DNA from: Runella defluvii
Lineage (GTDB): Bacteria > Bacteroidota > Bacteroidia > Cytophagales > Spirosomataceae
NCBI RefSeq assembly: GCF_014195535.1
Contig: NZ_JACIBY010000012.1
Span: 1 to 64,000 of the forward strand
Reading direction: 5' to 3'
DNA: 64,000 nt
A program made the position numbers and the translations under genes. Under the pieces are notes generated by a model. It searched no databases and was not told the origin of the DNA. It saw only the letters and a list, made by a program, of their open reading frames with translations. Shown here one piece after another: positions 1-64,000 of the stretch. Within the stretch, counting starts at the first letter, position 1; every line of letters begins with the position of its first letter.

Positions 1-71
1 TGTCTATTCGTGGAATAAATATTTGAAAATCAAAGACTTACGGGCTGTTTTTACGAGAAAAGGCAATTCAA

Positions 72-94
72 TTCGAATCTCGCCTTCGTCACCA
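72..94 (+). other. tRNA 3'-end-like fragment (possible attachment-site remnant)
   Basis: The stretch reads as a T loop (TTCGAAT, 72-78), a 3' T-stem strand (79-83), a 3' acceptor strand (84-90), a discriminator A and an encoded CCA (92-94). The five bases before the loop (TTCAA) do not pair with the 3' T-stem strand, and no acceptor or anticodon arm is visible in the 71 bases upstream. It is therefore not a complete tRNA in this window. It could be the 3' copy left at the edge of an element integrated into a tRNA gene, or the tail of an atypical tRNA or tmRNA whose body lies to the left. An intrinsic terminator follows directly, as after many tRNA genes. Confidence 0.35.
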
Positions 95-129
95 AAAAAC
101 CCCGATAGCGTCAGTTATCGGGGTTTTTA
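94..129. terminator. Bidirectional intrinsic terminator
   Basis: CCCCGATA (100-107) pairs with TATCGGGG (116-123), preceded by six A and followed by five T. It can end transcripts arriving from the left and also the minus-strand gene that ends at 135. Confidence 0.85.
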
Positions 130-134
130 TTTGC

Positions 135-602
135 CTAAAACGTAATGCTAAACGTTTGAAGTAGCTCTTCATCCAGCTTTGAAATGATGGGCGAAAATGC
201 CCCAACAAACTGTTTTTGAGGTGTTAAAATGAGTTTTTCGATGGGGGTAGAAGGCAGTAATGTAATGGCTGTTACCGAGACAATGTAGCTTTCGTATAAA
301 ATATCTACGCGAAAAGTCGCCTTTGCCAGACCAAGCGATGGAGCATGAAGGAGTGTGCCCGTTAATACATTGTTTGTTCTGTTACTTTCCAACTGAATAA
401 ATCCTTTTTTTTGCAGCGATTCGGCCATGGCTTCCACGATAATGGGGGTGTCCATGTCTTTAATTTCAACGGTTTCGACCCAAGTCACTACGCCTTGGTT
501 GGCAATAAAGCGGTCTTTTTTTATTGTTTGAGCAATTACATTTGCCGAAACAAGGTTTAATAATTCCCACAAACCAAGGAAAACAAGTATTTTATGCGTC
601 AT
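135..602 (-). CDS. Hypothetical secreted protein, 155 aa
   Basis: I do not recognise the family. The N-terminus is a plausible Sec signal peptide: MTHK, a hydrophobic stretch to about residue 22, then a small-residue region ending near AQ at 24-25. The rest is a soluble alpha/beta-looking domain with no Cys pairs and no obvious catalytic motif. Some Bacteroidota secreted DUF4468-like proteins have a similar pattern, but I cannot confirm that. The start codon overlaps the start of the divergent gene at 594, so one of the two starts may really lie further in. The gene ends a few bases before the terminator at 94-129. Confidence 0.6.
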   Translation of the reverse strand: MTHKILVFLGLWELLNLVSANVIAQTIKKDRFIANQGVVTWVETVEIKDMDTPIIVEAMAESLQKKGFIQLESNRTNNVLTGTLLHAPSLGLAKATFRVDILYESYIVSVTAITLLPSTPIEKLILTPQKQFVGAFSPIISKLDEELLQTFSITF

Positions 603-941
603 ATCATCAATTTTATTGGAATCTCACCTTACAAAGAAACCGTTTTACTGGCATTAACGCAGCTTTTGCCCCATTTCGTCCTGTTTAGGCTCGAAAATTT
701 ATCGCCCGAACAAGAAGCCGACGAATGGCGGAAAACGTGGATTGCCTCTCTTGAAGCTGACGCCTGTATTTTGTACAGTGATGGCAACTCCGAACACCTG
801 TCGTTGTTGTTGGACCGACTTTGGCGCGCCCCTGGCACAAACATTTTTACCCTCGATATGGCCGAATTGGAAGAAGATGATTTGACTTCATCATTTTCTA
901 TCAATAAGGTGCTAAAAGAACTACTTCCTGCGGATTTTTAG
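594..941 (+). CDS. Hypothetical cytosolic protein, 115 aa
   Basis: No family recognised. The protein has no signal peptide, is rich in Leu, Asp and Glu, and contains segments that look like alternating strands and helices (for example ADACILYSDGN around residues 55-65 and LLLDRLW around 70-76). Its ATG lies inside the first codons of the divergent gene (positions 594-602 are shared), which leaves no room for separate promoters if both starts are right. It is followed by about 220 bases of non-coding sequence holding one hairpin. Normal amino-acid composition argues for a real gene, but a chance frame is possible. Confidence 0.5.
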   Translation: MRHIINFIGISPYKETVLLALTQLLPHFVLFRLENLSPEQEADEWRKTWIASLEADACILYSDGNSEHLSLLLDRLWRAPGTNIFTLDMAELEEDDLTSSFSINKVLKELLPADF

Positions 942-984
942 GTTTTAGGTACGTTATAACCAGTTACTGATGAGATACCATCAA

Positions 985-1024
985 CGAAAACAAAAATCCC
1001 GCCAGTAAGTTTACAAGCGGGATT
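985..1024 (-). terminator. Hairpin with minus-strand T tract
   Basis: AATCCCGC (995-1002) pairs with GCGGGATT (1017-1024). The A-rich stretch 985-996 makes this a terminator for leftward transcription; on the plus strand no T tract follows. No minus-strand gene was found immediately to its right, so its client is unknown. Confidence 0.45.
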
Positions 1025-1165
1025 GAGACTAATTGTACATAAGAACTTTCGTTCGCATACCTTAACGGACTCATACAGGGTTTATTTTAACATTTGCTTC
1101 ATAAAACCATCACATTAGACAAAATTTCGAGACTTTTGTAATTTGCAGGGGGAAAAAGTGATTTT

Positions 1166-3205
1166 ATGGATTCAAATTATAAATCTTCTGAAAATCAACG
1201 TAATGAATTGATTGAAAGAATTATATCAATTGATAATGCAGAGGCGTGCAGAACTTTTTTTAAGACTCTGCGGGAAATGATTGATGTAACCAATCTTTCA
1301 GAAAATGATACAAAACTAGGTTTCAGTATTCCTGAGGGGAGAAAAGCAATTGTTGCTAACCTTAATTTCTATGTTGCCTTCGAGATTTATTCAGTTAAAA
1401 ATCAAGTTTCATTTTCTTTGATTTTTCGTAAGTCCGATAGAGAGCGAGTAGAGTTAGTTGATAAAATCAAGATTGAAGATACTCTAGCCAAATCATCCCC
1501 GTATTTATTTGGTACTATTAGTTTTGAAAATTCCCATTTACTACAAAACCCAATTATTCTTGACTATTGGCAAAAGTGTCTTTTGGAGGTTCGGGAGGAT
1601 GCAAAATCTAGCTTAAGGCATGGATGGCACAACCCGATCGTTTATAAAGCTGCTATGGATGATGGTTTTCGTGAGGAAATTTTTGCAACGGTTTTAAAGA
1701 AACAGAAACATAAATATTGGGTTTGCCATTCTAATCCAGACTACTTTGATGGTTCCGCGGAAATCGCTGAACAAGAGTTTATTGATTTTGAATTTCAAGA
1801 AAAATTTCAAAATGTGGTTAATGTCGGCGATAAAGTGTTGTTTTGGATTTCAGGCAAAAATGCTGGTGTGTATGGTATAGGCGAAATTTGGGAAGCTCCG
1901 TACAAACGATTGATGAAGGGGCAAGGAATGAACTACGCTAAGGACTCTAATTCCGTTCATAAATTTAATGTAGAAAGGTTAAGGGCATTTATCAAGGTTG
2001 TTGGTCGATTATCAGACTCACCCATTTTAAGGGAAAAAATCTTAGCAGAGGAGGAATTATCAAAAGTTAGAGTTTTTGTTAATCCTCAAGGAGTTACAAA
2101 TTCTGAAATTACGGAAGCTCAATTCAATAGAGTGCTAAGTTTGACGAAGCAATCTTTTGTTTTTTCGGAGCCTAAGGAAACTTATAGTGTACCCAAAGTG
2201 ATAAACCGCCCCGCCATTCCCCTCAATTACATTTACTACGGAGCGCCAGGGACGGGGAAAACCTACGAAGTGCAGCGGTTGTGTCAGTTGTATGCACATA
2301 AGATAGTGACGTTTCATCAATCGTTTGGTTATGAGGAGTTTGTAGAAGGGATTCGACCCGAAACAATTGGTGATAAAATCACGTATAAAGTTCGGAAAGG
2401 CGTTTTTTACGAAGCATGTTTGGAGGCATTGCGGGCTGCCGATTACCAAAGTTTTGAAGGCTGTATTGCTGACACCGCCGAGAGCCGTCAAAAACGATTT
2501 GCTCAGGCGCCTGTTGTACTTATGGTGATGGATGAAATCAATCGTGCCAACGTCTCAAAAGTGCTCGGAGAATTGATTACGCTTATTGAGCCTTCAAAAC
2601 GATTGGGGGCCGCCGATGAGCTTTGGCTTACGTTGCCGTATTCGCAAGAAAAATTTGGGGTGCCTGCCAACTTGTACATTGTCGGGACGATGAATACCGC
2701 CGACCGTTCGATTGCTTTGTTGGACACTGCCTTACGTCGTCGTTTTTATTTTAACGAATGTTTGCCCGATGTGAGTGCCCTTAGCGAAAAGGTGATTGAA
2801 AATACCAATGTGGGGAAGCTTTTGACGACGCTCAACGAACGGATAGAGTTTTTGCATGACCGTGATCACGTCATCGGCCATGCGTATTTTCTGAACATAC
2901 AGACTTTTGAGGAGTTGTGTGAACTGTTTCGTTTTCAGGTGATTCCGCTGCTGCAAGAATATTTTTACGACGATTGGCGAAAAATTCAATTGGTTTTGGG
3001 AGATAATGAAGCATGGGGTAAGCCGCTGGATGCCAAACTCATTCAAACCAAACGACAATATACTGCCAACATGGAACGAGAACTTTTTGGTGAAGACCTC
3101 GACAATGCGGACGCCGTCGTGACGTATCAACTCAATCCGATGCTCACGGAAGGGCGTTTTGGTGAATTACCCCGAGATATGTTCCGCCGAATTTATGAAA
3201 GATAA
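1166..3205 (+). CDS. EVE-domain McrB-like AAA+ GTPase
   Basis: A 679-residue protein with three parts. Residues 1-180 are an uncharacterised domain. Residues about 183-325 look like an EVE (PUA-fold) domain, a family that reads modified bases: KYWVCHSNPDYF at 183-194 and NVGDKVLFWISG around 218-229. Residues 355-679 are an AAA+ motor of the McrB/AAA_5 type: Walker A GAPGTGKT (359-366), Walker B VVLMVMDEINRAN (450-462), the McrB-type signature MNTADRS (509-515), which in E. coli McrB belongs to the GTP site, and an arginine-rich LRRRF after it. In classical type IV restriction McrB works with the nuclease McrC; no McrC is present here. Instead the stop codon overlaps the start of a CoxE-type VWA gene, the arrangement of MoxR-VWA chaperone pairs. 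The first 1 kb is far more AT-rich than the AAA part, suggesting a chimera. Assignment of EVE and McrB-type AAA is confident; the role is open. Confidence 0.85.
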   Translation: MDSNYKSSENQRNELIERIISIDNAEACRTFFKTLREMIDVTNLSENDTKLGFSIPEGRKAIVANLNFYVAFEIYSVKNQVSFSLIFRKSDRERVELVDKIKIEDTLAKSSPYLFGTISFENSHLLQNPIILDYWQKCLLEVREDAKSSLRHGWHNPIVYKAAMDDGFREEIFATVLKKQKHKYWVCHSNPDYFDGSAEIAEQEFIDFEFQEKFQNVVNVGDKVLFWISGKNAGVYGIGEIWEAPYKRLMKGQGMNYAKDSNSVHKFNVERLRAFIKVVGRLSDSPILREKILAEEELSKVRVFVNPQGVTNSEITEAQFNRVLSLTKQSFVFSEPKETYSVPKVINRPAIPLNYIYYGAPGTGKTYEVQRLCQLYAHKIVTFHQSFGYEEFVEGIRPETIGDKITYKVRKGVFYEACLEALRAADYQSFEGCIADTAESRQKRFAQAPVVLMVMDEINRANVSKVLGELITLIEPSKRLGAADELWLTLPYSQEKFGVPANLYIVGTMNTADRSIALLDTALRRRFYFNECLPDVSALSEKVIENTNVGKLLTTLNERIEFLHDRDHVIGHAYFLNIQTFEELCELFRFQVIPLLQEYFYDDWRKIQLVLGDNEAWGKPLDAKLIQTKRQYTANMERELFGEDLDNADAVVTYQLNPMLTEGRFGELPRDMFRRIYER

Positions 3206-4346
3206 CCTCATTCAGCGTCAAGTTGAGCTGTCGGCCCACGTGGTGGCTTTTAGCCGCTTTTTGAGGGGAAAAGGCTTACCCGTTGGTCCTGACCGTGAAG
3301 CCGATGCGCTCAAAGCATTGGCCGAAATTCAGTTGGGAGAGGAAGAACAATTTTACTTGGCAATGCGGAGTGTTTTTCCTCAAAATCGAAAGCAACTACG
3401 CGAATTTGACGAATTATACACAAAGTATTGGAAAGAATTAGCAAAGGCAGTTGATTCGAAAATTAAGGACGAGGCCAAAGAAAGCGAGCAGAAAAAGAAG
3501 AAGCCGAAACAAAATGGAGAAGCGGCTTTTGAGGCGTTGAAAAATTGGCTAAATGGCAATAAACAATCGCAGACGGAAGAGTTGGCGTCGTATAGTTTGG
3601 GAGAACCTCTGACGTTGAAAGATTTTGGTTCTTACACCGACGAAGACCTTCACGAAGCCCGCCGTTTGGTGCGCCAAATGGTACAGCGAATGGCCAAAAC
3701 CATGAGCCGACGGTATGAAATTACCAAAAATGGCGGGCAGTTGGATTTACGGCGAGTGTTACGAAACAATTTTCGGAAAGGTGAAGAAATCATCGATCTT
3801 TTTCACCGAAAACCCGCCCGAAATAAAATCCGTTTGGTATTGCTTTGCGACGTCAGTAAATCAATGGATTTATACAGCCGCTTTTGGGTACAATTTATGT
3901 ATGCTTTTCAAACGTTGTATCAGTCCATCGAAACCTTTGTGTTTAGTACAAAATTGGTACGAATTACGGAGGATTTAAAGGAAATGGATTATACTCAAGC
4001 CCTTGAAAACCTCTCGGAACGCGTTCCCAATTGGTCGGGTGGGACGGATATTGGAACCATGCTGCGGCAATTTGTGGACGAATACGCGATGCGAAAGCTA
4101 AATTCACGGACGATTGTCCTAATTGTCAGCGATGGCATGGATACAGGAGATGGAGAAGATTTGGCCAAAAATATGGAGCGAATTCGGCGAAAGGCGAGGC
4201 GGGTGATTTGGTTAAATCCTTTGGCGGGTTCGCCCGATTTTCGCCCCGAAGTGAAAGCGTTAAAAGCGGTTTTGCCCCATTTAGATTTACACGCTCCTGC
4301 CCACAATTTGGAGAGTTTGAAACGAGTCATTGAGCAATTACGTTAG
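3195..4346 (+). CDS. VWA domain protein, CoxE family
   Basis: A 383-residue protein that I start at ATG 3195, which overlaps the upstream AAA+ stop by 11 bases; an upstream in-frame TTG at 3159 is less likely. The C-terminal half is a von Willebrand A domain with an intact MIDAS: DVSKS at about 219-223, the Thr of GGTD near 284, and SDGMD near 312-316. The N-terminal half is helical and charged, with a Lys/Glu-rich linker around residues 90-110. CoxE/ViaA/NorD/CbbO proteins pair with an AAA+ motor of the MoxR class and act as substrate adaptors in metal-centre assembly or protein remodelling. Here the partner is an EVE-McrB-like GTPase rather than an ordinary MoxR, which makes the pair unusual. 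Translational coupling is strongly suggested by the overlap. Confidence 0.85.
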   Translation: MKDNLIQRQVELSAHVVAFSRFLRGKGLPVGPDREADALKALAEIQLGEEEQFYLAMRSVFPQNRKQLREFDELYTKYWKELAKAVDSKIKDEAKESEQKKKKPKQNGEAAFEALKNWLNGNKQSQTEELASYSLGEPLTLKDFGSYTDEDLHEARRLVRQMVQRMAKTMSRRYEITKNGGQLDLRRVLRNNFRKGEEIIDLFHRKPARNKIRLVLLCDVSKSMDLYSRFWVQFMYAFQTLYQSIETFVFSTKLVRITEDLKEMDYTQALENLSERVPNWSGGTDIGTMLRQFVDEYAMRKLNSRTIVLIVSDGMDTGDGEDLAKNMERIRRKARRVIWLNPLAGSPDFRPEVKALKAVLPHLDLHAPAHNLESLKRVIEQLR

Positions 4347-4361
4347 GAATAAAACTTGAAT

Positions 4362-4604
4362 ATGAAAATAACTGTATTAGCGTTTGGGATTGCCAAGGAG
4401 ATTATTGGCCAACTCGAACTGACCTTACAACTGTCCGAAGAAGCAACGGTGGCAGATTTGAAAAGCCATTTGGTCAGCCAATTTCCCGATTTTCAAAAAC
4501 TGGCTTCCCTGCGCGTAGCTGTCAATACCGACTATGCGGACGATACCCAACTGCTCCATTCCAACGATGAAATTGTACTGATTCCCCCCGTGAGTGGAGG
4601 ATAA
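4362..4604 (+). CDS. moaD: MoaD/ThiS-family beta-grasp protein
   Basis: An 80-residue ubiquitin-fold protein ending in PPVSGG, the C-terminal di-glycine that is adenylated and thiocarboxylated in MoaD and ThiS. ATG 4362 is preferred over a TTG six bases upstream. In molybdopterin synthase MoaD carries the sulfur used by MoaE, but no moaE, moaA, moaC or molybdenum hydroxylase lies in this window. The gene sits 15 bases after the VWA gene, so it is probably in the same operon. CoxE-type genes are known neighbours of molybdenum-hydroxylase maturation genes, which fits MoaD; a role as a protein modifier or sulfur carrier for the EVE-AAA/VWA pair is also possible. The family call is strong, the pathway is inference. 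Confidence 0.8.
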   Translation: MKITVLAFGIAKEIIGQLELTLQLSEEATVADLKSHLVSQFPDFQKLASLRVAVNTDYADDTQLLHSNDEIVLIPPVSGG

Positions 4605-4722
4605 ATTCGTGGTCTTGGTTGCTCACAACCAAGACTTTATTACTTAATTCGTAGTGTTGGTTGCTCATAACCAAGACTTTATTACCTAATTTGTGGTGTT
4701 GGTTGCTCACAACCAACACTTT
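4605..4722. repeat. Three hairpin repeats, TTGCTCACAA family
   Basis: Three tandem units about 43 bases apart, each a near-perfect palindrome around GGTTG-CTCA-CAACC. Examples are 4612-4635 (10-base arms), 4657-4674 and 4696-4719 (10-base arms). Spacers are AT-rich and similar (CTTTATTAC). The same core occurs after the gene ending at 46456. They lie directly after the moaD stop and could act as transcript ends. Confidence 0.8.
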
Positions 4723-4746
4723 ACTTCATAATTTATTAGAAATAAA

Positions 4747-5592
4747 ATGAAACTCATTGAATGTCCGCGCGATGCGATGCAAGGATTAGAAAACTTTGTA
4801 CCGACCGACGCTAAAATAAATTACTTAAATAAACTCCTTCAGGTAGGTTTTGATACGCTTGATTTTGGAAGTTTTGTTTCTCCCAAAGCGATACCTCAGA
4901 TGCGTGACACGGCTGAGGTGGTTGATAAATTAGACTTATCGACTACTTCCACCAAATTGCTAGCCATTGTTGCCAATGTTCGTGGAGCAGAGGATGCAGT
5001 ACCATTTGGGCAAATTCAATATTTGGGTTTTCCGTTGTCGGTTTCAGAAACGTTCCAGCAAAAAAACACGAACAAAACCATTGCAGAGGCTTTTGGCGAA
5101 GTGGCAGAAATTCAGAATCTATGCCAAAAAAAGGGCAAAGAATTGGTGGTTTACCTTTCGATGGGTTTTGGAAACCCCTATGGTGATGCTTACAGTCCCG
5201 AAATCGTGGAGGAGTTTACCGAAAAATTGGTTCAACTAGGGATTAATATCATCGCCCCTTCTGATACGATAGGTTCGAGTACTACCGACGAAATTAAGAC
5301 GTTGTTTGGGCATTTGGTGAAAAAATTCCCAAATGTGGAATTTGGGGCGCATTTGCACGCCAAATCGTCGCACACCCCTAAAAAAGTGAAAGCAGCTTAC
5401 AAAGCTGGCGTTAGACGAATTGACTGTACCGTGCGTGGTTTTGGGGGCTGCCCATTAGCCGATAATAAGCTTGTTGGTAATTTGGCAACTGAGCTGGTAG
5501 TGAGTGAATTAACACAGCTTGGCGTCAATTTGCCCATTGATGACCTAAAACTCGCCCAAGCCATGTTGGCATCTCAATATGTTTTTGGCTAA
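4747..5592 (+). CDS. Hydroxymethylglutaryl-CoA lyase
   Basis: A 281-residue TIM-barrel enzyme of the HMGL-like family, which splits 3-hydroxy-3-methylglutaryl-CoA into acetoacetate and acetyl-CoA, the last step of leucine breakdown. Visible landmarks are the N-terminal ECPRDAMQ (the R-D pair binds substrate and metal), AHLHAK around residue 203 with the metal-binding histidines, and the Gly/Cys loop VRGFGGCPLADN near 228-239, where Cys is the catalytic-loop residue of the family. The length suits HMG-CoA lyase rather than the longer isopropylmalate synthases. No other leucine-degradation gene is adjacent. It is followed directly by a hairpin repeat array. Confidence 0.88.
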   Translation: MKLIECPRDAMQGLENFVPTDAKINYLNKLLQVGFDTLDFGSFVSPKAIPQMRDTAEVVDKLDLSTTSTKLLAIVANVRGAEDAVPFGQIQYLGFPLSVSETFQQKNTNKTIAEAFGEVAEIQNLCQKKGKELVVYLSMGFGNPYGDAYSPEIVEEFTEKLVQLGINIIAPSDTIGSSTTDEIKTLFGHLVKKFPNVEFGAHLHAKSSHTPKKVKAAYKAGVRRIDCTVRGFGGCPLADNKLVGNLATELVVSELTQLGVNLPIDDLKLAQAMLASQYVFG

Positions 5593-5940
5593 ATGTCACA
5601 AATGCGACAAATGTTAAGCTTCTCCGAAGCTGTTTTTCGACAATTCTGCCTCGGAGAGGCGCAACGTTTGTTGTCACAAATGCGACAAATGTTAAGCTTC
5701 TCCGAAGCTGTTTTTCGACAACTCTGCCTCGGAGAGGCACAACGTTTGTTGTTACCAATGTTAAGCTTCTCCGAAGCTGTTTTCGACAATTCTGCCTCGG
5801 AGAGGCACAACGTTTGTTGTGACAAATGTTAAGCTTCACCGAAGCTGTTTTCGACAATTATGCCTCGGAGAGGCACAACGTTTGTAGTCACCAAAGTTAG
5901 TTTTTTTGATATTTTTGCCTCGGAGAGGCACAACCTTTGT
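5593..5940. repeat. Five-copy tandem hairpin repeat array
   Basis: Five units of about 55-80 bases fill the whole gap between HMG-CoA lyase and the DUF2480 gene. Each full unit has a first small hairpin, GCTTC-TCC-GAAGC, then a TTTTCGACAA spacer, then a second hairpin, GCCTC-GGA-GAGGC, then CACAACGTTTGTTG. The first two units also carry TCACAAATGCGACAAA; units three and four are shorter, and the fifth keeps only the second hairpin. No cas genes are near and unit spacing is irregular, so this is not a CRISPR array. Reading frames in both directions across it are by-products of the repeat. Confidence 0.85.
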
Positions 5941-5944
5941 CGAA

Positions 5945-6469
5945 TTACGTTTGTGGAAGTTTGTTTTTGGGTTTTTTGAAAAGGGGAACTGTACTACAAG
6001 GTTCACCAAACATAAGCGATTGCACAACGGGTTGAAGTTTGCGCGTCAATTCTACGTAAGCCGCCGTCGGAACGGGGTGTTTGCTACAACCTTTTACCAC
6101 CACGCGAACATCGCGATAAGCCTCTACATCAATGCGATTAATGGCATCAAAATAAAGTTTTTCGTCAAGATCGTTGAGGGTTCCAAACACTACAGTATGG
6201 GCGTGAGGCTCAAGTTGTAATGTTAGCAACATGTATGCCCAAGTTGGGATGATGGCGTCTTCGGTGCAAGTGATGGCCACATTTTTGCCTGCGTACTGTG
6301 CCCAATCGTGACTTTTGAGGAACTCACGAAAGTCTTTTTCCTTGAGAATCATCCCCATAAAAAGGTTGTCTTTGAGGTCATACACGACACGCTCGCCTTG
6401 GTGGTAATAATCTTCCAAATCCAAGGTAACAAGCCCACTATTGGCTACTTTATTAATTATTTCTTCCAT
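5945..6469 (-). CDS. DUF2480 family protein
   Basis: A 174-residue cytosolic protein of the Bacteroidota-specific DUF2480 family, recognised from ANSGLVTLDLEDYY near the N-terminus, YDLKDNLFMGMILKEKDFR at about 29-47, and the KGCSKHPVP segment near 125-133. The family has no established function. The conserved GCSKHPVP could suggest a thiol or metal site, but that is speculation. The gene is a single transcription unit: to its right, the divergent tRNA nucleotidyltransferase starts about 90 bases away. Its stop lies right at the edge of the repeat array. Confidence 0.8.
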   Translation of the reverse strand: MEEIINKVANSGLVTLDLEDYYHQGERVVYDLKDNLFMGMILKEKDFREFLKSHDWAQYAGKNVAITCTEDAIIPTWAYMLLTLQLEPHAHTVVFGTLNDLDEKLYFDAINRIDVEAYRDVRVVVKGCSKHPVPTAAYVELTRKLQPVVQSLMFGEPCSTVPLFKKPKNKLPQT

Positions 6470-6528
6470 TGATGCTTTTTTTCTTCCTGAATGAACACCA
6501 ACTCACGGGCGAAAGTTTAAAGAAATAG

Positions 6529-6536
6529 TATCTTTG
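6529..6536 (+). promoter_or_regulatory. Bacteroidota -7 box (TATCTTTG)
   Basis: TATCTTTG matches the TAnnTTTG -7 consensus and lies 21 bases before the ATG at 6558. No clear TTG element is seen at the expected upstream distance. Transcription would start near 6543. Confidence 0.45.
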
Positions 6537-6557
6537 CAGTTTGCAAAAGCAATCCGA

Positions 6558-7979
6558 ATGAATTTTAGTGAAGTTTTAGCCTCCAATCCCCTTTTTCAAG
6601 TCATTGCTGATAGCGCCCGTGAACTGGGTGTTGAAGCCTATGTCATTGGTGGATACGTGCGTGATTTAATTTTGAATCGTCCTTCCAAGGACATTGATAT
6701 AGTGAGTGTTGGAAGTGGTGTGGAGTTGGCCGAAAAAGTGGCAGAACGGCTTGGAGTACAGGTGATTGTATTCAGAAATTTTGGTACTGCCCAACTCAAA
6801 ACGGACGACCTTGAGGTGGAGTTTGTAGGGGCGCGCCGCGAGTCGTACCGCAGTGAGTCCCGCAAGCCGATTGTGGAAGATGGTACGTTGCAAGACGACC
6901 AAAATCGCCGTGACTTTACCATCAATGCCATGGGAATCAGCTTAAATATAGCGAACTATGGCGACCTCATCGACCCATTCAATGGGATGAGTGATTTGCG
7001 GAAAAAACTCATTCGTACTCCCCTCGAACCTGGCATTACTTTTTCAGACGACCCGCTCCGAATGATGCGGGCAGCCCGTTTTGCAACCCAACTCAATTTC
7101 GACATTGAGCCAGATACGTTTGACGGCCTTGTGCAAATGGCTGAGCGTATTTCCATCATTTCAAAGGAGCGTATCAATGACGAACTCAACAAAATTATTT
7201 TAGCCAAAACCCCTTCTTACGGCTTTAAATTGCTGCATCAAGCGGGAATTTTAAAATTAATATTCCCTGAGTTTGTAGAGCTACAAGGGGCTGAATACCA
7301 AGATGGTAAGGGGCACAAAGATAATTTCTATCATACGCTTCAGGTACTTGATAATATTTCGAAACACACCAACGACTTGTGGCTGCGTTGGGCGGCAATC
7401 ATGCACGACATTGCCAAACCTGCCACCAAGCGATTTGACAAAAAAGTAGGCTGGACATTTCATGGTCACGAAGAATTGGGCGCTAGAATGACTCCACGCA
7501 TTTTTCGCCAAATGAAATTGCCCATGAACGAAAGTATGCGGTTTGTGCAAAAACTCGTTCGCCTTCACTTACGTCCTATTGCCTTGTCAAAAGAAGAAAT
7601 TACCGATTCTGCTTTGCGTCGATTGTTGTTTGACGCGGGCGATGATTTGGAGGCATTGATGACGCTTTGCCGCGCCGATATTACGTCTAAGAATCCCGAT
7701 AAAGTTCGTAAGCATTTGGCCAATTTTGACAAGGTTGAGCAAAAACTATACGACCTCGAAGAACGAGATAAGATTCGGAACTTCCAGCCCGTCATTACGG
7801 GGGAGGTCATCATGCAAGCCTTTGCCCTCAAGCCTTCGGCTGAAGTAGGCATTATCAAAACGGCCGTTCGGGAGGCGATTCTTGATGGAATCATTCCTAA
7901 TCAGTACGAACAAGCGTTTGGTTTGATGGTGGAAGAGGGAAAAAAACTCGGCCTCGAACTCAAAGTCGTTGCCGAATAA
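6558..7979 (+). CDS. CCA-adding enzyme / tRNA nucleotidyltransferase with HD domain
   Basis: A 473-residue class II nucleotidyltransferase that builds or repairs the CCA end of tRNAs. Starting at ATG 6558, the catalytic signature GGYVRD is near residue 32 and the metal-binding DIDIV follows at about 45, then the RRDFTINAMG motif B. The middle is the poly(A)-polymerase-type head-neck domain. A C-terminal HD domain is visible: HKDNFYHTLQVLDNI, then AAIMHDIAKP, adding phosphohydrolase activity in related enzymes. The TTG at 6534 would lie inside the likely promoter, so it was rejected as start. The gene ends at the inverted repeat 7983-8063, which can act as a terminator. Confidence 0.88.
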   Translation: MNFSEVLASNPLFQVIADSARELGVEAYVIGGYVRDLILNRPSKDIDIVSVGSGVELAEKVAERLGVQVIVFRNFGTAQLKTDDLEVEFVGARRESYRSESRKPIVEDGTLQDDQNRRDFTINAMGISLNIANYGDLIDPFNGMSDLRKKLIRTPLEPGITFSDDPLRMMRAARFATQLNFDIEPDTFDGLVQMAERISIISKERINDELNKIILAKTPSYGFKLLHQAGILKLIFPEFVELQGAEYQDGKGHKDNFYHTLQVLDNISKHTNDLWLRWAAIMHDIAKPATKRFDKKVGWTFHGHEELGARMTPRIFRQMKLPMNESMRFVQKLVRLHLRPIALSKEEITDSALRRLLFDAGDDLEALMTLCRADITSKNPDKVRKHLANFDKVEQKLYDLEERDKIRNFQPVITGEVIMQAFALKPSAEVGIIKTAVREAILDGIIPNQYEQAFGLMVEEGKKLGLELKVVAE

Positions 7980-7982
7980 AGC

Positions 7983-8063
7983 TTTTTTGAACCATATAAG
8001 ACATATAAGGCCATATAAGTTTTTTCTTATAATCACTTATATGTCTTATATGGTTGCAAAAAA
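7983..8063. repeat. Inverted-repeat element, copy 1
   Basis: AACCATATAAGACATATAAG (7990-8009) pairs perfectly with 8036-8055, and flanking T and A tracts extend the stem almost to 27 bases. The loop holds a smaller ATAAG...CTTAT pair. A diverged copy lies at 61045-61125. It probably works as a bidirectional terminator between convergent genes, but a MITE-like origin is possible. Confidence 0.85.
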
Positions 8064-8077
8064 AGAGCCAAAAAAAA

Positions 8078-8398
8078 TTACTTCTTATAAGCAGGCATTT
8101 CATCAATCCCAAGGGTTGTGAGAACAGGATTGAGTATGCAAGGAGTAATCAAAATCCTAAACACCTTATGTCCTGCTACTTCAAAATCGCAGTGGTATTT
8201 ATTCTTCATTTTAAGCCCGCGATAGACCGCCGTATAATTGATTTTTAGTGGCCAACCGTTTAAGGCGAGTTGGGCTGTCAAATTCTCTACAGTCTTCTTT
8301 AAGTTTGAAAAATAGCAAACAAAAGGCTCCCGTTCGCGCAGACCCGTAAGGCTACCGATGTAGGTAATTCGTACTTCGTAGATGGTTTGTTGGAGCAT
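8078..8398 (-). CDS. Hypothetical protein, about 106 aa
   Basis: No family recognised. I start at ATG 8398; a TTG 33 bases further upstream would add MLIFLEKSDRY. The protein is soluble, with repeated beta-strand-like segments (TIYEVRITYIGSL, KINYTAVYRGLKM, KYHCDFEVAGHKVFRILI), and lacks signal peptide or membrane segments. It stands alone, converging with the tRNA nucleotidyltransferase gene across the inverted repeat. Normal composition supports a real gene. Confidence 0.55.
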   Translation of the reverse strand: MLQQTIYEVRITYIGSLTGLREREPFVCYFSNLKKTVENLTAQLALNGWPLKINYTAVYRGLKMKNKYHCDFEVAGHKVFRILITPCILNPVLTTLGIDEMPAYKK

Positions 8399-8534
8399 AT
8401 ATCTGTCACTTTTTTCGAGAAAAATCAACAAATGTTGATTTTATGCAATAAAATGAAAAATAGTGAGATTATTTTTCAATGCTAAAACTATTTCTGCCTG
8501 AGCGTCGTTTTTATATCAGTTGCGTTTATCAACG

Positions 8535-8567
8535 ACAAAAGCCGCTCTGTCAAGTAGCGGCTTTTGT
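8535..8567. terminator. Intrinsic terminator after fmt
   Basis: ACAAAAGCCGCT (8535-8546) pairs with AGCGGCTTTTGT (8556-8567). The built-in A and T tracts make it usable in both directions; it closes the minus-strand fmt gene. Confidence 0.85.
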
Positions 8568-8600
8568 TATTTTGGGCAAGTTACTATTCTTCTAAAGAGC

Positions 8601-9527
8601 TCAGGCAGTCGTAACTTTGGTGCCTCTCAAAAACTCTTCAATTCCCATTCTTTTCTTGCCTTCCAATTGTAGTTCGTCAATGGACAACCAACCATCGGTA
8701 GTTTTAAAACGTAGTACGTGTTTGTTGTCCGTAAATAAGTGGCTACCGTTGTCAGTTGGTACGTGTGTTGCCACTGAGCTTTTGTAAATTTTACACAATT
8801 TGCCATTTAAGGTAGTCCAAGCGGCAGGATAAGGCGATAACCCCCTGATAAAATTCCGAACCGCTTCAGTGGACTGATTCCAATTGATTTCGCAAGTTTC
8901 TTTAAAAATCTTAGGGGCAGCTTTGAGGACTTCGCTTTGCGATTGGGGTAACTGCGGATAGTTTCCTGCCTCTACGGCATTGACAGTCCGAACGACCAAT
9001 TCCGCTCCTTTGTGCATCAATCGTTCGTACAAAGACCCAACGTTATCTTCGTAGTGAATCGGTTCAGTTTCTTGAAAAATGATGTTTCCTGTATCAATTT
9101 CGTGCTCAAGAAAAAAGGTAGTAACGCCCGTTTCGGTTTCTCCGTTGATAATCGCCCAGTTGATTGGCGCTGCCCCGCGAAACTGAGGTAGGAGAGAGGC
9201 ATGGAGGTTGAATGTGCCTTTAGGGGGCATGTTCCAGACAACTTCTGGCAGCATCCGAAACGCCACAACAACCTGCAAGTCGGCTTGATAGCTACGTAAT
9301 TCTTCCAAAAAAGCAGGGTTTTTTAGCTTTTCAGGTTGTAAAACAGGGATACCTTGAGAAACGGCATAGTGTTTTACAGGAGAGGGGGTGAGTTGCAGAC
9401 CACGACCAGCAGGCTTGTCGGGGGCGGTAACAACGGCCACCACGTTGCACCCGCTTTCTACAAGGTTTTGAAGGCTACTCACTGCAAACTCAGGAGTACC
9501 CATAAAAATGATTCGAAGCTTTGACAT
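8601..9527 (-). CDS. fmt: Methionyl-tRNA formyltransferase
   Basis: A 308-residue enzyme that formylates initiator Met-tRNA using 10-formyl-tetrahydrofolate. The N-terminal Rossmann-like domain begins LRIIFMGTPEFAVSSL, and the folate-site region includes FNLHASLLPQFRGAAPINWAI (about 107-127), with the catalytic Asn-His-Asp set of the family partly visible in NLHAS and DTGNI. The C-terminal OB-like domain follows from about residue 205. I prefer ATG 9527 to the GTG six bases upstream. No def gene is adjacent. The gene is divergent from the greA leader unit. Confidence 0.93.
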   Translation of the reverse strand: MSKLRIIFMGTPEFAVSSLQNLVESGCNVVAVVTAPDKPAGRGLQLTPSPVKHYAVSQGIPVLQPEKLKNPAFLEELRSYQADLQVVVAFRMLPEVVWNMPPKGTFNLHASLLPQFRGAAPINWAIINGETETGVTTFFLEHEIDTGNIIFQETEPIHYEDNVGSLYERLMHKGAELVVRTVNAVEAGNYPQLPQSQSEVLKAAPKIFKETCEINWNQSTEAVRNFIRGLSPYPAAWTTLNGKLCKIYKSSVATHVPTDNGSHLFTDNKHVLRFKTTDGWLSIDELQLEGKKRMGIEEFLRGTKVTTA

Positions 9528-9604
9528 ATACACTGAGAAAATCGTTTTGTCGATTATTAGATATGATTTTTAGAGTAATTTTTTGGATACAAACGGATGT
9601 AGTC

Positions 9605-9635
9605 TTGATTCCCGTTGCAAATATTGCTAATTTTG
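9605..9635 (+). promoter_or_regulatory. Promoter of the greA leader unit
   Basis: TTG (9605-9607), 20 bases, then TAATTTTG (9628-9635). This matches the Bacteroidota housekeeping promoter TTG-N19-21-TAnnTTTG. Predicted start of transcription is about 9641-9643. Confidence 0.65.
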
Positions 9636-9641
9636 TGGTTC

Positions 9642-9750
9642 AAATTTCGACCATGAACCGACACAACCAATTCTTTTCGGTCTTTTAGGAAGAAGTGACA
9701 GAGCTACCCCATTTGTAGTAGAGCGGTCATTTCACCGTTCTTTTTTTTTG
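9642..9750 (+). ncRNA. Putative greA leader RNA ended by an intrinsic terminator
   Basis: A matched promoter (9605-9635) and terminator (9721-9749) enclose about 108 bases that hold no ordinary gene, 70 bases upstream of greA. The transcript would include an 11-codon reading frame, MNRHNQFFSVF (9653-9688), which could be a leader peptide or chance. In E. coli the greA leader also contains a terminator and yields the GraL small RNAs; here the layout is similar although the sequence need not be. The unit could release a small RNA or control read-through into greA. Evidence is the two signals only. Confidence 0.5.
9721..9749 (+). terminator. Intrinsic terminator upstream of greA
   Basis: GAGCGGT (9721-9727) pairs with ACCGTTC (9734-9740, one G-T pair) and is followed by nine T. 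It faces the plus strand although no plus-strand protein gene precedes it. Confidence 0.75.
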
Positions 9751-9819
9751 TCTTTAGTGGAAGAAATAAGTGATAGGACAGATATATAATACTAAACAAT
9801 TAACGTACACAACAGCACT

Positions 9820-10293
9820 ATGGCTAAGTTACAATATTACACCGAAGAAGGTCTCAATAAGCTCAAGGCTGAATTGCAGGACTTAAAAACACGCGGTCGG
9901 CAGGAAATAGCTCGTGCAATAGCCGAGGCCCGTGATAAAGGTGATTTGAGCGAAAATGCCGAGTACGATGCAGCCAAAGATGCGCAAGGCTTACACGAAG
10001 CAAAAATCGCTAAATTAGAAGAAATAGTAGGTAACGCGCGGGTCTTGGATGAATCGTCGATTGATACATCGCAAGTGAGCATATTATCAAAAGTAAAAAT
10101 CAAAAACTGCCGTAACAATGCAGTTGTAACCTATACATTGGTGGCAGAGGAAGAGGCAGATCTTAAACAAGGAAAAATCTCAGCAGGCTCACCCATTGGG
10201 AAGGGCTTGATGGGGAAAAAAGTAGGCGAAAAAGCCCAAATCCAAGTACCAGCTGGGGCAATGGAATTTGAAGTACTTGATATTTCTCGGTAA
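9820..10293 (+). CDS. greA: Transcription elongation factor GreA
   Basis: A 157-residue protein that enters the secondary channel of RNA polymerase and stimulates cleavage of backtracked transcripts. The N-terminal coiled coil covers about residues 5-75; the tip carries the acidic pair in AEARDKGDLSENAEYDAAK (the D and E that coordinate the second catalytic Mg). The C-terminal FKBP-like domain contains the SPIGKGLMGKKVGE motif near 125-138. Length is normal for GreA. The gene stands alone with its own leader region and terminator. Confidence 0.95.
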   Translation: MAKLQYYTEEGLNKLKAELQDLKTRGRQEIARAIAEARDKGDLSENAEYDAAKDAQGLHEAKIAKLEEIVGNARVLDESSIDTSQVSILSKVKIKNCRNNAVVTYTLVAEEEADLKQGKISAGSPIGKGLMGKKVGEKAQIQVPAGAMEFEVLDISR

Positions 10294-10328
10294 TTTTTTA
10301 CCAATAAGACATCATATATAGACTAAGG

Positions 10329-10352
10329 GGACGCGGGAACGCGTCCTTTTTT
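10329..10352 (+). terminator. greA terminator
   Basis: GGACGCG (10329-10335) and CGCGTCC (10340-10346) around a four-base loop, followed by six T. Confidence 0.88.
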
Positions 10353-10638
10353 GTCTTTTAGTGAAAATATTTTTTTGCTAAAAATGAGTTGTAAAAAGGG
10401 AGATAAAAAGGCATTTTTTTGAAAATACCTTTAAACTTGGATGCCGTCAAAGGAAAAAGTAATAAAATAGGTGTTTTTCTCTTTGGATTAGCTTAAAACG
10501 CAACTAAGTATAAAATATAAATAATTCAATAAAATATTTAAAAAGTTATGAAAATAGATTTGTGTGTGCCATTTTTGTCGCATTCCAATAGTTTTCTAAG
10601 TAGAAAAGCTAAGTATTCCAATAATCAGATTAAGTAAA
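10353..10638. other. AT-rich intergenic region with a likely promoter
   Basis: No reading frame or known RNA is seen in these 286 bases. The middle is very AT-rich. A TAGATTTG box at 10555-10562 could serve the gene at 10639, giving a leader of about 70 bases. An imperfect hairpin (AGTTTTCT-AAGT-AGAAAAGCT) lies just upstream of that gene. Confidence 0.5.
10555..10562 (+). promoter_or_regulatory. Bacteroidota -7 box (TAGATTTG)
   Basis: Fits TAnnTTTG, behind an A/T-rich stretch that could act as an upstream element. No TTG is seen at the usual distance. Confidence 0.4.
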
Positions 10639-11022
10639 ATGAACTATCAACCACCTGTTTATCTGACGCCTCATTTGTACATGACCAATGAGGAAGAAGA
10701 AATTATTGATGCACTGGTTGACCATCACGAAATGCCCAAGAAGTTTGACGTTGACAAAGTGATTTCTTACTTCGAGGGTGAAAATTTTTGCCTTGTCCTT
10801 TATTTTGCCAATTTACAAGACCGAGGATTTCAAAAGTTTGTGGTGAATGACTTTTCAGTGAATGTCGAAGAAATGTATATGTTATCGGCATCATTTGGCA
10901 AATTGCTCGAACAAGAAGTAAACATTCATGTACTCAGTCAAGCCAAAAATCGGGTTGATCATGTCATTCACATGGCGGGTACTTTTCGGGCGTTGTTTAG
11001 AAAAAAAGAAGTTGTCGATTAG
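10639..11022 (+). CDS. Hypothetical cytosolic protein, 127 aa
   Basis: Not recognised. The protein is acidic at the N-terminus (TNEEEEIIDALVDHHEMP), then has a strand-like core (FCLVLYFANLQ, GFQKFVVNDFSV) and ends in a basic tail RALFRKKE. There is no signal peptide or membrane segment. The gene has its own likely promoter and a strong terminator, so it appears to be a single transcription unit. Composition and codon use resemble the neighbours. Confidence 0.6.
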   Translation: MNYQPPVYLTPHLYMTNEEEEIIDALVDHHEMPKKFDVDKVISYFEGENFCLVLYFANLQDRGFQKFVVNDFSVNVEEMYMLSASFGKLLEQEVNIHVLSQAKNRVDHVIHMAGTFRALFRKKEVVD

Positions 11023-11062
11023 GTTAGATTCAATCCATCAAGCATCAACAAAACCAAGCACG

Positions 11063-11092
11063 AAGCCCGACTTAATTAGCTAAGTCGGGCTT
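11063..11092. terminator. Bidirectional terminator between convergent genes
   Basis: AAGCCCGACTTA (11063-11074) pairs with TAAGTCGGGCTT (11081-11092), twelve pairs. It separates the hypothetical gene at 10639 from the amidohydrolase on the minus strand. Confidence 0.82.
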
Positions 11093-11098
11093 CTGCAT

Positions 11099-12415
11099 TT
11101 AAAGGTTATTTTTATACACTTTGCCGTCTTTCATTATAAACTTCAAAAATTCTTCGGGCTTCGTGACAATCTCTAACTTTTCGAGGGGATTCCCGTCGTA
11201 GATTAATAAATCGGCATACGCACCTTCTTTAATGACTCCGAGCGGGGCGGGGTATGGGTTCAGTTTTCCCGTTTGGGCAAACAGTTCGGCATTGAGGGAG
11301 GTGGCTTGGCGAAGGACTTCGACAGGGCTGTACCAACGAAGCCGAGAAGTAAATTCTTTGAGAGCATCGGTTTCAATGCCAATTTTACCAAAGACATCGG
11401 TACCAAAAGCTACTTTTACCCCGTATTTTTTTGCCAAAGCCATTTCATTGAGTGCTCCTTCTTTGACAAGTTTGAACTTTCGGGCGTTCGACGAAAATTG
11501 GAGTGGAATGTCCGCCCAGTAACTTTGAGGTACCAAAAAAGCGCCTTTTTCCTTCAAAAGCTGCATGGCCTCTTCGTCGATTAGGTGGCCATGTTCTATC
11601 GTTTTGGCCCCAGCAGTCAATGCTCTTTTGATAGCATCGGGATAATAAGCGTGAACCGAAACGTAGGTGCCCCAATCGGCCGCCGCCTCGACTCCCGCTT
11701 GTAATTCGTCGAGGGTAAATTGAACCGTATGCAAGGGGTCAAAGACGGTAGAAATACCTCCACCTGCCATCATTTTGATTTGTGACGCACCTTGTCGAAG
11801 GTTTTCACGTACGGCATTAAGGACTTGTGGGCGGCCATCGGCTAGGTACCCCCAGCCTTGCGTTTGAGCTACGTTTACGGCTTGTCCTGTCCAATTCGGG
11901 TTTGCGTCATTGCGATTCCGTAAATCTCCATGCCCCGAAGTCTGACTGATAAAAGCCCCTGATGGATAAATACGGGGGCCTGGAATGGTTCCCTCGTCGA
12001 TGGCTTCCTTGATGCCAAAAATAGGGCCGCCCATGTCGCGAATAGTGGTAAAACCTAGCATCAAATACGAGTGAACAGATTTAGTAGCGCGTGCGCTCAC
12101 ATAAGCCCAATGAGCGGTGTTGCTAACTGCACTCATCGAGACGTTGAGCATAATGTGTAAATGCGCGTCCGATAGTCCAGGAATGAGTGTTTTTCCTTTG
12201 CCATCAATGACTTTTGCCCCCTTAGGAACGGTCAAGTTGTTGCCCACTTGCTTAATTAAATTGTGAACAATAATCACTTGAGCATTGGGCGTCACCGACT
12301 CGGAGAGCCCATCCCAAAGAGAAACGTTTTTAATGACAACTACGCTGTCGCTGCTGATTTGAGCTAAAAGAGAAGAAGAGGCAAATAAAAGTAAACCAAG
12401 TAAAATACGCTTCAT
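11099..12415 (-). CDS. Secreted metal-dependent amidohydrolase
   Basis: A 438-residue amidohydrolase-superfamily enzyme with a signal peptide (MKRILLGLLLFASSSLLAQ). Metal and catalytic motifs appear in order: DAHLHI near residue 83, a Lys in QIKMMAGGG near 212, VSVHAY near 250, IEHGHL near 273, and FGTDV near 335. This set fits the subgroup that contains secreted Xaa-Pro/Xaa-Arg dipeptidases and imidazolonepropionase-like hydrolases, so cleavage of dipeptides or related N-acyl amino acids in the periplasm is the best guess. The exact substrate cannot be read from sequence. It is a single-gene unit. Confidence 0.82.
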   Translation of the reverse strand: MKRILLGLLLFASSSLLAQISSDSVVVIKNVSLWDGLSESVTPNAQVIIVHNLIKQVGNNLTVPKGAKVIDGKGKTLIPGLSDAHLHIMLNVSMSAVSNTAHWAYVSARATKSVHSYLMLGFTTIRDMGGPIFGIKEAIDEGTIPGPRIYPSGAFISQTSGHGDLRNRNDANPNWTGQAVNVAQTQGWGYLADGRPQVLNAVRENLRQGASQIKMMAGGGISTVFDPLHTVQFTLDELQAGVEAAADWGTYVSVHAYYPDAIKRALTAGAKTIEHGHLIDEEAMQLLKEKGAFLVPQSYWADIPLQFSSNARKFKLVKEGALNEMALAKKYGVKVAFGTDVFGKIGIETDALKEFTSRLRWYSPVEVLRQATSLNAELFAQTGKLNPYPAPLGVIKEGAYADLLIYDGNPLEKLEIVTKPEEFLKFIMKDGKVYKNNL

Positions 12416-12513
12416 AAAAAAGAGTTAAGGTGGTTGATGAACGATTAAGTTTAGGCGAAGAGACTAAGCTGGAAATTATCAAAAAAAAATGAAAAAGCGT
12501 TGTTTTAGGCAAT

Positions 12514-12547
12514 AAAAAAGGTGCCGAAAATCTTCGGCACCTTTTTT
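12514..12547. terminator. Terminator after ychF
   Basis: AGGTGCCGAA (12519-12528) pairs with TTCGGCACCT (12533-12542), flanked by A and T tracts so it works in both directions. Confidence 0.85.
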
Positions 12548-12568
12548 AAAGGAAAGTTATTTTTAAAC

Positions 12569-13666
12569 CTACACATTGAAGCGGAAGTGCATGATGTCGC
12601 CGTCTTGTACAATGTATTCTTTGCCTTCTACGGAGATTTTGCCCGCATCGCGGCAACCTGCTTCAGTTTTGTATTTTTCGTAATCGGGAAGTTTGATAAC
12701 CTCCGCACGGATAAAACCACGCTCAAAGTCAGTGTGAATCACTCCTGCTGCTTGTGGGGCTTTCCAGCCGCGCTGAATCGTCCAAGCCCGCACTTCTTTG
12801 ACACCTGCGGTAAAATAGGTAATCAAGTTCAAAATGGCGTACGAGGCACGGATAAGTTTGTAAAGTCCCGATTCGGTAAGACCATATTCGCCTAGAAACA
12901 TTTCACGCTCTTCAGCATCTTCCATTTCAGCGATTTGGGATTCGATGGCGGCGCAAAGCACAATTACTTCGGCATTTTCTTCGGCCACGGCTGCTTTGAG
13001 CTGATCTACGTACTCGTTGCCCGTCTGAATGGATGTTTCATCCACGTTGGCTACATAAATAACGGGCTTGATGGTCAGAAGTTGAAGATCGGCAATGGCT
13101 GCTTTCTCATCGTCCGTCAAACCGACAGCACGTACGCTTTTTCCTTGAAAGAGCGCATTTTTGACGCGTGTCAGAATTTCGAGTTCTACTTTGGCTTTGG
13201 CATCACCTACGCGGGCTGCTTTTTCTACCCGAGCAAATTTTTTCTCGATAGAATCAAGGTCTTTGAGTTGAAGCTCAAGGTCGATAATTTCTTTGTCACT
13301 AACGGGGTTGACGCGGCCTTCTACGTGAACAATGTTGTCGTCCGAAAAACAACGAACCACGTGAATAATCGCGTCCACCTCACGAATATTAGCCAAAAAC
13401 TGGTTGCCAAGCCCCTGGCCTTTGCTGGCCCCACGAACCAAACCTGCAATGTCAACAATCTCAACGATGGTTGGAACGGTACGTTGTGGATTAATGAGGC
13501 GTTCGAGGACAGTGATGCGCTCGTCGGGTACTTCAACCACTCCGACGTTGGGCTCAATGGTACAAAAAGGATAGTTGGCAGCTTCGGCTTTGGCACTTGA
13601 TAATGCGCTAAAAAGGGTGGATTTACCTACGTTGGGCAATCCGACAATACCACATTGGAGAGACAT
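12569..13666 (-). CDS. ychF: YchF/OLA1-type ATPase
   Basis: A 365-residue Obg-family P-loop protein that binds ribosomes. The P-loop GLPNVGKST lies at residues 8-16 and the G3 motif DIAGLVRGASKG near 69-80. The G4 position reads NVDE instead of NKxD, the substitution that gives YchF its preference for ATP over GTP. A coiled-coil insertion and the C-terminal TGS domain (ending in DGDIMHFRFNV) complete the protein. Length is typical. Long reading frames on the opposite strand are shadows. Confidence 0.95.
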   Translation of the reverse strand: MSLQCGIVGLPNVGKSTLFSALSSAKAEAANYPFCTIEPNVGVVEVPDERITVLERLINPQRTVPTIVEIVDIAGLVRGASKGQGLGNQFLANIREVDAIIHVVRCFSDDNIVHVEGRVNPVSDKEIIDLELQLKDLDSIEKKFARVEKAARVGDAKAKVELEILTRVKNALFQGKSVRAVGLTDDEKAAIADLQLLTIKPVIYVANVDETSIQTGNEYVDQLKAAVAEENAEVIVLCAAIESQIAEMEDAEEREMFLGEYGLTESGLYKLIRASYAILNLITYFTAGVKEVRAWTIQRGWKAPQAAGVIHTDFERGFIRAEVIKLPDYEKYKTEAGCRDAGKISVEGKEYIVQDGDIMHFRFNV

Positions 13667-13799
13667 TAGTTGATTTACGATTATTGATTGACGAATGTTA
13701 GTGCGGGCGTATGATGGCCTTTCGCTGCAATCCGTACAATACTAATTGGCGATTATAAGTAATGGTAGCAAAATTAGTGCTTTTTGTGGTGGCTACAAA

Positions 13800-13826
13800 A
13801 CCAAAAGCCTCTGGGCAACCAGAGGC
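13800..13826 (-). terminator. Terminator of the PUR-like gene
   Basis: GCCTCTGG (13807-13814) and CCAGAGGC (13819-13826) with a four-base loop; on the minus strand it runs into TTTTGGTTTTG. Confidence 0.7.
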
Positions 13827-13855
13827 AGGGCATAGGATAGGTCAGGAAAGGTTGA

Positions 13856-14239
13856 TTAATCCCACTTCAAATCGCTACCTGTGTAGTCTTCTTCTTCACG
13901 TACGGCGTACTGAGAAAAATCTATGTCGGGCATCAATTCGGTTTTAATGTGGGCTACGGTTTCTTGAAGGGCATCTACAAACTTATCGAAGTCTTCTTTG
14001 TAGAGAAACATTTTGTGTTTTTCGTAAGCAAACCCATCTCCTTGCGGAAAACGGCGACTTTCTGTAATCGTCAAGTAGTAATCATTTGAACGAGTTGAAC
14101 GCACATCAAAAAAGTAAGTTCTTTTCCCTGCCTTTACGCGTTTCGAGTAGATTTTTTCTCTGTCTTTGTCTTCCACTATCCTTTTGAGGTTTAGAGTTAT
14201 ACCAAACGCTAAAGTACGTCTTTTGTTGTTGGTAGTCAA
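13856..14239 (-). CDS. PUR-family nucleic-acid-binding protein (DUF3276)
   Basis: A 127-residue protein of the DUF3276 family, distant relatives of the eukaryotic PUR-alpha single-strand DNA/RNA binders (a spirochaete member has been studied as an RNA/DNA binder). The recognisable core is KIYSKRVKAGKRTYFFDVRST followed by DYYLTITESRR, two strand-rich segments with basic and aromatic residues suited to nucleic-acid contact; then KHKMFLYKEDFDKFVDAL, a PUR-like helix. Function in Cytophagales is unknown, though a regulatory or RNA-binding role is reasonable. Single gene, own terminator. Confidence 0.8.
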   Translation of the reverse strand: MTTNNKRRTLAFGITLNLKRIVEDKDREKIYSKRVKAGKRTYFFDVRSTRSNDYYLTITESRRFPQGDGFAYEKHKMFLYKEDFDKFVDALQETVAHIKTELMPDIDFSQYAVREEEDYTGSDLKWD

Positions 14240-14443
14240 AATATTTTCAAAATAAAGTTGTTGGTTTTTACGTTGTTATAGGCTGGGGTTGGTATGTCAA
14301 TTTGTAAAAAACGTAGTTCGTGTTTGTTTTTTGCTTAATTTTCAGCCCTTAAACTCAAAAAAGGTTGCATTTTTTTGAGTATGCGTTCAAGGGGACTCCT
14401 AGTCAAATTGTCATTTTTGGTGAAAAATAACCCGAACAAATCT

Positions 14444-14890
14444 ATGTATTCTACCACTTTTTATGTACTTGTATTGTTGTCGCTGATCAAAGTAAATCCA
14501 GCATCAGCCCAATTGTTGGGGAAGGAAGAGCAAGGAAGAGCATCATTTTATGCACAAATCTTTAACGGGCGCAAAACATCATTAGGTGAGCCATTCAATC
14601 AGAAAGAATATACTGCCGCGCATCGTACATTGCCTTTCAACACCATGGTGGAGGTCACAAACCTTTCCAATAAGCGCACGGTGATTGTGCGTATCAACGA
14701 CCGCGGGCCGTACCACCGCACCCGCCTGATTGATTTGAGTCGTTCGGCGGCACAATATTTGGGAATTTTGGGCTCTGGCGTTGCCAATGTCACCCTCCGC
14801 GTGGTTGGGATGGAAGGAATGGTGCTGCTGGGCCAAAATGAAATGATTACCGACACAGGTGACATTATTGAGCGGGCTTTGTCCAATTAA
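14444..14890 (+). CDS. rlpA: RlpA-like septal ring protein
   Basis: A 148-residue protein when started at ATG 14444, where a good signal peptide appears (MYSTTFYVLVLLSLIKVNPASAQ). Upstream in-frame starts would add a charged, unlikely extension. The double-psi beta-barrel of RlpA follows: GRASFYAQIFNGRKTSLGEPF, then LPFNTMVEVTNL and VRINDRGPY, with the conserved Asp in NDRGPY, as in lytic transglycosylases of the RlpA family that act on stripped peptidoglycan. No SPOR domain is present, so septal targeting by that route is missing. Single gene upstream of the DUF58 gene. Confidence 0.85.
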   Translation: MYSTTFYVLVLLSLIKVNPASAQLLGKEEQGRASFYAQIFNGRKTSLGEPFNQKEYTAAHRTLPFNTMVEVTNLSNKRTVIVRINDRGPYHRTRLIDLSRSAAQYLGILGSGVANVTLRVVGMEGMVLLGQNEMITDTGDIIERALSN

Positions 14891-15029
14891 AGTAAAATTT
14901 TCTCCTTCTTCCGTTTTAAGTTTACAGTCTCCAAATAATGTAGTTTATTAGCACGATATTTGTGCTTGCAACGGCTGTAAACTTAAAACATCCTTGCTTG
15001 GCTTCACACCCCAAAAACCTTTTAACGAC

Positions 15030-15944
15030 ATGAGCGCTCGCAAATTTGACATTGCAACGGTAAGACAGTACGGAAATTTAGAGTTTTTGGCGAGACAGCT
15101 CGTCGAAGGGTTTATCACGGGATTACACAAATCGCCCTTTCACGGTTTTTCGGTCGAATTTGCCGAACACCGCTTGTATAATACAGGAGAAAGTACGCGA
15201 CATATCGACTGGAAGGTGTTTGCAAAAAGCGACCGCTTGTTTGTAAAACGCTACGAAGAAGAAACAAACTTGCGTTGCCATTTGCTGGTCGATACGTCGT
15301 CGTCAATGTATTATCCTGAGCCTAATCACGATAAAATTACGTTTAGCGTGTTGGCGGCAGCAAGTATCGCCAATTTGCTACAGCGCCAAAAAGATGCGGT
15401 AAGCTTGTGTACATTTTCGGATAAAATCGAAGTTCAAACTCCGATAAAGTCCACCCCATCACACGTTCATAAGGTGTTTTTGGATTTGGAAAATGTTCTT
15501 AAAAAGCCCAAAGAACTCCGTAAAACGGCCGTGGCAGATGTATTGCACGAAATCGCCGAGAAAATCCACAAACGCTCGTTGGTGGTGATTTTCAGTGATA
15601 TGTTTGAAGACATAAATCAAGCCGAAAGAATTTTTTCGGCCATGCAGCATTTACGTCACAACATGCACGAAGTGTTGTTGTTTCACGTTACTGACCGCCG
15701 TACCGAAGAGGAATTTGCTTTTGATGACCGTCCGTACGAGTTTATTGATTTGGAATCGGGTGAGCGGGTGAAAATTCAGCCTGGACAAGTGAAAAAGCAA
15801 TACCAAGAAGCCGCCAAAAAATACTACCACGAACTTCGACTCAAGTGTGGGCAATATAAAATTGATTTCATCGAAGCCGATGTTGCCAAAGGCTTAGACC
15901 AGATTCTGACGGCTTACTTGGCCAAACGAGCAAAAATGCGGTAG
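15030..15944 (+). CDS. DUF58 / VWA-like protein
   Basis: A 304-residue protein of the DUF58 family, started at ATG 15030 (an upstream TTG is less likely). The signature GESTRHIDWKVFAKSDRLFVKRYEEETN lies at about residues 53-80 and is followed by a VWA-type metal site LLVDTSSSM. DUF58 proteins usually lie next to a MoxR ATPase, in some species within aerotolerance (bat) operons. Here no MoxR gene is adjacent; both neighbours are unrelated, so it is an orphan in this window. No membrane segment is visible, in line with the short DUF58 class. Confidence 0.85.
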   Translation: MSARKFDIATVRQYGNLEFLARQLVEGFITGLHKSPFHGFSVEFAEHRLYNTGESTRHIDWKVFAKSDRLFVKRYEEETNLRCHLLVDTSSSMYYPEPNHDKITFSVLAAASIANLLQRQKDAVSLCTFSDKIEVQTPIKSTPSHVHKVFLDLENVLKKPKELRKTAVADVLHEIAEKIHKRSLVVIFSDMFEDINQAERIFSAMQHLRHNMHEVLLFHVTDRRTEEEFAFDDRPYEFIDLESGERVKIQPGQVKKQYQEAAKKYYHELRLKCGQYKIDFIEADVAKGLDQILTAYLAKRAKMR

Positions 15945-15947
15945 TCT

Positions 15948-16535
15948 TTACTCAAGACTACCCGTCCAGCCCAGTTTCTGCAATTCTTTCGCGCTCATCT
16001 TTACGACCCGTACTTTAAGCGTAATCGGCTTGAGAGGCGTGTCTGTTGAGTCGGTTTTGACGGCAACGATGGCGTCCACAATGTCCATCCCCTTAAAAAC
16101 TTGCCCAAATACCGTAAATTTATCGTCGAGGCGCGCAAGCCCATTTTTGTTTTGAACAATGTAAAACTGACAACCCGCCGAAAGCATATCGGGGTTGTTG
16201 TCGCGGCCTGCTCCCACGGCGCCATACACGTGCCGAATCTTTTTATCGAACTCTGGCTTGAGTAAATAGGGAGAATTGGCAAAACCTTCGGGCGTATCGG
16301 GGCAACCGCCTTGGGCAACAAAATTATTGATGACTCGGTTGAAGGTCAGTGAATCCCAGTAATGCTCTCCCGCTAATTTGGTAAAACTTGCTTTGTGGTT
16401 GGGCGTTTCGTTGTACAACCAAAAGTAAATATCCCCCATGTTGGTTTTGATATGACCAACATCGTATTTTTTTTCTTTAAATGTAAAACCAAGTAAAACG
16501 GCCGAAAACAGGGCTGCCAGTAAACTTTTGTACAT
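15948..16535 (-). CDS. Secreted cyclophilin-type peptidyl-prolyl isomerase
   Basis: A 195-residue PPIase with an N-terminal hydrophobic export signal (MYKSLLAALFSAVLLGF). The cyclophilin core is clear: TNMGDIYFWLY, FNRVINNFVAQGGCPD (active-site region), SAGCQFYIVQ and FTVFGQVFKGMDIVDAI. It should speed Xaa-Pro cis-trans isomerisation during folding of exported proteins. It converges with the DUF58 gene with a gap of only three bases, so no terminator separates them. Confidence 0.9.
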   Translation of the reverse strand: MYKSLLAALFSAVLLGFTFKEKKYDVGHIKTNMGDIYFWLYNETPNHKASFTKLAGEHYWDSLTFNRVINNFVAQGGCPDTPEGFANSPYLLKPEFDKKIRHVYGAVGAGRDNNPDMLSAGCQFYIVQNKNGLARLDDKFTVFGQVFKGMDIVDAIVAVKTDSTDTPLKPITLKVRVVKMSAKELQKLGWTGSLE

Positions 16536-16589
16536 GATGCGCGGATTTTAAAAGTTATGTTGAATCATCAGCTAATGTACGAAAGTAAG

Positions 16590-16776
16590 GGGCAATTTTG
16601 CAAAGGGCAAGTTTGCCAGATAAGCAAATGGGCAAGTTGGCAAGTAGGCAAATGAGCAAATTGGCAAAAAAGCAAATGGGCAAACCAACTTGCCCTTTGC
16701 CTCTTGCATACTTGCCTCTTGCTACTTGCCCCTTGCATACTTGCCTCTTGCATACTTGCTACTTGCATACTTGCTC
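16590..16776. repeat. Degenerate short repeats (GGCAAGTTGGCAA / TTGCATACTTGCC)
   Basis: The gap between the cyclophilin and the czcB gene is filled with imperfect 10-15 base repeats: first GGCAAGTTGGCAAGTAGGCA-like units, then the complementary TTGCCTCTTGCATACTTGC-like units, so the two halves can pair. No gene is supported here, although frames stay open because of the periodicity. The same repeat style occurs inside the signal-peptide region of czcB at 17868-17975. Confidence 0.75.
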
Positions 16777-16777
16777 C

Positions 16778-17995
16778 TTATTCTTCCTCTCCTTCGCCTT
16801 TGGTCAGTTCGGCTTGCAAGGTTTGCGCGCCTGTGATAACGATGGGTAAGGTTGGTTTTTGGTTGAAAATAACTTCTACAAAACCATCTTGTGAAGCGCC
16901 CGTTTTGACGTCGATGGGGCGATAAATTCCTTGTGGAGTTTTGACAAATACGTGAGCTGTCTCTCCCGTGCGAACAATCGCGGTTTCGGGGAGGGTCTCG
17001 GCTTGGCGCGGCGAGGATACCACTTTCCCATTGACGTATTGGCCTGCCAATAAGCGGGTTGCGCTGAGGGTGGCGTAGGCATCTACGGTACGGCTGTTGG
17101 GGTCGAAGGTAGTTCCTAAGCTGCTGATGGTGGCTGTGCCATTGTCAAACGTTACTTTTTGACCTACTTTTATGCGGGCTACATCTTTCTCAAATACTTT
17201 GAGTACCAAACGCGCACCCGTCTGATTAATGATTTCAAACAACGATTCGCCGCCATTAATGGACTTTCCAAGGGTTGTTTGAACGCTCTTAACTACGCCG
17301 CCAATCGGAGAGCGAAGGGCGATGGTGCGTACAATTTGATTTGTTTTGAGCGATTTTGGGTCGATGCCTACCACTTGAAGTTTTGCTTCGATGCCTTGTT
17401 TGGTCGCTTCCAAAACGCGCATTTCCGATTCAGCTTGTTGTAGTTTGCGTTTGGCTCCTACTTCTTCCTGCGATAGGGTCGTTTGACGTTGGCGTTCTTG
17501 TTCGGCAAATTGAAGTTGGCCTGCCGTTTTCCAATAATCTTCCTGTAACTGAATGAGTTCGAGGCTTTCGATGGTGGCAAGTGTACTCCCTTTTCCGACT
17601 GAATTGCCAGACAAGGCCCCAATACTACGGACAATCCCTGTGAGCGGAAAGCTCACACTCGCGCTTTGTTGAGGCGATGATTCAACCACTCCATTGAGAA
17701 CGATGGCGTCAAATACCGTTCGGGTTTCGGGACTACCGAGGCTAATACCAAAATTCTTTTCTTGTTCCGCCGTGAGTTTAAGTTCGGTTGGGGCCTTTTC
17801 GGGAGCTGCTTCTTCGGTTTGGGCGGTTTCGGTCTTATTGCAACTGCTCAGAGCTGTTGTTAGGCAAAGGGCAAGGGGCAAGGGGCGAAGGGTAAAATGC
17901 AAAATGCGAGAGGCAAATGGCAAGGGGCGATGGGCGAGGGATAAAATGCGAAGGGCAAAATGCAAAGGGCGTATAGAGTGAATTAATGTGTTCAT
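16778..17995 (-). CDS. RND efflux periplasmic adaptor, CzcB/CusB-like lipoprotein
   Basis: A membrane fusion protein of about 405 residues that links the inner-membrane pump (czcA gene upstream) to the outer-membrane channel (czcC gene directly upstream). After a long N-terminal region comes a lipobox TTALSSC, so it should be a lipoprotein. The adaptor features follow: a lipoyl-type segment (VVLNGVVESSPQQSASVSFPLTGIV), a helical hairpin around IQLQEDYWKTAGQLQFAEQERQRQ, a second lipoyl half (IALRSPIGGVVKS) and beta-barrel domains. The first 45 or so residues (PLHFALRILSLAHRPLPFASRIL etc.) are encoded by a degenerate DNA repeat, so the signal peptide looks rebuilt by repeat expansion. Start chosen at 17995; 18025 is an alternative. 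Confidence 0.85.
   Translation of the reverse strand: MNTLIHSIRPLHFALRILSLAHRPLPFASRILHFTLRPLPLALCLTTALSSCNKTETAQTEEAAPEKAPTELKLTAEQEKNFGISLGSPETRTVFDAIVLNGVVESSPQQSASVSFPLTGIVRSIGALSGNSVGKGSTLATIESLELIQLQEDYWKTAGQLQFAEQERQRQTTLSQEEVGAKRKLQQAESEMRVLEATKQGIEAKLQVVGIDPKSLKTNQIVRTIALRSPIGGVVKSVQTTLGKSINGGESLFEIINQTGARLVLKVFEKDVARIKVGQKVTFDNGTATISSLGTTFDPNSRTVDAYATLSATRLLAGQYVNGKVVSSPRQAETLPETAIVRTGETAHVFVKTPQGIYRPIDVKTGASQDGFVEVIFNQKPTLPIVITGAQTLQAELTKGEGEEE
17868..17975. repeat. Degenerate repeat inside the czcB signal-peptide region
   Basis: About nine imperfect 10-14 base units of the type GGGCAAAATGCAAAG / GGCAAGGGGCGA. They encode a Leu/Pro/Arg/His-rich periodic peptide just before the lipobox Cys. 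Confidence 0.75.
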
Positions 17996-18048
17996 TGGAA
18001 TTGTGTTGAAGTGGTTAGTCGTCATTCGTCATTCAAAAAATCGTCATT

Positions 18049-19368
18049 CTATTCAATACCTAGCCATTTTTCAAGCTCAATGACGGTTTGGGTAAAGCGC
18101 AATTGTTCGGTCAAATAAGCCTCACGGATTTGCCAAGCTTGACGGGTATTTTGGAAAAATTCTACGTATTCGATGTCTCCCAAACGAAATTGCTTGTAGG
18201 CGGTTTTAAGCAATAACTCTGCTTGAGGAAGTGCCGATTGTTCGTAATAATTGAGCGTTGTTTGAAGTTTTTGGAGACTTTCTCGTAAAATTTTGGTGTT
18301 GGCTTCGGTCTGAAACTGAATGGCTTTGAGCTGATTTTCGCTGGCTTGCTCGCCCACTTTTGCCGCCTCGATGCGCGCTTTTTGAGGTTTATTGGTCAAC
18401 GGAATCCCCAAGCCACCAGAAAGGTACATAAAGCCAAGTTTGCCTTCAATGGATTGATTAGCGGCGCCAATTCTCCAGTCGGGTTTGAGTTGTGCCCGTT
18501 CTAAGTCCGTAAAATTACGACTCAATTGCGATTCTTCCGTCGCAAGGGCAGCGTACCGATTAATTCCTTCTTGGGAGGGCGTGGGGCGTTGTAAATTGAG
18601 CAACGTATCAATCATTAAGGATTCATTGCTGTACAGCAAAGTTTGTAAACCCATGAATGCCAGCTGAATCTCGCGGTCAATGACCGTCCGACGGTTCTGA
18701 ATCTCACGCCGATTGGTTTCGCTCGCCACCACTTCCAACTGGTTGGTTTCCCCCGTTTTGTAACGAGATTTGGCGGCCTCCAGCGCTTTTACGTACAAGG
18801 TGTCTTGCGCTTGAATTAGTTGACGATTTTTATACAAAAACAGAATTTGATAATACTGCTGCTTGACGCTGAAAGCCAATTCATTGCGCTGGATTTCTTG
18901 TTGTTTTTGAGTTACATTCACTTGTTGGGCCAACACTTTTGCGCGGTTTCGATAGACGCCGAAAGGCTCAAAACTCTGCACGGCGCTGAGCGTATAATCA
19001 AAAGGACGGCTTTGAGTTTGCCCCGCCGCCAAATCGGCAGAGAGCTTGGGCAGCTGCCAAGCCGAACCTATCAATGCCTTTTGCGATTGTTGAGTTAACT
19101 CAGTTGTTTTTAATGTTAGGTTATTCTGTGAAGCTCGTTCAATCGCCTGTTGTACGCTGATTTGCGCGTGGGAAACAATTATTAATCTAGGCATTAACAT
19201 AAGCAAAAAACATACTGTAATTGCTTTGATGCCTATTTTGTCACCCTGAAAGGGTCTAATCCCTCCAACTGAGTAGGCGACAGAATTGATAGCCTGGGGA
19301 ATAATTGGTCTTTTCAGGACAGCAAAACCCGCTAATCTTCTTGTATTTCGTCGTTTAAGAATTTCCAT
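18049..19368 (-). CDS. TolC-family outer-membrane efflux channel, CzcC-like
   Basis: An outer-membrane factor of the CzcC/CusC type. The mature part begins after a signal-like region ending SHAQ (residues 66-69 of the open frame) and shows the two tandem outer-membrane-efflux repeats: ISVQQAIERASQNNLTLKTTEL, later GETNQLEVVASETNRREIQNRR, and near the end YKQFRLGDIEYVEFFQNTRQAWQIREAYL. The start is uncertain: the frame is open back to 19368, but residues 1-45 read through the 3' part of the GIY-YIG gene and an inverted repeat (19237-19259), and no convincing ATG precedes the hydrophobic signal stretch. The native start may have been lost on insertion. Operon order is small secreted protein, CzcA, GIY-YIG, CzcC, CzcB. 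Confidence 0.8.
   Translation of the reverse strand: MEILKRRNTRRLAGFAVLKRPIIPQAINSVAYSVGGIRPFQGDKIGIKAITVCFLLMLMPRLIIVSHAQISVQQAIERASQNNLTLKTTELTQQSQKALIGSAWQLPKLSADLAAGQTQSRPFDYTLSAVQSFEPFGVYRNRAKVLAQQVNVTQKQQEIQRNELAFSVKQQYYQILFLYKNRQLIQAQDTLYVKALEAAKSRYKTGETNQLEVVASETNRREIQNRRTVIDREIQLAFMGLQTLLYSNESLMIDTLLNLQRPTPSQEGINRYAALATEESQLSRNFTDLERAQLKPDWRIGAANQSIEGKLGFMYLSGGLGIPLTNKPQKARIEAAKVGEQASENQLKAIQFQTEANTKILRESLQKLQTTLNYYEQSALPQAELLLKTAYKQFRLGDIEYVEFFQNTRQAWQIREAYLTEQLRFTQTVIELEKWLGIE
19237..19259 (-). repeat. Inverted repeat arm, left
   Basis: Contains GTCACCCTGAAAGGGTCTAA and matches the reverse complement of 19730-19752 over its whole length. Confidence 0.85.
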
Positions 19369-19643
19369 GTTGGGTTGAAATCATTGATTATAGCTTCTTT
19401 TTTGTCTCTTTTTAAGAGTTTTATCTCTTTTTCTGATTCAATCGCATGCCATACATATTGAAACCGTTGCCAAAAAACTAAATAGATACATTTGTATTTT
19501 CCCGCAAATGTTTTCTGAGGCCCTTTGGAATCTGCTTCGTGTTCTTGAAGTCTTCGTACCAAATCATTTGTCATACCTGTATAAAGTACAGTTTTATTGT
19601 AATTTGTAAGGATGTAAACAAAGTAGTTATGAATTTTAGGCAT
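19332..19643 (-). CDS. Small GIY-YIG nuclease-fold protein
   Basis: A 103-residue single-domain GIY-YIG protein, started at ATG 19643 where the family usually begins (an in-frame ATG 39 bases upstream adds a hydrophobic stretch). The core reads FVYILTN near residue 8 and LYTGMTNDLVRRLQEHE near 20-36, which hold the two aromatic-Gly motifs and the catalytic Arg, followed by the CIYLVFWQ strand and a conserved Glu (AIESEKEIK). Related small proteins (UPF0213/YhbQ type) occur in many copies in Bacteroidota genomes; a role in DNA cutting is likely but not proven. It sits inside a metal-efflux operon with which it has no evident link, bounded by inverted repeats. Confidence 0.85.
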   Translation of the reverse strand: MPKIHNYFVYILTNYNKTVLYTGMTNDLVRRLQEHEADSKGPQKTFAGKYKCIYLVFWQRFQYVWHAIESEKEIKLLKRDKKEAIINDFNPTWKFLNDEIQED

Positions 19644-19729
19644 GGCGATTATGAGTAATATCACGTTTAATAACTTTGACATTTCATGATGGTTTGCTCT
19701 AATAAATCTTATGGCAAACAGACATGTTT

Positions 19730-19752
19730 TTAGACCCTTTCAGGGTGACAAA
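19730..19752 (+). repeat. Inverted repeat arm, right
   Basis: Contains TTAGACCCTTTCAGGGTGAC. It overlaps the final codons and stop of the czcA gene. Confidence 0.85.
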
Positions 19753-22700
19753 GTCTCTGATTTTTTCTTCGAAAACAACGCATACAGCACAGGCAAGACA
19801 ACCAGCGTAAGGAGCGTAGCGGATAAAATCCCGCCAATCACAACCGTGGCCAGTGGACGCTGTACTTCGGCTCCTCCCGAATTGGAAATAGCCATGGGTA
19901 AAAAACCTAAGGAAGCTACCGTCGCCGTGATGATTACGGGCCTGAAGCGTACCTCGACGGTTTTTAAAATACGTTCTTTTAAGTTAGTAACTCCTTCTTT
20001 TTCAAGGTCGTTGAGGTAGCTGATAAGTACAATTCCGTTCAAAACTGCTACCCCAAACAACGCAATAAATCCAACCCCAGCCGAGATACTAAAGGGCATG
20101 TCGCGCATCCAGAGGGCGATGATTCCTCCGATGGCTGACATGGGAACGGCGGAGAAGATTAAGAGCGATTCTTTTAATGAATGAAAGGTAAAGTAGAGCA
20201 ACGTAAAGATGAGGAAAAGTGCCAACGGGACGGCAAAACTTAGGCGTTCTTTGGCGCGTTGAAGGTTTTCAAAAGCACCCCCGTAGGTATAAAAATAACC
20301 CGATGGTAAGGCCACTTTTTTCTCAATCGTAGCCTGAACGTCGTTGACGACGCTTTCAACGTCGCGGTTGAGAACGCCAATACCAATTGTAATGCGCCGA
20401 CGGGTTTCTTCGTGGGAAATCTGGGCGGGGGCTTTGCGGAAACCAATGTCAGCCAACTCTGCCAACGGAACCGTTCCCCCTTGTGGCAATGGAATGAGCA
20501 ATTGTCGAACGTTTTCAATGTCTTGACGATGTTGCGCATCCAACCTTACGACTAAATCGAAACGGCGCTCTTGTTCATAGACGGTTCCAGCGGTTTCGCC
20601 CGCAAAACCACTGCGAACGAGGCGGTTGATGTCGGCAATACTTAGGCCGTATTGGGCAATTTTCGCTCGATTGTAGTTGATACTGATTTGGGGTAAACCC
20701 ACAATTTGCTCCACACGTACGCTGGCGACGCCCTCAATTTTTTCGATGACTTTGGCCGCAGCGTTAGCTCGTTCGTACAACACATCAAGGTCGTTGCCAA
20801 AGATTTTAACCACCACATCGGAGCGTACTCCCGTAATCATTTCATTAAAACGCATCTGAATGGGTTGGGTCATTTCTACGCTGGTTCCAGGGAGTTCTTC
20901 GGCCAATACCGCCGCCATTTTTTCGGACATTTCTTCGCGGTTTTTGGCATTTTTCCACTCTGAAATGTCTTTCATGTTAATCATTTGATCCACCATTTCA
21001 ATGGGCATGGGGTCAGTAGGAATTTCGGAAGCACCCACTCGCCCTACAATCTGTTGAATTTCGGGGAAATGTTTTCGGAGAATTTGATGGGCTTTGTTAG
21101 CGGAATTAATTGTTTCTGTCAAAGAAGTTCCCGATGCCGTGCGGAAGTCAATCGCCAAGTCGCCCTCGTCGAGGGTAGGGACAAATTCACCGCCAAGACG
21201 GTTAAAGACAAGAAGTGAGATTACAAAAAGTCCCAAAGTAATGCCTACTGTGGCTTTTCTCCATTGTAACGACCAGATAATGAGGGGTTCATATCGGCGG
21301 TATAACCAAGCGAGCACGCGCTCTGAAAAATTCCAGTGTTTGTGTAAGTTTTTGCCCATTACCAACGACGACATCATCGGAACGTAGGTCAATGATAAAA
21401 TGAACGCCCCAAAAATGGCAAAACCAACCGTCATGGCCATGGGTTTGAACATTTTTCCTTCAATTCCGACCAGTGATAAAATAGGCAGATACACCATCAA
21501 AATGATGATTTCGCCAAAGGCTGCCGAGGTACGAATGCGTTTGGCGGTTTCATACACCAACTGATCGCGTTCGAGTGGGTCATCGACATTATTGCGTTTG
21601 TTGTCTTCGTACCAAACCTGAAACCGATGGACGATGGCTTCCACGATAATCACGGCACCGTCCACAATCACCCCAAAGTCAATCGCACCCAACGACATTA
21701 GGTTGGCAGAAATGTCGAAGGTATTCATCATGCCAATGGTGAATAACATGGCCAACGGAATGACCGAAGCCGCTACCAACCCTGCCCGCAAACTACCCAT
21801 GAGAAGTACCAGTACCACAATCACGATGAGTCCCCCCAAAAGCAGGTTTTCGCTGACGGTAGTGATGGTTTTATTGATGAGTTTGGTGCGTTCAATAAAC
21901 GGCACAATTTCAATGCCTTCAGGAAGAGTTTTTTGAATGCGAGAAATACGGTCTTTGACGGCATTGACGGTATTGGCGGAGTTGGCACCTTTGAGCATCA
22001 ATACAATTCCTCCCACGGCTTCGCCTTCGCCATTCCGTACCAATGCCCCGAAGCGGTTGGCATGACCGAAATCAACCCCCGCTACGTCACGCACCAAAAC
22101 GGGGATTCCGCTCACGTTTTTAATCACAATTTGCTCAATGTCGCTGAGACTTTTTACAACCCCTTCGCCACGAATAAACTGCGCTTGACCGATTCGTTCA
22201 ATGTAACTTCCGCCAGTGTTAGCGTTATTTTTTTGCAAGGCATCATACAACTCCGATAGCGTGACATTGTGCGCGCGGAGGCGTTCGGGATTGACACTTA
22301 CTTCGTATTGTTTGACGTATCCACCAAAACTACTGATTTCGATCACTCCTCCAATTCCGACTAATTGGCGTTTGACAATCCAGTCCTGAATAGTACGAAG
22401 CTCCGTAAGGTCATATTTGGACTTCGCCCCTTTTTTAACGGCCAAGGTGTATTGATAAATTTCTCCCAAACCCGTTGTGAGGGGTGCAATCATGGGTTTT
22501 CCGAACTCTGCAGGAATATCGGCTTCTACTGTTTTGAGTTGTTCGGTTATCCATTGTTTTCCTCGGACAATGTCCACCTCGTCCTTAAAAACGACCGTCA
22601 CCACCGATAGCCCAAGTTTGGATACCGAGCGAATCTCGGTCACATCGGGGATGTTGGCGAGCGACAATTCGATGGGCGTAGTCACAAATTGCTCCACTTC

Positions 22701-22877
22701 TTGGGCAGCCAATGTCGGCGTGAGCGTCAAGATTTGCACTTGGTTGGTGGTGATGTCAGGAACGGCGTCGATGGGCAACCGCGAAAGTGAGTACCCTCCC
22801 CAAATCACCAGTGCCACCACTGCCAATCCGATGACCAGCTTGTTTTTGATACTGTAATGAATCAGTGAATCAATCAT
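19740..22877 (-). CDS. CzcA-type heavy-metal RND efflux pump
   Basis: An inner-membrane resistance-nodulation-division pump of about 1045 residues, started at ATG 22877 (MIDSLIHYSIKNKLV); the open frame further upstream has no export-pump character. Twelve membrane segments in the usual 1+5, 1+5 plan can be placed, with two large periplasmic loops. Segment 4 contains DFGVIVDGAVIIVEA; the Asp-Phe-Gly and Asp-Gly pattern is that of pumps for divalent cations such as Zn, Co, Cd or Ni (HME1/HME3 groups) rather than Cu/Ag pumps. It works with the CzcC and CzcB products encoded downstream. The C-terminus ends SETLSP, whose last codons and stop lie in the inverted repeat at 19730-19752. Confidence 0.92.
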   Translation of the reverse strand: MIDSLIHYSIKNKLVIGLAVVALVIWGGYSLSRLPIDAVPDITTNQVQILTLTPTLAAQEVEQFVTTPIELSLANIPDVTEIRSVSKLGLSVVTVVFKDEVDIVRGKQWITEQLKTVEADIPAEFGKPMIAPLTTGLGEIYQYTLAVKKGAKSKYDLTELRTIQDWIVKRQLVGIGGVIEISSFGGYVKQYEVSVNPERLRAHNVTLSELYDALQKNNANTGGSYIERIGQAQFIRGEGVVKSLSDIEQIVIKNVSGIPVLVRDVAGVDFGHANRFGALVRNGEGEAVGGIVLMLKGANSANTVNAVKDRISRIQKTLPEGIEIVPFIERTKLINKTITTVSENLLLGGLIVIVVLVLLMGSLRAGLVAASVIPLAMLFTIGMMNTFDISANLMSLGAIDFGVIVDGAVIIVEAIVHRFQVWYEDNKRNNVDDPLERDQLVYETAKRIRTSAAFGEIIILMVYLPILSLVGIEGKMFKPMAMTVGFAIFGAFILSLTYVPMMSSLVMGKNLHKHWNFSERVLAWLYRRYEPLIIWSLQWRKATVGITLGLFVISLLVFNRLGGEFVPTLDEGDLAIDFRTASGTSLTETINSANKAHQILRKHFPEIQQIVGRVGASEIPTDPMPIEMVDQMINMKDISEWKNAKNREEMSEKMAAVLAEELPGTSVEMTQPIQMRFNEMITGVRSDVVVKIFGNDLDVLYERANAAAKVIEKIEGVASVRVEQIVGLPQISINYNRAKIAQYGLSIADINRLVRSGFAGETAGTVYEQERRFDLVVRLDAQHRQDIENVRQLLIPLPQGGTVPLAELADIGFRKAPAQISHEETRRRITIGIGVLNRDVESVVNDVQATIEKKVALPSGYFYTYGGAFENLQRAKERLSFAVPLALFLIFTLLYFTFHSLKESLLIFSAVPMSAIGGIIALWMRDMPFSISAGVGFIALFGVAVLNGIVLISYLNDLEKEGVTNLKERILKTVEVRFRPVIITATVASLGFLPMAISNSGGAEVQRPLATVVIGGILSATLLTLVVLPVLYALFSKKKSETLSP

Positions 22878-22917
22878 ATTTTGTTTTATTTTTGTTGAAA
22901 ATTGAAGTTGTAATCTT

Positions 22918-23099
22918 ATGCAAATCACTGTCACCGTCCCCGAAAAAAAAGCAGAAGAGTTTTTGGCGCTCCTCAAGGAACTTGGTTATAAACACAAGTT
23001 GGAAACGCCTAAAAAATCGAAACCTAAAGAACCACGATTGTAGGGAAATCGGTGGCCGATGCTTTGATTGATGAATGGATTGAGAATTTGCCCGAGTGA
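22918..23099 (+). pseudogene. Small antitoxin-like gene with a frameshift
   Basis: ATG 22918 opens a 41-codon frame (MQITVTVPEKKAEEFLALL, then a Lys/Pro-rich linker) that stops at 23041. In the frame one base back, KSVADALIDEWIENLPE continues from 23046 to a stop at 23097. Joined, the two halves would make a roughly 60-residue protein resembling small antitoxin-like proteins common in Bacteroidota (beta-strand start, basic linker, acidic amphipathic tail). A run of A bases (CCTAAAAAATCG) near the joint could be the site of a deletion, or of ribosomal slippage. No toxin gene follows. A functional 41-residue protein remains possible. Confidence 0.4.
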
Positions 23100-23174
23100 C
23101 CTATTGTTAACATAGATGAAAAGCGGGAAATGCAGCATTGAAAGGATACACTTCTCCCATCAAAGAAAAAAGCC

Positions 23175-23555
23175 CTAGGCTCGGGGTGGACAAATGAGTG
23201 CCTTGAATGATAAAAAGGCGTAGGAATTGAGCCAATGAAAATTGGCGGAAGTTAAGAAGGTAACGACAGTTTGGGCATCAAACGATACAGAAGCCGATGG
23301 CAGCACAAAAAAACTGGCTACACTGTTGAAATCAAAACTTGGAAGATGGTGCTCTTTTTGTTTGGTATGCTCCGAATCGGCGGAATAGTGCATCCACAAA
23401 AAATCAAGAAAACTTAATGAAGCAGGGCGCTCCGCCTTGTGCTCCTCAAAATGTTTCCACACGTCAGGTGAATGCAACAACTCAGTCGCCGACCGAGGAA
23501 GGAGACTTTGTGCAAACACAATGGAGGCCAATAAAAACGCGAGCGTGGCTTTCAT
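23175..23555 (-). CDS. Small secreted His-containing protein of the czc operon
   Basis: A 126-residue protein when started at ATG 23555 (MKATLAFLLASIVFAQSLLP, a signal peptide); an extra 16 upstream residues are unlikely. It has histidines in the mature part (FEEHKAERPASLSFLDFLWMHYSADSEHTKQKEHHLP in pieces: HK, MHYS, EHTK, EHH), which suits a periplasmic metal-related role, and a more hydrophobic C-terminal third. Small unnamed proteins of this sort often precede czcA in Bacteroidota efflux operons. It is the first gene of the minus-strand operon, divergent from feoAB. Confidence 0.65.
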   Translation of the reverse strand: MKATLAFLLASIVFAQSLLPRSATELLHSPDVWKHFEEHKAERPASLSFLDFLWMHYSADSEHTKQKEHHLPSFDFNSVASFFVLPSASVSFDAQTVVTFLTSANFHWLNSYAFLSFKALICPPRA

Positions 23556-23652
23556 TCGACGGCGAAAAATGGAAAAGCAAATGTAGAGTTTGGGCCAAAA
23601 CAATGTATTGATTGAAGTAATAATCTTTAAAATTTAGAATTAGTATAGATAT

Positions 23653-23678
23653 TGTTTATCGTAATGTATTGATAAACA
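23653..23678. promoter_or_regulatory. Inverted repeat, candidate operator
   Basis: TGTTTATC (23653-23660) and GATAAACA (23671-23678) are perfect inverted arms with a 10-base spacer, in the gap between the divergent czc and feo operons. Confidence 0.4.
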
Positions 23679-23718
23679 GTTGGGTATGTGCTCGTATGGA
23701 TGGCTTCTTTGGAAAACA

Positions 23719-23737
23719 TGATAGGTATCATTTGATA
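23719..23737. promoter_or_regulatory. Overlapping TGATA/TATCA palindromes
   Basis: TGATA-GG-TATCA (23719-23730) and TATCA-TT-TGATA (23726-23737) share a half-site, giving three alternating half-sites, a layout typical of multi-site repressor binding. Confidence 0.4.
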
Positions 23738-23771
23738 TTGTTGGCTTGAAAATGTTATTTTGTGTGGTTCT

Positions 23772-23790
23772 ATTTAAACTCAATCTAAAT
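23772..23790. promoter_or_regulatory. Candidate iron-responsive (Fur-like) operator
   Basis: ATTTAAACTCAATCTAAAT is a 19-base near-palindrome (ATTTAAA / TCTAAAT) about 60 bases before feoA. Its shape resembles Fur-type boxes; the match to the consensus used in this phylum is from memory and needs testing. Confidence 0.4.
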
Positions 23791-23848
23791 AAATTGCGTT
23801 ATATGACTCAAACCCTTTTGAGAAAATAGACTGAACCACCCGTCCAAT

Positions 23849-24076
23849 ATGAAAACCATCGCCGACTTACAACTGGGAGAAAGAGCTTTTGTGAAAGAGT
23901 TTCGCCAAGAAGATTTATCGTTGAAACTACTCGAAATGGGTTTTTTGCCTGGCATTGAGGTGATGCTCGATTTTGTGGCACCTTTGGGCGACCCAATTGG
24001 TGTGCAAGTAAACGGCTATTGTCTGGCAATGCGCAAAGAAGAAGCGGCTACGGTTATTGTTGAAGAAAGCATTTAA
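23849..24076 (+). CDS. feoA: FeoA ferrous iron transport protein
   Basis: A 75-residue SH3-like cytosolic protein required for full FeoB activity. The family pattern is clear: TIADLQLGERAFV, then LLEMGFLPGIEVMLDFVAPLGDPIGVQV, then the C-terminal LAMRKEEAATVIV. Length is normal. The stop lies six bases before the feoB start codon, so the two are co-transcribed and probably coupled. Upstream are several palindromes that may bind an iron regulator. Confidence 0.93.
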   Translation: MKTIADLQLGERAFVKEFRQEDLSLKLLEMGFLPGIEVMLDFVAPLGDPIGVQVNGYCLAMRKEEAATVIVEESI

Positions 24077-24082
24077 TATCCC

Positions 24083-26206
24083 TTGAAAAAGAATCCCATC
24101 ATCGCCATCGTCGGCAATCCCAATATCGGTAAGTCATCGTTGTTTAATCAACTGACTGGATTGCGTCAAAAAGTTGGAAATTTCCCGAGTGTTACGGTAG
24201 AAAAAAAATCAGGCCCTTGGATGCTCAATGATGCTACTGAGGCAGTGGTTGTTGACTTGCCAGGTCTGTATAGTTTATATCCAAAAGCGCTGGATGAGCG
24301 AGTAGTAATTGATATTTTGGCCAATCCCTCCCACGAAGATTATCCTGATGTAGTAGTGGTGGTGGCTGATGCCTCCAACCTCAAACGTAATTTGCTGTTG
24401 TTTACCCAAGTAGCAGATTTAGGTTTACCCGTTGTTTTGGCCTTGAACATGCTCGACGTAGCGCGGGATAAAAACCTGCAAGTCAATGCCGTAAAATTAG
24501 CGATGAAATTGGGCGTGCCCGTCGTTCGCATCAATGCGCGGGTAGGAGAAGGCTTAGACCAACTCAAACAGGCCGTGGTGCAACAGCTAGAAAGTCCCAA
24601 AATTTCGGTTGAGAAATATTATTTTAATCCTGCGGAGCAATTCCCCGAATTGATTGACGAAGTAAAACGCACGAACGCTATTTCCAATAATTATTTGGCA
24701 TTGCACCACGTTCAGCAACACGATATTTTTTCGTTTGTACCGCAGGAAAAGCGGGTTGCTTACGATAAAATGATTGAAAAACACGGCTTCAAAGAAAGTG
24801 GTTTTCAAGCAGCCGAAACCATGCACCGATATGCGGTCATCGATGGTCTCGTCAAAGATTCGGTAAAAACAGTGGCAGAGTTTCTAGTGAAACCATTGTG
24901 GACGAGGCGTTTAGATAAAGTTTTACTTCACCCTTTTTGGGGATATGCCGTTTTCTTGGCGGTGCTGTTGGTCATATTTCAAGCCGTATTTACGTTTGCC
25001 AGCTATCCCATGGACCTGATTGATGCAGGAATGGCGTCGTTGAATGATTGGTTAAAAGCAAAACTTCCAGAAGGCGCATTGACCGATTTATTGACCGATG
25101 GACTGGTGGCGGGCATTGGCGGGGTTGTGATTTTTATTCCTCAAATCGCCTTCTTGTTTTTCTTGGTTTCGTTGCTTGAAGAATCGGGCTACATGGCTCG
25201 GGTGATGGTCATTATGGACAAACTTATGCGAAAATTTGGCTTAAATGGTCGGAGTGTGGTGCCCCTTATTTCAGGAGTAGCCTGTGCCGTACCAGCCATT
25301 ATGGCAGCCAGAAGCATCGGAAATCGCAAAGAACGACTGTTGACAATATTGGTCACGCCGCTGATGAGTTGTTCGGCTCGTTTGCCGATTTACACGGTGC
25401 TTATTGCGCTGGTTGTGCCTTCTACGGCAGTACTTGGTTTTTTTACCCTCCAAGGACTAACGCTCATGGGCTTGTACTTGCTGGGGCTAATCAGTGCCTT
25501 GGTATCGGCTTGGGCCATCAAAGGAAGAGTTGAAAGCGCCGAAACGGGCTATTTTGTCATGGAAATGCCTACCTACCAAATTCCGCGCTGGTACCATGTG
25601 GGTATTGCCGTTTGGGATAGTGTTAAATCATTTGTGACCCAAGCGGGTAAAATCATCGTTGCCATCTCTATTATTCTTTGGGTGCTGGCTACGTATGGCC
25701 CAGGCGATGCCATTTCAAAAGCAGAAGAAACCATTCAAAAAGAGCAACCTACGCTGACAGGAGCTGAAATGGAAAACGCAGTAGCAGCGTACAAGTTAGA
25801 ACATTCGTACGCGGGTCATTTTGGAAAATTTATTGAACCTGCCATTGCGCCTTTGGGTTATGATTGGAAAATTGGCATTGCGTTATTGGCTTCGTTTGCC
25901 GCCCGCGAAGTGTTTGTGGGTACTATGAGTACCATTTATAGCATTGGAAGCGAAGCCGATGAAGACAACGGAACCATCAAAGCCCGAATGCGTGCGGAAA
26001 TAAATCCTAAAACGGGCGAAGCCATGTACACACCCGCGCTGGCGTTTTCGCTGTTGGTGTTTTACGTATTTGCGATGATGTGCATGAGTACAATTGCAAC
26101 TGTAAAGCGCGAAACCCACGGCTGGAAATGGCCCCTCATTCAGTTGGCATACATGACGGTTTTGGCGTATGGGTTGGCGTTCTTGACTTACCAAGTTTTA
26201 CAGTAA
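24083..26206 (+). CDS. feoB: FeoB ferrous iron transporter
   Basis: A 707-residue inner-membrane Fe(II) transporter. The N-terminal G domain shows G1 GNPNIGKSS (11-19), G2 SVTVEKK, G3 DLPGLYSL and G4 NMLD; a helical GDI-like region follows to about 240. The membrane part contains two Gate motifs, seen in SGVACAVPAIMAARS and the LMSCSARLPIYTVLI segment, where Cys and Ser/Pro line the route. A C-terminal extension after the last helices is short. The start is TTG at 24083, set by the frame (MKKNPIIAIVGNPN) and spacing from feoA. It converges with the deacetylase gene with only four bases between. Confidence 0.94.
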   Translation: MKKNPIIAIVGNPNIGKSSLFNQLTGLRQKVGNFPSVTVEKKSGPWMLNDATEAVVVDLPGLYSLYPKALDERVVIDILANPSHEDYPDVVVVVADASNLKRNLLLFTQVADLGLPVVLALNMLDVARDKNLQVNAVKLAMKLGVPVVRINARVGEGLDQLKQAVVQQLESPKISVEKYYFNPAEQFPELIDEVKRTNAISNNYLALHHVQQHDIFSFVPQEKRVAYDKMIEKHGFKESGFQAAETMHRYAVIDGLVKDSVKTVAEFLVKPLWTRRLDKVLLHPFWGYAVFLAVLLVIFQAVFTFASYPMDLIDAGMASLNDWLKAKLPEGALTDLLTDGLVAGIGGVVIFIPQIAFLFFLVSLLEESGYMARVMVIMDKLMRKFGLNGRSVVPLISGVACAVPAIMAARSIGNRKERLLTILVTPLMSCSARLPIYTVLIALVVPSTAVLGFFTLQGLTLMGLYLLGLISALVSAWAIKGRVESAETGYFVMEMPTYQIPRWYHVGIAVWDSVKSFVTQAGKIIVAISIILWVLATYGPGDAISKAEETIQKEQPTLTGAEMENAVAAYKLEHSYAGHFGKFIEPAIAPLGYDWKIGIALLASFAAREVFVGTMSTIYSIGSEADEDNGTIKARMRAEINPKTGEAMYTPALAFSLLVFYVFAMMCMSTIATVKRETHGWKWPLIQLAYMTVLAYGLAFLTYQVLQ

Positions 26207-26210
26207 AAGA

Positions 26211-27128
26211 TTAAAAATATAGCTGCTGTGCAATTCGGTACGTATTACAATGCGCTTCCACAATATCGGCCAAGCGCGGAGAATAGCCTCCACCCATCGA
26301 AACCACAACAGGGATATTGCGTTGTTTACACTGAGAAAATACAAACTCATCACGTCGATAACAGCCCTCGCGGGTTACTTTCAATTTTCCCAATTTATCC
26401 GTCTCCAAAATATCAACCCCCGAAATGTAAAAAACAAAATCGGGCCGTTGTTGGTCGATGAGGAAAGGTAATGTCTCATAAAGCAAGCGGAGATAGTCTT
26501 GGTCTTGCGTTCCCGTAGGGAGTTCGATGTCGAGGTCTGATTTTTCTTTGAACAAGGGATAATTGTCTTTGCCGTGCATTGAAAAGGTAAAAACCTGAGG
26601 GTTGTTCTGAAAAATAACGGCCGTTCCATTGCCTTGGTGCACATCCAAATCGACCACCAGAATGTTGGTCGCAAGTTGCTTCGAAAGTAAATAATTGGCG
26701 GCGATAGCCACATCGTTCAACAAACAAAACCCTTCGCCACGATCAGCATAAGCATGATGGGTACCGCCTGCGACATTCATCGAAACGCCAAACGTCAACG
26801 CAAAATGACAACATTCAATCGTTCCTTGGGCAATGCGTGTTTCGCGCTCAATGAGTCGTTGATTCAGCGGAAAACCAATCCGTCGAACCATTTTGTCAGA
26901 AATTCTCACGTTTTTTAAATCTTCCCAGTAGGTAGTATCGTGTACCCCCAAAATCCAATGTTCGTCCAAGTGGCTAGGAGAGAAGAAGTTATCGTACGTG
27001 CAGGTGCCTTCATACAGGAGCTGCTCGGGAATAAGTTCGTATTTGGCCATTGGAAAACGATGAGGTTCTCCATTGGGGCCTTTGGGAAGCGGATGACAAA
27101 AAATTGGGTCGTGGGCAATTTTGAGCAT
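26211..27128 (-). CDS. Histone-deacetylase-family hydrolase (class IV-like)
   Basis: A 305-residue zinc hydrolase of the arginase/deacetylase fold. Catalytic residues are visible: the His pair in AGGTHHAYAD (about 122-131), the charge-relay and zinc ligands in VVDLDVHQGNGTA (about 160-172), and the second zinc Asp in ISGVDILETDKLG. The overall pattern resembles bacterial HDAC11-like (class IV) enzymes such as those acting on acetylated small molecules or polyamines; no true histone substrate is implied. It shares no operon with neighbours: it converges with feoB and is divergent from the lipoprotein gene at 27194. Confidence 0.9.
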   Translation of the reverse strand: MLKIAHDPIFCHPLPKGPNGEPHRFPMAKYELIPEQLLYEGTCTYDNFFSPSHLDEHWILGVHDTTYWEDLKNVRISDKMVRRIGFPLNQRLIERETRIAQGTIECCHFALTFGVSMNVAGGTHHAYADRGEGFCLLNDVAIAANYLLSKQLATNILVVDLDVHQGNGTAVIFQNNPQVFTFSMHGKDNYPLFKEKSDLDIELPTGTQDQDYLRLLYETLPFLIDQQRPDFVFYISGVDILETDKLGKLKVTREGCYRRDEFVFSQCKQRNIPVVVSMGGGYSPRLADIVEAHCNTYRIAQQLYF

Positions 27129-27193
27129 AAAAAAGATGAAATGATTTGGGCCAACTTTTCGTTAGTAGGTTATAAAAAAACCGAGAATAAACC

Positions 27194-27802
27194 ATGAAAG
27201 TTAAATTTCAAGCACTTATTTTAGGAGTAACGGTCGCAATAATAGCCACTGCCTGCGCACCTGACCCCTTGAAAGATTTGACGGTAGAGGAAACCCAAGT
27301 TTTTATTACTAATTACGAACCTACGGTCAATTTTGCTAATTACCAGACCTTTAGCTTGGCCGATACTGTATATGTAATTCAAAATCAGCAGACGGGCGTT
27401 TCGACTTCTACGCAAGATTATTCGGCATTAGACCGTATCACATCAACCATGACGCAGCGCGGATACAAGCGAGTAACGCGTGAAGCAAAACCAGATTTGG
27501 GCGTTAGTGTAGCTCGTATCAGAGAAACGCAAACGGGGCTTGTCGCCAATTATAACCCATGGAACAGCTACTGGGGATATACTGGCGGCGGCGGATTTTA
27601 TTATCCTCCAACCTACTCTTATTATCAAACTTCAGAAACGTATTGGTATTTGGAAATGGTGGATTTAAAAAATGCGACCAACGGGCTGCAACCCAAGGTG
27701 GTTTGGAATGCCCAGATTCGAGGAAATGGCATTTTTGACGCAGCGTCTTTGACGAATGTGATTGACAATGTATTTAAGCAGTCGATGTATTTGAAAAAGT
27801 AG
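27194..27802 (+). CDS. DUF4136 lipoprotein
   Basis: A 202-residue lipoprotein: signal peptide with lipobox IIATACAPD, Cys at about 21. The mature part fits DUF4136: YEPTVNFANYQTFSLAD, then SALDRITSTMTQRGYKRVTREAKPDLGVSV, an aromatic and Gly-rich stretch (WNSYWGYTGGGGFYYPP), and VDLKNATNGLQPKVVWNAQIRG. The family is common in the Bacteroidota outer envelope, function unknown. It lies 14 bases upstream of a beta-barrel protein gene, suggesting a two-gene envelope operon. Confidence 0.82.
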   Translation: MKVKFQALILGVTVAIIATACAPDPLKDLTVEETQVFITNYEPTVNFANYQTFSLADTVYVIQNQQTGVSTSTQDYSALDRITSTMTQRGYKRVTREAKPDLGVSVARIRETQTGLVANYNPWNSYWGYTGGGGFYYPPTYSYYQTSETYWYLEMVDLKNATNGLQPKVVWNAQIRGNGIFDAASLTNVIDNVFKQSMYLKK

Positions 27803-27828
27803 TAAAACAACAACTTATGATGGTTGGC

Positions 27829-28521
27829 ATGAAAATTAGAAAAGTAAAAACAATAAGCGCCATTGTGCTCTGCTTTATGGGGGTGTTTTTGGTAAATATA
27901 GCTGAGGCACAACAAGTTATTGACCGACCTCAGTTATTCAAAAGAGAGTCGCCATACTTGAGATATACCTCGTATCGTGTTTCTTTGACGGGAGGTTTGG
28001 GAGTTGCCACGGGTTCGCTAGGTGATTTTATGGCGGCCAATACGTTTCGTAACTATTCATTGGCCGTTGATTTTGTTTTCCCCAAAAACAATATGTCGGT
28101 GGGGTTTGCGATTGGGTCACAGTATTTTGTGAACCGCTTGCCTCGCCAGGTGTATGAATATGATAATGGCGCAATTTCGGCCGTGCAAACGCGTACAGTC
28201 ACGGCTTATCCGATTACGTTGACGGGTAGCTATCACGTTGGGGATGTCAATGCGCGTGTTCGACCGTATGTGCAGGCGGGATTGGGGGCAGCGTTTGCCG
28301 AAGTAGCCAATTACTACGGAATGTTATCAACGGGCGACAATGGCTTTAAGTTTGTGGCACAGGGAGGCGCTGGAGTGCGCGTGTTGCTGAGCAAAACAGG
28401 AAATGTGGGGCTTGAACTGGGGGCAACCTATCAGCACATCCCTTTTAAAATAGAAAGCGAAGGAATCAACGCCGCTTCATCTATCAATGCGCGGGTTGGT
28501 TTGTTTTACCGTTGGTGGTAG
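27829..28521 (+). CDS. Outer-membrane beta-barrel protein
   Basis: A 230-residue protein, started at the ATG (27829) that gives the best signal peptide (MKIRKVKTISAIVLCFMGVFLVNIAEAQ); an ATG twelve bases upstream is possible. The mature chain alternates amphipathic strands and ends in a Trp (LFYRWW), as outer-membrane barrels do. Gly-rich turns such as VSLTGGLGVATGS and VQAGLGAAF resemble OmpA-like eight-stranded porin-type barrels. Probably co-transcribed with the DUF4136 lipoprotein. Function unknown. Confidence 0.78.
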   Translation: MKIRKVKTISAIVLCFMGVFLVNIAEAQQVIDRPQLFKRESPYLRYTSYRVSLTGGLGVATGSLGDFMAANTFRNYSLAVDFVFPKNNMSVGFAIGSQYFVNRLPRQVYEYDNGAISAVQTRTVTAYPITLTGSYHVGDVNARVRPYVQAGLGAAFAEVANYYGMLSTGDNGFKFVAQGGAGVRVLLSKTGNVGLELGATYQHIPFKIESEGINAASSINARVGLFYRWW

Positions 28522-28526
28522 GCGTT

Positions 28527-28578
28527 TTTTGAGTTTGGGGCTTTTGAACTCCCAACGGGAAAACCCCCAAACTCAAAA
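28527..28578. terminator. Long bidirectional hairpin
   Basis: TTTTGAGTTTGGGG (28527-28540) pairs with CCCCAAACTCAAAA (28565-28578), fourteen pairs, between convergent genes. Confidence 0.75.
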
Positions 28579-28583
28579 CCTAT

Positions 28584-29009
28584 TTACTCCTCAATGGTAA
28601 TGGTGTGCCCGATTTGCGCTAAAGGCTCAAATTGAGCCGTGGCTGAGCAATATTTCTCCATCGAAAGCTTCACCGCACGTTCGATTTTGGCACGGTCGAG
28701 GTTATTTCCTTTAAAGAAATAATGAATAGTGACCGAGCGGAAAGGTGAGCGTTCGGTCGTTTCTTCTTTTACGCGGTCGCCCTCTACGGTGATTCTGAAG
28801 TCGGTAACTTCTTGGCGTTGTTTTTTGAGAATAAGCACAACGTCAATCGCACTACAACTCCCAACACCCATCAACAACAACTCCATGGGGCGTACCCCCG
28901 CGTTTTGGCCACCAATGGCTGGCGACGCATCGGTGTGTACTTTTATATCTGACGAACCTGTGGCCTCGAAGTGAAACCCATCGTCAACGCGAACTAATTC
29001 TACTTTCAT
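28584..29009 (-). CDS. OsmC-family peroxidase
   Basis: A 141-residue OsmC/Ohr-superfamily protein, which reduces organic peroxides through two redox-active cysteines. Both are present: the first in MGVGSCSAIDVV (about 52), the second in MEKYCSATAQ (about 121). The arrangement RPMELLLMGVGSC fits the YhfA-like OsmC subgroup. A single gene with a shared terminator on its right-hand neighbour's side. Confidence 0.88.
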   Translation of the reverse strand: MKVELVRVDDGFHFEATGSSDIKVHTDASPAIGGQNAGVRPMELLLMGVGSCSAIDVVLILKKQRQEVTDFRITVEGDRVKEETTERSPFRSVTIHYFFKGNNLDRAKIERAVKLSMEKYCSATAQFEPLAQIGHTITIEE

Positions 29010-29196
29010 ACGTAGCTTGGCTTGTGATTATAATGAAAATACAACTATTAAAAGCACTTGGTTCAAAAAAGCTTACTACATTGTTGGCGAAGTAGTACTA
29101 TTTTTTATCCGCAGAAAGGCGTTACTCGGTGGTTGACCAATGGGCATTTTTGTAAAAAAAGTGAAAACTATTTGTTCGGAAAATAGTTTTGATTGC

Positions 29197-30429
29197 ATGG
29201 CAAATCATGACGTAATTATTGTAGGCGCAGGCATGGCGGGGCTTACCTGTGCTACTTACCTAAACCGTTTTGGGGTTTCATCGTTGGTATTGGAAGCATC
29301 GGATGCCGTGGGTGGCCGCGTTCGTACCGATAAAATGGATGGTTTTTTACTAGACCGTGGATTTCAAATTCTTCTAACGGCATACCCCGAGGCGCAAAAA
29401 CTGCTTGATTACCAAGTCCTTGATTTAAAAAGCTTTCGTTCGGGGGCACTAATACGCCTCGACGGTACTTTTTCGGTCATGAGCGACCCTTTTAAAGAGC
29501 CTGCTCAATTGGTCAATACGTTGCTTTCTCCCGTAGGTTCGTTAGTGGACAAACTCAAGGTTTTACAGTTGTCGAATGAGGTTTCTAAGGAGTCAACGGA
29601 AGCCTTTTTTAACGATAAGTCCACCGATACCCTGTCGTATTTGCGCGATTTGGGTTGGAGTGAAGGCATGATTCGGAATTTTTTTAAACCCTTTTTTGGG
29701 GGTGTTTTTCTGGAAAATGAATTGGCAACGTCGAGCAATTTTTTTCGATTTGTTTTCAAACAATTTTACAACGGTGAAGCCGTAATTCCCGCTCAAGGAA
29801 TGCAGGAAATCCCGAATCAGTTGGCGGCCAAACTTCCCGAGGGTGCGGTGCAACTTCAAACAAAAGTTGCTAAAATCGTTGGAAATACGGTGACTTTGGC
29901 CGACGGTCAAACCCTCACTGCAAAGGCCGTAGTGGTAGCAACGGATGCTTTGCAAGCAGATCGACTTTTGGGCCGAAACGTTCAACGGAGTTTCAACAAA
30001 ACAACCTGTACGTATTTTGCCGCCGAGCGTTCTCCGTTGACGGAAAAAATGCTGGCCTTGAATCCCAATCGCCTTTCAACTGTTCACAATATATGCATGC
30101 CAAGCGACATTGCGCCTTCTTATGCCCCCGCAGGGAAAACGTTGGTTTCGGTGAGTACGCAGGGATTAGAAGGGGTAGATGAACAAAAGCTGACGACGCA
30201 CATTGTCAAGGAGTTAACAGAATGGTTCGGAGCGGATGTCAAATCGTGGAAGCACTTACGAACGTATCATTTGCCCGAATCGTTGTTGAGCTTTCCTGCC
30301 AATTCAGCAGCAACTGAATTAAAAATAACCGATACTTTGTACGAGTGTGGCGACCACGTAGCGTATCCGTCCCTCAATGCCGCAATGGCAACGGGAAGGA
30401 AAGTTGCGGAGATGATTGCGGGAATTTGA
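29197..30429 (+). CDS. FAD-dependent oxidoreductase, amine-oxidase/phytoene-desaturase type
   Basis: A 410-residue flavoprotein started at ATG 29197. The FAD-binding Rossmann motif VIIVGAGMAGLTCATYLNRFGVSSLVLEASDAVGGRVRT occupies the start (key residues GAGMAG and the EA at the end of strand 2, then GGRVRT), and the C-terminal FAD signature is seen in YECGDHVAYPSLNAAMATGRKVAEMI. The centre resembles protoporphyrinogen oxidase and phytoene-desaturase relatives; the substrate cannot be told. An upstream in-frame GTG/ATG would add a non-conserved stretch before the Rossmann fold. Confidence 0.85.
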   Translation: MANHDVIIVGAGMAGLTCATYLNRFGVSSLVLEASDAVGGRVRTDKMDGFLLDRGFQILLTAYPEAQKLLDYQVLDLKSFRSGALIRLDGTFSVMSDPFKEPAQLVNTLLSPVGSLVDKLKVLQLSNEVSKESTEAFFNDKSTDTLSYLRDLGWSEGMIRNFFKPFFGGVFLENELATSSNFFRFVFKQFYNGEAVIPAQGMQEIPNQLAAKLPEGAVQLQTKVAKIVGNTVTLADGQTLTAKAVVVATDALQADRLLGRNVQRSFNKTTCTYFAAERSPLTEKMLALNPNRLSTVHNICMPSDIAPSYAPAGKTLVSVSTQGLEGVDEQKLTTHIVKELTEWFGADVKSWKHLRTYHLPESLLSFPANSAATELKITDTLYECGDHVAYPSLNAAMATGRKVAEMIAGI

Positions 30430-30500
30430 TTCAATAAAATCAATCAAGGTAAATTAAGCTCGGTCGCATTCTTTTTAAAACACATAGGGAACAATAGAAT

Positions 30501-30568
30501 AAACACATAGTAAACATAGACAGTCTTTTGTGTGCTATGTGACAATTCTACGTGGACTATGTGTTTAC
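30501..30568. repeat. CACATAG repeat element, copy A
   Basis: The 59-base core 30510-30568 begins GTAAACATAG and ends CTATGTGTTTAC, with TTGTGTGCTATGTG in the middle. A longer arm AAACACATAG (30501-30510) can pair with CTATGTGTTT. Its end supplies the ribD stop codon (30565-30567). The second copy is at 31669-31729. Confidence 0.82.
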
Positions 30569-31605
30569 CTTGGTTGCTGATAAGAACTAAGCCAATCCCC
30601 GCCAATGTTGGTTTGATTCACTAGCCGAACGCCCGTGGGGAGTAGGGGAGCGGCAGTGCCTTTTTGTATAGCATTTGCACTCTTAAAAATGTGTATTTCG
30701 TCAAAAACTCCTTCGTTTAGAAACGTTTGTAATACCAACGTTCCTCCTTCTACGATAATCGATTGGATTTTGCGTTGGTATAAATCAGCTAGCAAATGTT
30801 TGAGAAAATTTTCGTCAAAATCAATTTGAACAAAGGCCGTATTGCCTTGTTCTTCGTTCTTGAAAGCGTTGTAACAGAGGGTCTTTTGTGAATTGTCAAA
30901 TAAGTGTAACTCCTGCGGGAGCCGTAACGTACGGTCAATGACAATTCGAGTAGGGTGGGGGCCTTCCCAAAGTCGGGTATTCAATTGGGGGTTATCGTAA
31001 AGCGCCGTGTTGGTGCCTACCAAAATGGCATCTTCTTCACTACGCCATTGATGACTCAATACCCTTGATTGCAGGCAACTGATAGAAAGGGGCTGTTTGT
31101 GCTCGTCGGCAATGAAACCATCGGCAGTTTCGGCCCATTTCAAAAGGAGATAAGGGCGTTTTTGCTCAAAAAATGTAAAAAAACGGGCATTTAGTTGCCG
31201 TCCTTCTTCTACCAAAATTCCATTAATTACTTCAATCCCTGCCTCCCTGAGTTTTTGAATACCCTTCCCTGCCACCAGCGGATTGGGGTCGTCGTTGCAA
31301 ATGACAACTTGTTTGACTCTTTTTTCGACCAACAAATCTGCGCAAGGCGGGGTCTTACCAAAATGTGAGCAAGGTTCTAGGGTAACATAGACGGTGCTTT
31401 CGGGCAATACATGTTCATTTCCCCGTGCAATCGCGTCATTGACGGCATTGACCTCCGCGTGCCAATCGCCGTAGCGACGGTGCCAGCCTTCTCCAATGAT
31501 TGTATCATTGTGCACAATCACACAGCCCACCATGGGGTTGGGGCTTACGTTTCCTCGTCCAAGTGCGGCTAGTTCAAGCGCACGAACCATGTATTTTTCC
31601 ATCAT
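30565..31605 (-). CDS. ribD: Bifunctional riboflavin biosynthesis protein RibD
   Basis: A 346-residue two-domain enzyme: an N-terminal deaminase and C-terminal reductase acting on the pyrimidine intermediates of riboflavin synthesis. I start at the MMEKYM methionines (31605); an upstream extension is not conserved. The deaminase zinc site is HAEVNAV near 49 and the PCSHFGKTPPCA box near 76-87, preceded by VSPNPMVGCVIV. The reductase part has the KWAETADGFIAD segment and a VEGGT motif. Other rib genes are not in the window and no FMN riboswitch was seen upstream. Copies of one hairpin repeat lie at both ends of the gene. Confidence 0.93.
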   Translation of the reverse strand: MMEKYMVRALELAALGRGNVSPNPMVGCVIVHNDTIIGEGWHRRYGDWHAEVNAVNDAIARGNEHVLPESTVYVTLEPCSHFGKTPPCADLLVEKRVKQVVICNDDPNPLVAGKGIQKLREAGIEVINGILVEEGRQLNARFFTFFEQKRPYLLLKWAETADGFIADEHKQPLSISCLQSRVLSHQWRSEEDAILVGTNTALYDNPQLNTRLWEGPHPTRIVIDRTLRLPQELHLFDNSQKTLCYNAFKNEEQGNTAFVQIDFDENFLKHLLADLYQRKIQSIIVEGGTLVLQTFLNEGVFDEIHIFKSANAIQKGTAAPLLPTGVRLVNQTNIGGDWLSSYQQPR

Positions 31606-31668
31606 TTGAAAGCAATTTGATTCATTGTCTTGGGGTGTATGAATAAATACAGGAGATGGTAGCATTTA

Positions 31669-31729
31669 GTAAACATAGACCTTTGGATTTGTGTGCTATG
31701 TGAAAATTCTATGTGGCCTATGTGTTTAC
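31669..31729. repeat. CACATAG repeat element, copy B
   Basis: A 61-base relative of copy A, same orientation, starting GTAAACATAG and ending CTATGTGTTTAC. It lies upstream of ribD and downstream of no other gene. Confidence 0.82.
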
Positions 31730-31801
31730 GTTTGCTGAGTCACCTGAAAAGTTTCCTATACCCAATCTGAAATAAACGAGACAAAAAAACGGAGAACTCA
31801 T

Positions 31802-31809
31802 TACTTTTG
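31802..31809 (+). promoter_or_regulatory. Bacteroidota -7 box (TACTTTTG)
   Basis: TACTTTTG fits TAnnTTTG and lies 51 bases before the GTG start at 31861. No clear TTG element at the usual distance. Confidence 0.4.
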
Positions 31810-31860
31810 CACACTTTTCTGAAAAATAGACAAAAAGTAACTATTTAATCTGATACTGAC

Positions 31861-32718
31861 GTGATAACAACCATTATAGGAATTGGACTTTTGGGAGGGT
31901 CGTATGCCCTTTCTTTGCGCGATAAATACCCAAAAATGCACTTTATTGGCGTTGATGCTTCTGAAGTTCATGGGCGATTGGCGGTGGCCAAAGGCATTGT
32001 GGATGAAATATTGCCGCTCGAATTGGCCGTACCTAAGTCGGATTTAGTCGTTTTGGCTGTTCCCGTTAACCACATTGTTACGCTAGTCCCGCAAGTGCTT
32101 GATTTAATCGGCGACAAGGGGACAGTGATCGATTTGGGTTCTACCAAACGGCTAATTTGCGAAACGGCAGATACACACCCAAAGCGTGACCGTTTTGTGG
32201 CGGCCCACCCGATGGCGGGAACGGAAAACTCAGGGCCGTCGGCGGCTTTTCGAGAGTTATTGCCCGAAAAAAACGTGATTTTGTGCGATTGTGAAAAAAG
32301 TAGCCCCGAATGTGTGGCGTTGGCAGAGGCATTGTTCCGCGATATTGGCATGAAAATTCACTACATGACTCCTGCAGAGCACGATTTGCATCTGGCGTAT
32401 GTGTCTCATTTGAGCCACGTTACCTCCTTTGCTTTGGGCTATACCGTGCTTGAAAAAGAGCGTGACGAACAGAATATCTTCGATATGGCCAGTACGGGCT
32501 TTAGTTCAACGGTGCGTTTGGCCAAAAGTTCACCCGCGATGTGGGCACCTATTTTTGACCAAAATCGGGAAAACCTCTCACGGGCGTTGGGGGATTATAT
32601 TGAGTTTTTGCAGCAATACAAGCAGTTTATCGACGACCGCGACGTAAAATCAAGCTTTGATTTTATGCAGCGGGCCAACGACATCCGCCGTATTTTGTCA
32701 GGAATTGAAAAACGGTAA
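31861..32718 (+). CDS. tyrA: Prephenate dehydrogenase
   Basis: A 285-residue NAD(P)-dependent dehydrogenase that converts prephenate to hydroxyphenylpyruvate in tyrosine synthesis. The Rossmann signature GIGLLGGSYALSLR is at 7-20; VIDLGSTK (about 88-95) and AAHPMAGTENSGP (about 113-125) with the catalytic His follow; YVSHLSHV with its His is near 180. No chorismate mutase or ACT domain is fused. Start is GTG at 31861, directly before the conserved beta strand. The esterase gene follows 12 bases later and may share the transcript. Confidence 0.92.
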   Translation: MITTIIGIGLLGGSYALSLRDKYPKMHFIGVDASEVHGRLAVAKGIVDEILPLELAVPKSDLVVLAVPVNHIVTLVPQVLDLIGDKGTVIDLGSTKRLICETADTHPKRDRFVAAHPMAGTENSGPSAAFRELLPEKNVILCDCEKSSPECVALAEALFRDIGMKIHYMTPAEHDLHLAYVSHLSHVTSFALGYTVLEKERDEQNIFDMASTGFSSTVRLAKSSPAMWAPIFDQNRENLSRALGDYIEFLQQYKQFIDDRDVKSSFDFMQRANDIRRILSGIEKR

Positions 32719-32730
32719 TGGCTCATCCGC

Positions 32731-33552
32731 ATGACGAATTTATTTCGGGTACTTACCCTAATTTTTATAGTTTGGTTTCCTTCGGCAGTCAATGCGCAAA
32801 CGAAGGAAGCCAAGCCATTTGTGCTTGGAAAAATTGAGCAGATTCAGTCGGTAGAGTTGGGTGAACAACGCACCTTAAATGTTTATTTGCCCGACGGCTA
32901 TTCTCCCGATTCCGCACTGCGATACCCTGTTATTTATTTGTTGGATGGTTCTGCCGACGAGGATTTTATTCACGTGGCGGGCTTGGTGCAATTTTGTAGT
33001 TTTCCTTGGGTAAATATCTTGCCAAAAACCATCGTCGTGGGGATTGCCAATCGCGACCGTCGTCGAGATTTTACCTTTCCAACGACCGTTGAAAAAGACA
33101 AAAAAGACTTCCCTACTACGGGAGCTTCTGCCAAGTTTATTGCATTTTTAGAAAAAGAAGTTCAGCCATTTGTTGACCAAAATTATAAAACGAACAACAG
33201 TAAAACACTTGTTGGGCAGTCACTTGGAGGTTTGTTAGCCACCGAAATTCTTTTTAAAAAACCGCACCTTTTTAACCAATACGTAATTGTTAGCCCAAGT
33301 CTTTGGTGGGATAAGGAATCGTTGTTGGTCACCAAACGCCAACCGTTGACGTCTTCAACGAAGGTATTTGTTGCGGTCGGAAAAGAAGGGAAAGTGATGG
33401 AAAGCGACGCAAAAAGCTTGTTTGAACTGCTCAAAAAAGACCACAGTAGCTTGCTGAATGCCCTGTACCATTATCTTCCCAACGAAAATCACGCTACTAT
33501 TTACCATCAAGCCTTGTACGAGGCATTTGTGCAGCTTCAAAAAGCGCCTTAA
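32731..33552 (+). CDS. Secreted esterase, IroE/BesA-like alpha/beta hydrolase
   Basis: A 273-residue exported hydrolase: signal peptide VLTLIFIVWFPSAVNAQ, then the putative-esterase (PF00756-type) domain. The YPVIYLLDGSADEDF segment (about 62-76) and the nucleophile elbow VGQSLGGLLA (Ser near 159) are clear, and a His close to the end (NENHATIYH) completes the triad. Relatives hydrolyse siderophore triesters or acyl esters; iron-linked function is not shown by context here. Possibly co-transcribed with tyrA. Confidence 0.83.
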   Translation: MTNLFRVLTLIFIVWFPSAVNAQTKEAKPFVLGKIEQIQSVELGEQRTLNVYLPDGYSPDSALRYPVIYLLDGSADEDFIHVAGLVQFCSFPWVNILPKTIVVGIANRDRRRDFTFPTTVEKDKKDFPTTGASAKFIAFLEKEVQPFVDQNYKTNNSKTLVGQSLGGLLATEILFKKPHLFNQYVIVSPSLWWDKESLLVTKRQPLTSSTKVFVAVGKEGKVMESDAKSLFELLKKDHSSLLNALYHYLPNENHATIYHQALYEAFVQLQKAP

Positions 33553-33630
33553 ATCTGGTACGTGAACTACTCTATACTTCTTTAGCAACTGTTTGTCGTT
33601 GCAAACGGTAAATAAAGTCATAATCTCTCT

Positions 33631-33638
33631 TACATTTG
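33631..33638 (+). promoter_or_regulatory. Bacteroidota -7 box (TACATTTG)
   Basis: TACATTTG fits TAnnTTTG, 53 bases before the acyl-CoA carboxylase start. A TTG at 33599-33601 is too far upstream (29 bases) for the usual spacing. Confidence 0.35.
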
Positions 33639-33690
33639 TGCAGGATTATTCCAAGCTAAACCAAGTAGATGAGTAACAAAATCTTTGACG

Positions 33691-35238
33691 ATGCAAGCCT
33701 CAGATAAAATTCAGATTTTAGACACAAAAAACGAAGAAGCATTGCTCGGTGGCGGTGCCAAGCGCATTGAGCAGCAGCACAAAAAAGGGAAACTTCACGC
33801 CCGTGAGCGCGTAGAGTTGTTGCTCGACCCCGATTCTTTTGAAGAAATTGGGAAGTTTGTCATGCACCGTTGCAAGGATTTTGGCCTCGACAAAGAATAT
33901 TATTTGGGCGACGGCGTCATTACGGGTTATGGTACCATCGATGGGCGTTTGGTCTATGTTTTTGCGCAGGATTTTACGGTTTTTGGAGGTTCTTTGTCCG
34001 AAACTCACGCCGAAAAAATCTGTAAAATCATGGATTTGGCCATGAAAAATGGCGCACCCGTCATCGGTCTCAACGATTCGGGCGGGGCACGTATCCAAGA
34101 AGGCGTGTTGTCGTTGGCAGGTTATGCCGATATTTTTTACAAAAACACCCTCGCTTCGGGCGTCATTCCCCAAATATCGGCCATTATGGGGCCGTGTGCG
34201 GGCGGTGCTGTCTATTCACCAGCCATCACCGACTTCATCATGATGGTAGAAAATACGTCGTACATGTTTGTGACGGGGCCCAACGTGGTAAAAACCGTTA
34301 CCCACGAAGACGTAACTTCGGAAGAATTGGGTGGAGCAATGACGCACGCGTCAAAATCGGGAGTGACGCATTTTGTGAGTGCCAACGAAGTGGAATGTAT
34401 CAGCGATATTCGCCGTTTGTTGAGCTATATGCCTCAAAATTGCGAGGAAGAAGCTCCTGCGTTACCCTACGAAGGTGGCAATGAAAAGCGGGCAAAACTA
34501 GCTACAATTATTCCCGAAAATCCTAACCAACCGTACGATATGCGGGAGGTCATCGGTGAAATTGTTGATGAGGGAAGTTTTTGGGAAGTACATAAATATT
34601 TTGCCGAAAACATCGTCGTAGGCTTTGCTCGCTTGGGTGGTCGTAGCATTGGAATTGTTGCCAATCAGCCCGCCGTGTTAGCAGGTGTTCTCGACATTGA
34701 TTCAAGCACCAAAGGCGCACGTTTTGTGCGTTTCTGCGATAGTTTTAACATTCCGTTGCTCGTACTTGAAGATGTCCCAGGCTTCTTACCTGGTACCGAC
34801 CAAGAGTGGAATGCGATTATTACCAACGGCGCCAAATTGTTGTACGCCTTTTGTGAAGCTACTGTTCCGAGAGTAACGGTTATTACCCGCAAAGCCTACG
34901 GCGGGGCTTACGACGTAATGAACTCAAAGCACATCGGTGCCGACATGAACTACGCTTGGCCAAGCGCCGAAATTGCGGTGATGGGGGCAAGTGGGGCCGC
35001 TGAAATTATCTTCAAAAAAGAAATTGCTGAAGCGGAAGACCCTGCGGCCAAATTGCAGGAAAAAGTCCAAGAATATACCGAAAAATTTGCGAATCCGTAC
35101 CGTGCGGCTCACCGTGGCTACATCGACGAGGTGATTTATCCTGAGCAAACGCGCGAAAAATTGTTGCGCGCCTTCAAAATGCTTGAAAATAAAGTGGCGA
35201 CGCTTCCCAAGAAAAAGCATGGGAATATTCCTTTGTAG
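33691..35238 (+). CDS. Acyl-CoA carboxylase beta subunit (propionyl-CoA type)
   Basis: A 515-residue carboxyltransferase of the crotonase fold, started at ATG 33691. It moves CO2 from biotin to an acyl-CoA, most likely propionyl- or methylmalonyl-CoA. Typical landmarks are [25 protein letters not shown] at the start, [19 protein letters not shown], the two oxyanion Gly pairs ([13 protein letters not shown] near 165 and [10 protein letters not shown] near 433), and the closing [18 protein letters not shown] with KKHGNIPL. The biotin carrier and carboxylase subunits are not nearby. Confidence 0.93.
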
Positions 35239-35248
35239 GACAGCTGCC

Positions 35249-35319
35249 AACCTTCCCGAAAGTTTTGAACTTTCGGGAAGGTTTAAAACTTTCGGAAGGT
35301 TTTGAACTTTCGGGAAGGT
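35249..35319. repeat. CTTTCGGGAAGG hairpin repeats acting as terminator
   Basis: AACCTTCCCGAAAGTT (35249-35264) pairs with 35268-35283 over sixteen bases around a TTG loop, then two more copies of the AACTTTCGGGAAGG half follow. It fills the gap between convergent genes. Confidence 0.82.
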
Positions 35320-35323
35320 GAGC

Positions 35324-36742
35324 CTACTCAAAAAACTGAGCGTGGAAATTCATCATAAAGACTTCATCCGTGGCGCGGGTTACGGCGGTGTAAAGCCAAC
35401 GCACAAACTCACGGTTCAGTTGGTCTTCGGGCAAAAAACCTTGGTTCACAAACACCGCCTTCCACTGCCCACCTTGTGATTTATGACAAGTCAGGGCATA
35501 GGCAAATTTCACTTGTAACGCGTTGAGGTACACGTCCTGACGGATTGCTTCCGTTCGTGCTTTTTTCGTTTTAAGGTATTGGTAATCTTGCGAAACAGCA
35601 TCGTACAGCCGCCGATTTTCTTCTTGACTCAGCGACGGACTTGGGGAGTGTAGTGTATCTAAAAATATTTTTGCTTCAAACGGCGGTTGGTCTTCGTAAT
35701 CAAGCAATTGGAGCTCGACGGTGGCAAAACGGAAACCGTGAACTTCTTCTTCGCGGCGGATTCGTTTTACTTCCACAAAATCCCCATTGGCTAGAAAGCC
35801 TGCGGGGGAGTCTTCGCCTAAAACGGTGTAATTGTTTCGAACAATCATCAGCAAATCGCCCGTATCTAATTCTTCTTCGGCTCCGTTGATTTGCCGCCTT
35901 ACAAACTGATTGAGCTGTACGGCCTCGCGGTTTGAGCGGGTGATAATCGTCACATTTTCACGTCCATATTTATCATACGCATACCGCAAACCATCTTCAA
36001 GGCGGTCGCTGGGCATTTTGTAAAAATCCCGTAAGCCTTTGGTTTGTAGTTGAATAGAAAGGTTTTCTTTGGGCAACGAGTCCCGCAAGCGCGTCGCATT
36101 GTGAAGAATGCCAGAATCTTGCCCTTGGCGGGTCACCTCGGTCAGTTCTTGTTCATAGACGCTCATGTAATAGGCGGCTTCGAGCACCGACTTATCGAGG
36201 GCAGGGCTTATGTCTTTGTTGACAGGAGGGAGCTGTGCCACATCCCCCACAATCAGCATTTTGTTGCCAATTCCCTCAAAAACGTATTCTACTAAGTCCG
36301 ACAGCAACCCGCGCGAGCCAAACTCCGCTTCGTCCGAAATCATGGAAGCTTCATCGACGATAAAGAGCGTGTCGCGGTGTTTGTTGGATTGTAATTCAAA
36401 GTGCAAAGCGCCAGTATAAGCATCTGCTACCTGGCGATAAATTTTTTTGTGAATGGTCAACGCTTTTTTGCGCGAGTAATTGGCCATTACTTTGGCGGCT
36501 CGGCCAGTGGGCGCAAGCAAAACTGTCTTAAATCCAAATTTGGGAATTACTTTGATGAGGGTGCTAATCAGTGTCGTTTTACCCGTACCCGCATACCCTT
36601 TCAGCAAAAAACAATCACGTAGGTTTTCATCTTCCAAAAATTCGGCTATTTTTAGGAAAAAATGTTCTTGTCCAGCAGTGGGCTCGTGCGGAAAACTCTT
36701 TTTGAGTAAGTCAGACGGCGAAGGAGGCGATGTTTCTTTCAT
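35324..36742 (-). CDS. RecD/Pif1-like DNA helicase
   Basis: A 472-residue SF1 helicase, started at ATG 36742. Walker A LKGYAGTGKTT (about 48-58), motif Ia LLAPTGRAAKVM, Walker B LFIVDEASMISDE (about 126-138), motif III GDVAQLPPV, and the UvrD-like C-terminal part with YALTCHKSQGGQWKAVFV and LYTAVTRA. This stand-alone form resembles the ATP-dependent RecD-like helicase (RecD2/Dda class) rather than RecBCD RecD; no recB or recC is near. It likely unwinds DNA in repair or replication restart. Confidence 0.88.
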   Translation of the reverse strand: MKETSPPSPSDLLKKSFPHEPTAGQEHFFLKIAEFLEDENLRDCFLLKGYAGTGKTTLISTLIKVIPKFGFKTVLLAPTGRAAKVMANYSRKKALTIHKKIYRQVADAYTGALHFELQSNKHRDTLFIVDEASMISDEAEFGSRGLLSDLVEYVFEGIGNKMLIVGDVAQLPPVNKDISPALDKSVLEAAYYMSVYEQELTEVTRQGQDSGILHNATRLRDSLPKENLSIQLQTKGLRDFYKMPSDRLEDGLRYAYDKYGRENVTIITRSNREAVQLNQFVRRQINGAEEELDTGDLLMIVRNNYTVLGEDSPAGFLANGDFVEVKRIRREEEVHGFRFATVELQLLDYEDQPPFEAKIFLDTLHSPSPSLSQEENRRLYDAVSQDYQYLKTKKARTEAIRQDVYLNALQVKFAYALTCHKSQGGQWKAVFVNQGFLPEDQLNREFVRWLYTAVTRATDEVFMMNFHAQFFE

Positions 36743-36921
36743 GTATCCAAAACTACGGCAGGAATGCAAAATTCACAACCATTTAAAATTATTCCCAACT
36801 AAAAGTTGCCATTATAAAAGAAAAAAAACTATTTTGATGCCAATAACGCGTTCAAAATGGAAACGCCACCTTGTAAAACCCGTAGTTAATCTTTTATAAA
36901 TCCTATAACTTAACCTTCCAA

Positions 36922-37359
36922 ATGAACATTAAAAATGTACTTCGCGACAAGTCTCGCAATGCGATTTTCTCAGTAACCTCCGAAACAACCGTGTATGAAG
37001 CGCTTCAACAAATGGCTGAAAAAAACATTGGAGCGGTATTGGTCATCGACGAGGGAAATCTTACAGGGATTTTTTCGGAGCGGGATTATGCCCGTAAAGG
37101 AATTTTGCAAGGCCGCTCGTCCCAAAGCACCCTAATCAAGGACGTGATGACCTCAAAACTAATTACAGTGAGCTCCGAACAAAAGTTGGAAGAGGCCATG
37201 TTGATTATGTCAGAAAAGCACATTCGCCACTTGCCTGTGGTAGATGAGGGCGAGCTGATTGGAATTATTTCTATCAACGACGTTGTTTCAAGTATCATCA
37301 AGGACCAAAAAGCGCGCATCCAATCGCTCGAAAGCTATATTTCGGGTAGCCCATATTAA
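36922..37359 (+). CDS. Tandem CBS-domain protein
   Basis: A 145-residue protein with two CBS motifs (about 10-60 and 75-130): NAIFSVTSETTVYEALQQMAEKNIGAVLVIDEG, and LITVSSEQKLEEAMLIMSEKHIRHLPVVDEGELIGIISINDVV, in each the usual strand-helix pattern and the final Ile-Ser/Thr region of an adenosyl-nucleotide site. Single-domain CBS pairs usually sense AMP/ATP or act as regulatory partners; none is named by context. Single gene. Confidence 0.88.
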   Translation: MNIKNVLRDKSRNAIFSVTSETTVYEALQQMAEKNIGAVLVIDEGNLTGIFSERDYARKGILQGRSSQSTLIKDVMTSKLITVSSEQKLEEAMLIMSEKHIRHLPVVDEGELIGIISINDVVSSIIKDQKARIQSLESYISGSPY

Positions 37360-37367
37360 TATATGCG

Positions 37368-37375
37368 TATCTTTG
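37368..37375 (+). promoter_or_regulatory. Bacteroidota -7 box (TATCTTTG)
   Basis: TATCTTTG, 35 bases before the TTG start of the NUDIX gene and just after the CBS gene; it probably drives the NUDIX-DUF3822-coaD operon. Confidence 0.45.
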
Positions 37376-37410
37376 CAGCCTTGTAAGAAAACCATAACTG
37401 TTTTCAACCG

Positions 37411-37953
37411 TTGGAAAAGGCGAGAGAAGAAGTAGCACGACTTTATGGAAACCGACTTCGCATACGTGTTTGCGGGGTGTGTATCCAACATAATAAAATA
37501 TTGATGTTGAGTCACCGTGGTATCGGGAATACCGATGTTTTTTGGTGTCCGCCTGGGGGAGGTATCCAATTTGAGGAATCAACCTTAGAAGCCCTACAGC
37601 GTGAGTTTGTGGAAGAAACAGGCTTAGAGGTGGAAGTAGGGAATTTGTTGTTTGTCAACGAATTTATGCAACCACCTCTACACGCGTTGGAATTATTTTT
37701 TGAAGTGAAAGTGGTCGGTGGACAACAGCACCTTGGAAGTGACCCCGAAATGACCGATGCCAACCAAATCATTCAAGAAATGAAATGGATGAGTATCGAA
37801 GACATAAAAAAATATCCTGCGAACGAAGTTCATGCCATGTTTAAGTATTGCGACTCGCTGGAAGCTATTTATGACTTAAAAGGGTACTTAGGACACGTCC
37901 CTGCCGAAATGCACGAAGAACGTAGCACAAGACAAATCGTATTTCAAAACTGA
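37411..37953 (+). CDS. NUDIX hydrolase
   Basis: A 180-residue NUDIX-fold pyrophosphatase. The NUDIX box is complete: GGGIQFEESTLEALQREFVEETGLEV with the REFVEE core (about 50-75). The start is TTG at 37411, chosen since the conserved strand RLRIRVCGVCIQHNKILML needs upstream residues and no in-frame ATG precedes it. Substrate unknown; nucleotide sugars, dNTPs or coenzymes are possible. It is the first gene of a tight operon, its stop overlapping the DUF3822 start by one base (TGATG). Confidence 0.85.
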   Translation: MEKAREEVARLYGNRLRIRVCGVCIQHNKILMLSHRGIGNTDVFWCPPGGGIQFEESTLEALQREFVEETGLEVEVGNLLFVNEFMQPPLHALELFFEVKVVGGQQHLGSDPEMTDANQIIQEMKWMSIEDIKKYPANEVHAMFKYCDSLEAIYDLKGYLGHVPAEMHEERSTRQIVFQN

Positions 37954-38858
37954 TGATTGGTACGCAAGTGGCTATTACTCCATTGTTGGAGATCAAAGAC
38001 CCTTCTTTCAACCCCGATAAGTGCGCCGAGTACGAATTGATGCTGGAATTGGGAGTTGAACGTTTTCGGTTTTTTGTATTAGAAAGCAAAACCAAGCACG
38101 TTCTGTGTTTGGAAGATTATTCTATTGGCGGACTCCCCATGGAAAATAAATGGGTGGTTTGGCTAAAACAATTGTACGAAGAGCACCCATTTTTGAACAG
38201 TAACCTTTGGAAGAACGTATCTGTGTGTTTCAATACACCTTCATTTACCTTAATTCCCGACGTCTTTTTTAGAAAAGAATATGCCAATAGTTACTTGGGA
38301 TTGGTGCAAGGGGAGGTGCCTGAAGGGGAACATTTGTTGCACCACGAGGTTCGTAAACTTGGTGCGCGCAATGTGTTTATGGTAGAAAAAGAAATCTGGG
38401 AATGGTTTCTGACAACTTATACGCAACACGTGCCTCATTTTATTCACCAAACGAGCGCGCTTATTGAAGGAACGCTCAGCTTGGCGTCGGTAGAAAAAAC
38501 ACGGACTTTGCTGACCTGTTATTTTGAGGACGACTTTGTGACGTTGACAGTTGCAAAAGCAGATAAGTTGCTGTTTTGTAATAAGTTTGGTTACAAATCG
38601 GCCAACGATATGGGGTATTTTGTGATGTTCGTACTCGATTCTCTCGGCCTTGCGCAAGAAAATGTGCTTTGTAACATCTACGGCGAAACAACCCCGTACT
38701 CAGAAGATTATCAATTGCTCCAGAAGTTTTTGCCTTATCTTCAATTAGGTAAAAATCCGACGGGTTTCTTATTGAAAGAAGTTTTTGAAGACCTGCCCGA
38801 ACACCGTTATTTTAGCCTTTACAACGTTTATTTTGCAACCCAACCTCCCAAAAAATGA
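37953..38858 (+). CDS. DUF3822 family protein
   Basis: A 301-residue protein of the DUF3822 family, which has an actin/HSP70-like (ASKHA) fold by family knowledge. It is common in Bacteroidota and usually lies next to coaD, as here. Segments that support it are YELMLELGVERFRFFVLE near the N-terminus and HQTSALIEGTLSL in the middle. It starts in a TGATG overlap with the NUDIX gene and ends in an ATGA overlap with coaD, so the three genes are translationally coupled. Its molecular function is unknown. Confidence 0.8.
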   Translation: MIGTQVAITPLLEIKDPSFNPDKCAEYELMLELGVERFRFFVLESKTKHVLCLEDYSIGGLPMENKWVVWLKQLYEEHPFLNSNLWKNVSVCFNTPSFTLIPDVFFRKEYANSYLGLVQGEVPEGEHLLHHEVRKLGARNVFMVEKEIWEWFLTTYTQHVPHFIHQTSALIEGTLSLASVEKTRTLLTCYFEDDFVTLTVAKADKLLFCNKFGYKSANDMGYFVMFVLDSLGLAQENVLCNIYGETTPYSEDYQLLQKFLPYLQLGKNPTGFLLKEVFEDLPEHRYFSLYNVYFATQPPKK

Positions 38859-39325
38859 CAGATCGCATCGCTCTTTTTCCTGGATCATTTGACCCATTTA
38901 CTAAAGGCCATGAAGACATTGTCTTGCGGGGGCTTAATCTGTTTGACCAGATTATCGTCGGAATTGGACATAACTCTAACAAAAAGAGGTATTTCTCCCT
39001 GGAGGCTATGCAAGGGCTGATTGAAAAAACCTTTGAAGCTTTTCCGCAAGTAAGTGTTGTTACTTATGATGATTTGACAGCCAATATGGCACGCTCGCTT
39101 GGGGCTCGGTTTTTGGTAAGAGGTTTGCGAAACACCACGGATTTTGAATACGAAAATAGCATTTCACAAGTAAACCGCCACGTGTACCCCGACGTAGAAA
39201 CGGTATTTTTGATTACGTCGCCCCATTTAGCCCCCATCAGTTCGACGATTATTCGCGAACTACACAAATACGGACATAATGTAGATGAGTATCTGCCTTA
39301 TCAATTGTCAGAAGTTACCATTTAG
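38855..39325 (+). CDS. coaD: Phosphopantetheine adenylyltransferase
   Basis: A 156-residue enzyme of coenzyme A synthesis: 4'-phosphopantetheine plus ATP gives dephospho-CoA. Class motifs are ALFPGSFDPFTKGHEDIV (the T/HxGH region), NSNKKRYFSLEAM, FLVRGLRNTTDFEYE with its substrate Arg, and LAPISSTIIRELHKYG. Its 3' end overlaps the convergent DUF983 gene by 11 bases, an arrangement without room for a terminator. Confidence 0.94.
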   Translation: MTDRIALFPGSFDPFTKGHEDIVLRGLNLFDQIIVGIGHNSNKKRYFSLEAMQGLIEKTFEAFPQVSVVTYDDLTANMARSLGARFLVRGLRNTTDFEYENSISQVNRHVYPDVETVFLITSPHLAPISSTIIRELHKYGHNVDEYLPYQLSEVTI

Positions 39326-39728
39326 GTACGTTACGGTGCGGATTTTTAGGTGCTTCTGGGTCATAGCTGACAAAAATATTAATCCAAAGCAATCGACCCC
39401 AACGAAAAAAAAGTGGTTGTGAAATGATAATGACGGGGATTAATACGCCCAAAACGTAAAAAATGTTCATTTCCCACATTACTACACAAGTAACAAACAC
39501 TGCCGCAATCAGTGCGGTATAAAGCGCGTAGCTGCCGTACATCCCTCCAAAATAAAAGCCAGGTTCCCGCTCGAAAGGCTCGTTGCAGACTTCGCAGTGG
39601 TCGTTCATTTTGTCGAAGTCTTTAAAATTGAACGGATTATCGTTTTTAAAAAAAGCACCCTCGTGGCAATGCGGGCATTTGTTGCCAAAAATACTGTACA
39701 GTTTGGTTCCTTTTAACATAAGTGGCAT
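39315..39728 (-). CDS. DUF983 membrane protein with zinc ribbon
   Basis: A 137-residue protein. It opens with two Cys pairs, NKCPHCHEG (about 16-24) and DHCEVCNEP (about 42-50), a likely zinc ribbon, followed by two hydrophobic helices (YGSYALYTALIAAVFVTCVVMW and FYVLGVLIPVIIISQPLFF in pieces). This is the DUF983 layout, found near cytochrome oxidase genes in some species; no oxidase is nearby here. Function unknown. The gene converges with and overlaps coaD. Confidence 0.85.
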   Translation of the reverse strand: MPLMLKGTKLYSIFGNKCPHCHEGAFFKNDNPFNFKDFDKMNDHCEVCNEPFEREPGFYFGGMYGSYALYTALIAAVFVTCVVMWEMNIFYVLGVLIPVIIISQPLFFRWGRLLWINIFVSYDPEAPKNPHRNVPKW

Positions 39729-39764
39729 CGTTACTGCCCAAAAGTACGCCTTTTTTACTACAAC

Positions 39765-40508
39765 TTACAGCAAACTGCCGTTGAGTAGCCCTTTTTCAAG
39801 CGCAACCCCAAATGCCTTCGACCGAAGGGCGTCGGACGCTTGTCCCCAATCACGCAGGTTGTGCGCGTTACTGCCCAAAAAGTCCACGAGCCCTTCATTG
39901 ATGAGCCGTTCGGCTAGGAGGCGAGTCGCGGGATGATTCGATTGCCAAGCCCCAAGATTTACCTGAAAAAGAACGCCACTTCGATGTAGTCGAAGCACTT
40001 GGTTAAAATCTTGTTGCAAATAGTAATAACGCTCGGGATGGGCTAAAACGGGCGTCAGTTGCTGTTTTTGTATGAGTGAAATGGCATCATTTAAGAACGA
40101 CGGAAGTCCCACAATGCCAGTTTCAAAGAGTAAGTAGTTGTTGGCAATCGTTAAAAGTGGTTGTTGGGTGTCAAGAAGTGATAAAAAAGAAACATCAAGG
40201 TAATATTCGGCCGCTACTTCTAGCTCAATTGGGATACATCGGCGAATGAGGGCGTGGTTGAGTACCTTTTTGGCAATTTGAATATCTTCAAAACTGTTTG
40301 GGTAATAGTCGCCCATGATGTGGGGAGTGGCAATGACTTTACGAATACCTTTGGAAGCCATTTCATGCAACAAAATAAGCGCGTCTTCGAGGGTTTCGGG
40401 GCCATTGTCTAACTTTGGCAGTACGTGCGCGTGCATATCTACCGTAAAAGCAGAAGAACGTGGGATGGTGTCGGGCGTTCGGTTGCGCTTTAAAAATGAG
40501 AATGGCAT
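39765..40508 (-). CDS. CpsB/YwqE-like PHP-family tyrosine phosphatase
   Basis: A 247-residue manganese-dependent PHP phosphatase that removes phosphate from tyrosine kinases controlling exopolysaccharide. Metal motifs are VDMHAHVLPKLDNGP (about 24-38), ATPH near 60, VLAHPERY near 157 and GSNAHN near 211. In usual members these read DDG and GSDAHN; here Asn replaces Asp at both positions, so activity may differ. rfbC on the same strand just upstream suggests a surface-sugar theme. Confidence 0.8.
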   Translation of the reverse strand: MPFSFLKRNRTPDTIPRSSAFTVDMHAHVLPKLDNGPETLEDALILLHEMASKGIRKVIATPHIMGDYYPNSFEDIQIAKKVLNHALIRRCIPIELEVAAEYYLDVSFLSLLDTQQPLLTIANNYLLFETGIVGLPSFLNDAISLIQKQQLTPVLAHPERYYYLQQDFNQVLRLHRSGVLFQVNLGAWQSNHPATRLLAERLINEGLVDFLGSNAHNLRDWGQASDALRSKAFGVALEKGLLNGSLL

Positions 40509-40687
40509 AAACGAATCAAATCATGGAAAATCTATATGCTTTTTAGGTATATAATTCCCATGAATTGTGCCAAACTAGCCCCTGAAAAAAAAATAAATTC
40601 TTTTGCCTTTTAAAACATAAATACGTGCTTTTTTAACTCTTTTGGTACATCAAAAAAAGCAAAGTAAAAAGTGTGGTATGTAAATTG

Positions 40688-41221
40688 CTAAAAGGAAATT
40701 TGGTCAAATTGGGGCAACTCAAGGTCTTTTGGGGAGACAATAGGGTTCGTTACTTGCCAGTCGATATTGAGCGTAGGGTCATTCCACAGAATACCTCCTT
40801 CGGCGGCTTTATTATAGAGATTGGTACATTTATAAATAAATACCGAATCCTCTAAAGCGACAAATCCGTGGGCGAAACCTTCGGGTACATAAAATAGGTT
40901 TCCGCGGGTTGCGTCAAGCTCAACGGCCTCGTATTGACCAAAGGTGGGGGAGTTGGGGCGGATATCAACGGCAAAATCTAACACACGACCCATGACAACC
41001 CGAACCAATTTTCCTTGGGCGTGCGGCTCGCGTTGAAAATGTAAACCACGTACTACCCCTTTTTTGGAAAAAGACTGGTTATCTTGCACAAAATGAGTGG
41101 GCAATCCGTGGGCCTCGAATGCTTGCTTATTGTAAGTCTCAAAAAAATACCCTCTTTCATCTTTATAAACCGTTGGTATAATTTCTAGCAATCCTTCGAG
41201 CGATTTTTTGATAACTTGCAT
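40688..41221 (-). CDS. rfbC: dTDP-4-dehydrorhamnose 3,5-epimerase
   Basis: A 177-residue cupin epimerase, started at ATG 41221 (MQVIKKSLEGLLEIIPTVYKDERGYFFETYN). The catalytic His is in GLHFQ (about 63) and the catalytic Tyr region in FYVPEGFAHGF near 126. It acts in dTDP-L-rhamnose synthesis with RfbA, B and D, which are absent here. An additional 27 upstream residues in frame would overlap the divergent kinase gene and are not conserved. Single gene. Confidence 0.92.
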   Translation of the reverse strand: MQVIKKSLEGLLEIIPTVYKDERGYFFETYNKQAFEAHGLPTHFVQDNQSFSKKGVVRGLHFQREPHAQGKLVRVVMGRVLDFAVDIRPNSPTFGQYEAVELDATRGNLFYVPEGFAHGFVALEDSVFIYKCTNLYNKAAEGGILWNDPTLNIDWQVTNPIVSPKDLELPQFDQISF

Positions 41222-41269
41222 AGGTGAGTTAAGATTGAAAACTTCGACAAAATTAGATAAATTGAACGA

Positions 41270-42376
41270 ATGACGAAAAAAAGAATATATTGGATTTGCC
41301 AAGTTGGAGGATGGACGGCGCTAATTCTTTCTGAATTAGCGATTTATACCCTCGAAGGAGAAGTTACAACAGGGGACTTTTTTTTCGCTCTGGCTAATAT
41401 TTTAGTGTGTGTTTTACTCACCCACTTTTACCGCCTTATCGTGCGAGAGCAAAATTGGGTGAGCTTACCTGTTTATCAAATCGCCCTCAGGGTTATCATT
41501 TCTGGTTTAAGTTTAGGGCTTTTAATGACCCTGATGAATTACCCAATTGATTTAAAAGTCTTAAAGGATACCTTTAAAAGTCAACCTTATATCTTTTTTG
41601 CCGATTGGCTTTCATGGAGCAAAAGCATGTTTATGTGGGTGTTGAGCTACACGGTTTACCATTACGTAGAACACAAACTAGATGCCGAAATCGAGCGTAT
41701 TTTACTCAAAACTTCCATCAAAGAGTCGGAAGCCAAAGTACTTCGTTCTCAGCTGAATCCACACTTTGTTTTTAATGCCCTCAATTCGATTCGGGCGTTG
41801 GTGTCGGAAGACCCTTCCAAGGCACAGCAAGGTGTTACGCAGCTTTCTAATATCCTTCGCAATTCGTTGTTGGCCGACCGCCGAAAAACCGTGGAATTAC
41901 GGGAAGAACTCAAAACAGTAGAAGACTATTTAAGCCTTGAAAAAGTTCGTTATGAAGAACGTTTGAAAGCCGACTTCCACATTGATCCCAAAACGGTTTA
42001 CTTACAAGTACCACCCATGATGCTGCAAACCTTGGTCGAAAATGCCATCAAACATGGTGTCCAAAAAGCCATGAGTGGGGGGTTTGTGCAAGTAACGACA
42101 TTTCTTGAAGGCGATTATGTACACATTCATATCCGAAATACGGGCATTTTGGCCAAAAAAGACAGCATTGACAAACAAAAAGAAGCCAGCGGATTTGGCC
42201 TTGAAAATACCGAACGTCGCTTACATTTGTTGTACGGAGAAGATGCCAAGTTCCGAATCTTTCAAGAATCGGAAGAGGTGGTTCGGGCCGAAATCATCGT
42301 TCCTACCCAAACCGAAGGCGTTTTTAAGAGTGGCTCCAGCCTTTCTTTTTCAAAATTGACATCCCAAACGTCGTAA
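41270..42376 (+). CDS. LytS/YehU-type sensor histidine kinase
   Basis: A 368-residue membrane kinase: four hydrophobic segments in the first 130 residues, then a short coiled coil, the histidine phosphoacceptor region SQLNPHFVFNALNSI (His near 166), and a HATPase domain with N box MLQTLVENAIKHG and a GFGLENTERRL G box. The family senses envelope or nutrient signals and passes phosphate to LytTR regulators. The cognate regulator gene follows after 55 bases. It is divergent from rfbC across a 48-base gap. Confidence 0.9.
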   Translation: MTKKRIYWICQVGGWTALILSELAIYTLEGEVTTGDFFFALANILVCVLLTHFYRLIVREQNWVSLPVYQIALRVIISGLSLGLLMTLMNYPIDLKVLKDTFKSQPYIFFADWLSWSKSMFMWVLSYTVYHYVEHKLDAEIERILLKTSIKESEAKVLRSQLNPHFVFNALNSIRALVSEDPSKAQQGVTQLSNILRNSLLADRRKTVELREELKTVEDYLSLEKVRYEERLKADFHIDPKTVYLQVPPMMLQTLVENAIKHGVQKAMSGGFVQVTTFLEGDYVHIHIRNTGILAKKDSIDKQKEASGFGLENTERRLHLLYGEDAKFRIFQESEEVVRAEIIVPTQTEGVFKSGSSLSFSKLTSQTS

Positions 42377-42431
42377 GAGAATCTACTAATATATAACCAA
42401 TAACCGTGGCTTGCCCACTTAACTACCACGA

Positions 42432-43166
42432 ATGAAAGCCCTTATTATTGATGATGAACGGTTGGCGCGAAACGAATTGCGTCGTTTACTTGAAAATTTT
42501 CCTAAAATTGAAATAGTGGGAGAAGCTGCCAACGCCGACGAAGCCAAAAAACTCGTAGAAGAGCTTCGCCCCGACTTGCTTTTTTTGGATATTCAAATGC
42601 CTGGCAAAAATGGATTTGAATTGTTGGAGTCGCTCGAAGATGATACCATTCCCGAGGTGATTTTTACAACTGCCTACGATGAATATGCGCTCAAAGCGTT
42701 TGAATACAATGCCTTGGACTACATCCTCAAGCCGATTGATTTGGCGCGTTTGAGCGAGGCCGTTCACCGCGTTTTTGAAGAATTTGACCGCAAGCACGAA
42801 GGAGAGTCGGTGTCTGAACGTAAAATTTTGGGCGAAAACGACCAAGTCTTTATCAAAGACGGCGAAAAATGTTGGTTTGTAAAATTAGGAAAGGTGCGTC
42901 TGTTCGAGTCGATGGGCAACTACGTGCGTTTGCATTTTGATGATCAAAAACCGTTGGTTCTCAAGTCATTGAACGCCTTAGAAGAGCGACTTGACCCCGT
43001 ATGCTTTTTCCGTGCGAATCGCAAGCACATCATCAATTTACAGTGGATTGACAAAATTGAGCCGTGGTTTTCGGGAGGGCTTTTGGTTACGTTGAGAGGA
43101 AGCGGGGAGAAAATAGAAATTTCGCGCCGCCAAGCCATCCGTTTCAAAGACATGCTGAGTTTGTAA
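42432..43166 (+). CDS. LytTR-family response regulator
   Basis: A 244-residue regulator. The receiver domain (1-120) has the acidic pocket IIDDERLAR and the phosphoacceptor Asp in LLFLDIQMPGKNG (about 54), then TTAYDEYALKAF and the conserved Lys in YILKPID. The C-terminal LytTR DNA-binding domain (about 145-244) has KVRLFESMGNYVRLHF and the helical end FFRANRKHIINLQWIDKIEPW. It should activate genes near direct-repeat LytTR sites in response to the upstream kinase. Confidence 0.92.
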   Translation: MKALIIDDERLARNELRRLLENFPKIEIVGEAANADEAKKLVEELRPDLLFLDIQMPGKNGFELLESLEDDTIPEVIFTTAYDEYALKAFEYNALDYILKPIDLARLSEAVHRVFEEFDRKHEGESVSERKILGENDQVFIKDGEKCWFVKLGKVRLFESMGNYVRLHFDDQKPLVLKSLNALEERLDPVCFFRANRKHIINLQWIDKIEPWFSGGLLVTLRGSGEKIEISRRQAIRFKDMLSL

Positions 43167-43187
43167 GAAATAATACAAAATGGTGCG

Positions 43188-43218
43188 GCCCTTCTTCGTC
43201 TAGGAGAAGGGCTTTTTT
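43188..43218 (+). terminator. Terminator of the LytS/LytTR operon
   Basis: GCCCTTCT (43188-43195) pairs with AGAAGGGC (43205-43212), followed by six T. Confidence 0.82.
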
Positions 43219-43221
43219 GTC

Positions 43222-44196
43222 TTACTTATTACGTTCAATCGTAAACTGCACCAAGCCTTCTAAGGAATTACGATACGCCGATTCGGGGAATGAATGCAAG
43301 ATAACCTTAGCCTCGTCCACCAAGCGCTGCATGGCCTGTGTAGCGTACTGAATGCCACCCGATTCGCGAACAAATTTGATGACTTCTGCTACTTTTTGCG
43401 GCTTGTCGCTGTGGTTTTTAATGAGATTGATGATGTGGCGTTTGGTACTCCAAGAAGACTGACTCAGTGCATGGATGAGCGGAAGCGTCATTTTTTTCTC
43501 TTTGATATCAATACCGAGCGGTTTGCCAACTTCCGCATCGCCAAAGTCAAAGAGATCATCTTTGATTTGGAAAGCAAGCCCGACTTTTTCGCCAAACTCC
43601 CTCATTTTTTCCACTAAATCTTCGGTCGCACCTGCCGACTGGGCACCTACGGCGCAGCAAGAAGCAATGAGCGAGGCCGTTTTTTGCCGAATGATTTGAA
43701 AATAAACTTCCTCCGTAATATCTAACCGACGGGCTTTGGCCAATTGGAGCAATTCCCCCTCACTCATTTCACGAACGGCATTTGATACGAGCTGTAGGAG
43801 CGTAAAGTCTTTATTATCAACGGATAAAAGCAGCCCTCGTGAGAGCAAGTAGTCGCCTACTAATACCGCAATTTTATTTTTCCAAAGGGCATTGACCGAG
43901 AAAAAACCGCGACGGTAGTTGGAGTCATCCACCACATCGTCGTGCACAAGGGTTGCAGTATGAAGCAATTCGATAAGCGCAGCACCACGGTAAGTAGCTT
44001 CTGTAATTGTACCACTTACGCCCGCCGTTAAAAAAACAAACATGGGTCTCAGTTGTTTGCCTTTACGACGGACAATGTAATTCATGATTTGGTCGAGGAG
44101 CATCACCTCGCTTTTCATAAACTGCCGAAATTTGCTTTCAAAAGCATCCATTTCGGAGGCAATTGGCGCCTGAATATCTTTTATTGAGAGGGACAT
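43222..44196 (-). CDS. Polyprenyl diphosphate synthase
   Basis: A 324-residue all-helical prenyltransferase making long-chain isoprenoid diphosphates, in this phylum probably the menaquinone side chain. The first Asp-rich motif is HDDVVDDSNYRRG (about 83-95) and the second is KDDLFDFGD (about 214-222); KGKQLRPMFVFLTAG precedes the first. Residues ahead of the first Asp motif are small-to-medium (Leu-His-Thr-Ala-Thr-Leu-Val), compatible with a long product. It is a single gene converging with the LytTR operon. Confidence 0.9.
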   Translation of the reverse strand: MSLSIKDIQAPIASEMDAFESKFRQFMKSEVMLLDQIMNYIVRRKGKQLRPMFVFLTAGVSGTITEATYRGAALIELLHTATLVHDDVVDDSNYRRGFFSVNALWKNKIAVLVGDYLLSRGLLLSVDNKDFTLLQLVSNAVREMSEGELLQLAKARRLDITEEVYFQIIRQKTASLIASCCAVGAQSAGATEDLVEKMREFGEKVGLAFQIKDDLFDFGDAEVGKPLGIDIKEKKMTLPLIHALSQSSWSTKRHIINLIKNHSDKPQKVAEVIKFVRESGGIQYATQAMQRLVDEAKVILHSFPESAYRNSLEGLVQFTIERNK

Positions 44197-44394
44197 ATTA
44201 TCAGTGGGCTATTCAGTAAACAGTGAATGTGGGGAAAATAGTTTAGCTGAAAGTGCCTGCAACTTTAACCTTTTTTTGATTTGTTGTCTAACAAACGCCA
44301 AATTTGGGACAAAATCTATTAACATTACACCAAAGTGGCATAATTTGTTTGGAATTTGTGAAGAAAATAAAAAAATCAGGCTAAAGATAGATGT

Positions 44395-45318
44395 ATGAGA
44401 GCATTAGTATTGGGCGGTGGTTCGCTTAAAGGGGCATTTCAAGCGGGAGTTATTCAAGCTATTTTAGAAGAGGGTTTTGAACCCGACATGATTTACGGAG
44501 TCTCGGTCGGCAGTTTGAATGCAAGTTATTTGGTAAACGAAGCGGGGCGTCAGACAATTGAACATAAAAAAATCGATTGGCCGCGTTTGAGTCGCCTCCT
44601 CATTGAGTTTTGGATCAAAAATATAACAGGCCCCGAAGCCATTGCAAAACCCCGCTCACGTCTTACATTAGGTTTTGATACGCTTACGAGCCGTTTTGAT
44701 GGCCTCTTGGACAATACGCCCCTAAAAAATTTGCTGCGTTCAAACGTGGATGAATTTATTTTACGCACAAGCCCCATCAAGCTCAAAGTAGGTGCGGTGG
44801 ACGTTATCAGCGGAAAAATGGTGTATGCCACGCCCCAAGAACCCGATTTTCTGGATTATGTACTTGCAAGCAGCTCTTTGCCTACGATTATGCCGCCTGT
44901 CTTAATCAAGGGTCAACGAAAAACGGCCTTGTTAGATGGAGGGTTGAGGGTGGTTGCGCCTCTAAAAGCAGCCTTGGAAGACGGAGCGACTGAAGTGGTG
45001 TGCGTGGCTTGCCACTCCGAACATATTTACGGCGAAACGGTCAATTACCGAAATGTACTGCAATTGATGGAGCGAGTAAAGGACATCAACGTCAACCAAA
45101 TTGTAAACAGTGACATCGCTTGGGCGCAAAGCTATGTCGAAAATGAAAACCTAAAGGGGCGACCGCTGAAGCTAAAGGTGATTCGTCCACACGAACCTTT
45201 GCATTTGGACATGCTCAAATTTCAATCGGAAGATATTGTACGGTTGATTGTACAAGGGTACAAAACTGGCGTCGAGTATATTCAATTAGAAGACAACAAG
45301 TATTTTTTTTCAAAGTAA
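44395..45318 (+). CDS. Patatin-like phospholipase
   Basis: A 307-residue cytosolic patatin-family acyl hydrolase. Oxyanion motif LGGGSLKGAFQAGV at 6-19, nucleophile GVSVGSLNA with the Ser near 37, and the catalytic Asp in LLDGGLRVVAPL near 180 form the Ser-Asp dyad. No signal peptide or extra barrel domain. It likely turns over membrane lipids or lysophospholipids. The GNAT gene follows six bases later; a shared transcript with GNAT and YggS is likely. Confidence 0.88.
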   Translation: MRALVLGGGSLKGAFQAGVIQAILEEGFEPDMIYGVSVGSLNASYLVNEAGRQTIEHKKIDWPRLSRLLIEFWIKNITGPEAIAKPRSRLTLGFDTLTSRFDGLLDNTPLKNLLRSNVDEFILRTSPIKLKVGAVDVISGKMVYATPQEPDFLDYVLASSSLPTIMPPVLIKGQRKTALLDGGLRVVAPLKAALEDGATEVVCVACHSEHIYGETVNYRNVLQLMERVKDINVNQIVNSDIAWAQSYVENENLKGRPLKLKVIRPHEPLHLDMLKFQSEDIVRLIVQGYKTGVEYIQLEDNKYFFSK

Positions 45319-45324
45319 GTAGTT

Positions 45325-45774
45325 ATGCAAATTACCATTCGTAAAGGTACACCCGAAGATGTGCCGCAAGTATTCGCTTTGGTTCAGGAGCTTGCCTTGT
45401 ATGAGCGTGCACCTGAGCAAGTCACCAACACCCCCGAAATGATGTTGAAGGATGGTTTTGGCCCAGAACCCATTTTTGGCCTTTTTGTGGCGGAGGTAGA
45501 TGGACAAATCGTCGGGATTTCGCTCTATTATTATCGGTACTCGACTTGGAAAGGAAAACGACTCTATTTGGAGGATTTGATTGTGACGGAGTCGATGCGG
45601 GGGCATGGCTTGGGAAAGATGTTGTTGGATACCACCGTTCAAGAGGCAAAAGATACCAATTGCACAGGAGTGATGTGGCAAGTGCTGGATTGGAATGAGC
45701 CGTCCATTAAGTTTTATGAGCGCTACGGCGCGCGTTTGGATGGAGAGTGGATCAATTGTCATTTAGATTTTTAA
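45325..45774 (+). CDS. GNAT acetyltransferase
   Basis: A 149-residue GNAT-fold enzyme. It resembles spermidine/spermine acetyltransferases (SSAT): RKGTPEDVPQVFALVQELALYERAPEQV at the start, YLEDLIVTESMRGHGLGKMLL with the acetyl-CoA pyrophosphate loop (RGHGLG), and WNEPSIKFYERYGARL near the end. A polyamine or thialysine substrate is a fair guess. It sits between patatin and YggS genes on one transcript. Confidence 0.85.
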   Translation: MQITIRKGTPEDVPQVFALVQELALYERAPEQVTNTPEMMLKDGFGPEPIFGLFVAEVDGQIVGISLYYYRYSTWKGKRLYLEDLIVTESMRGHGLGKMLLDTTVQEAKDTNCTGVMWQVLDWNEPSIKFYERYGARLDGEWINCHLDF

Positions 45775-45787
45775 AGGCCAAAGAAGG

Positions 45788-46456
45788 ATGGGTATTGCTG
45801 AAAATATACAACAAATAGTAACTGAAATTTCACCTGCTGCACGGCTCATTGCTGTCACCAAAACCAAGCCTGTTGAGATGCTCATGGAGGCATATCAGGC
45901 TGGTTTTAAACGGTATGGCGAAAATAAAGTGCAAGAAATGGTGGGTAAATACGAACAAATGCCGAAAGACATTGAATGGCATTTGATTGGACATTTACAA
46001 AGCAATAAAGTCAAATACATGGCTTCTTTTGTGGCCATGATTCATTCGGTGGATAGCTTGAAATTGTTGCAAGAAATCAACAAACAGGCGGCCAAAAACA
46101 ACCGAGTGATTGATTGTTTGTTGCAGGTATTTATTGCCCAAGAAGAAACAAAATTTGGACTTTCTGAAGAAGAATTAGAGGAGCTACTGGTTTCAGAGGA
46201 ATTAAAATCAATGCAAAATGTGCGTATTGTAGGGCTGATGGGTATGGCATCAAACACCGATGATGAAGCCCAAGTGCGGTTGGAATTTAGAGGGTTAAAA
46301 CAGCTTTTTGACAAGCTCAATGCACGTGCGGCTGATTTTCCTGCAAATGTTGACTTCAAAGAAATTTCGATGGGTATGAGTGGTGATTATCTGCTGGCGG
46401 TAGAAGAGGGAAGTACGCTCGTCCGCGTAGGTAGCGCCATCTTTGGCTCACGCTAA
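45788..46456 (+). CDS. YggS/PLPBP pyridoxal phosphate homeostasis protein
   Basis: A 222-residue alanine-racemase-fold protein that binds PLP without known catalysis and keeps free PLP and amino acid pools balanced. PLP Lys lies in LIAVTKTKP (about 24), and YGENKVQEM, WHLIGHLQSNKVK, HSVDS, FGLSEEEL and SMGMSGDYLLAVEEGSTLVRVGSAIFG are all standard. Full length. Last gene of the patatin-GNAT-YggS run. Confidence 0.93.
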   Translation: MGIAENIQQIVTEISPAARLIAVTKTKPVEMLMEAYQAGFKRYGENKVQEMVGKYEQMPKDIEWHLIGHLQSNKVKYMASFVAMIHSVDSLKLLQEINKQAAKNNRVIDCLLQVFIAQEETKFGLSEEELEELLVSEELKSMQNVRIVGLMGMASNTDDEAQVRLEFRGLKQLFDKLNARAADFPANVDFKEISMGMSGDYLLAVEEGSTLVRVGSAIFGSR

Positions 46457-46460
46457 CTGT

Positions 46461-46545
46461 GAAGAGGGATGCTCACATCCCGACGCTTTTGTGTGAAGGG
46501 TTGCTCACAACCCAACCAAGAGTGAAGAGGGTTGCTCACAACCTG
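46461..46545. repeat. Hairpin repeats, TTGCTCACAA family, second locus
   Basis: Three degenerate units with the GGGTTG-CTCA-CAACCC palindrome (first reads GGGATGCTCACATCCC) separated by GTGAAGAG spacers. Same family as 4605-4722, again directly after a stop codon. Confidence 0.8.
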
Positions 46546-46550
46546 GACTT

Positions 46551-46592
46551 AAACGAGAAAGCCCCAACCATGCGGTCGGGGCTTTCTCGTTT
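46551..46592. terminator. Bidirectional terminator between YggS and secA
   Basis: A fifteen-pair stem: AAACGAGAAAGCCCC (46551-46565) with GGGGCTTTCTCGTTT (46578-46592). Confidence 0.88.
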
Positions 46593-46609
46593 ATTCAGTA
46601 CAGCAGAAC

Positions 46610-49600
46610 TTAGGCGATGACGACACAATCGCCGCGTTCTACTTCGTGTTCTACTTTCTTGTATTTTACATCTTTTACCACACGGCCATCGCGGTACTGA
46701 ACCGTTACTTTTTGGTTACGGTCGGCGATTTTAATGGCACGTACAGGCATCGTTTTTTCGGTCTGACGAGCAGCGTAGGCATCTGGGCCACCTACTTCTT
46801 CAAATTCCTCGTCCTCGCGGTTGGTATGAAGTTCTGGCTCAGGCTGACGCACTTGGCGTTGCGATTGCTGCTGTGGTGGTTCTTCTTGTGGAATGAACGA
46901 TTTCACTAAGAAACTTACCGTCTCAAAATTGACTTTGCTCATCAACTTCTTGAACAATTCAATCGACTCAAACTTATAGATCAACAACGGATCTTTTTGT
47001 TCGTAAGCTGCGTTTTGTACCGACTGTTTGAGGTCGTCCATGTCGCGAAGGTGCTCTTTCCATTCTTGGTCAATCAGCGAAAGAACCACAAATTTTTCCA
47101 TTTCACGCACAATCTCACGACCATTTGATTCAATGGCCTTCACGAGATTGACGCCAATTTGCGTGCCTTTGATACCGTCGGTGAACGGAATTACGATTTC
47201 TTGGATGGTTCCACCGCGTTCTTCGTGGATTTGTTTCAGTACAGGCAACACTTGCTCTGCAATGAACTTATTTTTATTCGCATAGTGGCTCTCAGCTGCT
47301 TCGTACAAGCGTTGAATACGCTGCTCAGGTTTTAGCTTGTTGTAGTCATCGCGCGTAAATGGTGGTTCAATGCCAAAATTGGTAATGACGGCTAATTCGA
47401 GTTCTTCGTAGCTACCTTCGGTGTTATTGATGATGTCGTTACAAACATCGTACATGGTGTCGGCAATGTCAATTGCAAGACGATCCCCAAAAAGGGCATT
47501 CCGACGACGTTTGTAGATGCTTTCACGTTGCATGTTCATGACGTCATCGTATTCGAGGAGGCGCTTACGTGTACCGAAGTTGTTTTCTTCGACTTTTTTC
47601 TGCGCTCTTTCAATCGACTTTGACACCATCGAGTGCTGAATCACTTCACCTTCTTCCAAGCCCATGCGGTCCATCACACCTGCGATGCGGTCAGAACCAA
47701 ACATACGCATCAGCCCATCTTCCAATGACACAAAGAACTGCGACGTTCCTGGGTCTCCTTGGCGACCAGCACGACCCCGCAACTGACGGTCAACGCGACG
47801 GCTTTCGTGGCGTTCGGTACCAATGATGGCCAAACCTCCCGCTGCTTTTGACTCTGGTGTAAGCTTGATGTCGGTACCACGACCTGCCATGTTGGTCGCA
47901 ATCGTAACCGTACCAGGTTTCCCTGCTTCCGACACAATTTCGGCTTCACGTTGGTGTTGTTTGGCGTTCAAGACTTGGTGTGGAATCTTACGGAGGGTAA
48001 GCATACGGCTCAATAACTCCGAGTTTTCGACCGAAGTTGTACCCACCAACACTGGGCGTCCTTTGCCTACCAGCTCAACGATTTCATCCACCACGGCGTT
48101 GTATTTCTCCCGTACCGAACGATATACTTTATCTTCTTCGTCTTTACGTGCAATCGGAATGTTGGTCGGAATACTAACCACGTCCAATTTATAAATCGTC
48201 CAGAATTCACCTGCTTCGGTTTGGGCGGTACCTGTCATACCACAAAGCTTGTGGTACATACGGAAGTAGTTTTGGAGCGTAACCGTGGCGTAGGTCTGTG
48301 TAGCGTCTTCTACTTTTACGTTTTCTTTGGCTTCAACGGCTTGGTGCAACCCATCTGACCAACGGCGACCTTCCATGATACGGCCCGTTTGTTCGTCAAC
48401 GATTTTTACCTTTCCGTCCATCAACACATAGTCCACGTCACGTTCAAACAACGAATAGGCTTTCAACAACTGCTGGATGGTGTGAATACGCTGCGTTTTG
48501 ACCGAATAATCGCGCAAGACTTCTTCTTTGCGAAGAAGTTTTTGTTGATCGGTAAGCTCAGAATCTTTGTCAATCAAATTCAAATCAATCGACAAGTCAG
48601 GCAATACGAAGAAGTTAGGGTCTTCGGCTGAGCCTGTCATATAGTCAAGCCCCTTTTCGGTAAGCTCGATGCTATTGTTCTTTTCTTCAATGGTAAAATA
48701 GAGTGGAGCATCGGCTTCTGGCATTAACTTTTGGTTTTCTGCCAAATAGATTTTCTCCGTTTCTTGCATGAGGGTTTTAATACCCGTTTCACTCAAGAAC
48801 TTAATAAGCGGTTTGTATTTTGGGAAACCACGGTGCGCGCGGAAAAGGGCCAAACCTCCTTCTTTTTTGTCGCCAGCCGCAATTTTCTTTTTGGCTTCAT
48901 TGAGCAAATCTGTCACGAGGCGTTTTTGGGCTTCGACAATGCGCGATACGCGGGGTTTAAGCTCGGCAAAATCTTGTTCGTCGCCACGAGGCACAGGGCC
49001 GCTGATAATCAAAGGTGTACGGGCATCGTCCACCAAAACGGAGTCAACCTCATCGACCATGGCAAAGTGGTGTTTGCGTTGCACAAGCTCTTCGGGCGAG
49101 TGCGCCATGTTGTCGCGAAGATAGTCAAAACCAAATTCGTTGTTGGTTCCGTAGGTGATGTCAGCCAAGTAGGCTTGGCGGCGCGCGTACGTATTGGGTT
49201 GGTGGCGGTCGATACAATCAACGCGCAAACCATGAAACTCAAACAATGGGGCATTCCACTCACTATCGCGGCGGGCAAGGTAGTCGTTGACCGTCACGAC
49301 GTGCACGCCTTGGCCTGCGATGGCATTTAAGAAAGCAGGTAGCGTTGCAACGAGGGTTTTACCTTCACCCGTAGCCATTTCGGAAATTTTCCCTTGGTGC
49401 AATACCGTTCCACCGATGATTTGCACATCATAGTGAACCATGTTCCACTTAATAGGGTGGCCTGCCACATCCCAAGTCGTTCTCCAAACAGCCTTATCGC
49501 CGTCGATGGTAATATGATTCTTCCTAATTGCGAGTTCGTGGTCTAAAAGACTGGCAGTGACCTCAAGACTTTCATTTTCGGTAAAACGACGCGCCGTTTC

Positions 49601-49960
49601 TTTGACAATGGCAAAGGCAGTGGGCAAAATCTGCATCAGGACTTTTTCCAACTCCTTGTCGCGCTCAAGCCCTAAGCTATCAATTTTTTTGAAAATGTTC
49701 TCTTTGGCATCAACGTCCATGTCGATATTGGTAGCCACTTGCTGGCGCAGCGCGTCTATTTGGTCGTCGATGGCCTTGAGTTCATTCGCAATAAAAGTCT
49801 TGAGTTCTTGCGTTGCGTTTCGAAGCTGGTCATGGCTGAGTGTACGTAGTTTAGCAAATTCAGCATTTACTTTGTCCACGTAGGGGGCAAGTTCTTTCAA
49901 ATCACGTTCCGATTTGGTCCCAAACAGCCCAGAAAAACTTTTTGTGAGGAATTTAATCAT
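46610..49960 (-). CDS. secA: Protein translocase subunit SecA
   Basis: An ATPase of 1116 residues that drives preproteins through SecYEG; the start is ATG 49960. Walker A is in MATGEGKTLVA (about 200-210), DEAD-type Walker B in MVDEVDSVLVDDARTPLIISG, then the preprotein cross-linking region, a QTGRIMEGRRWSDGLHQAVEAKE motif, and the C-terminal ATPase half GRGTDI and RQLRGRAGRQGDPG. It is longer than the 901-residue E. coli protein because of insertions typical of this phylum, and lacks the Cys-rich zinc tail. A TAATTTTG box on the minus strand (about 50048-50055) may be its promoter. Confidence 0.96.
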   Translation of the reverse strand: MIKFLTKSFSGLFGTKSERDLKELAPYVDKVNAEFAKLRTLSHDQLRNATQELKTFIANELKAIDDQIDALRQQVATNIDMDVDAKENIFKKIDSLGLERDKELEKVLMQILPTAFAIVKETARRFTENESLEVTASLLDHELAIRKNHITIDGDKAVWRTTWDVAGHPIKWNMVHYDVQIIGGTVLHQGKISEMATGEGKTLVATLPAFLNAIAGQGVHVVTVNDYLARRDSEWNAPLFEFHGLRVDCIDRHQPNTYARRQAYLADITYGTNNEFGFDYLRDNMAHSPEELVQRKHHFAMVDEVDSVLVDDARTPLIISGPVPRGDEQDFAELKPRVSRIVEAQKRLVTDLLNEAKKKIAAGDKKEGGLALFRAHRGFPKYKPLIKFLSETGIKTLMQETEKIYLAENQKLMPEADAPLYFTIEEKNNSIELTEKGLDYMTGSAEDPNFFVLPDLSIDLNLIDKDSELTDQQKLLRKEEVLRDYSVKTQRIHTIQQLLKAYSLFERDVDYVLMDGKVKIVDEQTGRIMEGRRWSDGLHQAVEAKENVKVEDATQTYATVTLQNYFRMYHKLCGMTGTAQTEAGEFWTIYKLDVVSIPTNIPIARKDEEDKVYRSVREKYNAVVDEIVELVGKGRPVLVGTTSVENSELLSRMLTLRKIPHQVLNAKQHQREAEIVSEAGKPGTVTIATNMAGRGTDIKLTPESKAAGGLAIIGTERHESRRVDRQLRGRAGRQGDPGTSQFFVSLEDGLMRMFGSDRIAGVMDRMGLEEGEVIQHSMVSKSIERAQKKVEENNFGTRKRLLEYDDVMNMQRESIYKRRRNALFGDRLAIDIADTMYDVCNDIINNTEGSYEELELAVITNFGIEPPFTRDDYNKLKPEQRIQRLYEAAESHYANKNKFIAEQVLPVLKQIHEERGGTIQEIVIPFTDGIKGTQIGVNLVKAIESNGREIVREMEKFVVLSLIDQEWKEHLRDMDDLKQSVQNAAYEQKDPLLIYKFESIELFKKLMSKVNFETVSFLVKSFIPQEEPPQQQSQRQVRQPEPELHTNREDEEFEEVGGPDAYAARQTEKTMPVRAIKIADRNQKVTVQYRDGRVVKDVKYKKVEHEVERGDCVVIA

Positions 49961-50126
49961 TGTTACTGTATGAGTCAACCAACAAAGGCCAACGGTTTAT
50001 GTATTTTTCTATATCACAAATATCGCACCCGCTTCGGGAATTTGCTACAAAATTAGCTTTTTGTCAGCAGTTTAATGACATTTTAAGGGTTAGATTGCTT
50101 GTTTCGGTCAAAATGTCAGCCTTAAA

Positions 50127-51332
50127 TTAAAGTCGGCTTGCTCGTTGAGCAGGAATAAACGACACCAAAATCGTGATGGAAATGACGGTGACAGCCGTAA
50201 TGACAAAGTCTGGCCACTCCATTTTTACGGGATAAGCATCCACCACCGAACTCACCATTCCCATGGAGACAAGGCCGTAAGTTTGCTGAAACCAACAAAC
50301 AATGATGCCCAAAATCAATCCAATAAACGCTCCAGTGAATGCCACCAAGCTGCCTTCTAGCAAAAAGATACGTTGAATGGTGGAGGCAGTGGCACCCATG
50401 GCAAACAGCATTTTAATATCGTCTCGTTTTTCAATCACCAACATCGAAAGCGAAAAGAAAATATTGACTGCTGCCACCAAAATAATGAGTCCAAGGGTGA
50501 CGGTAACAAACAATTTTTCGATGCGAATGGCGCGTAAAAGATCGGCGTTTTGTTCATCGCGGGTACGCACTACAAACTTATCTCCAAGTAGGGTTTGGAT
50601 TTGAGTTTGTACTTGATCTGCCTTTGCACTGGGTTGAAGCTGAATTTCAAGCGCTGAACGTTGGTGGCCATACCCAAGTAGCTCGGTGGCAAATTCAAGA
50701 GGCACAATCACGTAATCGTCAAACCGAAGTTCGAGCATATAAACGCCTCCCACGCGAATGATTTGTTGGTTAAAAGCGTCAGCATTGGTCAAATTAAGCG
50801 TTTTTACGTCCGAACGAGGGTAGGCGAGTTCCAGGGGGGTAAACAAGTTGTTGACCGAAATGCCCAGCAGCTGCTGCACCGTTCCTCCGACAATTGCTTT
50901 GGGTTCATTGTCGGTAGTAAGGGCAAATTTCCCTTCAATCATCGCGGTATCTAACTGATGGCGCTGAATAAATGTCTCATCCACTCCCTTGATTTTAGTC
51001 ACTACCCGACGGTCGCCGTAGGTGGCAAGTGCATTGTCTTCTACTACTTGGGTAACAAACTTAACACCTTCCGTTGCCCGTAATGCTGTCAGCGTTTTGG
51101 ACGAAAGGGTAAACCGCTTGCCTTGAGCGGGCGTCACTTTAAGGTCGGGGTCGAAACTTCGAAATAGCTGTCGATTCAGTTCTCCCATGCCATTAAAAAC
51201 CGACATCACAATCACCAACGCCATTGTCCCAACTCCCACACCCAACATCGAAATGTTGGAAATGAGACTAATAAAGCTTTTCTTTTTCTTTGAAGTAAAA
51301 TAACGACGCGCTACAAATAAGGGGAAATTCAT
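50127..51332 (-). CDS. LolC/LolE-like ABC permease
   Basis: A 401-residue FtsX/MacB-type permease. The N-terminal segment FVARRYFTSKKKKSFISLISNISMLGVGVGTMALVIVMSVFNGM contains the first membrane helix; a periplasmic domain (about 45-255) follows, then three helices, including IRIEKLFVTVTLGLIILVAAVNIFFSLSMLV and IQRIFLLEGSLVAFTGAFIGLILG. This matches lipoprotein-releasing permeases or related FtsX-like transporters. No ATPase gene is adjacent, so the partner is encoded elsewhere. Confidence 0.85.
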   Translation of the reverse strand: MNFPLFVARRYFTSKKKKSFISLISNISMLGVGVGTMALVIVMSVFNGMGELNRQLFRSFDPDLKVTPAQGKRFTLSSKTLTALRATEGVKFVTQVVEDNALATYGDRRVVTKIKGVDETFIQRHQLDTAMIEGKFALTTDNEPKAIVGGTVQQLLGISVNNLFTPLELAYPRSDVKTLNLTNADAFNQQIIRVGGVYMLELRFDDYVIVPLEFATELLGYGHQRSALEIQLQPSAKADQVQTQIQTLLGDKFVVRTRDEQNADLLRAIRIEKLFVTVTLGLIILVAAVNIFFSLSMLVIEKRDDIKMLFAMGATASTIQRIFLLEGSLVAFTGAFIGLILGIIVCWFQQTYGLVSMGMVSSVVDAYPVKMEWPDFVITAVTVISITILVSFIPAQRASRL

Positions 51333-51379
51333 TTATCTGTTTCTTGTTTTCTGTTTGGTCTTTTGGGTTCCCAAAGAAG

Positions 51380-51468
51380 TAACCCATTGTTATTTTGCCC
51401 TTTGCTCCTTGCACACTTATAACTCCTAACTCCTCTCTCATCACTCCTCTCTTACACATTTGCGTCTC
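51380..51468. repeat. Degenerate CTCCT/CTTGC-rich spacer
   Basis: The gap between the permease and GH140-like genes contains TTTGCCCTTTGCTCCTTGC and repeated ACTCCTCTCT-like units, similar in style to the repeats at 16590. No gene is seen. Confidence 0.5.
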
Positions 51469-52830
51469 TTATTTCCCAATTACAAGTGTCCAATCACAAG
51501 TAGGGCAGGCTACGGGAGGTTTAAATTCTTGAATACCTTCGTTTTTTACGGCTCCAATTGGCGTTGAAACACCATCGCGGGGGTTAAACCAAGTGGCTTT
51601 GAGCTGAGGGATGGAGAACTTGGAAAGGTCAATTTTTAATGGTTTTCCTGTTGGAGAATAAGCAAACATAAAATCTTTATTTTCACCAACGGCTGCCATT
51701 TGATACCCAGCATCTTCGGAGTTGTCATTTTTTAGAACGCCTTGGTCGGGTATTAGTTGCGCCCAAGGATAGGCTTCAAAAAGTTTACGCATGTATCCCA
51801 TTTGCCAAGCCCCTTCGTGATTTGTGGCTGACCGCCAATGCGTGCGGGCTACCGAAATGGCGGGATTGCGGTTTGGGTCAAAAAACTGCCAAACGTTATG
51901 ATCGCCGTAGGTATGGCCTGCACCACCCGAAAGCATCGCCCACCAAGCGGCCTGCCGAACATCGTGCGAATTGAAATAATCTTTTTCAGGTTTCCAATCA
52001 ATCGGATGGTCTTCGTAGCGTGGTTCACCATCGAGGGTAGGCTTTACGGGAAAAAGTTGGTAATTCTGGCGCTGCATGACGTAGTTTTTGGCGTTTTTTG
52101 CCGAGTGCCCTGACTGAAACATGTTGAAATTGAGCCAGTTTTCTTTGTGAAAAAACGCGGCTGAATTGCTGCCGCCTGTTGGATGGTAGGTCATAAGTTG
52201 AGTGCCTCCGTGACCCGCTTTGAGGCCCTCGGCCATGGCATTGATGATAGCAAAATGTTTTTCGGTTTCGGGGTTACGGTCGCCGCCCAAAATCCAAACG
52301 ATGGGCTTGCCTTTATAACGCTTTCCAAGCCATTGGCCATATAGTCGGGCATTTTCGGGGGTAAAAACCTCGGGGCCGACGCCCCATTTTTTGTTGAATT
52401 TATCCCCCCACGTAGGCAGCATTCCAATCACAAGCCCCAACGAAGCAGCTTTGTTTACTACATAATCAACGTGTTGGAAATACAACTCATTGGGCTGCGA
52501 AGGGTCATTGTTTTTTAAGGGAAGCTGTCCGTATTGGTTGGGCTGCCCCAGTCCGTCAAACTCTGCCAAAGCCACGGCCTGAATGACGGTAAAGCCTTGT
52601 TCTGCACGACGTTTGAGGTAAAAATCAGCCTCGTCTTTGGTCAACCGATGAAACAATTCCCAAGCGGTATCTCCCAACCAAAAGAACGGTTTGCCATCGC
52701 CGCGCGAAATGACCCGTTTGTCGGGAGCGATGTATAATTTTGACCATTGCGCTTGTTTGGGTGCAGGTTGCGCAAAGCCATAAACACTCAGGCAAACTAC
52801 CGATGAAAAGGCCAACAAAAATCGTTTCAT
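51469..52830 (-). CDS. Secreted GH140-like glycoside hydrolase
   Basis: A 453-residue secreted protein (signal peptide MKRFLLAFSSVVCLSVYGFAQ) with a DUF4038-type TIM barrel and a C-terminal beta domain, the GH140 layout known from a Bacteroides apiosidase acting on rhamnogalacturonan II. Landmarks are FFWLGDTAWELFHRL (about 48-62), the acidic VWILGGDRN (about 177) and TLDGEPRYEDHP (about 270), where Asp and Glu are candidates for the catalytic pair. No SusCD or other glycan genes are adjacent, so it stands outside a classical polysaccharide-utilisation locus. GH140 assignment is likely; the substrate is inferred. Confidence 0.82.
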   Translation of the reverse strand: MKRFLLAFSSVVCLSVYGFAQPAPKQAQWSKLYIAPDKRVISRGDGKPFFWLGDTAWELFHRLTKDEADFYLKRRAEQGFTVIQAVALAEFDGLGQPNQYGQLPLKNNDPSQPNELYFQHVDYVVNKAASLGLVIGMLPTWGDKFNKKWGVGPEVFTPENARLYGQWLGKRYKGKPIVWILGGDRNPETEKHFAIINAMAEGLKAGHGGTQLMTYHPTGGSNSAAFFHKENWLNFNMFQSGHSAKNAKNYVMQRQNYQLFPVKPTLDGEPRYEDHPIDWKPEKDYFNSHDVRQAAWWAMLSGGAGHTYGDHNVWQFFDPNRNPAISVARTHWRSATNHEGAWQMGYMRKLFEAYPWAQLIPDQGVLKNDNSEDAGYQMAAVGENKDFMFAYSPTGKPLKIDLSKFSIPQLKATWFNPRDGVSTPIGAVKNEGIQEFKPPVACPTCDWTLVIGK

Positions 52831-52868
52831 GAGGTTGAAATGGTTCAGTTTAGGGAGGCGAAAGTACT

Positions 52869-52895
52869 AAAAAAAGCCGACGGTTGGTCGGCTTT
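52869..52895. terminator. Terminator after the LRR gene
   Basis: AAAGCCGAC (52873-52881) pairs with GTCGGCTTT (52887-52895), with an A tract that gives a T tract on the minus strand. Confidence 0.8.
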
Positions 52896-52902
52896 GGGGA
52901 GG

Positions 52903-55900
52903 TTAATCTAGTTTGGTTACTTTCAAATTTACTTGCTGTGTTGGGGAGGTTATTCGTAGGAAATAAAGCCCCGTTGGCAAGCGCGTAATGTTAAGCTGCT
53001 CCGTGTGATTGTCTGTTTCGGCGACAAATTGACTTTTGTGATGCACTCGCCCAGTAACGTCCACCCATTCATACTGAATTTCTTGGTGTTTGGCTTGTTT
53101 CACGCTGAGAACGGCGGTGGCAGCGGCTGGATTGGGCGTAATACTAAATAAAGGAGCGTCTGGCGATGAGTCAACGGAACGCCTAGCCGAGGAAGCCCCC
53201 ATCTTTGATTGAATACGAAACCAGTGTTCTTGGTAAGAAGTGGATGACCCTTGAGGAAACCGTAGCGAAGGGGTTAGGCCCATCCCTTTTTGAGGCCAAT
53301 AACGAATACTGAGTTTGTACAAACCTGCTGGTAGTCCATCGTCGTAGCGGTTTTGTTTATTTTCGCTTTCTGCATAGAAACCAAAATTAGGGTGGTTTTG
53401 GGCGTATAACTCCGAAAAACCGTCTCTATTGGCGTACATAAAATAGGGTACATTATTTTCATGCGTATTGAAAGAAACGGGAATGCCAATCTCTGGAGTC
53501 GCTAGCATGTCAAACGAAACCGATCCTTCGCTAGAAACATCACAAATGTCAACGTAAGCTGTCCAAAAACGAGGTTGAGTTTTGTTGGGATTATCGAGAT
53601 AATAGATGCTAGGGTTTGTTTGTGAGCTAAAGGCCAAAGACGGGCCATTGTCGGGGGTAACAAATTGCGAGTTCCAAGCAGAAAGTGCGACATTTTGCCC
53701 CTGTTTGGTTGCACTTTTTGACTGGCCAATGTTGATGAGAACCACCTCAAAAGGTTTCCAAAAAATGGTTTTAACGGGGCTTTCGGCCGATTGAATGGCG
53801 CCTGTGCTGCATTTTGCCGTAAAGGTTCGACTAGTTTGCGTGGACGAATGGATGTCGATAAATGGTGCGTTTTCTCCTGTGCTCCAAAGGGTAGCGGAGG
53901 TGGGAGGACAACTGGAAGTGAGCCGAATTGTTTGGGATAAACAGACTGTATCTCGTGGGCTTGCCGTGATTGTGGGTGGCGACAGCGATTCATCTTTTAC
54001 CATCAACGTAAATGCTTTGGCCGTGAATGTTCCAGAACAAGCAGAAGTGACCACCAACCGATACTCACTGCCATTGTCGGCGACAGTTACGTTGGGGAGT
54101 GTATAGACAAAGTCGGCATTGGTAGCGGTCGCGATGGTATCAATTTTCAAGTCAGAATAATCACTGTCGTTTAATTTTTTACGCTGCCATTTTATGGCTA
54201 CAGTACCTGTATAGTTGCGTTTTACAGTTAATGAAACGGTTGTGCTTGGTGTCACAGGATTAGGGGTATTGGCCGTAACGTCCGAAAGAATAATGGGGTT
54301 GCTACATTCGGGGTAAGTGGTAAACGAAGCATTATTGTAGCCAATCAATGAAATTCCGCTTTTTAGGTTTTTTAAGCATCCAATTTTGTGACTGTCGAAT
54401 TGTAAATAAGTAAGTGAAAAGGGCAGGGATGGAAGGCAGGTGATTTTATTAGAAGAACAACGTAAATCGATTAAAGTAGAGGGTAGTGTCGGAATTGTTG
54501 AAATTTTATTGTTGATTAAATCTAGCCTTTGTAACCTGTTTGGAAGCGTAGGTAACTGTGTTAAGGAGTTATTACTGATGTATAATTCAGTAATATTATC
54601 AGGCAGAGAGGGAATGGATTGTAAAGCATTAGCCCTTACTTCGAGTGTGCGTAAAGTAGAGGGCAATGTGGGTAATGTTTTGAGTAAATTTCCAGAAACA
54701 TACAGAGACTGAAGAGACGCGAATCCTTCAATGCCAGTTAAATCGGTTATATTGCTGTAGGCTATTGAAAGGGACGTGAGTGATGCGGCAGGTGGCAATA
54801 AATAATTACAATCATCGATACAGTTTGAACAATTTCTCCGAATAGCATTGGCAAAGTTTATGTCATGAATAAAAGTACTACAGGCTGATGGCTTAGGAAT
54901 TATTTCACCTTTTGAGTTGAAAACTTTTAAATTCAAATTTTCACTTGACACACATTTGATTTTTTCTTCATCAATTTTAATTGAAGATACCGAGTTTGGC
55001 AAGGGAGAAAGGCAGGTAATAGGGTTGTTAGAAATGTCAATTGATTCCAGATTTGGAAAAAAATGTAAGTCCACAATTTTGGTAATATTCTTTCCTGAAA
55101 TGGCTAATGATTTTACTTTTTGAGCTTCATTAGTATTTATTCTCATACAATCATCAAAACAGCTCGGACAATTCTCTGCAATGGCTTTTTGTAGATTTGT
55201 GTCCGAAATTCCACAAAATGGAAGAAGAGAAGAATTTGCGCTTATGTAAATCCCGTTTACTGAATTTGGCAAACAGTTTATTTTTGTATTATAAATACTG
55301 AGATTTCTTAGCTTTTGGGGGAGGAATGGTAAACACTCAAACTGCGGGTTCTGGTCGAGATTAATTATGTTTATCTCGGAAGGTAACTCTGGGAGTTTTG
55401 TTAAATTATTATTGCTACTTGATAAATAAGTAAGGCTCTGAGGTAGTTTTGGTAAAGCCGTGAGTGAGTTGTAATTACAAGTAAGATTGGAAATTGAAGA
55501 TGGTAATTCATCTATTTTTAACATATTGTTTGAAGAACAGTTTAAATAGGTCAGTTTTTTGGGTAAATTATTAAGATTTTTTATTGAATTATAAGATATA
55601 TTTAAGTAGGTTAAGTTACTTGGAAGTTCTGGAAGAAACGTTAATTTATTGTCATTGCAATATAGAGTTTTAAGTGACTGAAAACCAATGATTCCTATCA
55701 AGTCTTTTATGTTGCTATAGCTGATGCTCAAACTCTCAAGTGCTTTGGCGGGCGGTAAAAGGTTGTTGCAATCATCCAAACAAGTAGGGCACTGTCGTTT
55801 GATTGCCTGGGCAAAGTTGATATCAGAAATACGTTCTGGACATAATTCAGGAGTCTTTATTAATTGCCCACTTTTATCATACACTTTGAGATTGAGGTTG

Positions 55901-58725
55901 TGGGCAGGTAAGCAGGTTATTTTTTCAGTATCAATGGTCAATGAAAGAAGGTTTTCGGGTAAAAATGGAATGCAAAAAATATTATTATTGCTTATATTTA
56001 ATGTCTCAATATTGGGGAAGTTTTCAAGCCCTACTAAACTGTTTATATTTTTGCCTGAAATGTTAAGATTTGTTATTTTTAAAGCTTCCTCATGGTTAAT
56101 TTCGAAGCATGAGTTGAAGCAATTACTACAAACTTCACGAATCGACAAGATTAAATTTGGATCACCTAAACTGCAAATAGGTAGTGGATTCGTATAATTA
56201 GTGCCTAATATAAGATTATCAACTTTATTGGGAAGACATTTGATTTCAGCATTTCCGTATATTTCTAGGTACGTTAATCCTTGGGGTAAAAAAGGTAAAC
56301 AAGTAATTAGGGGATTTTGACTGCAATTTATAACTTGTAAAGATGAAGGTAGGTCTGGAAGTGAACTTAATTGATTATATCGGACATTAAGTTCAATAAG
56401 TGAGTTTGGGAGGTTAGAAATATGGGATATTTGATTGACTGAAACGTCTATTCTTTGTATCAAAATAGGCGAATTGTCGAATTTTGTTAATTTGTTATTT
56501 CGTAATATTATTTTTCTTAGATTTTTGGGTAGATTTGGTACCTCGGTAATATTATTTGTGTTAAAATCTGCCTCTTGTAAACTATCTGGTAAATTATCTA
56601 TACGAGTTAACCTTCCGTTTGTCCAAGTTAATGAACGTAGATTCTTGGGAAGGTTAGGTAATTTTTCTCCTGTACAATTATTGCAGCTTAAATTGGTTAA
56701 GGATTTTAATTTTATTAATTCATCTACAGCACTGCTTTGAAAAAGTGATATTTGAGTTAAGGATTGAGAAGGTGGTAAAAGAATATTGCATTCATTAATA
56801 CAATTATAACAATAGTTTCTTATGGTGTTTGCTAAATAGCTGTCTAAAATTTTGACACATTTTTCAGGAGTAGGTATAAGTTGACCTAGTGAATTATACA
56901 CTTTTAGCGCTGGCAGTGAATCGGGGATACAAGTAATTTTGTCGGTATCAATGGTTATACTTGTTAGGCTTTTAGGCAGCTTGTGGAGACAAGTGATAGG
57001 GTTATTGCTGATGTTTAAAGACTCAAGCGATGTGAATAACTCAATATCTTCAAGCGACGAAATATTCTGTCCAGATAAATTGAGATTTGTGATTTTCTCA
57101 ATTTCTTCCATTTTTAATTTTAGACATTCATCAAAACAAGAAGGGCATGTTTTTTGGATAGCACTAATAAAGTTGATGTTGGATATTCCACATAGAGGAA
57201 GTTCTTTTCCATTGAGATAGATAGTGCTGCCTTTAATTTTATTTGGGATACAACTTATGGGGTTATTAGTAATTGAAATGCTATAAATTGAGTTAGGAAG
57301 CAGTGGTAAACACGTAATTGAATTATTATCGCAATAAAGTGATGAAAGTTGAGATGGTAAAGAAGGTAACTTGGTAAGTGAGTTAGATTTGACATCCAGC
57401 GTGCTTAATTGAGAAGGAAGAGGAGGGAGTTCAATTAATTGATTATTGTAGGCTATAAGTGAGTTCAGATTGGATAATGACGCAGGTAATGTACGAAGGA
57501 GGTTATTACTACAAACTAGGAGTGTAAGTGTTGAGGGGAGTTTTGGTAAAAAGGTAATTAAATTATTGTTACAATATAACTCTCTAAGAGCAGCGGGTAA
57601 ACTGTCAATTTTAGTAAGCTTGTTTTGTGCCAATTGCAGATATTGAAGGTTTGGGGGAAGATTAGGCAGTGACGTGATTTTATTGTTCTGAACATCAAGA
57701 CGTAACAAGGAATTTGGCAGATTATCAGGTAAACTTTCTAGTTGAGCATAGCGACATGAGAGGTTCTGTAGGGACTTGAAATGTTCAATTCCGCTAAGTG
57801 AGTTAGTCGGAAGCCCATCAAGTTCAAGATAAGTTAAAGTGAAAGCATAGGGAGTTAAATTATTACAATTGTCAAAACAAGCCGAACACCTGCTCTTAAT
57901 TGCGGTGAGTAAAACGGGATTGCTTAACGTCACACAAATCCCCATCCCTTCCGTAAGATTTCCCCTCGCATTATAAACCTTCAAGCCTGAAACGACTGTG
58001 GGTAAGCAGTTAATTTTATCGGTATCTAAGTACAAAACAGACAGAGAACTGGGTAAGGCTGGCAAACAGCTGATTTGATTCTCCTGACAGTACAAAGTCG
58101 TGAGGCTGTTTGGTAGAGTGGGTAATTGGGTGAGTTTGTTGGATAAACAAAACAATGTTTTAAGACCCACAGGCAAGGCATTTGGCAGGGCCGCCAACTG
58201 ATTGTTGGAACAGGTGAGCGATGTTAGCGTGTTGGGGAGTTCGGGTAAGTTGGTAAGCTGGTTGTTGTTGCAGGCTAAGGCCGTTAGGGTAGTGGGAAGA
58301 TTGGGCAAAAATGGTAGCTGATTGTAGCTGCAAGATAGGGTGGTCAAACCCGCAGGTAAAGTTGGTAAACTCGTGATTTGGTTGACATCGCACTGGAGGG
58401 TCGTCAGGGTGGACGGGAGGGTGGGTAATTGGGTAAGTTTGTTACTGTGGCAATTCAGTGATTTTAACGACGTAAACCCACCAATCCCAGTTAAGTCACT
58501 AATTCCTTTGTTAGAAATGTCCAAAGACGTTAGGCTCGTTGCGGGGAAAAGCAGCTTGTTGGCGCCGTCAATACAAGTTGGACATACCTCTCGAATGGCT
58601 CCTGCAAAGGCATTGTCGGTAATGGTTTGGGCTTGCGTAGGAAGCGTTCCCAAAACGCTCGTCAAAACTAAAAAAAGCCATTTGCAAACGTTTGATGCAG
58701 TTAATGAAGGTAAAATAGGTTTCAT
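52903..58725 (-). CDS. Giant secreted leucine-rich-repeat protein with type IX sorting domain
   Basis: About 1940 residues from ATG 58725. A signal peptide (VCKWLFLVLTSVLGTLPTQAQ region) is followed by eight modules, each opening with an AI-x-x-x-Cys-x2-Cys-x3-Cys element (for example AIREVCPTCIDG, AIKSRCSACFDNC, AIRRNCSNCIDDC) and then short LRRs of the LPxLPxxLxxLxxxxNxL type (roughly 20-21 residues, like YopM/IpaH). From module three, short and long modules alternate. After about residue 1480 come Ig-like domains and, at the end, a type A T9SS sorting domain (SITPNPAAATAVLSV ... GLYFLRITS). It should be exported across the outer membrane and attached to the surface. Base composition is more AT-rich in the middle than at the ends. 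Function unknown; adhesion or peptide/glycan binding is plausible. Confidence 0.88.
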   Translation of the reverse strand: MKPILPSLTASNVCKWLFLVLTSVLGTLPTQAQTITDNAFAGAIREVCPTCIDGANKLLFPATSLTSLDISNKGISDLTGIGGFTSLKSLNCHSNKLTQLPTLPSTLTTLQCDVNQITSLPTLPAGLTTLSCSYNQLPFLPNLPTTLTALACNNNQLTNLPELPNTLTSLTCSNNQLAALPNALPVGLKTLFCLSNKLTQLPTLPNSLTTLYCQENQISCLPALPSSLSVLYLDTDKINCLPTVVSGLKVYNARGNLTEGMGICVTLSNPVLLTAIKSRCSACFDNCNNLTPYAFTLTYLELDGLPTNSLSGIEHFKSLQNLSCRYAQLESLPDNLPNSLLRLDVQNNKITSLPNLPPNLQYLQLAQNKLTKIDSLPAALRELYCNNNLITFLPKLPSTLTLLVCSNNLLRTLPASLSNLNSLIAYNNQLIELPPLPSQLSTLDVKSNSLTKLPSLPSQLSSLYCDNNSITCLPLLPNSIYSISITNNPISCIPNKIKGSTIYLNGKELPLCGISNINFISAIQKTCPSCFDECLKLKMEEIEKITNLNLSGQNISSLEDIELFTSLESLNISNNPITCLHKLPKSLTSITIDTDKITCIPDSLPALKVYNSLGQLIPTPEKCVKILDSYLANTIRNYCYNCINECNILLPPSQSLTQISLFQSSAVDELIKLKSLTNLSCNNCTGEKLPNLPKNLRSLTWTNGRLTRIDNLPDSLQEADFNTNNITEVPNLPKNLRKIILRNNKLTKFDNSPILIQRIDVSVNQISHISNLPNSLIELNVRYNQLSSLPDLPSSLQVINCSQNPLITCLPFLPQGLTYLEIYGNAEIKCLPNKVDNLILGTNYTNPLPICSLGDPNLILSIREVCSNCFNSCFEINHEEALKITNLNISGKNINSLVGLENFPNIETLNISNNNIFCIPFLPENLLSLTIDTEKITCLPAHNLNLKVYDKSGQLIKTPELCPERISDINFAQAIKRQCPTCLDDCNNLLPPAKALESLSISYSNIKDLIGIIGFQSLKTLYCNDNKLTFLPELPSNLTYLNISYNSIKNLNNLPKKLTYLNCSSNNMLKIDELPSSISNLTCNYNSLTALPKLPQSLTYLSSSNNNLTKLPELPSEINIINLDQNPQFECLPFLPQKLRNLSIYNTKINCLPNSVNGIYISANSSLLPFCGISDTNLQKAIAENCPSCFDDCMRINTNEAQKVKSLAISGKNITKIVDLHFFPNLESIDISNNPITCLSPLPNSVSSIKIDEEKIKCVSSENLNLKVFNSKGEIIPKPSACSTFIHDINFANAIRRNCSNCIDDCNYLLPPAASLTSLSIAYSNITDLTGIEGFASLQSLYVSGNLLKTLPTLPSTLRTLEVRANALQSIPSLPDNITELYISNNSLTQLPTLPNRLQRLDLINNKISTIPTLPSTLIDLRCSSNKITCLPSLPFSLTYLQFDSHKIGCLKNLKSGISLIGYNNASFTTYPECSNPIILSDVTANTPNPVTPSTTVSLTVKRNYTGTVAIKWQRKKLNDSDYSDLKIDTIATATNADFVYTLPNVTVADNGSEYRLVVTSACSGTFTAKAFTLMVKDESLSPPTITASPRDTVCLSQTIRLTSSCPPTSATLWSTGENAPFIDIHSSTQTSRTFTAKCSTGAIQSAESPVKTIFWKPFEVVLINIGQSKSATKQGQNVALSAWNSQFVTPDNGPSLAFSSQTNPSIYYLDNPNKTQPRFWTAYVDICDVSSEGSVSFDMLATPEIGIPVSFNTHENNVPYFMYANRDGFSELYAQNHPNFGFYAESENKQNRYDDGLPAGLYKLSIRYWPQKGMGLTPSLRFPQGSSTSYQEHWFRIQSKMGASSARRSVDSSPDAPLFSITPNPAAATAVLSVKQAKHQEIQYEWVDVTGRVHHKSQFVAETDNHTEQLNITRLPTGLYFLRITSPTQQVNLKVTKLD

Positions 58726-58839
58726 GGCAAGGATATTTTCAGTAGATTTACTCGGAATAGCAAGCAATTCTAACTCACAAATTCTAGATAAACAAGTTAA
58801 AACCTGATTTTTTCGTTAACCTAAACTTTACTCTTCATC

Positions 58840-61041
58840 ATGCTTCATCGTTTTATTTTTCCAACCCTTATTGGTTTTTTAGTACAATCGTTCGCTTTTG
58901 CCCAAAATTTCTCAACGGAAGAAGTTGCCAAGTTGCAACAGCAAGCCAACCAAATCACCATCGTCAAAGACAAGTGGGGAGTGCCTCACGTATATACGAA
59001 AACCGACGCCGACGCCGTGTTTGGGATGATGTACGTTCAGTGCGAAGAGTTTTTTGCTAAAGTAGAAAACTCATTGATCGTTAGACTTGGACGACAAGCA
59101 GAAGTGAACGGGGAGTCGGATTTGTACCAAGATTTATGGGCAAGGACGTTTATTGACCCTACCAAAGCGCTTCAACTGTACCATCGCTCGCCCAAATGGT
59201 TACGCAAATTGTGCGATGCCTACGCCGCTGGGATTAATTTTTATTTGATTTCCCATCCCCAAATAAAGCCTAGGTTACTGACGCGCGTTGAGCCTTGGAT
59301 GGCATTGATGAACAACATCCCTTCCATTGCCAACAGTAACTTGACCGAGGCTGAATTTCGGACATTTTACGGGAAAGACGCCAGCGTTTCATTGGCTTCT
59401 GTAAATCCATCGCTCGAACATGACTTTCAGCAAGCGGGTGGGTCAAATGGCTGGGCGATTGCGCCTTCACGGACACAAAACAAAAACGCTATTTTACTCA
59501 TCAACCCCCACTCCGAGTTTTATGGCCGTATCGAAATCCACCTCGTTAGCGAAGAAGGACTTAATTCTTACGGAGCTCCATTTTTGGGGCAGTTTAATAT
59601 TTTTCAGGGATTTAACGAACATTTGGGCTGGATGCACCCTGTGACGCTGTCGGATGGGAAAGACCTGTATGCCGAGGCCGTAACCCGAAAAGGAAATGGC
59701 TATGTTTATCAGTACGAGGGTAAATCGAAAGCAGTTGATAGTTCAAAAGTAACGCTGAAGTACAAAAAAGGAGAGGAGTTGTTGTCAAAAACATTTACTA
59801 TTTACCATACTCACCACGGCCCAGTGGTGGCAGTACGCAATAAAAAGTGGATAAGTCTCAAATCCCAAGAGTCGAATATTGATTTGTTGGCAGTAAACTG
59901 GCAAAAAATGAAGGCAAAAAATCTGACGCAATTTACCAAGGTGCTCAACAAATGCGTGATGGTGGGGAATAACATTGTTTATGCCGACCGCGATGGAAAC
60001 ATTGGCTACTGGCATGGCAATTTTGTGCCAAAACGTAACCCTTCCTACGATTGGAAACGCCAAGTGGACGGCAGTACGAGAGATACCGAATGGCAAGGAA
60101 CGCACGCATTGGAGGAATTGCCACATTACATCAATCCTGCCAACGGCTGGGTACAAAACTGTAATTCCACGCCTTTGTATGCCGCAGGGAAGTTTGATTC
60201 GGTTATGAATCAAAAGCCACTTTATATGCTTCCTGACGGAAATACGCCAAGAGCAGTCAATGCCGTTCGGGTGTTAAGTCAGCTTCAAAATGCGACCTTA
60301 GACGACGTAATTAAAGCCGCTCACGACCCTTATTTGCCAAATGCTGCTCGTTTTATTCCTCCGCTGATTTCCTCTTTCGAGAAGGTGAAAAATGATACGG
60401 TTTTTGCTTCTTTGGCAGGGGTAATCAAAACGTTGAGCGCTTGGGATTATCGTACGGATACTTCCTCCGTAGCAACGACCTTGGCCGTATTATGGACAGA
60501 ACGATTGGTTCAAATAAACGTGGCCAAATTACCAAGACCCATCACGAATGAAGAACAATACTCCGTAACCAACGGCTCCAATTTGTCGGTTGATTTTTTG
60601 TCGCCTGCCGAACAAGTGAAGATGCTTAGTCAGGTAGTGATGGATTTGCGGAAAGACTTTGGTACTTGGGAGGTTTCCTGGGGAAAAATCAATCGTTTTC
60701 AGCGTCCAGCGGAGGGGAAACCTTTTAGTGATACAGAAAAAAGCTGGGCAGTACCTGCTACACCTGGGTACATGGGCTCGCTCAATGCGTATGTGAGTCG
60801 GAAATCACCCCAAACCAAGGCCCGTTATGGCGTCACAGGTAATACGTTTGTGGCAGCAGTTGAATTTGGTAAAACATTGAAAGCCAAAACTGTGCTGACA
60901 GGTGGAGCTAGTACCGACTCGACTTCGATTCACTATACCGACCAAGTCAATGGATATATCCATGCGCAGTTTAAGGAAATCTTTTTTTATAAAAAGGATG
61001 TTTTGGCAAATGCCGAACGAACCTATAAACCTGGAGAATAA
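58840..61041 (+). CDS. Penicillin-acylase-family amidohydrolase
   Basis: A 733-residue secreted Ntn hydrolase precursor. The signal peptide ends near FAFAQ, the alpha region follows (ITIVKDKWGVPHVYTKTDADAVFGMMYVQ), and the cleavage point with nucleophile Ser is in QQAGGSNGWAIAPSRT (about 203-213), which begins the beta chain. The family includes penicillin acylases and acyl-homoserine-lactone acylases, so it could hydrolyse N-acyl amides such as quorum signals; the substrate is not determined here. It is a single gene ending at the inverted-repeat element 61045-61125. Confidence 0.9.
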   Translation: MLHRFIFPTLIGFLVQSFAFAQNFSTEEVAKLQQQANQITIVKDKWGVPHVYTKTDADAVFGMMYVQCEEFFAKVENSLIVRLGRQAEVNGESDLYQDLWARTFIDPTKALQLYHRSPKWLRKLCDAYAAGINFYLISHPQIKPRLLTRVEPWMALMNNIPSIANSNLTEAEFRTFYGKDASVSLASVNPSLEHDFQQAGGSNGWAIAPSRTQNKNAILLINPHSEFYGRIEIHLVSEEGLNSYGAPFLGQFNIFQGFNEHLGWMHPVTLSDGKDLYAEAVTRKGNGYVYQYEGKSKAVDSSKVTLKYKKGEELLSKTFTIYHTHHGPVVAVRNKKWISLKSQESNIDLLAVNWQKMKAKNLTQFTKVLNKCVMVGNNIVYADRDGNIGYWHGNFVPKRNPSYDWKRQVDGSTRDTEWQGTHALEELPHYINPANGWVQNCNSTPLYAAGKFDSVMNQKPLYMLPDGNTPRAVNAVRVLSQLQNATLDDVIKAAHDPYLPNAARFIPPLISSFEKVKNDTVFASLAGVIKTLSAWDYRTDTSSVATTLAVLWTERLVQINVAKLPRPITNEEQYSVTNGSNLSVDFLSPAEQVKMLSQVVMDLRKDFGTWEVSWGKINRFQRPAEGKPFSDTEKSWAVPATPGYMGSLNAYVSRKSPQTKARYGVTGNTFVAAVEFGKTLKAKTVLTGGASTDSTSIHYTDQVNGYIHAQFKEIFFYKKDVLANAERTYKPGE

Positions 61042-61044
61042 TGT

Positions 61045-61125
61045 TTTTTATGAACCATATAAGACATATAAGAGCATAAAAGGTCTTCTTATAATCCTTT
61101 AAATGTCTTATATGGTTCAAGAAAA
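61045..61125. repeat. Inverted-repeat element, copy 2
   Basis: GAACCATATAAGACATATAA (61052-61071) faces a slightly diverged arm at 61097-61118 (ATGTCTTATATGGTTC). Loop and flanks also resemble copy 1 at 7983-8063. Confidence 0.82.
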
Positions 61126-61304
61126 TAAAAAACAGCAATCGTCGGCAAAAAGCCTAAACATGTCCCCCAAAATGCGTTATCCGCAGAATCTTTCTGGCAA
61201 ACCATTACTTTTTGCATCATTTTTGCGTTATCTTTAAACGTATTCTTCGTACAAGGAGTTATTTTACTATTGACTAAACACCAGCCAATAAAAAAATCGA
61301 GTTT

Positions 61305-64000
61305 ATGACAACCCCAACCCTTTCCGTACTGCTGGAGCGCATTGGTGAGTACAAACGGAAATTTTACCTCAATCAGCTCATCAAAGGCGTCATCTTTGCA
61401 GCCGCTTTTGTTTTGTCAGCCTATCTGTTTGTCAACACGTTAGAGTACTTTGGGCGATTTAGTTCGGGCGTACGTGCGGCGCTTTTTTATGGATTTATTG
61501 GCATTTTGGGCTATGCCCTTGTGCGCTGGGTAGCCATCCCTATTTTTCATTTGTGGGGGTTGCGTAAATCACTGTCGGACGAAGAAGCCGCCAACCAAAT
61601 CGGAAGCTTTTTTCCCGAAATTGGCGATAAACTTGTCAATACCCTCCAGCTTCGCGGCTTGTCGGGACAGCAAACCGACTTGATTGAAGCCAGTATTCAG
61701 CAGAAATCAAAGCAATTGATGATTGTTCGGTTTTCGGATGCTATCAAAATCGAGCAAAACCGCCGTTACCTCAAATATGCGGTTTATCCATTGGCCGCAA
61801 TTGCGTTGGTTTTGGCCATTAATCCCCGCTTTTTTGCAAGCAGTTCTGACCGTATCATTCACTTTGAAAAAGAATTTAACGACGCTCCTTTTACTTTTCA
61901 ATTAGATAATCCAAATCTGAAAGCGTTTCGTAATGAGGATTTTACGCTTCGGTTGTCGTTGGCAGGTGGGGCTTTGCCAGAAGCTGTGTATGTAGTGCAC
62001 AACAAGGCAAAGTTTAAACTTGATGCCGAAGACAACAATACGTATTCTTATACCTTCAAAAACGTGCAACGTCCGATTGATTTTCAATTTGAGGCAGCGG
62101 GTTATAAGTCAAAAGAGTATGAATTGACCGTGGCCGAACGCCCAAGTTTGCTTTCTTTTGATGTTACGTTAAATTATCCTGCGTATTTGGGAAAACCTGC
62201 TGAACAGTTAAGCAACGTGGGGAATTTGACGATTCCTGAAGGGACAACCATTAGCTGGGATTTTAATACGGATGCCACCAAAGACATGTCATTGGCTTTT
62301 GAAGGTGATCAAAAAGCCTATACGGCCGAGAGCAAACTGACGGGGGGCTACGAGTTTAAACGCACGGTGCGCCGCTCGGGAAATTACGAAATCAAACTCA
62401 AAAACGATGATTCGCAAAACCGCGAGAAAATAAGCTATTTCCTCAATGTCATCAACGACAAGCACCCAACATTGACCCTTGAGAATTACCAAGATACGAC
62501 CCTGTATAATTATTTTGTGTTGGGAGGAAATATAGCCGACGACTACGGGTTTTCTAACCTGCGGGTCTTTTATAATTTGCGCCGCAAAACCGATAAAACC
62601 GACCCTAAAAAAGTGGCTTACAAAGGATTTAGTATTCCTTTTAATAAATCTACGACGAGCCAAACGTTCTATTTTCAGTGGTATGTTGATAGCCTTCGCC
62701 TGACACCTGGCGACCGCATCGAATACTACGTTCAGGTGTGGGACAACGACGGCGTAAACGGGCCTAAATCCGCTAAGTCGCGCATGATTGATTTTGCCGT
62801 TCCGTCGAAAGAAGAGGTGCGGGCTGAAGCCGAAAAATCGGCCGAAAAAACTGAGGCCCAAATCAACAAAACCCTTCAAAAAGCAAAGAGCTTACAAAAA
62901 GAAATCGAAAAGCTCGACCAGCGTTTGAAGAGCGAAAAAGAGTTGGATTTTAAGGACAAAAAACAAATTGAAGACTTGTTGAAAAAACGCGATGAACTGC
63001 AAAACGATATGAAAAGTATGCAGGAACAAGCGCAAACTTCGCAAGAAAAGCAAGATAGATTTTCGGAGCAAAGTCCTGAGATGAAGCAAAAAATGGAACA
63101 GTTGCAAAAACTGATGAAGGAATTGCTCGACCCAGAAACGCAAAAATTGTACGAACAACTTGAAAAATTACTGGATCAACAACAGCGCGATGACAAAATG
63201 CAGGAGTTGATGAACAAGCTGAAAAACAAGGAGTTCAACGCGCAAAAGGAAATTGAAAAAGCCCTTGAGATGTTCAAACAAATGCAGGTGCAGCAAAAAG
63301 CCGAGCAAATTCAGAAGGATTTGAACGAAATGGCGGAAAAAGAAGAAAAACTTGCCGAAAAAGCCGAGCAGTTGGCCAAAGAACAAGAGCAGAAAGAGAA
63401 AGACCAAAAGGGCAAAGACCAACAAAATAAAGACGGTCAAAACAAAGAACAGGAGCAGAAACAAGAAGAGCTCAAAAAAGAACAGGAAGAGTTGAACAAG
63501 GAGTTTGATGAGACCAAAAAAGACATCGAAGAACTAGAAAAACTCAATGAAGAGCTAGACGATAAAAATGACATTGATATGGGGAAAGAAGACCAAAAGG
63601 ATGTCGATCAGGAACAAGACAACAGCTCGAAACAGTTGCAGCAAAAGCAAAACAAGAGCGCCTCTAAATCGCAGAAAAATGCGGCGAAGTCGATGAGAAA
63701 AATGGCGCAGAAAATGCAGGAGTCGATGGAAAGCGCTGAAATGGAAGCGATGGACGAAAACATTGACAACCTCCGCGATATTCTCGAAAACCTCATTCAT
63801 TTGTCGTTTGACCAAGAACGCGTAATGAAAGATTTTCGCGGCGTAGGGCTGCAAGACCCTCGTTTTGTGAAATTGGCACAAGACCAACTCAAGCTACAGG
63901 ACGACGCCAAGGTGATTGAAGATAGCCTCTACGCGTTGGCAAAACGGGTGATGCAAATTCAGACGTTTGTCACCCGCGAGCTGAACGACATGAAGTTTCA
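61305..64000 (+). CDS. DUF4175 membrane-anchored protein (partial, runs off the right edge)
   Basis: The frame opens at ATG 61305 and is still open at 64000, giving 898 residues so far. Two membrane helices lie near the start (about 25-50 and 58-82), a third at about 160-180, then a large extracytoplasmic part of repeated Ig/cadherin-like strands (DUF4175 region), and from residue about 505 a very long Lys/Glu/Gln-rich coiled coil (to about 835), then a folded C-terminal part. This suits the DUF4175 family of Bacteroidota, whose role is unknown; the coiled coil suggests a spacer or multimer. Frames on the opposite strand, rich in Leu and Phe, are shadows of the charged coil. Confidence 0.8.
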   Translation, partial: MTTPTLSVLLERIGEYKRKFYLNQLIKGVIFAAAFVLSAYLFVNTLEYFGRFSSGVRAALFYGFIGILGYALVRWVAIPIFHLWGLRKSLSDEEAANQIGSFFPEIGDKLVNTLQLRGLSGQQTDLIEASIQQKSKQLMIVRFSDAIKIEQNRRYLKYAVYPLAAIALVLAINPRFFASSSDRIIHFEKEFNDAPFTFQLDNPNLKAFRNEDFTLRLSLAGGALPEAVYVVHNKAKFKLDAEDNNTYSYTFKNVQRPIDFQFEAAGYKSKEYELTVAERPSLLSFDVTLNYPAYLGKPAEQLSNVGNLTIPEGTTISWDFNTDATKDMSLAFEGDQKAYTAESKLTGGYEFKRTVRRSGNYEIKLKNDDSQNREKISYFLNVINDKHPTLTLENYQDTTLYNYFVLGGNIADDYGFSNLRVFYNLRRKTDKTDPKKVAYKGFSIPFNKSTTSQTFYFQWYVDSLRLTPGDRIEYYVQVWDNDGVNGPKSAKSRMIDFAVPSKEEVRAEAEKSAEKTEAQINKTLQKAKSLQKEIEKLDQRLKSEKELDFKDKKQIEDLLKKRDELQNDMKSMQEQAQTSQEKQDRFSEQSPEMKQKMEQLQKLMKELLDPETQKLYEQLEKLLDQQQRDDKMQELMNKLKNKEFNAQKEIEKALEMFKQMQVQQKAEQIQKDLNEMAEKEEKLAEKAEQLAKEQEQKEKDQKGKDQQNKDGQNKEQEQKQEELKKEQEELNKEFDETKKDIEELEKLNEELDDKNDIDMGKEDQKDVDQEQDNSSKQLQQKQNKSASKSQKNAAKSMRKMAQKMQESMESAEMEAMDENIDNLRDILENLIHLSFDQERVMKDFRGVGLQDPRFVKLAQDQLKLQDDAKVIEDSLYALAKRVMQIQTFVTRELNDMKF

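Follow-up and report, generated by a model that had tools for sequence, protein, structure and literature searches.

Runella defluvii probably encodes a split type IV restriction enzyme beside unrelated molybdenum genes

The stretch of Runella defluvii DNA analysed here (the window, 64,000 nucleotides) contains a McrB-type GTPase gene followed by a CoxE-type VWA gene and a moaD gene. The locus very probably represents one half of a split type IV restriction enzyme, with McrB encoded here and McrC provided in trans, lying beside unrelated molybdenum genes. This reading is based on gene content, fold, intact motifs, co-occurrence, the separate positions of the two genes and the difference in the N-terminal module. 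Unexpectedly, separation of the two McrBC halves runs through a bacterial family, and the reading part varies like an exchanged cassette. With moderate confidence, we propose that the family keeps McrB and McrC stably at separate addresses, vertically inherited and assembled in trans, with the reader cassette (the N-domain with or without EVE) swapped between species at fixed junctions.

Table 1. Features of the R. defluvii locus, in window positions
Positions	Strand	Feature	Remarks
1150..2208	.	Segment differing from R. limosa, apparently by exchange	Junctions at about 1150 and at 2195-2209
1166..3205	+	mcrB, McrB-type GTPase with exchangeable, predicted N-terminal reader module	679 aa
1178..1705	+	McrB N-domain, residues 5-180	Weakly resembles T4 MotA/YjbR-type domains
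1712..2140	+	EVE domain, residues 183-325, candidate modified-base reader	Missing from most relatives
2198..3202	+	McrB GTPase/AAA+ domain, residues 345-679	Walker A 2240-2263, MNTADRS 2690-2710
3195..4346	+	coxE-type VWA gene	383 aa; VWA_CoxE PF05762, E 1.9e-62
4362..4604	+	moaD, ends in Gly-Gly	80 aa; ThiS E 1.1e-14; only copy found
4747..5592	+	HMGL-like lyase gene	PF00682, E 5.6e-24

McrB and its reader module

In fold comparison, the GTPase domain encoded at 1166-3205 resembles MoxR far less than it resembles solved McrB structures, and Pfam identifies AAA_5 at residues 358-527 (E 1.2e-14) with no match to AAA_3 at E<=1; a MoxR identity is therefore rejected. The earlier note had set beforehand a placement in MoxR rather than McrB as the result that would count against it, and profile and fold comparison gave McrB. 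The EVE-like domain it had described was recovered by Pfam (PF01878, E 1.6e-11) and also matched by fold. The McrB signature it had cited, MNTADRS, is present at residue 509 as the NxxD motif, together with intact Walker A (GAPGTGKT, residue 359) and Walker B (VMDEINR, residue 454) motifs. The fold and motifs are those of the AAA+ GTPases of E. coli K-12 McrBC and Thermococcus gammatolerans McrBC (6ut5), and the available part of Bell 2020 describes the same fusion of an N-terminal reader to McrB, EVE being common. The N-domain ahead of EVE, unlike the GTPase domain, has no strong match among solved structures. PADLOC returned distant restriction-enzyme matches for McrB (E 4e-10 and 5e-10). 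As judged from sequence and predicted fold, the EVE-McrB protein likely carries a modified-base reader on a McrB-type motor, as the earlier note had suggested.

Comparison with R. limosa locates the variable part of the protein. BLASTN aligns positions 75-1155 at 93.8% and 2195-5715 at 90.8%, with no aligned DNA between ~1150 and ~2200 and flanks that are 91-94% identical. By stretch, identity is 96-100% at 1000-1149 and 40-60% at 1150-1400, then 24-64% at 2050-2208 and 92-100% at 2209-2383. Against the R. limosa contig G095, the GTPase/AAA+ domain is 95% identical and the N-domain 33%. The alignments indicate that the McrB reader module has been exchanged relative to R. limosa, and a whole N-terminal module differing between close relatives looks like an exchanged cassette.

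In the proposed mechanism, mcrB would encode the reader/motor subunit of a modification-dependent type IV enzyme, with the McrC nuclease coming from another chromosomal site. The N-domain and EVE would attach to a modified base on incoming DNA, hexameric McrB would recruit McrC produced in trans, and GTP-driven translocation would trigger cleavage, by analogy with E. coli McrBC.

McrC at separate chromosomal sites

The statement that the AAA+ gene has no McrC neighbour holds at the locus but not genome-wide. McrC is encoded outside the window on a different contig (G000:C2:377263-378204; PF10117, E 1e-79) and has an intact nuclease motif, D...DxK, as in known McrBC; the possibility that the genome lacks McrC is thus rejected. 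All 13 Runella genomes that were searched have McrC elsewhere. In Runella, mcrC has rimP-nusA on one side and, on the other, a pyridine-nucleotide-disulphide oxidoreductase gene, which we take to be dihydrolipoamide dehydrogenase. In a sample of 121 genomes of the family, McrB of this type occurs in 60, every one of which also carries McrC; in 56 of these 60 the two genes lie on different contigs or have at least 3.8 kb between them. In known McrBC systems, by contrast, mcrB and mcrC usually form one operon (an arrangement that is not biochemically required), and of 66 close relatives from outside the family, 62 have McrC next to McrB. McrB and McrC distances are congruent, a comparison made with no species-tree control and a pattern that shared vertical descent can produce; inheritance of the split enzyme looks largely vertical.

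The open-access papers listed by searches on McrB/McrC separation included no description of a split McrBC from this bacterial family. The main text of Bell 2020 makes no mention of VWA, CoxE, MoxR, MoaD or Runella, and McrB/McrC separation is not mentioned in the EcoSal 2025 review, as judged by term search. From the parts available of three further sources, Bell 2024 states that McrB and McrC genes are 'occasionally ... separated by intervening genes', a Staphylococcus capitis paper (PMC10634448) describes mcrC without detected mcrB and leaves the effect open, and PMC8989522 concerns a McrBC-like restriction-modification system.

Searches for defence genes usually rely on adjacency, and a McrB with a distant McrC would be taken for an orphan or, as happened at this locus, credited to the wrong neighbours. 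Nature has also set up an experiment in this family: it may show whether a restriction complex, once its parts can no longer move together, settles into a stable core immune enzyme with its specificity renewed by exchange of a single module. If so, motor and nuclease would be fixed and specificity variable.

The VWA and MoaD genes beside mcrB

Several observations in the earlier note were reproduced: with ATG 3195 as the start, the VWA gene overlaps the mcrB stop by 11 bases; its MIDAS is intact (DVSKS, residue 219); and a MoaD/ThiS-type gene ending in Gly-Gly begins 15 bases past the VWA stop. Eleven of the 13 Runella examined, the present genome included, share the order AAA-VWA-MoaD-HMGL, which is therefore not due to chance; in two of those 11 a small gene pair separates AAA from VWA. 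Within the genus the proposed recurrence of the three-gene order stood, but outside it the refuting result named in the earlier note, a lack of joint conservation, was largely obtained. McrB and VWA occur together in 23 of the 121 genomes. The 9 Runella among these have them at most 0.7 kb apart, and in the other 14 they either sit on separate contigs or are separated by more than 168 kb.

The VWA gene instead follows CoxD, being present in 30 of 30 CoxD genomes in the family sample. It occurs without CoxD in three genomes, two of them assemblies 84 and 86% complete and the third 87% complete with a weak VWA match (E 1e-3). Among the 23 VWA genomes from other genera, 17 have CoxD no more than 0.5 kb from a VWA gene. 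Eleven of 13 Runella have the CoxL class at E~1e-80, which G103 and G122 lack; G103 also lacks VWA and CoxD but keeps McrB. Because the VWA gene follows CoxD rather than McrB, it is probably not functionally tied to McrB, and it probably belongs to Mo-hydroxylase maturation. On this evidence, the proposed merger of McrB with a VWA effector and the idea of a specialised remodelling machine are not supported, McrC, the expected partner, being encoded elsewhere, and AAA-VWA-MoaD as one machine is rejected. PADLOC matches to the VWA protein were E 7e-4 or worse.

R. defluvii resembles Oligotropha carboxidovorans, as described in the available part of Pelzmann 2014, in having a VWA_CoxE protein, a CoxD-like MoxR AAA+ and CoxG-S-L-M. 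It differs from the CoxD/CoxE pair of aerobic CO dehydrogenase in that coxE lies behind mcrB and the cox genes are spread over three contigs, with CoxD and CoxGSLM off the coxE contig. CoxE would serve the maturation of a putative CO-dehydrogenase-like molybdenum hydroxylase.

The product of 4362-4604 is probably the small subunit of molybdopterin synthase. It shares the ThiS family and C-terminal Gly-Gly with MoaD of that enzyme and scores 65.7 bits against TIGR01682 (moaD), 0.45 bits under the cut-off of 66.15. It is the single match in its genome, which encodes MoaE elsewhere, and the gene adjoins an HMGL-like lyase gene rather than moaE. This adjacency is found in 13 of 13 Runella examined, and in G122 the MoaD-HMGL pair is present without McrB and without VWA at the locus. 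A role as protein modifier, the ubiquitin-like carrier once suggested, is unlikely given its single copy, MoaE elsewhere, and a Pfam scan of the five closest ORFs (594 to 5589), which matched no E1, E2 or protease domain of ubiquitin-like conjugation. PADLOC gave no match for MoaD.

Alternative explanations

Instead of defending against phages, the split McrBC may be a domesticated housekeeping enzyme, for example one that clears the cell's own DNA where it is wrongly modified. Vertical-looking inheritance, recurrent neighbours (a GntP permease beside McrC in 12 of 26 neighbour sets, a zinc ADH beside McrB in 11 of 32) and the lack of any plasmid or phage record with one place covering 80% of the McrB query are consistent with this. 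However, 298 plasmid and 20 phage records carry GTPase-domain relatives, so that McrB overall is not immobile, and a reader module that differs throughout between close relatives resembles the outcome of an arms race over specificity; the housekeeping role is judged improbable. A McrB acting without McrC, as modified-DNA sensor or abortive-infection trigger, with McrC having its own job, would fit the separation of the genes in 56 of 60 genomes and the split-clade McrC without detectable McrB in two genomes, G122 and the incomplete G013. Its probability is nevertheless very low, as all 60 McrB genomes carry McrC, the nuclease motif is intact, and the same clade includes a pair, L010/L221, in which McrB and McrC adjoin.

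Least probable, and largely refuted, is the replacement of the MoxR ATPase CoxD by McrB as the VWA motor, forming a new AAA-VWA machine, perhaps with MoaD as carrier. The conserved gene order, the 11-base overlap in 7 of 11 Runella, and a weaker fold match of the AAA domain to MoxR-type NorQ in complex with the NorD VWA domain speak for it, as does the occurrence of McrB in 23 of 33 VWA genomes, somewhat above expectation (p 0.008, relatedness ignored). Against it, each of the 11 VWA-bearing Runella also has a CoxD elsewhere, 69-72% identical; VWA, CoxD and the E~1e-80 class of CoxL are absent together in G103 while McrB stays; the genes are close in 0 of 14 non-Runella genomes with both; and a DUF433/DUF5615 pair in one genome and a (weakly) RelB-like/ParE pair in another separate them. 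The split restriction enzyme remains the preferred reading, in which mcrB, VWA and moaD may share a transcript but, by co-occurrence, not a function. A gene overlap as tight as 11 bases need not imply common function. As a separate observation, its presence in these Runella is compatible with some co-regulation of mcrB and the VWA gene.

Genes of the locus and the separate McrC

Taken from an 8.0 Mb genome, the window opens contig C12. Its McrB-like AAA gene has its nearest named relatives in Runella, placed in the Spirosomataceae. The AAA protein carries an EVE domain at residues 183-325 plus an AAA_5 domain. The 11-base AAA/VWA overlap, the 15-base gap between VWA and MoaD, the VWA MIDAS and the Gly-Gly terminus of MoaD, all described in the earlier note, were confirmed in the sequence. 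Its statement that the AAA gene has no McrC neighbour is correct for this locus; in the genome McrC is present, and a PF10117 search recovers it in 13/13 Runella genomes.

Features of the window locus
Feature	Coordinates	Remark
McrB-like AAA gene	1166-3205	
VWA gene	3195-4346	
MoaD gene	4362-4604	
42-base tandem repeat	4604-4723	2.9 copies separating moaD from the HMGL gene; starts on the final base of the moaD stop codon
HMGL-like lyase gene	4747-5592	
68-base repeat	5606-5940	four to five copies, GCCTCGGAGAGGC core, directly 3' of the HMGL gene

The 68-base repeat gives five matches within the window; among 271 fetched loci, exact 24-base copies occur in three, each derived from this same stretch.

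At the seven Runella McrC loci examined, no McrB lies alongside, and McrC is flanked on the opposite strand by rimP-nusA and by a pyridine-nucleotide-disulphide oxidoreductase gene (in the Runella genome G122 the contig stops short of the latter). All 31 aligned McrC rows carry the D...DxK motif; they comprise 29 family genomes, E. coli and L010, the same locus as genome G006. Window-type McrB and Runella McrC probably belong together, because a related pair is directly adjacent in the fetched loci L010/L221; there the GTPase domain is 67% identical to that of the window McrB, and the McrC shares 46-48% identity with six of the seven Runella sequences and 45% with that of G122. In the McrC tree, given without support values, sequences from McrB-bearing genomes cluster as a single group that also contains G122 and G013. 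Distances over 26 genomes correlate at r 0.88 for McrB-GTPase against McrC and 0.66 for the N-domain against McrC, a pattern that shared descent can explain.

Extent of the separation in the family

The McrB query matches 60 of 121 family genomes (E<=1e-50) and McrC 88 (E<=1e-20), the former all lying among the latter. Measured from the best McrB locus per genome (n=60) to the nearest McrC of whatever kind, the distance is below 1 kb in four genomes (G006, G022, G073, G113), and 3.8-5.2 kb in nine; in 25 the two genes share a contig at a distance of 13 kb to 4 Mb, and in 22 McrC is on a separate contig. Contig breaks could conceal some neighbours, but in nearly closed genomes the distances reach megabases. 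The McrB matches of G022, G073 and G113, weaker and partial, look like a different subfamily.

The best 80 of 188 confirmed relatives of the window AAA gene served as comparison loci, 66 outside the family by record title and 14 inside. Outside, McrC lies within 1 kb in 62 and is missing in one, while three contigs end too early; inside, the 8 kb downstream contain no McrC at 12 loci, and of the other two one has McrC 3.8 kb away and one directly adjacent. Among 16 genomes examined with McrC and lacking window-type McrB, a different McrB adjoins McrC in 14, the exceptions being G013, with a solitary McrC of the split group in an assembly 82% complete, and G060, with a different, short McrC.

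Outside Runella, a GntP permease gene commonly follows McrC (12/26 neighbour sets) and a zinc alcohol dehydrogenase gene follows McrB (11/32), both totals including Runella and both names taken from one member each.

Block difference of the reader module

DNA identity between the window and R. limosa is 96-100% at 1000-1149, drops to 40-60% at 1150-1400, stands at 24-64% at 2050-2208 and returns to 92-100% at 2209-2383. BLASTN aligned the two in separate blocks, 75-1155 (93.8%) and 2195-5715 (90.8%), and gave no alignment between 1155 and 2195; two further close relatives gave near-identical end points, 1155 and 2189 or 2215. The reader module differs as a block between close relatives, and the apparently exchanged segment extends from just 5' of the start codon to the first GTPase-domain residues. 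At the protein level, the GTPase domain is 95% identical to that of R. limosa and the N-domain 33%; for genome G111 the corresponding values are 76% and 67%, with the EVE common to both (49%). An EVE-length stretch occurs in 4 of 33 aligned McrB sequences, and matches span it in 5 of 60 genomes. The module has a low, not extreme, G+C of 0.352 (whole window 0.437), which ranks 11th lowest among 252 same-length stretches. No record among 72,556 plasmids and 50,697 phages covers 80% of the window McrB at one place; relatives of its GTPase domain, by contrast, are present in 298 plasmid and 20 phage records.

The domains and motifs, the presence of a partner, its separation and the block difference of the reader are observed. 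By analogy with the known McrBC family, the EVE, perhaps also the N-domain, would recognise bases, McrB would assemble as a hexamer, GTP would drive translocation, and McrC would be recruited in trans, followed by cleavage. Speculatively, the split may allow the McrC level to be set separately from McrB and bind the enzyme to vertical descent, with recombination continuing to renew the reader.

The VWA gene and the cox genes

The earlier note had read EVE-McrB and VWA, perhaps with MoaD, as one coupled system. McrB and VWA do occur together in 23 of 121 genomes (association p 0.008, relatedness ignored). They lie less than 0.7 kb apart in the nine Runella; in each of the remaining 14 the distance exceeds 168 kb or the two genes are on different contigs. 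Among 11 Runella with both genes, seven have the 11-base overlap and two a 47-48 base gap. Small toxin-antitoxin-like pairs stand between mcrB and coxE in the other two, DUF433/DUF5615 (L137:5391-5998) and a weakly RelB-like gene, below cut-off, with ParE (L142:6165-6609). Gene contact is dispensable, since gaps or inserted pairs occur in some Runella, and the overlap misleads as a sign of coupling; the two genes may still be co-transcribed, with some regulatory meaning.

The window VWA gene is CoxE-like. With G033 (E 1e-3) set aside, 23 non-Runella genomes have a VWA match; in 17 of them CoxD and a VWA gene are no more than 0.5 kb apart, often preceded by genes read as CoxS, CoxL and CoxM. 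VWA is found in 33 of 121 genomes and CoxD (E<=1e-60) in 30, every one of which has VWA; of the three VWA genomes without CoxD, two are incomplete assemblies and one is G033 with its weak match. The window's own genome has CoxD and a CoxG-S-L-M cluster on two contigs other than C12. Of 13 Runella searched, 11 have CoxD and CoxL of the E~1e-80 class, and neither was found in G103, which has McrB, MoaD and HMGL and lacks VWA, or in G122, whose locus holds MoaD and HMGL only. According to Pelzmann 2014, O. carboxidovorans CoxD and CoxE function in assembly of the CO dehydrogenase Mo/Cu site.

A single MoaD copy was found in the window's own genome, and each of the 13 Runella has one MoaE, distant from the window-type locus; in the fetched non-Runella locus L127, MoaD and MoaE come after the VWA gene and MoaC is nearby. 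McrC lies 4-6 kb from coxE in G003, G015 and G042 (L219, L224, L233 with L119, L118, L120), a second, looser neighbourhood of McrBC genes and coxE, possibly arising by chance.
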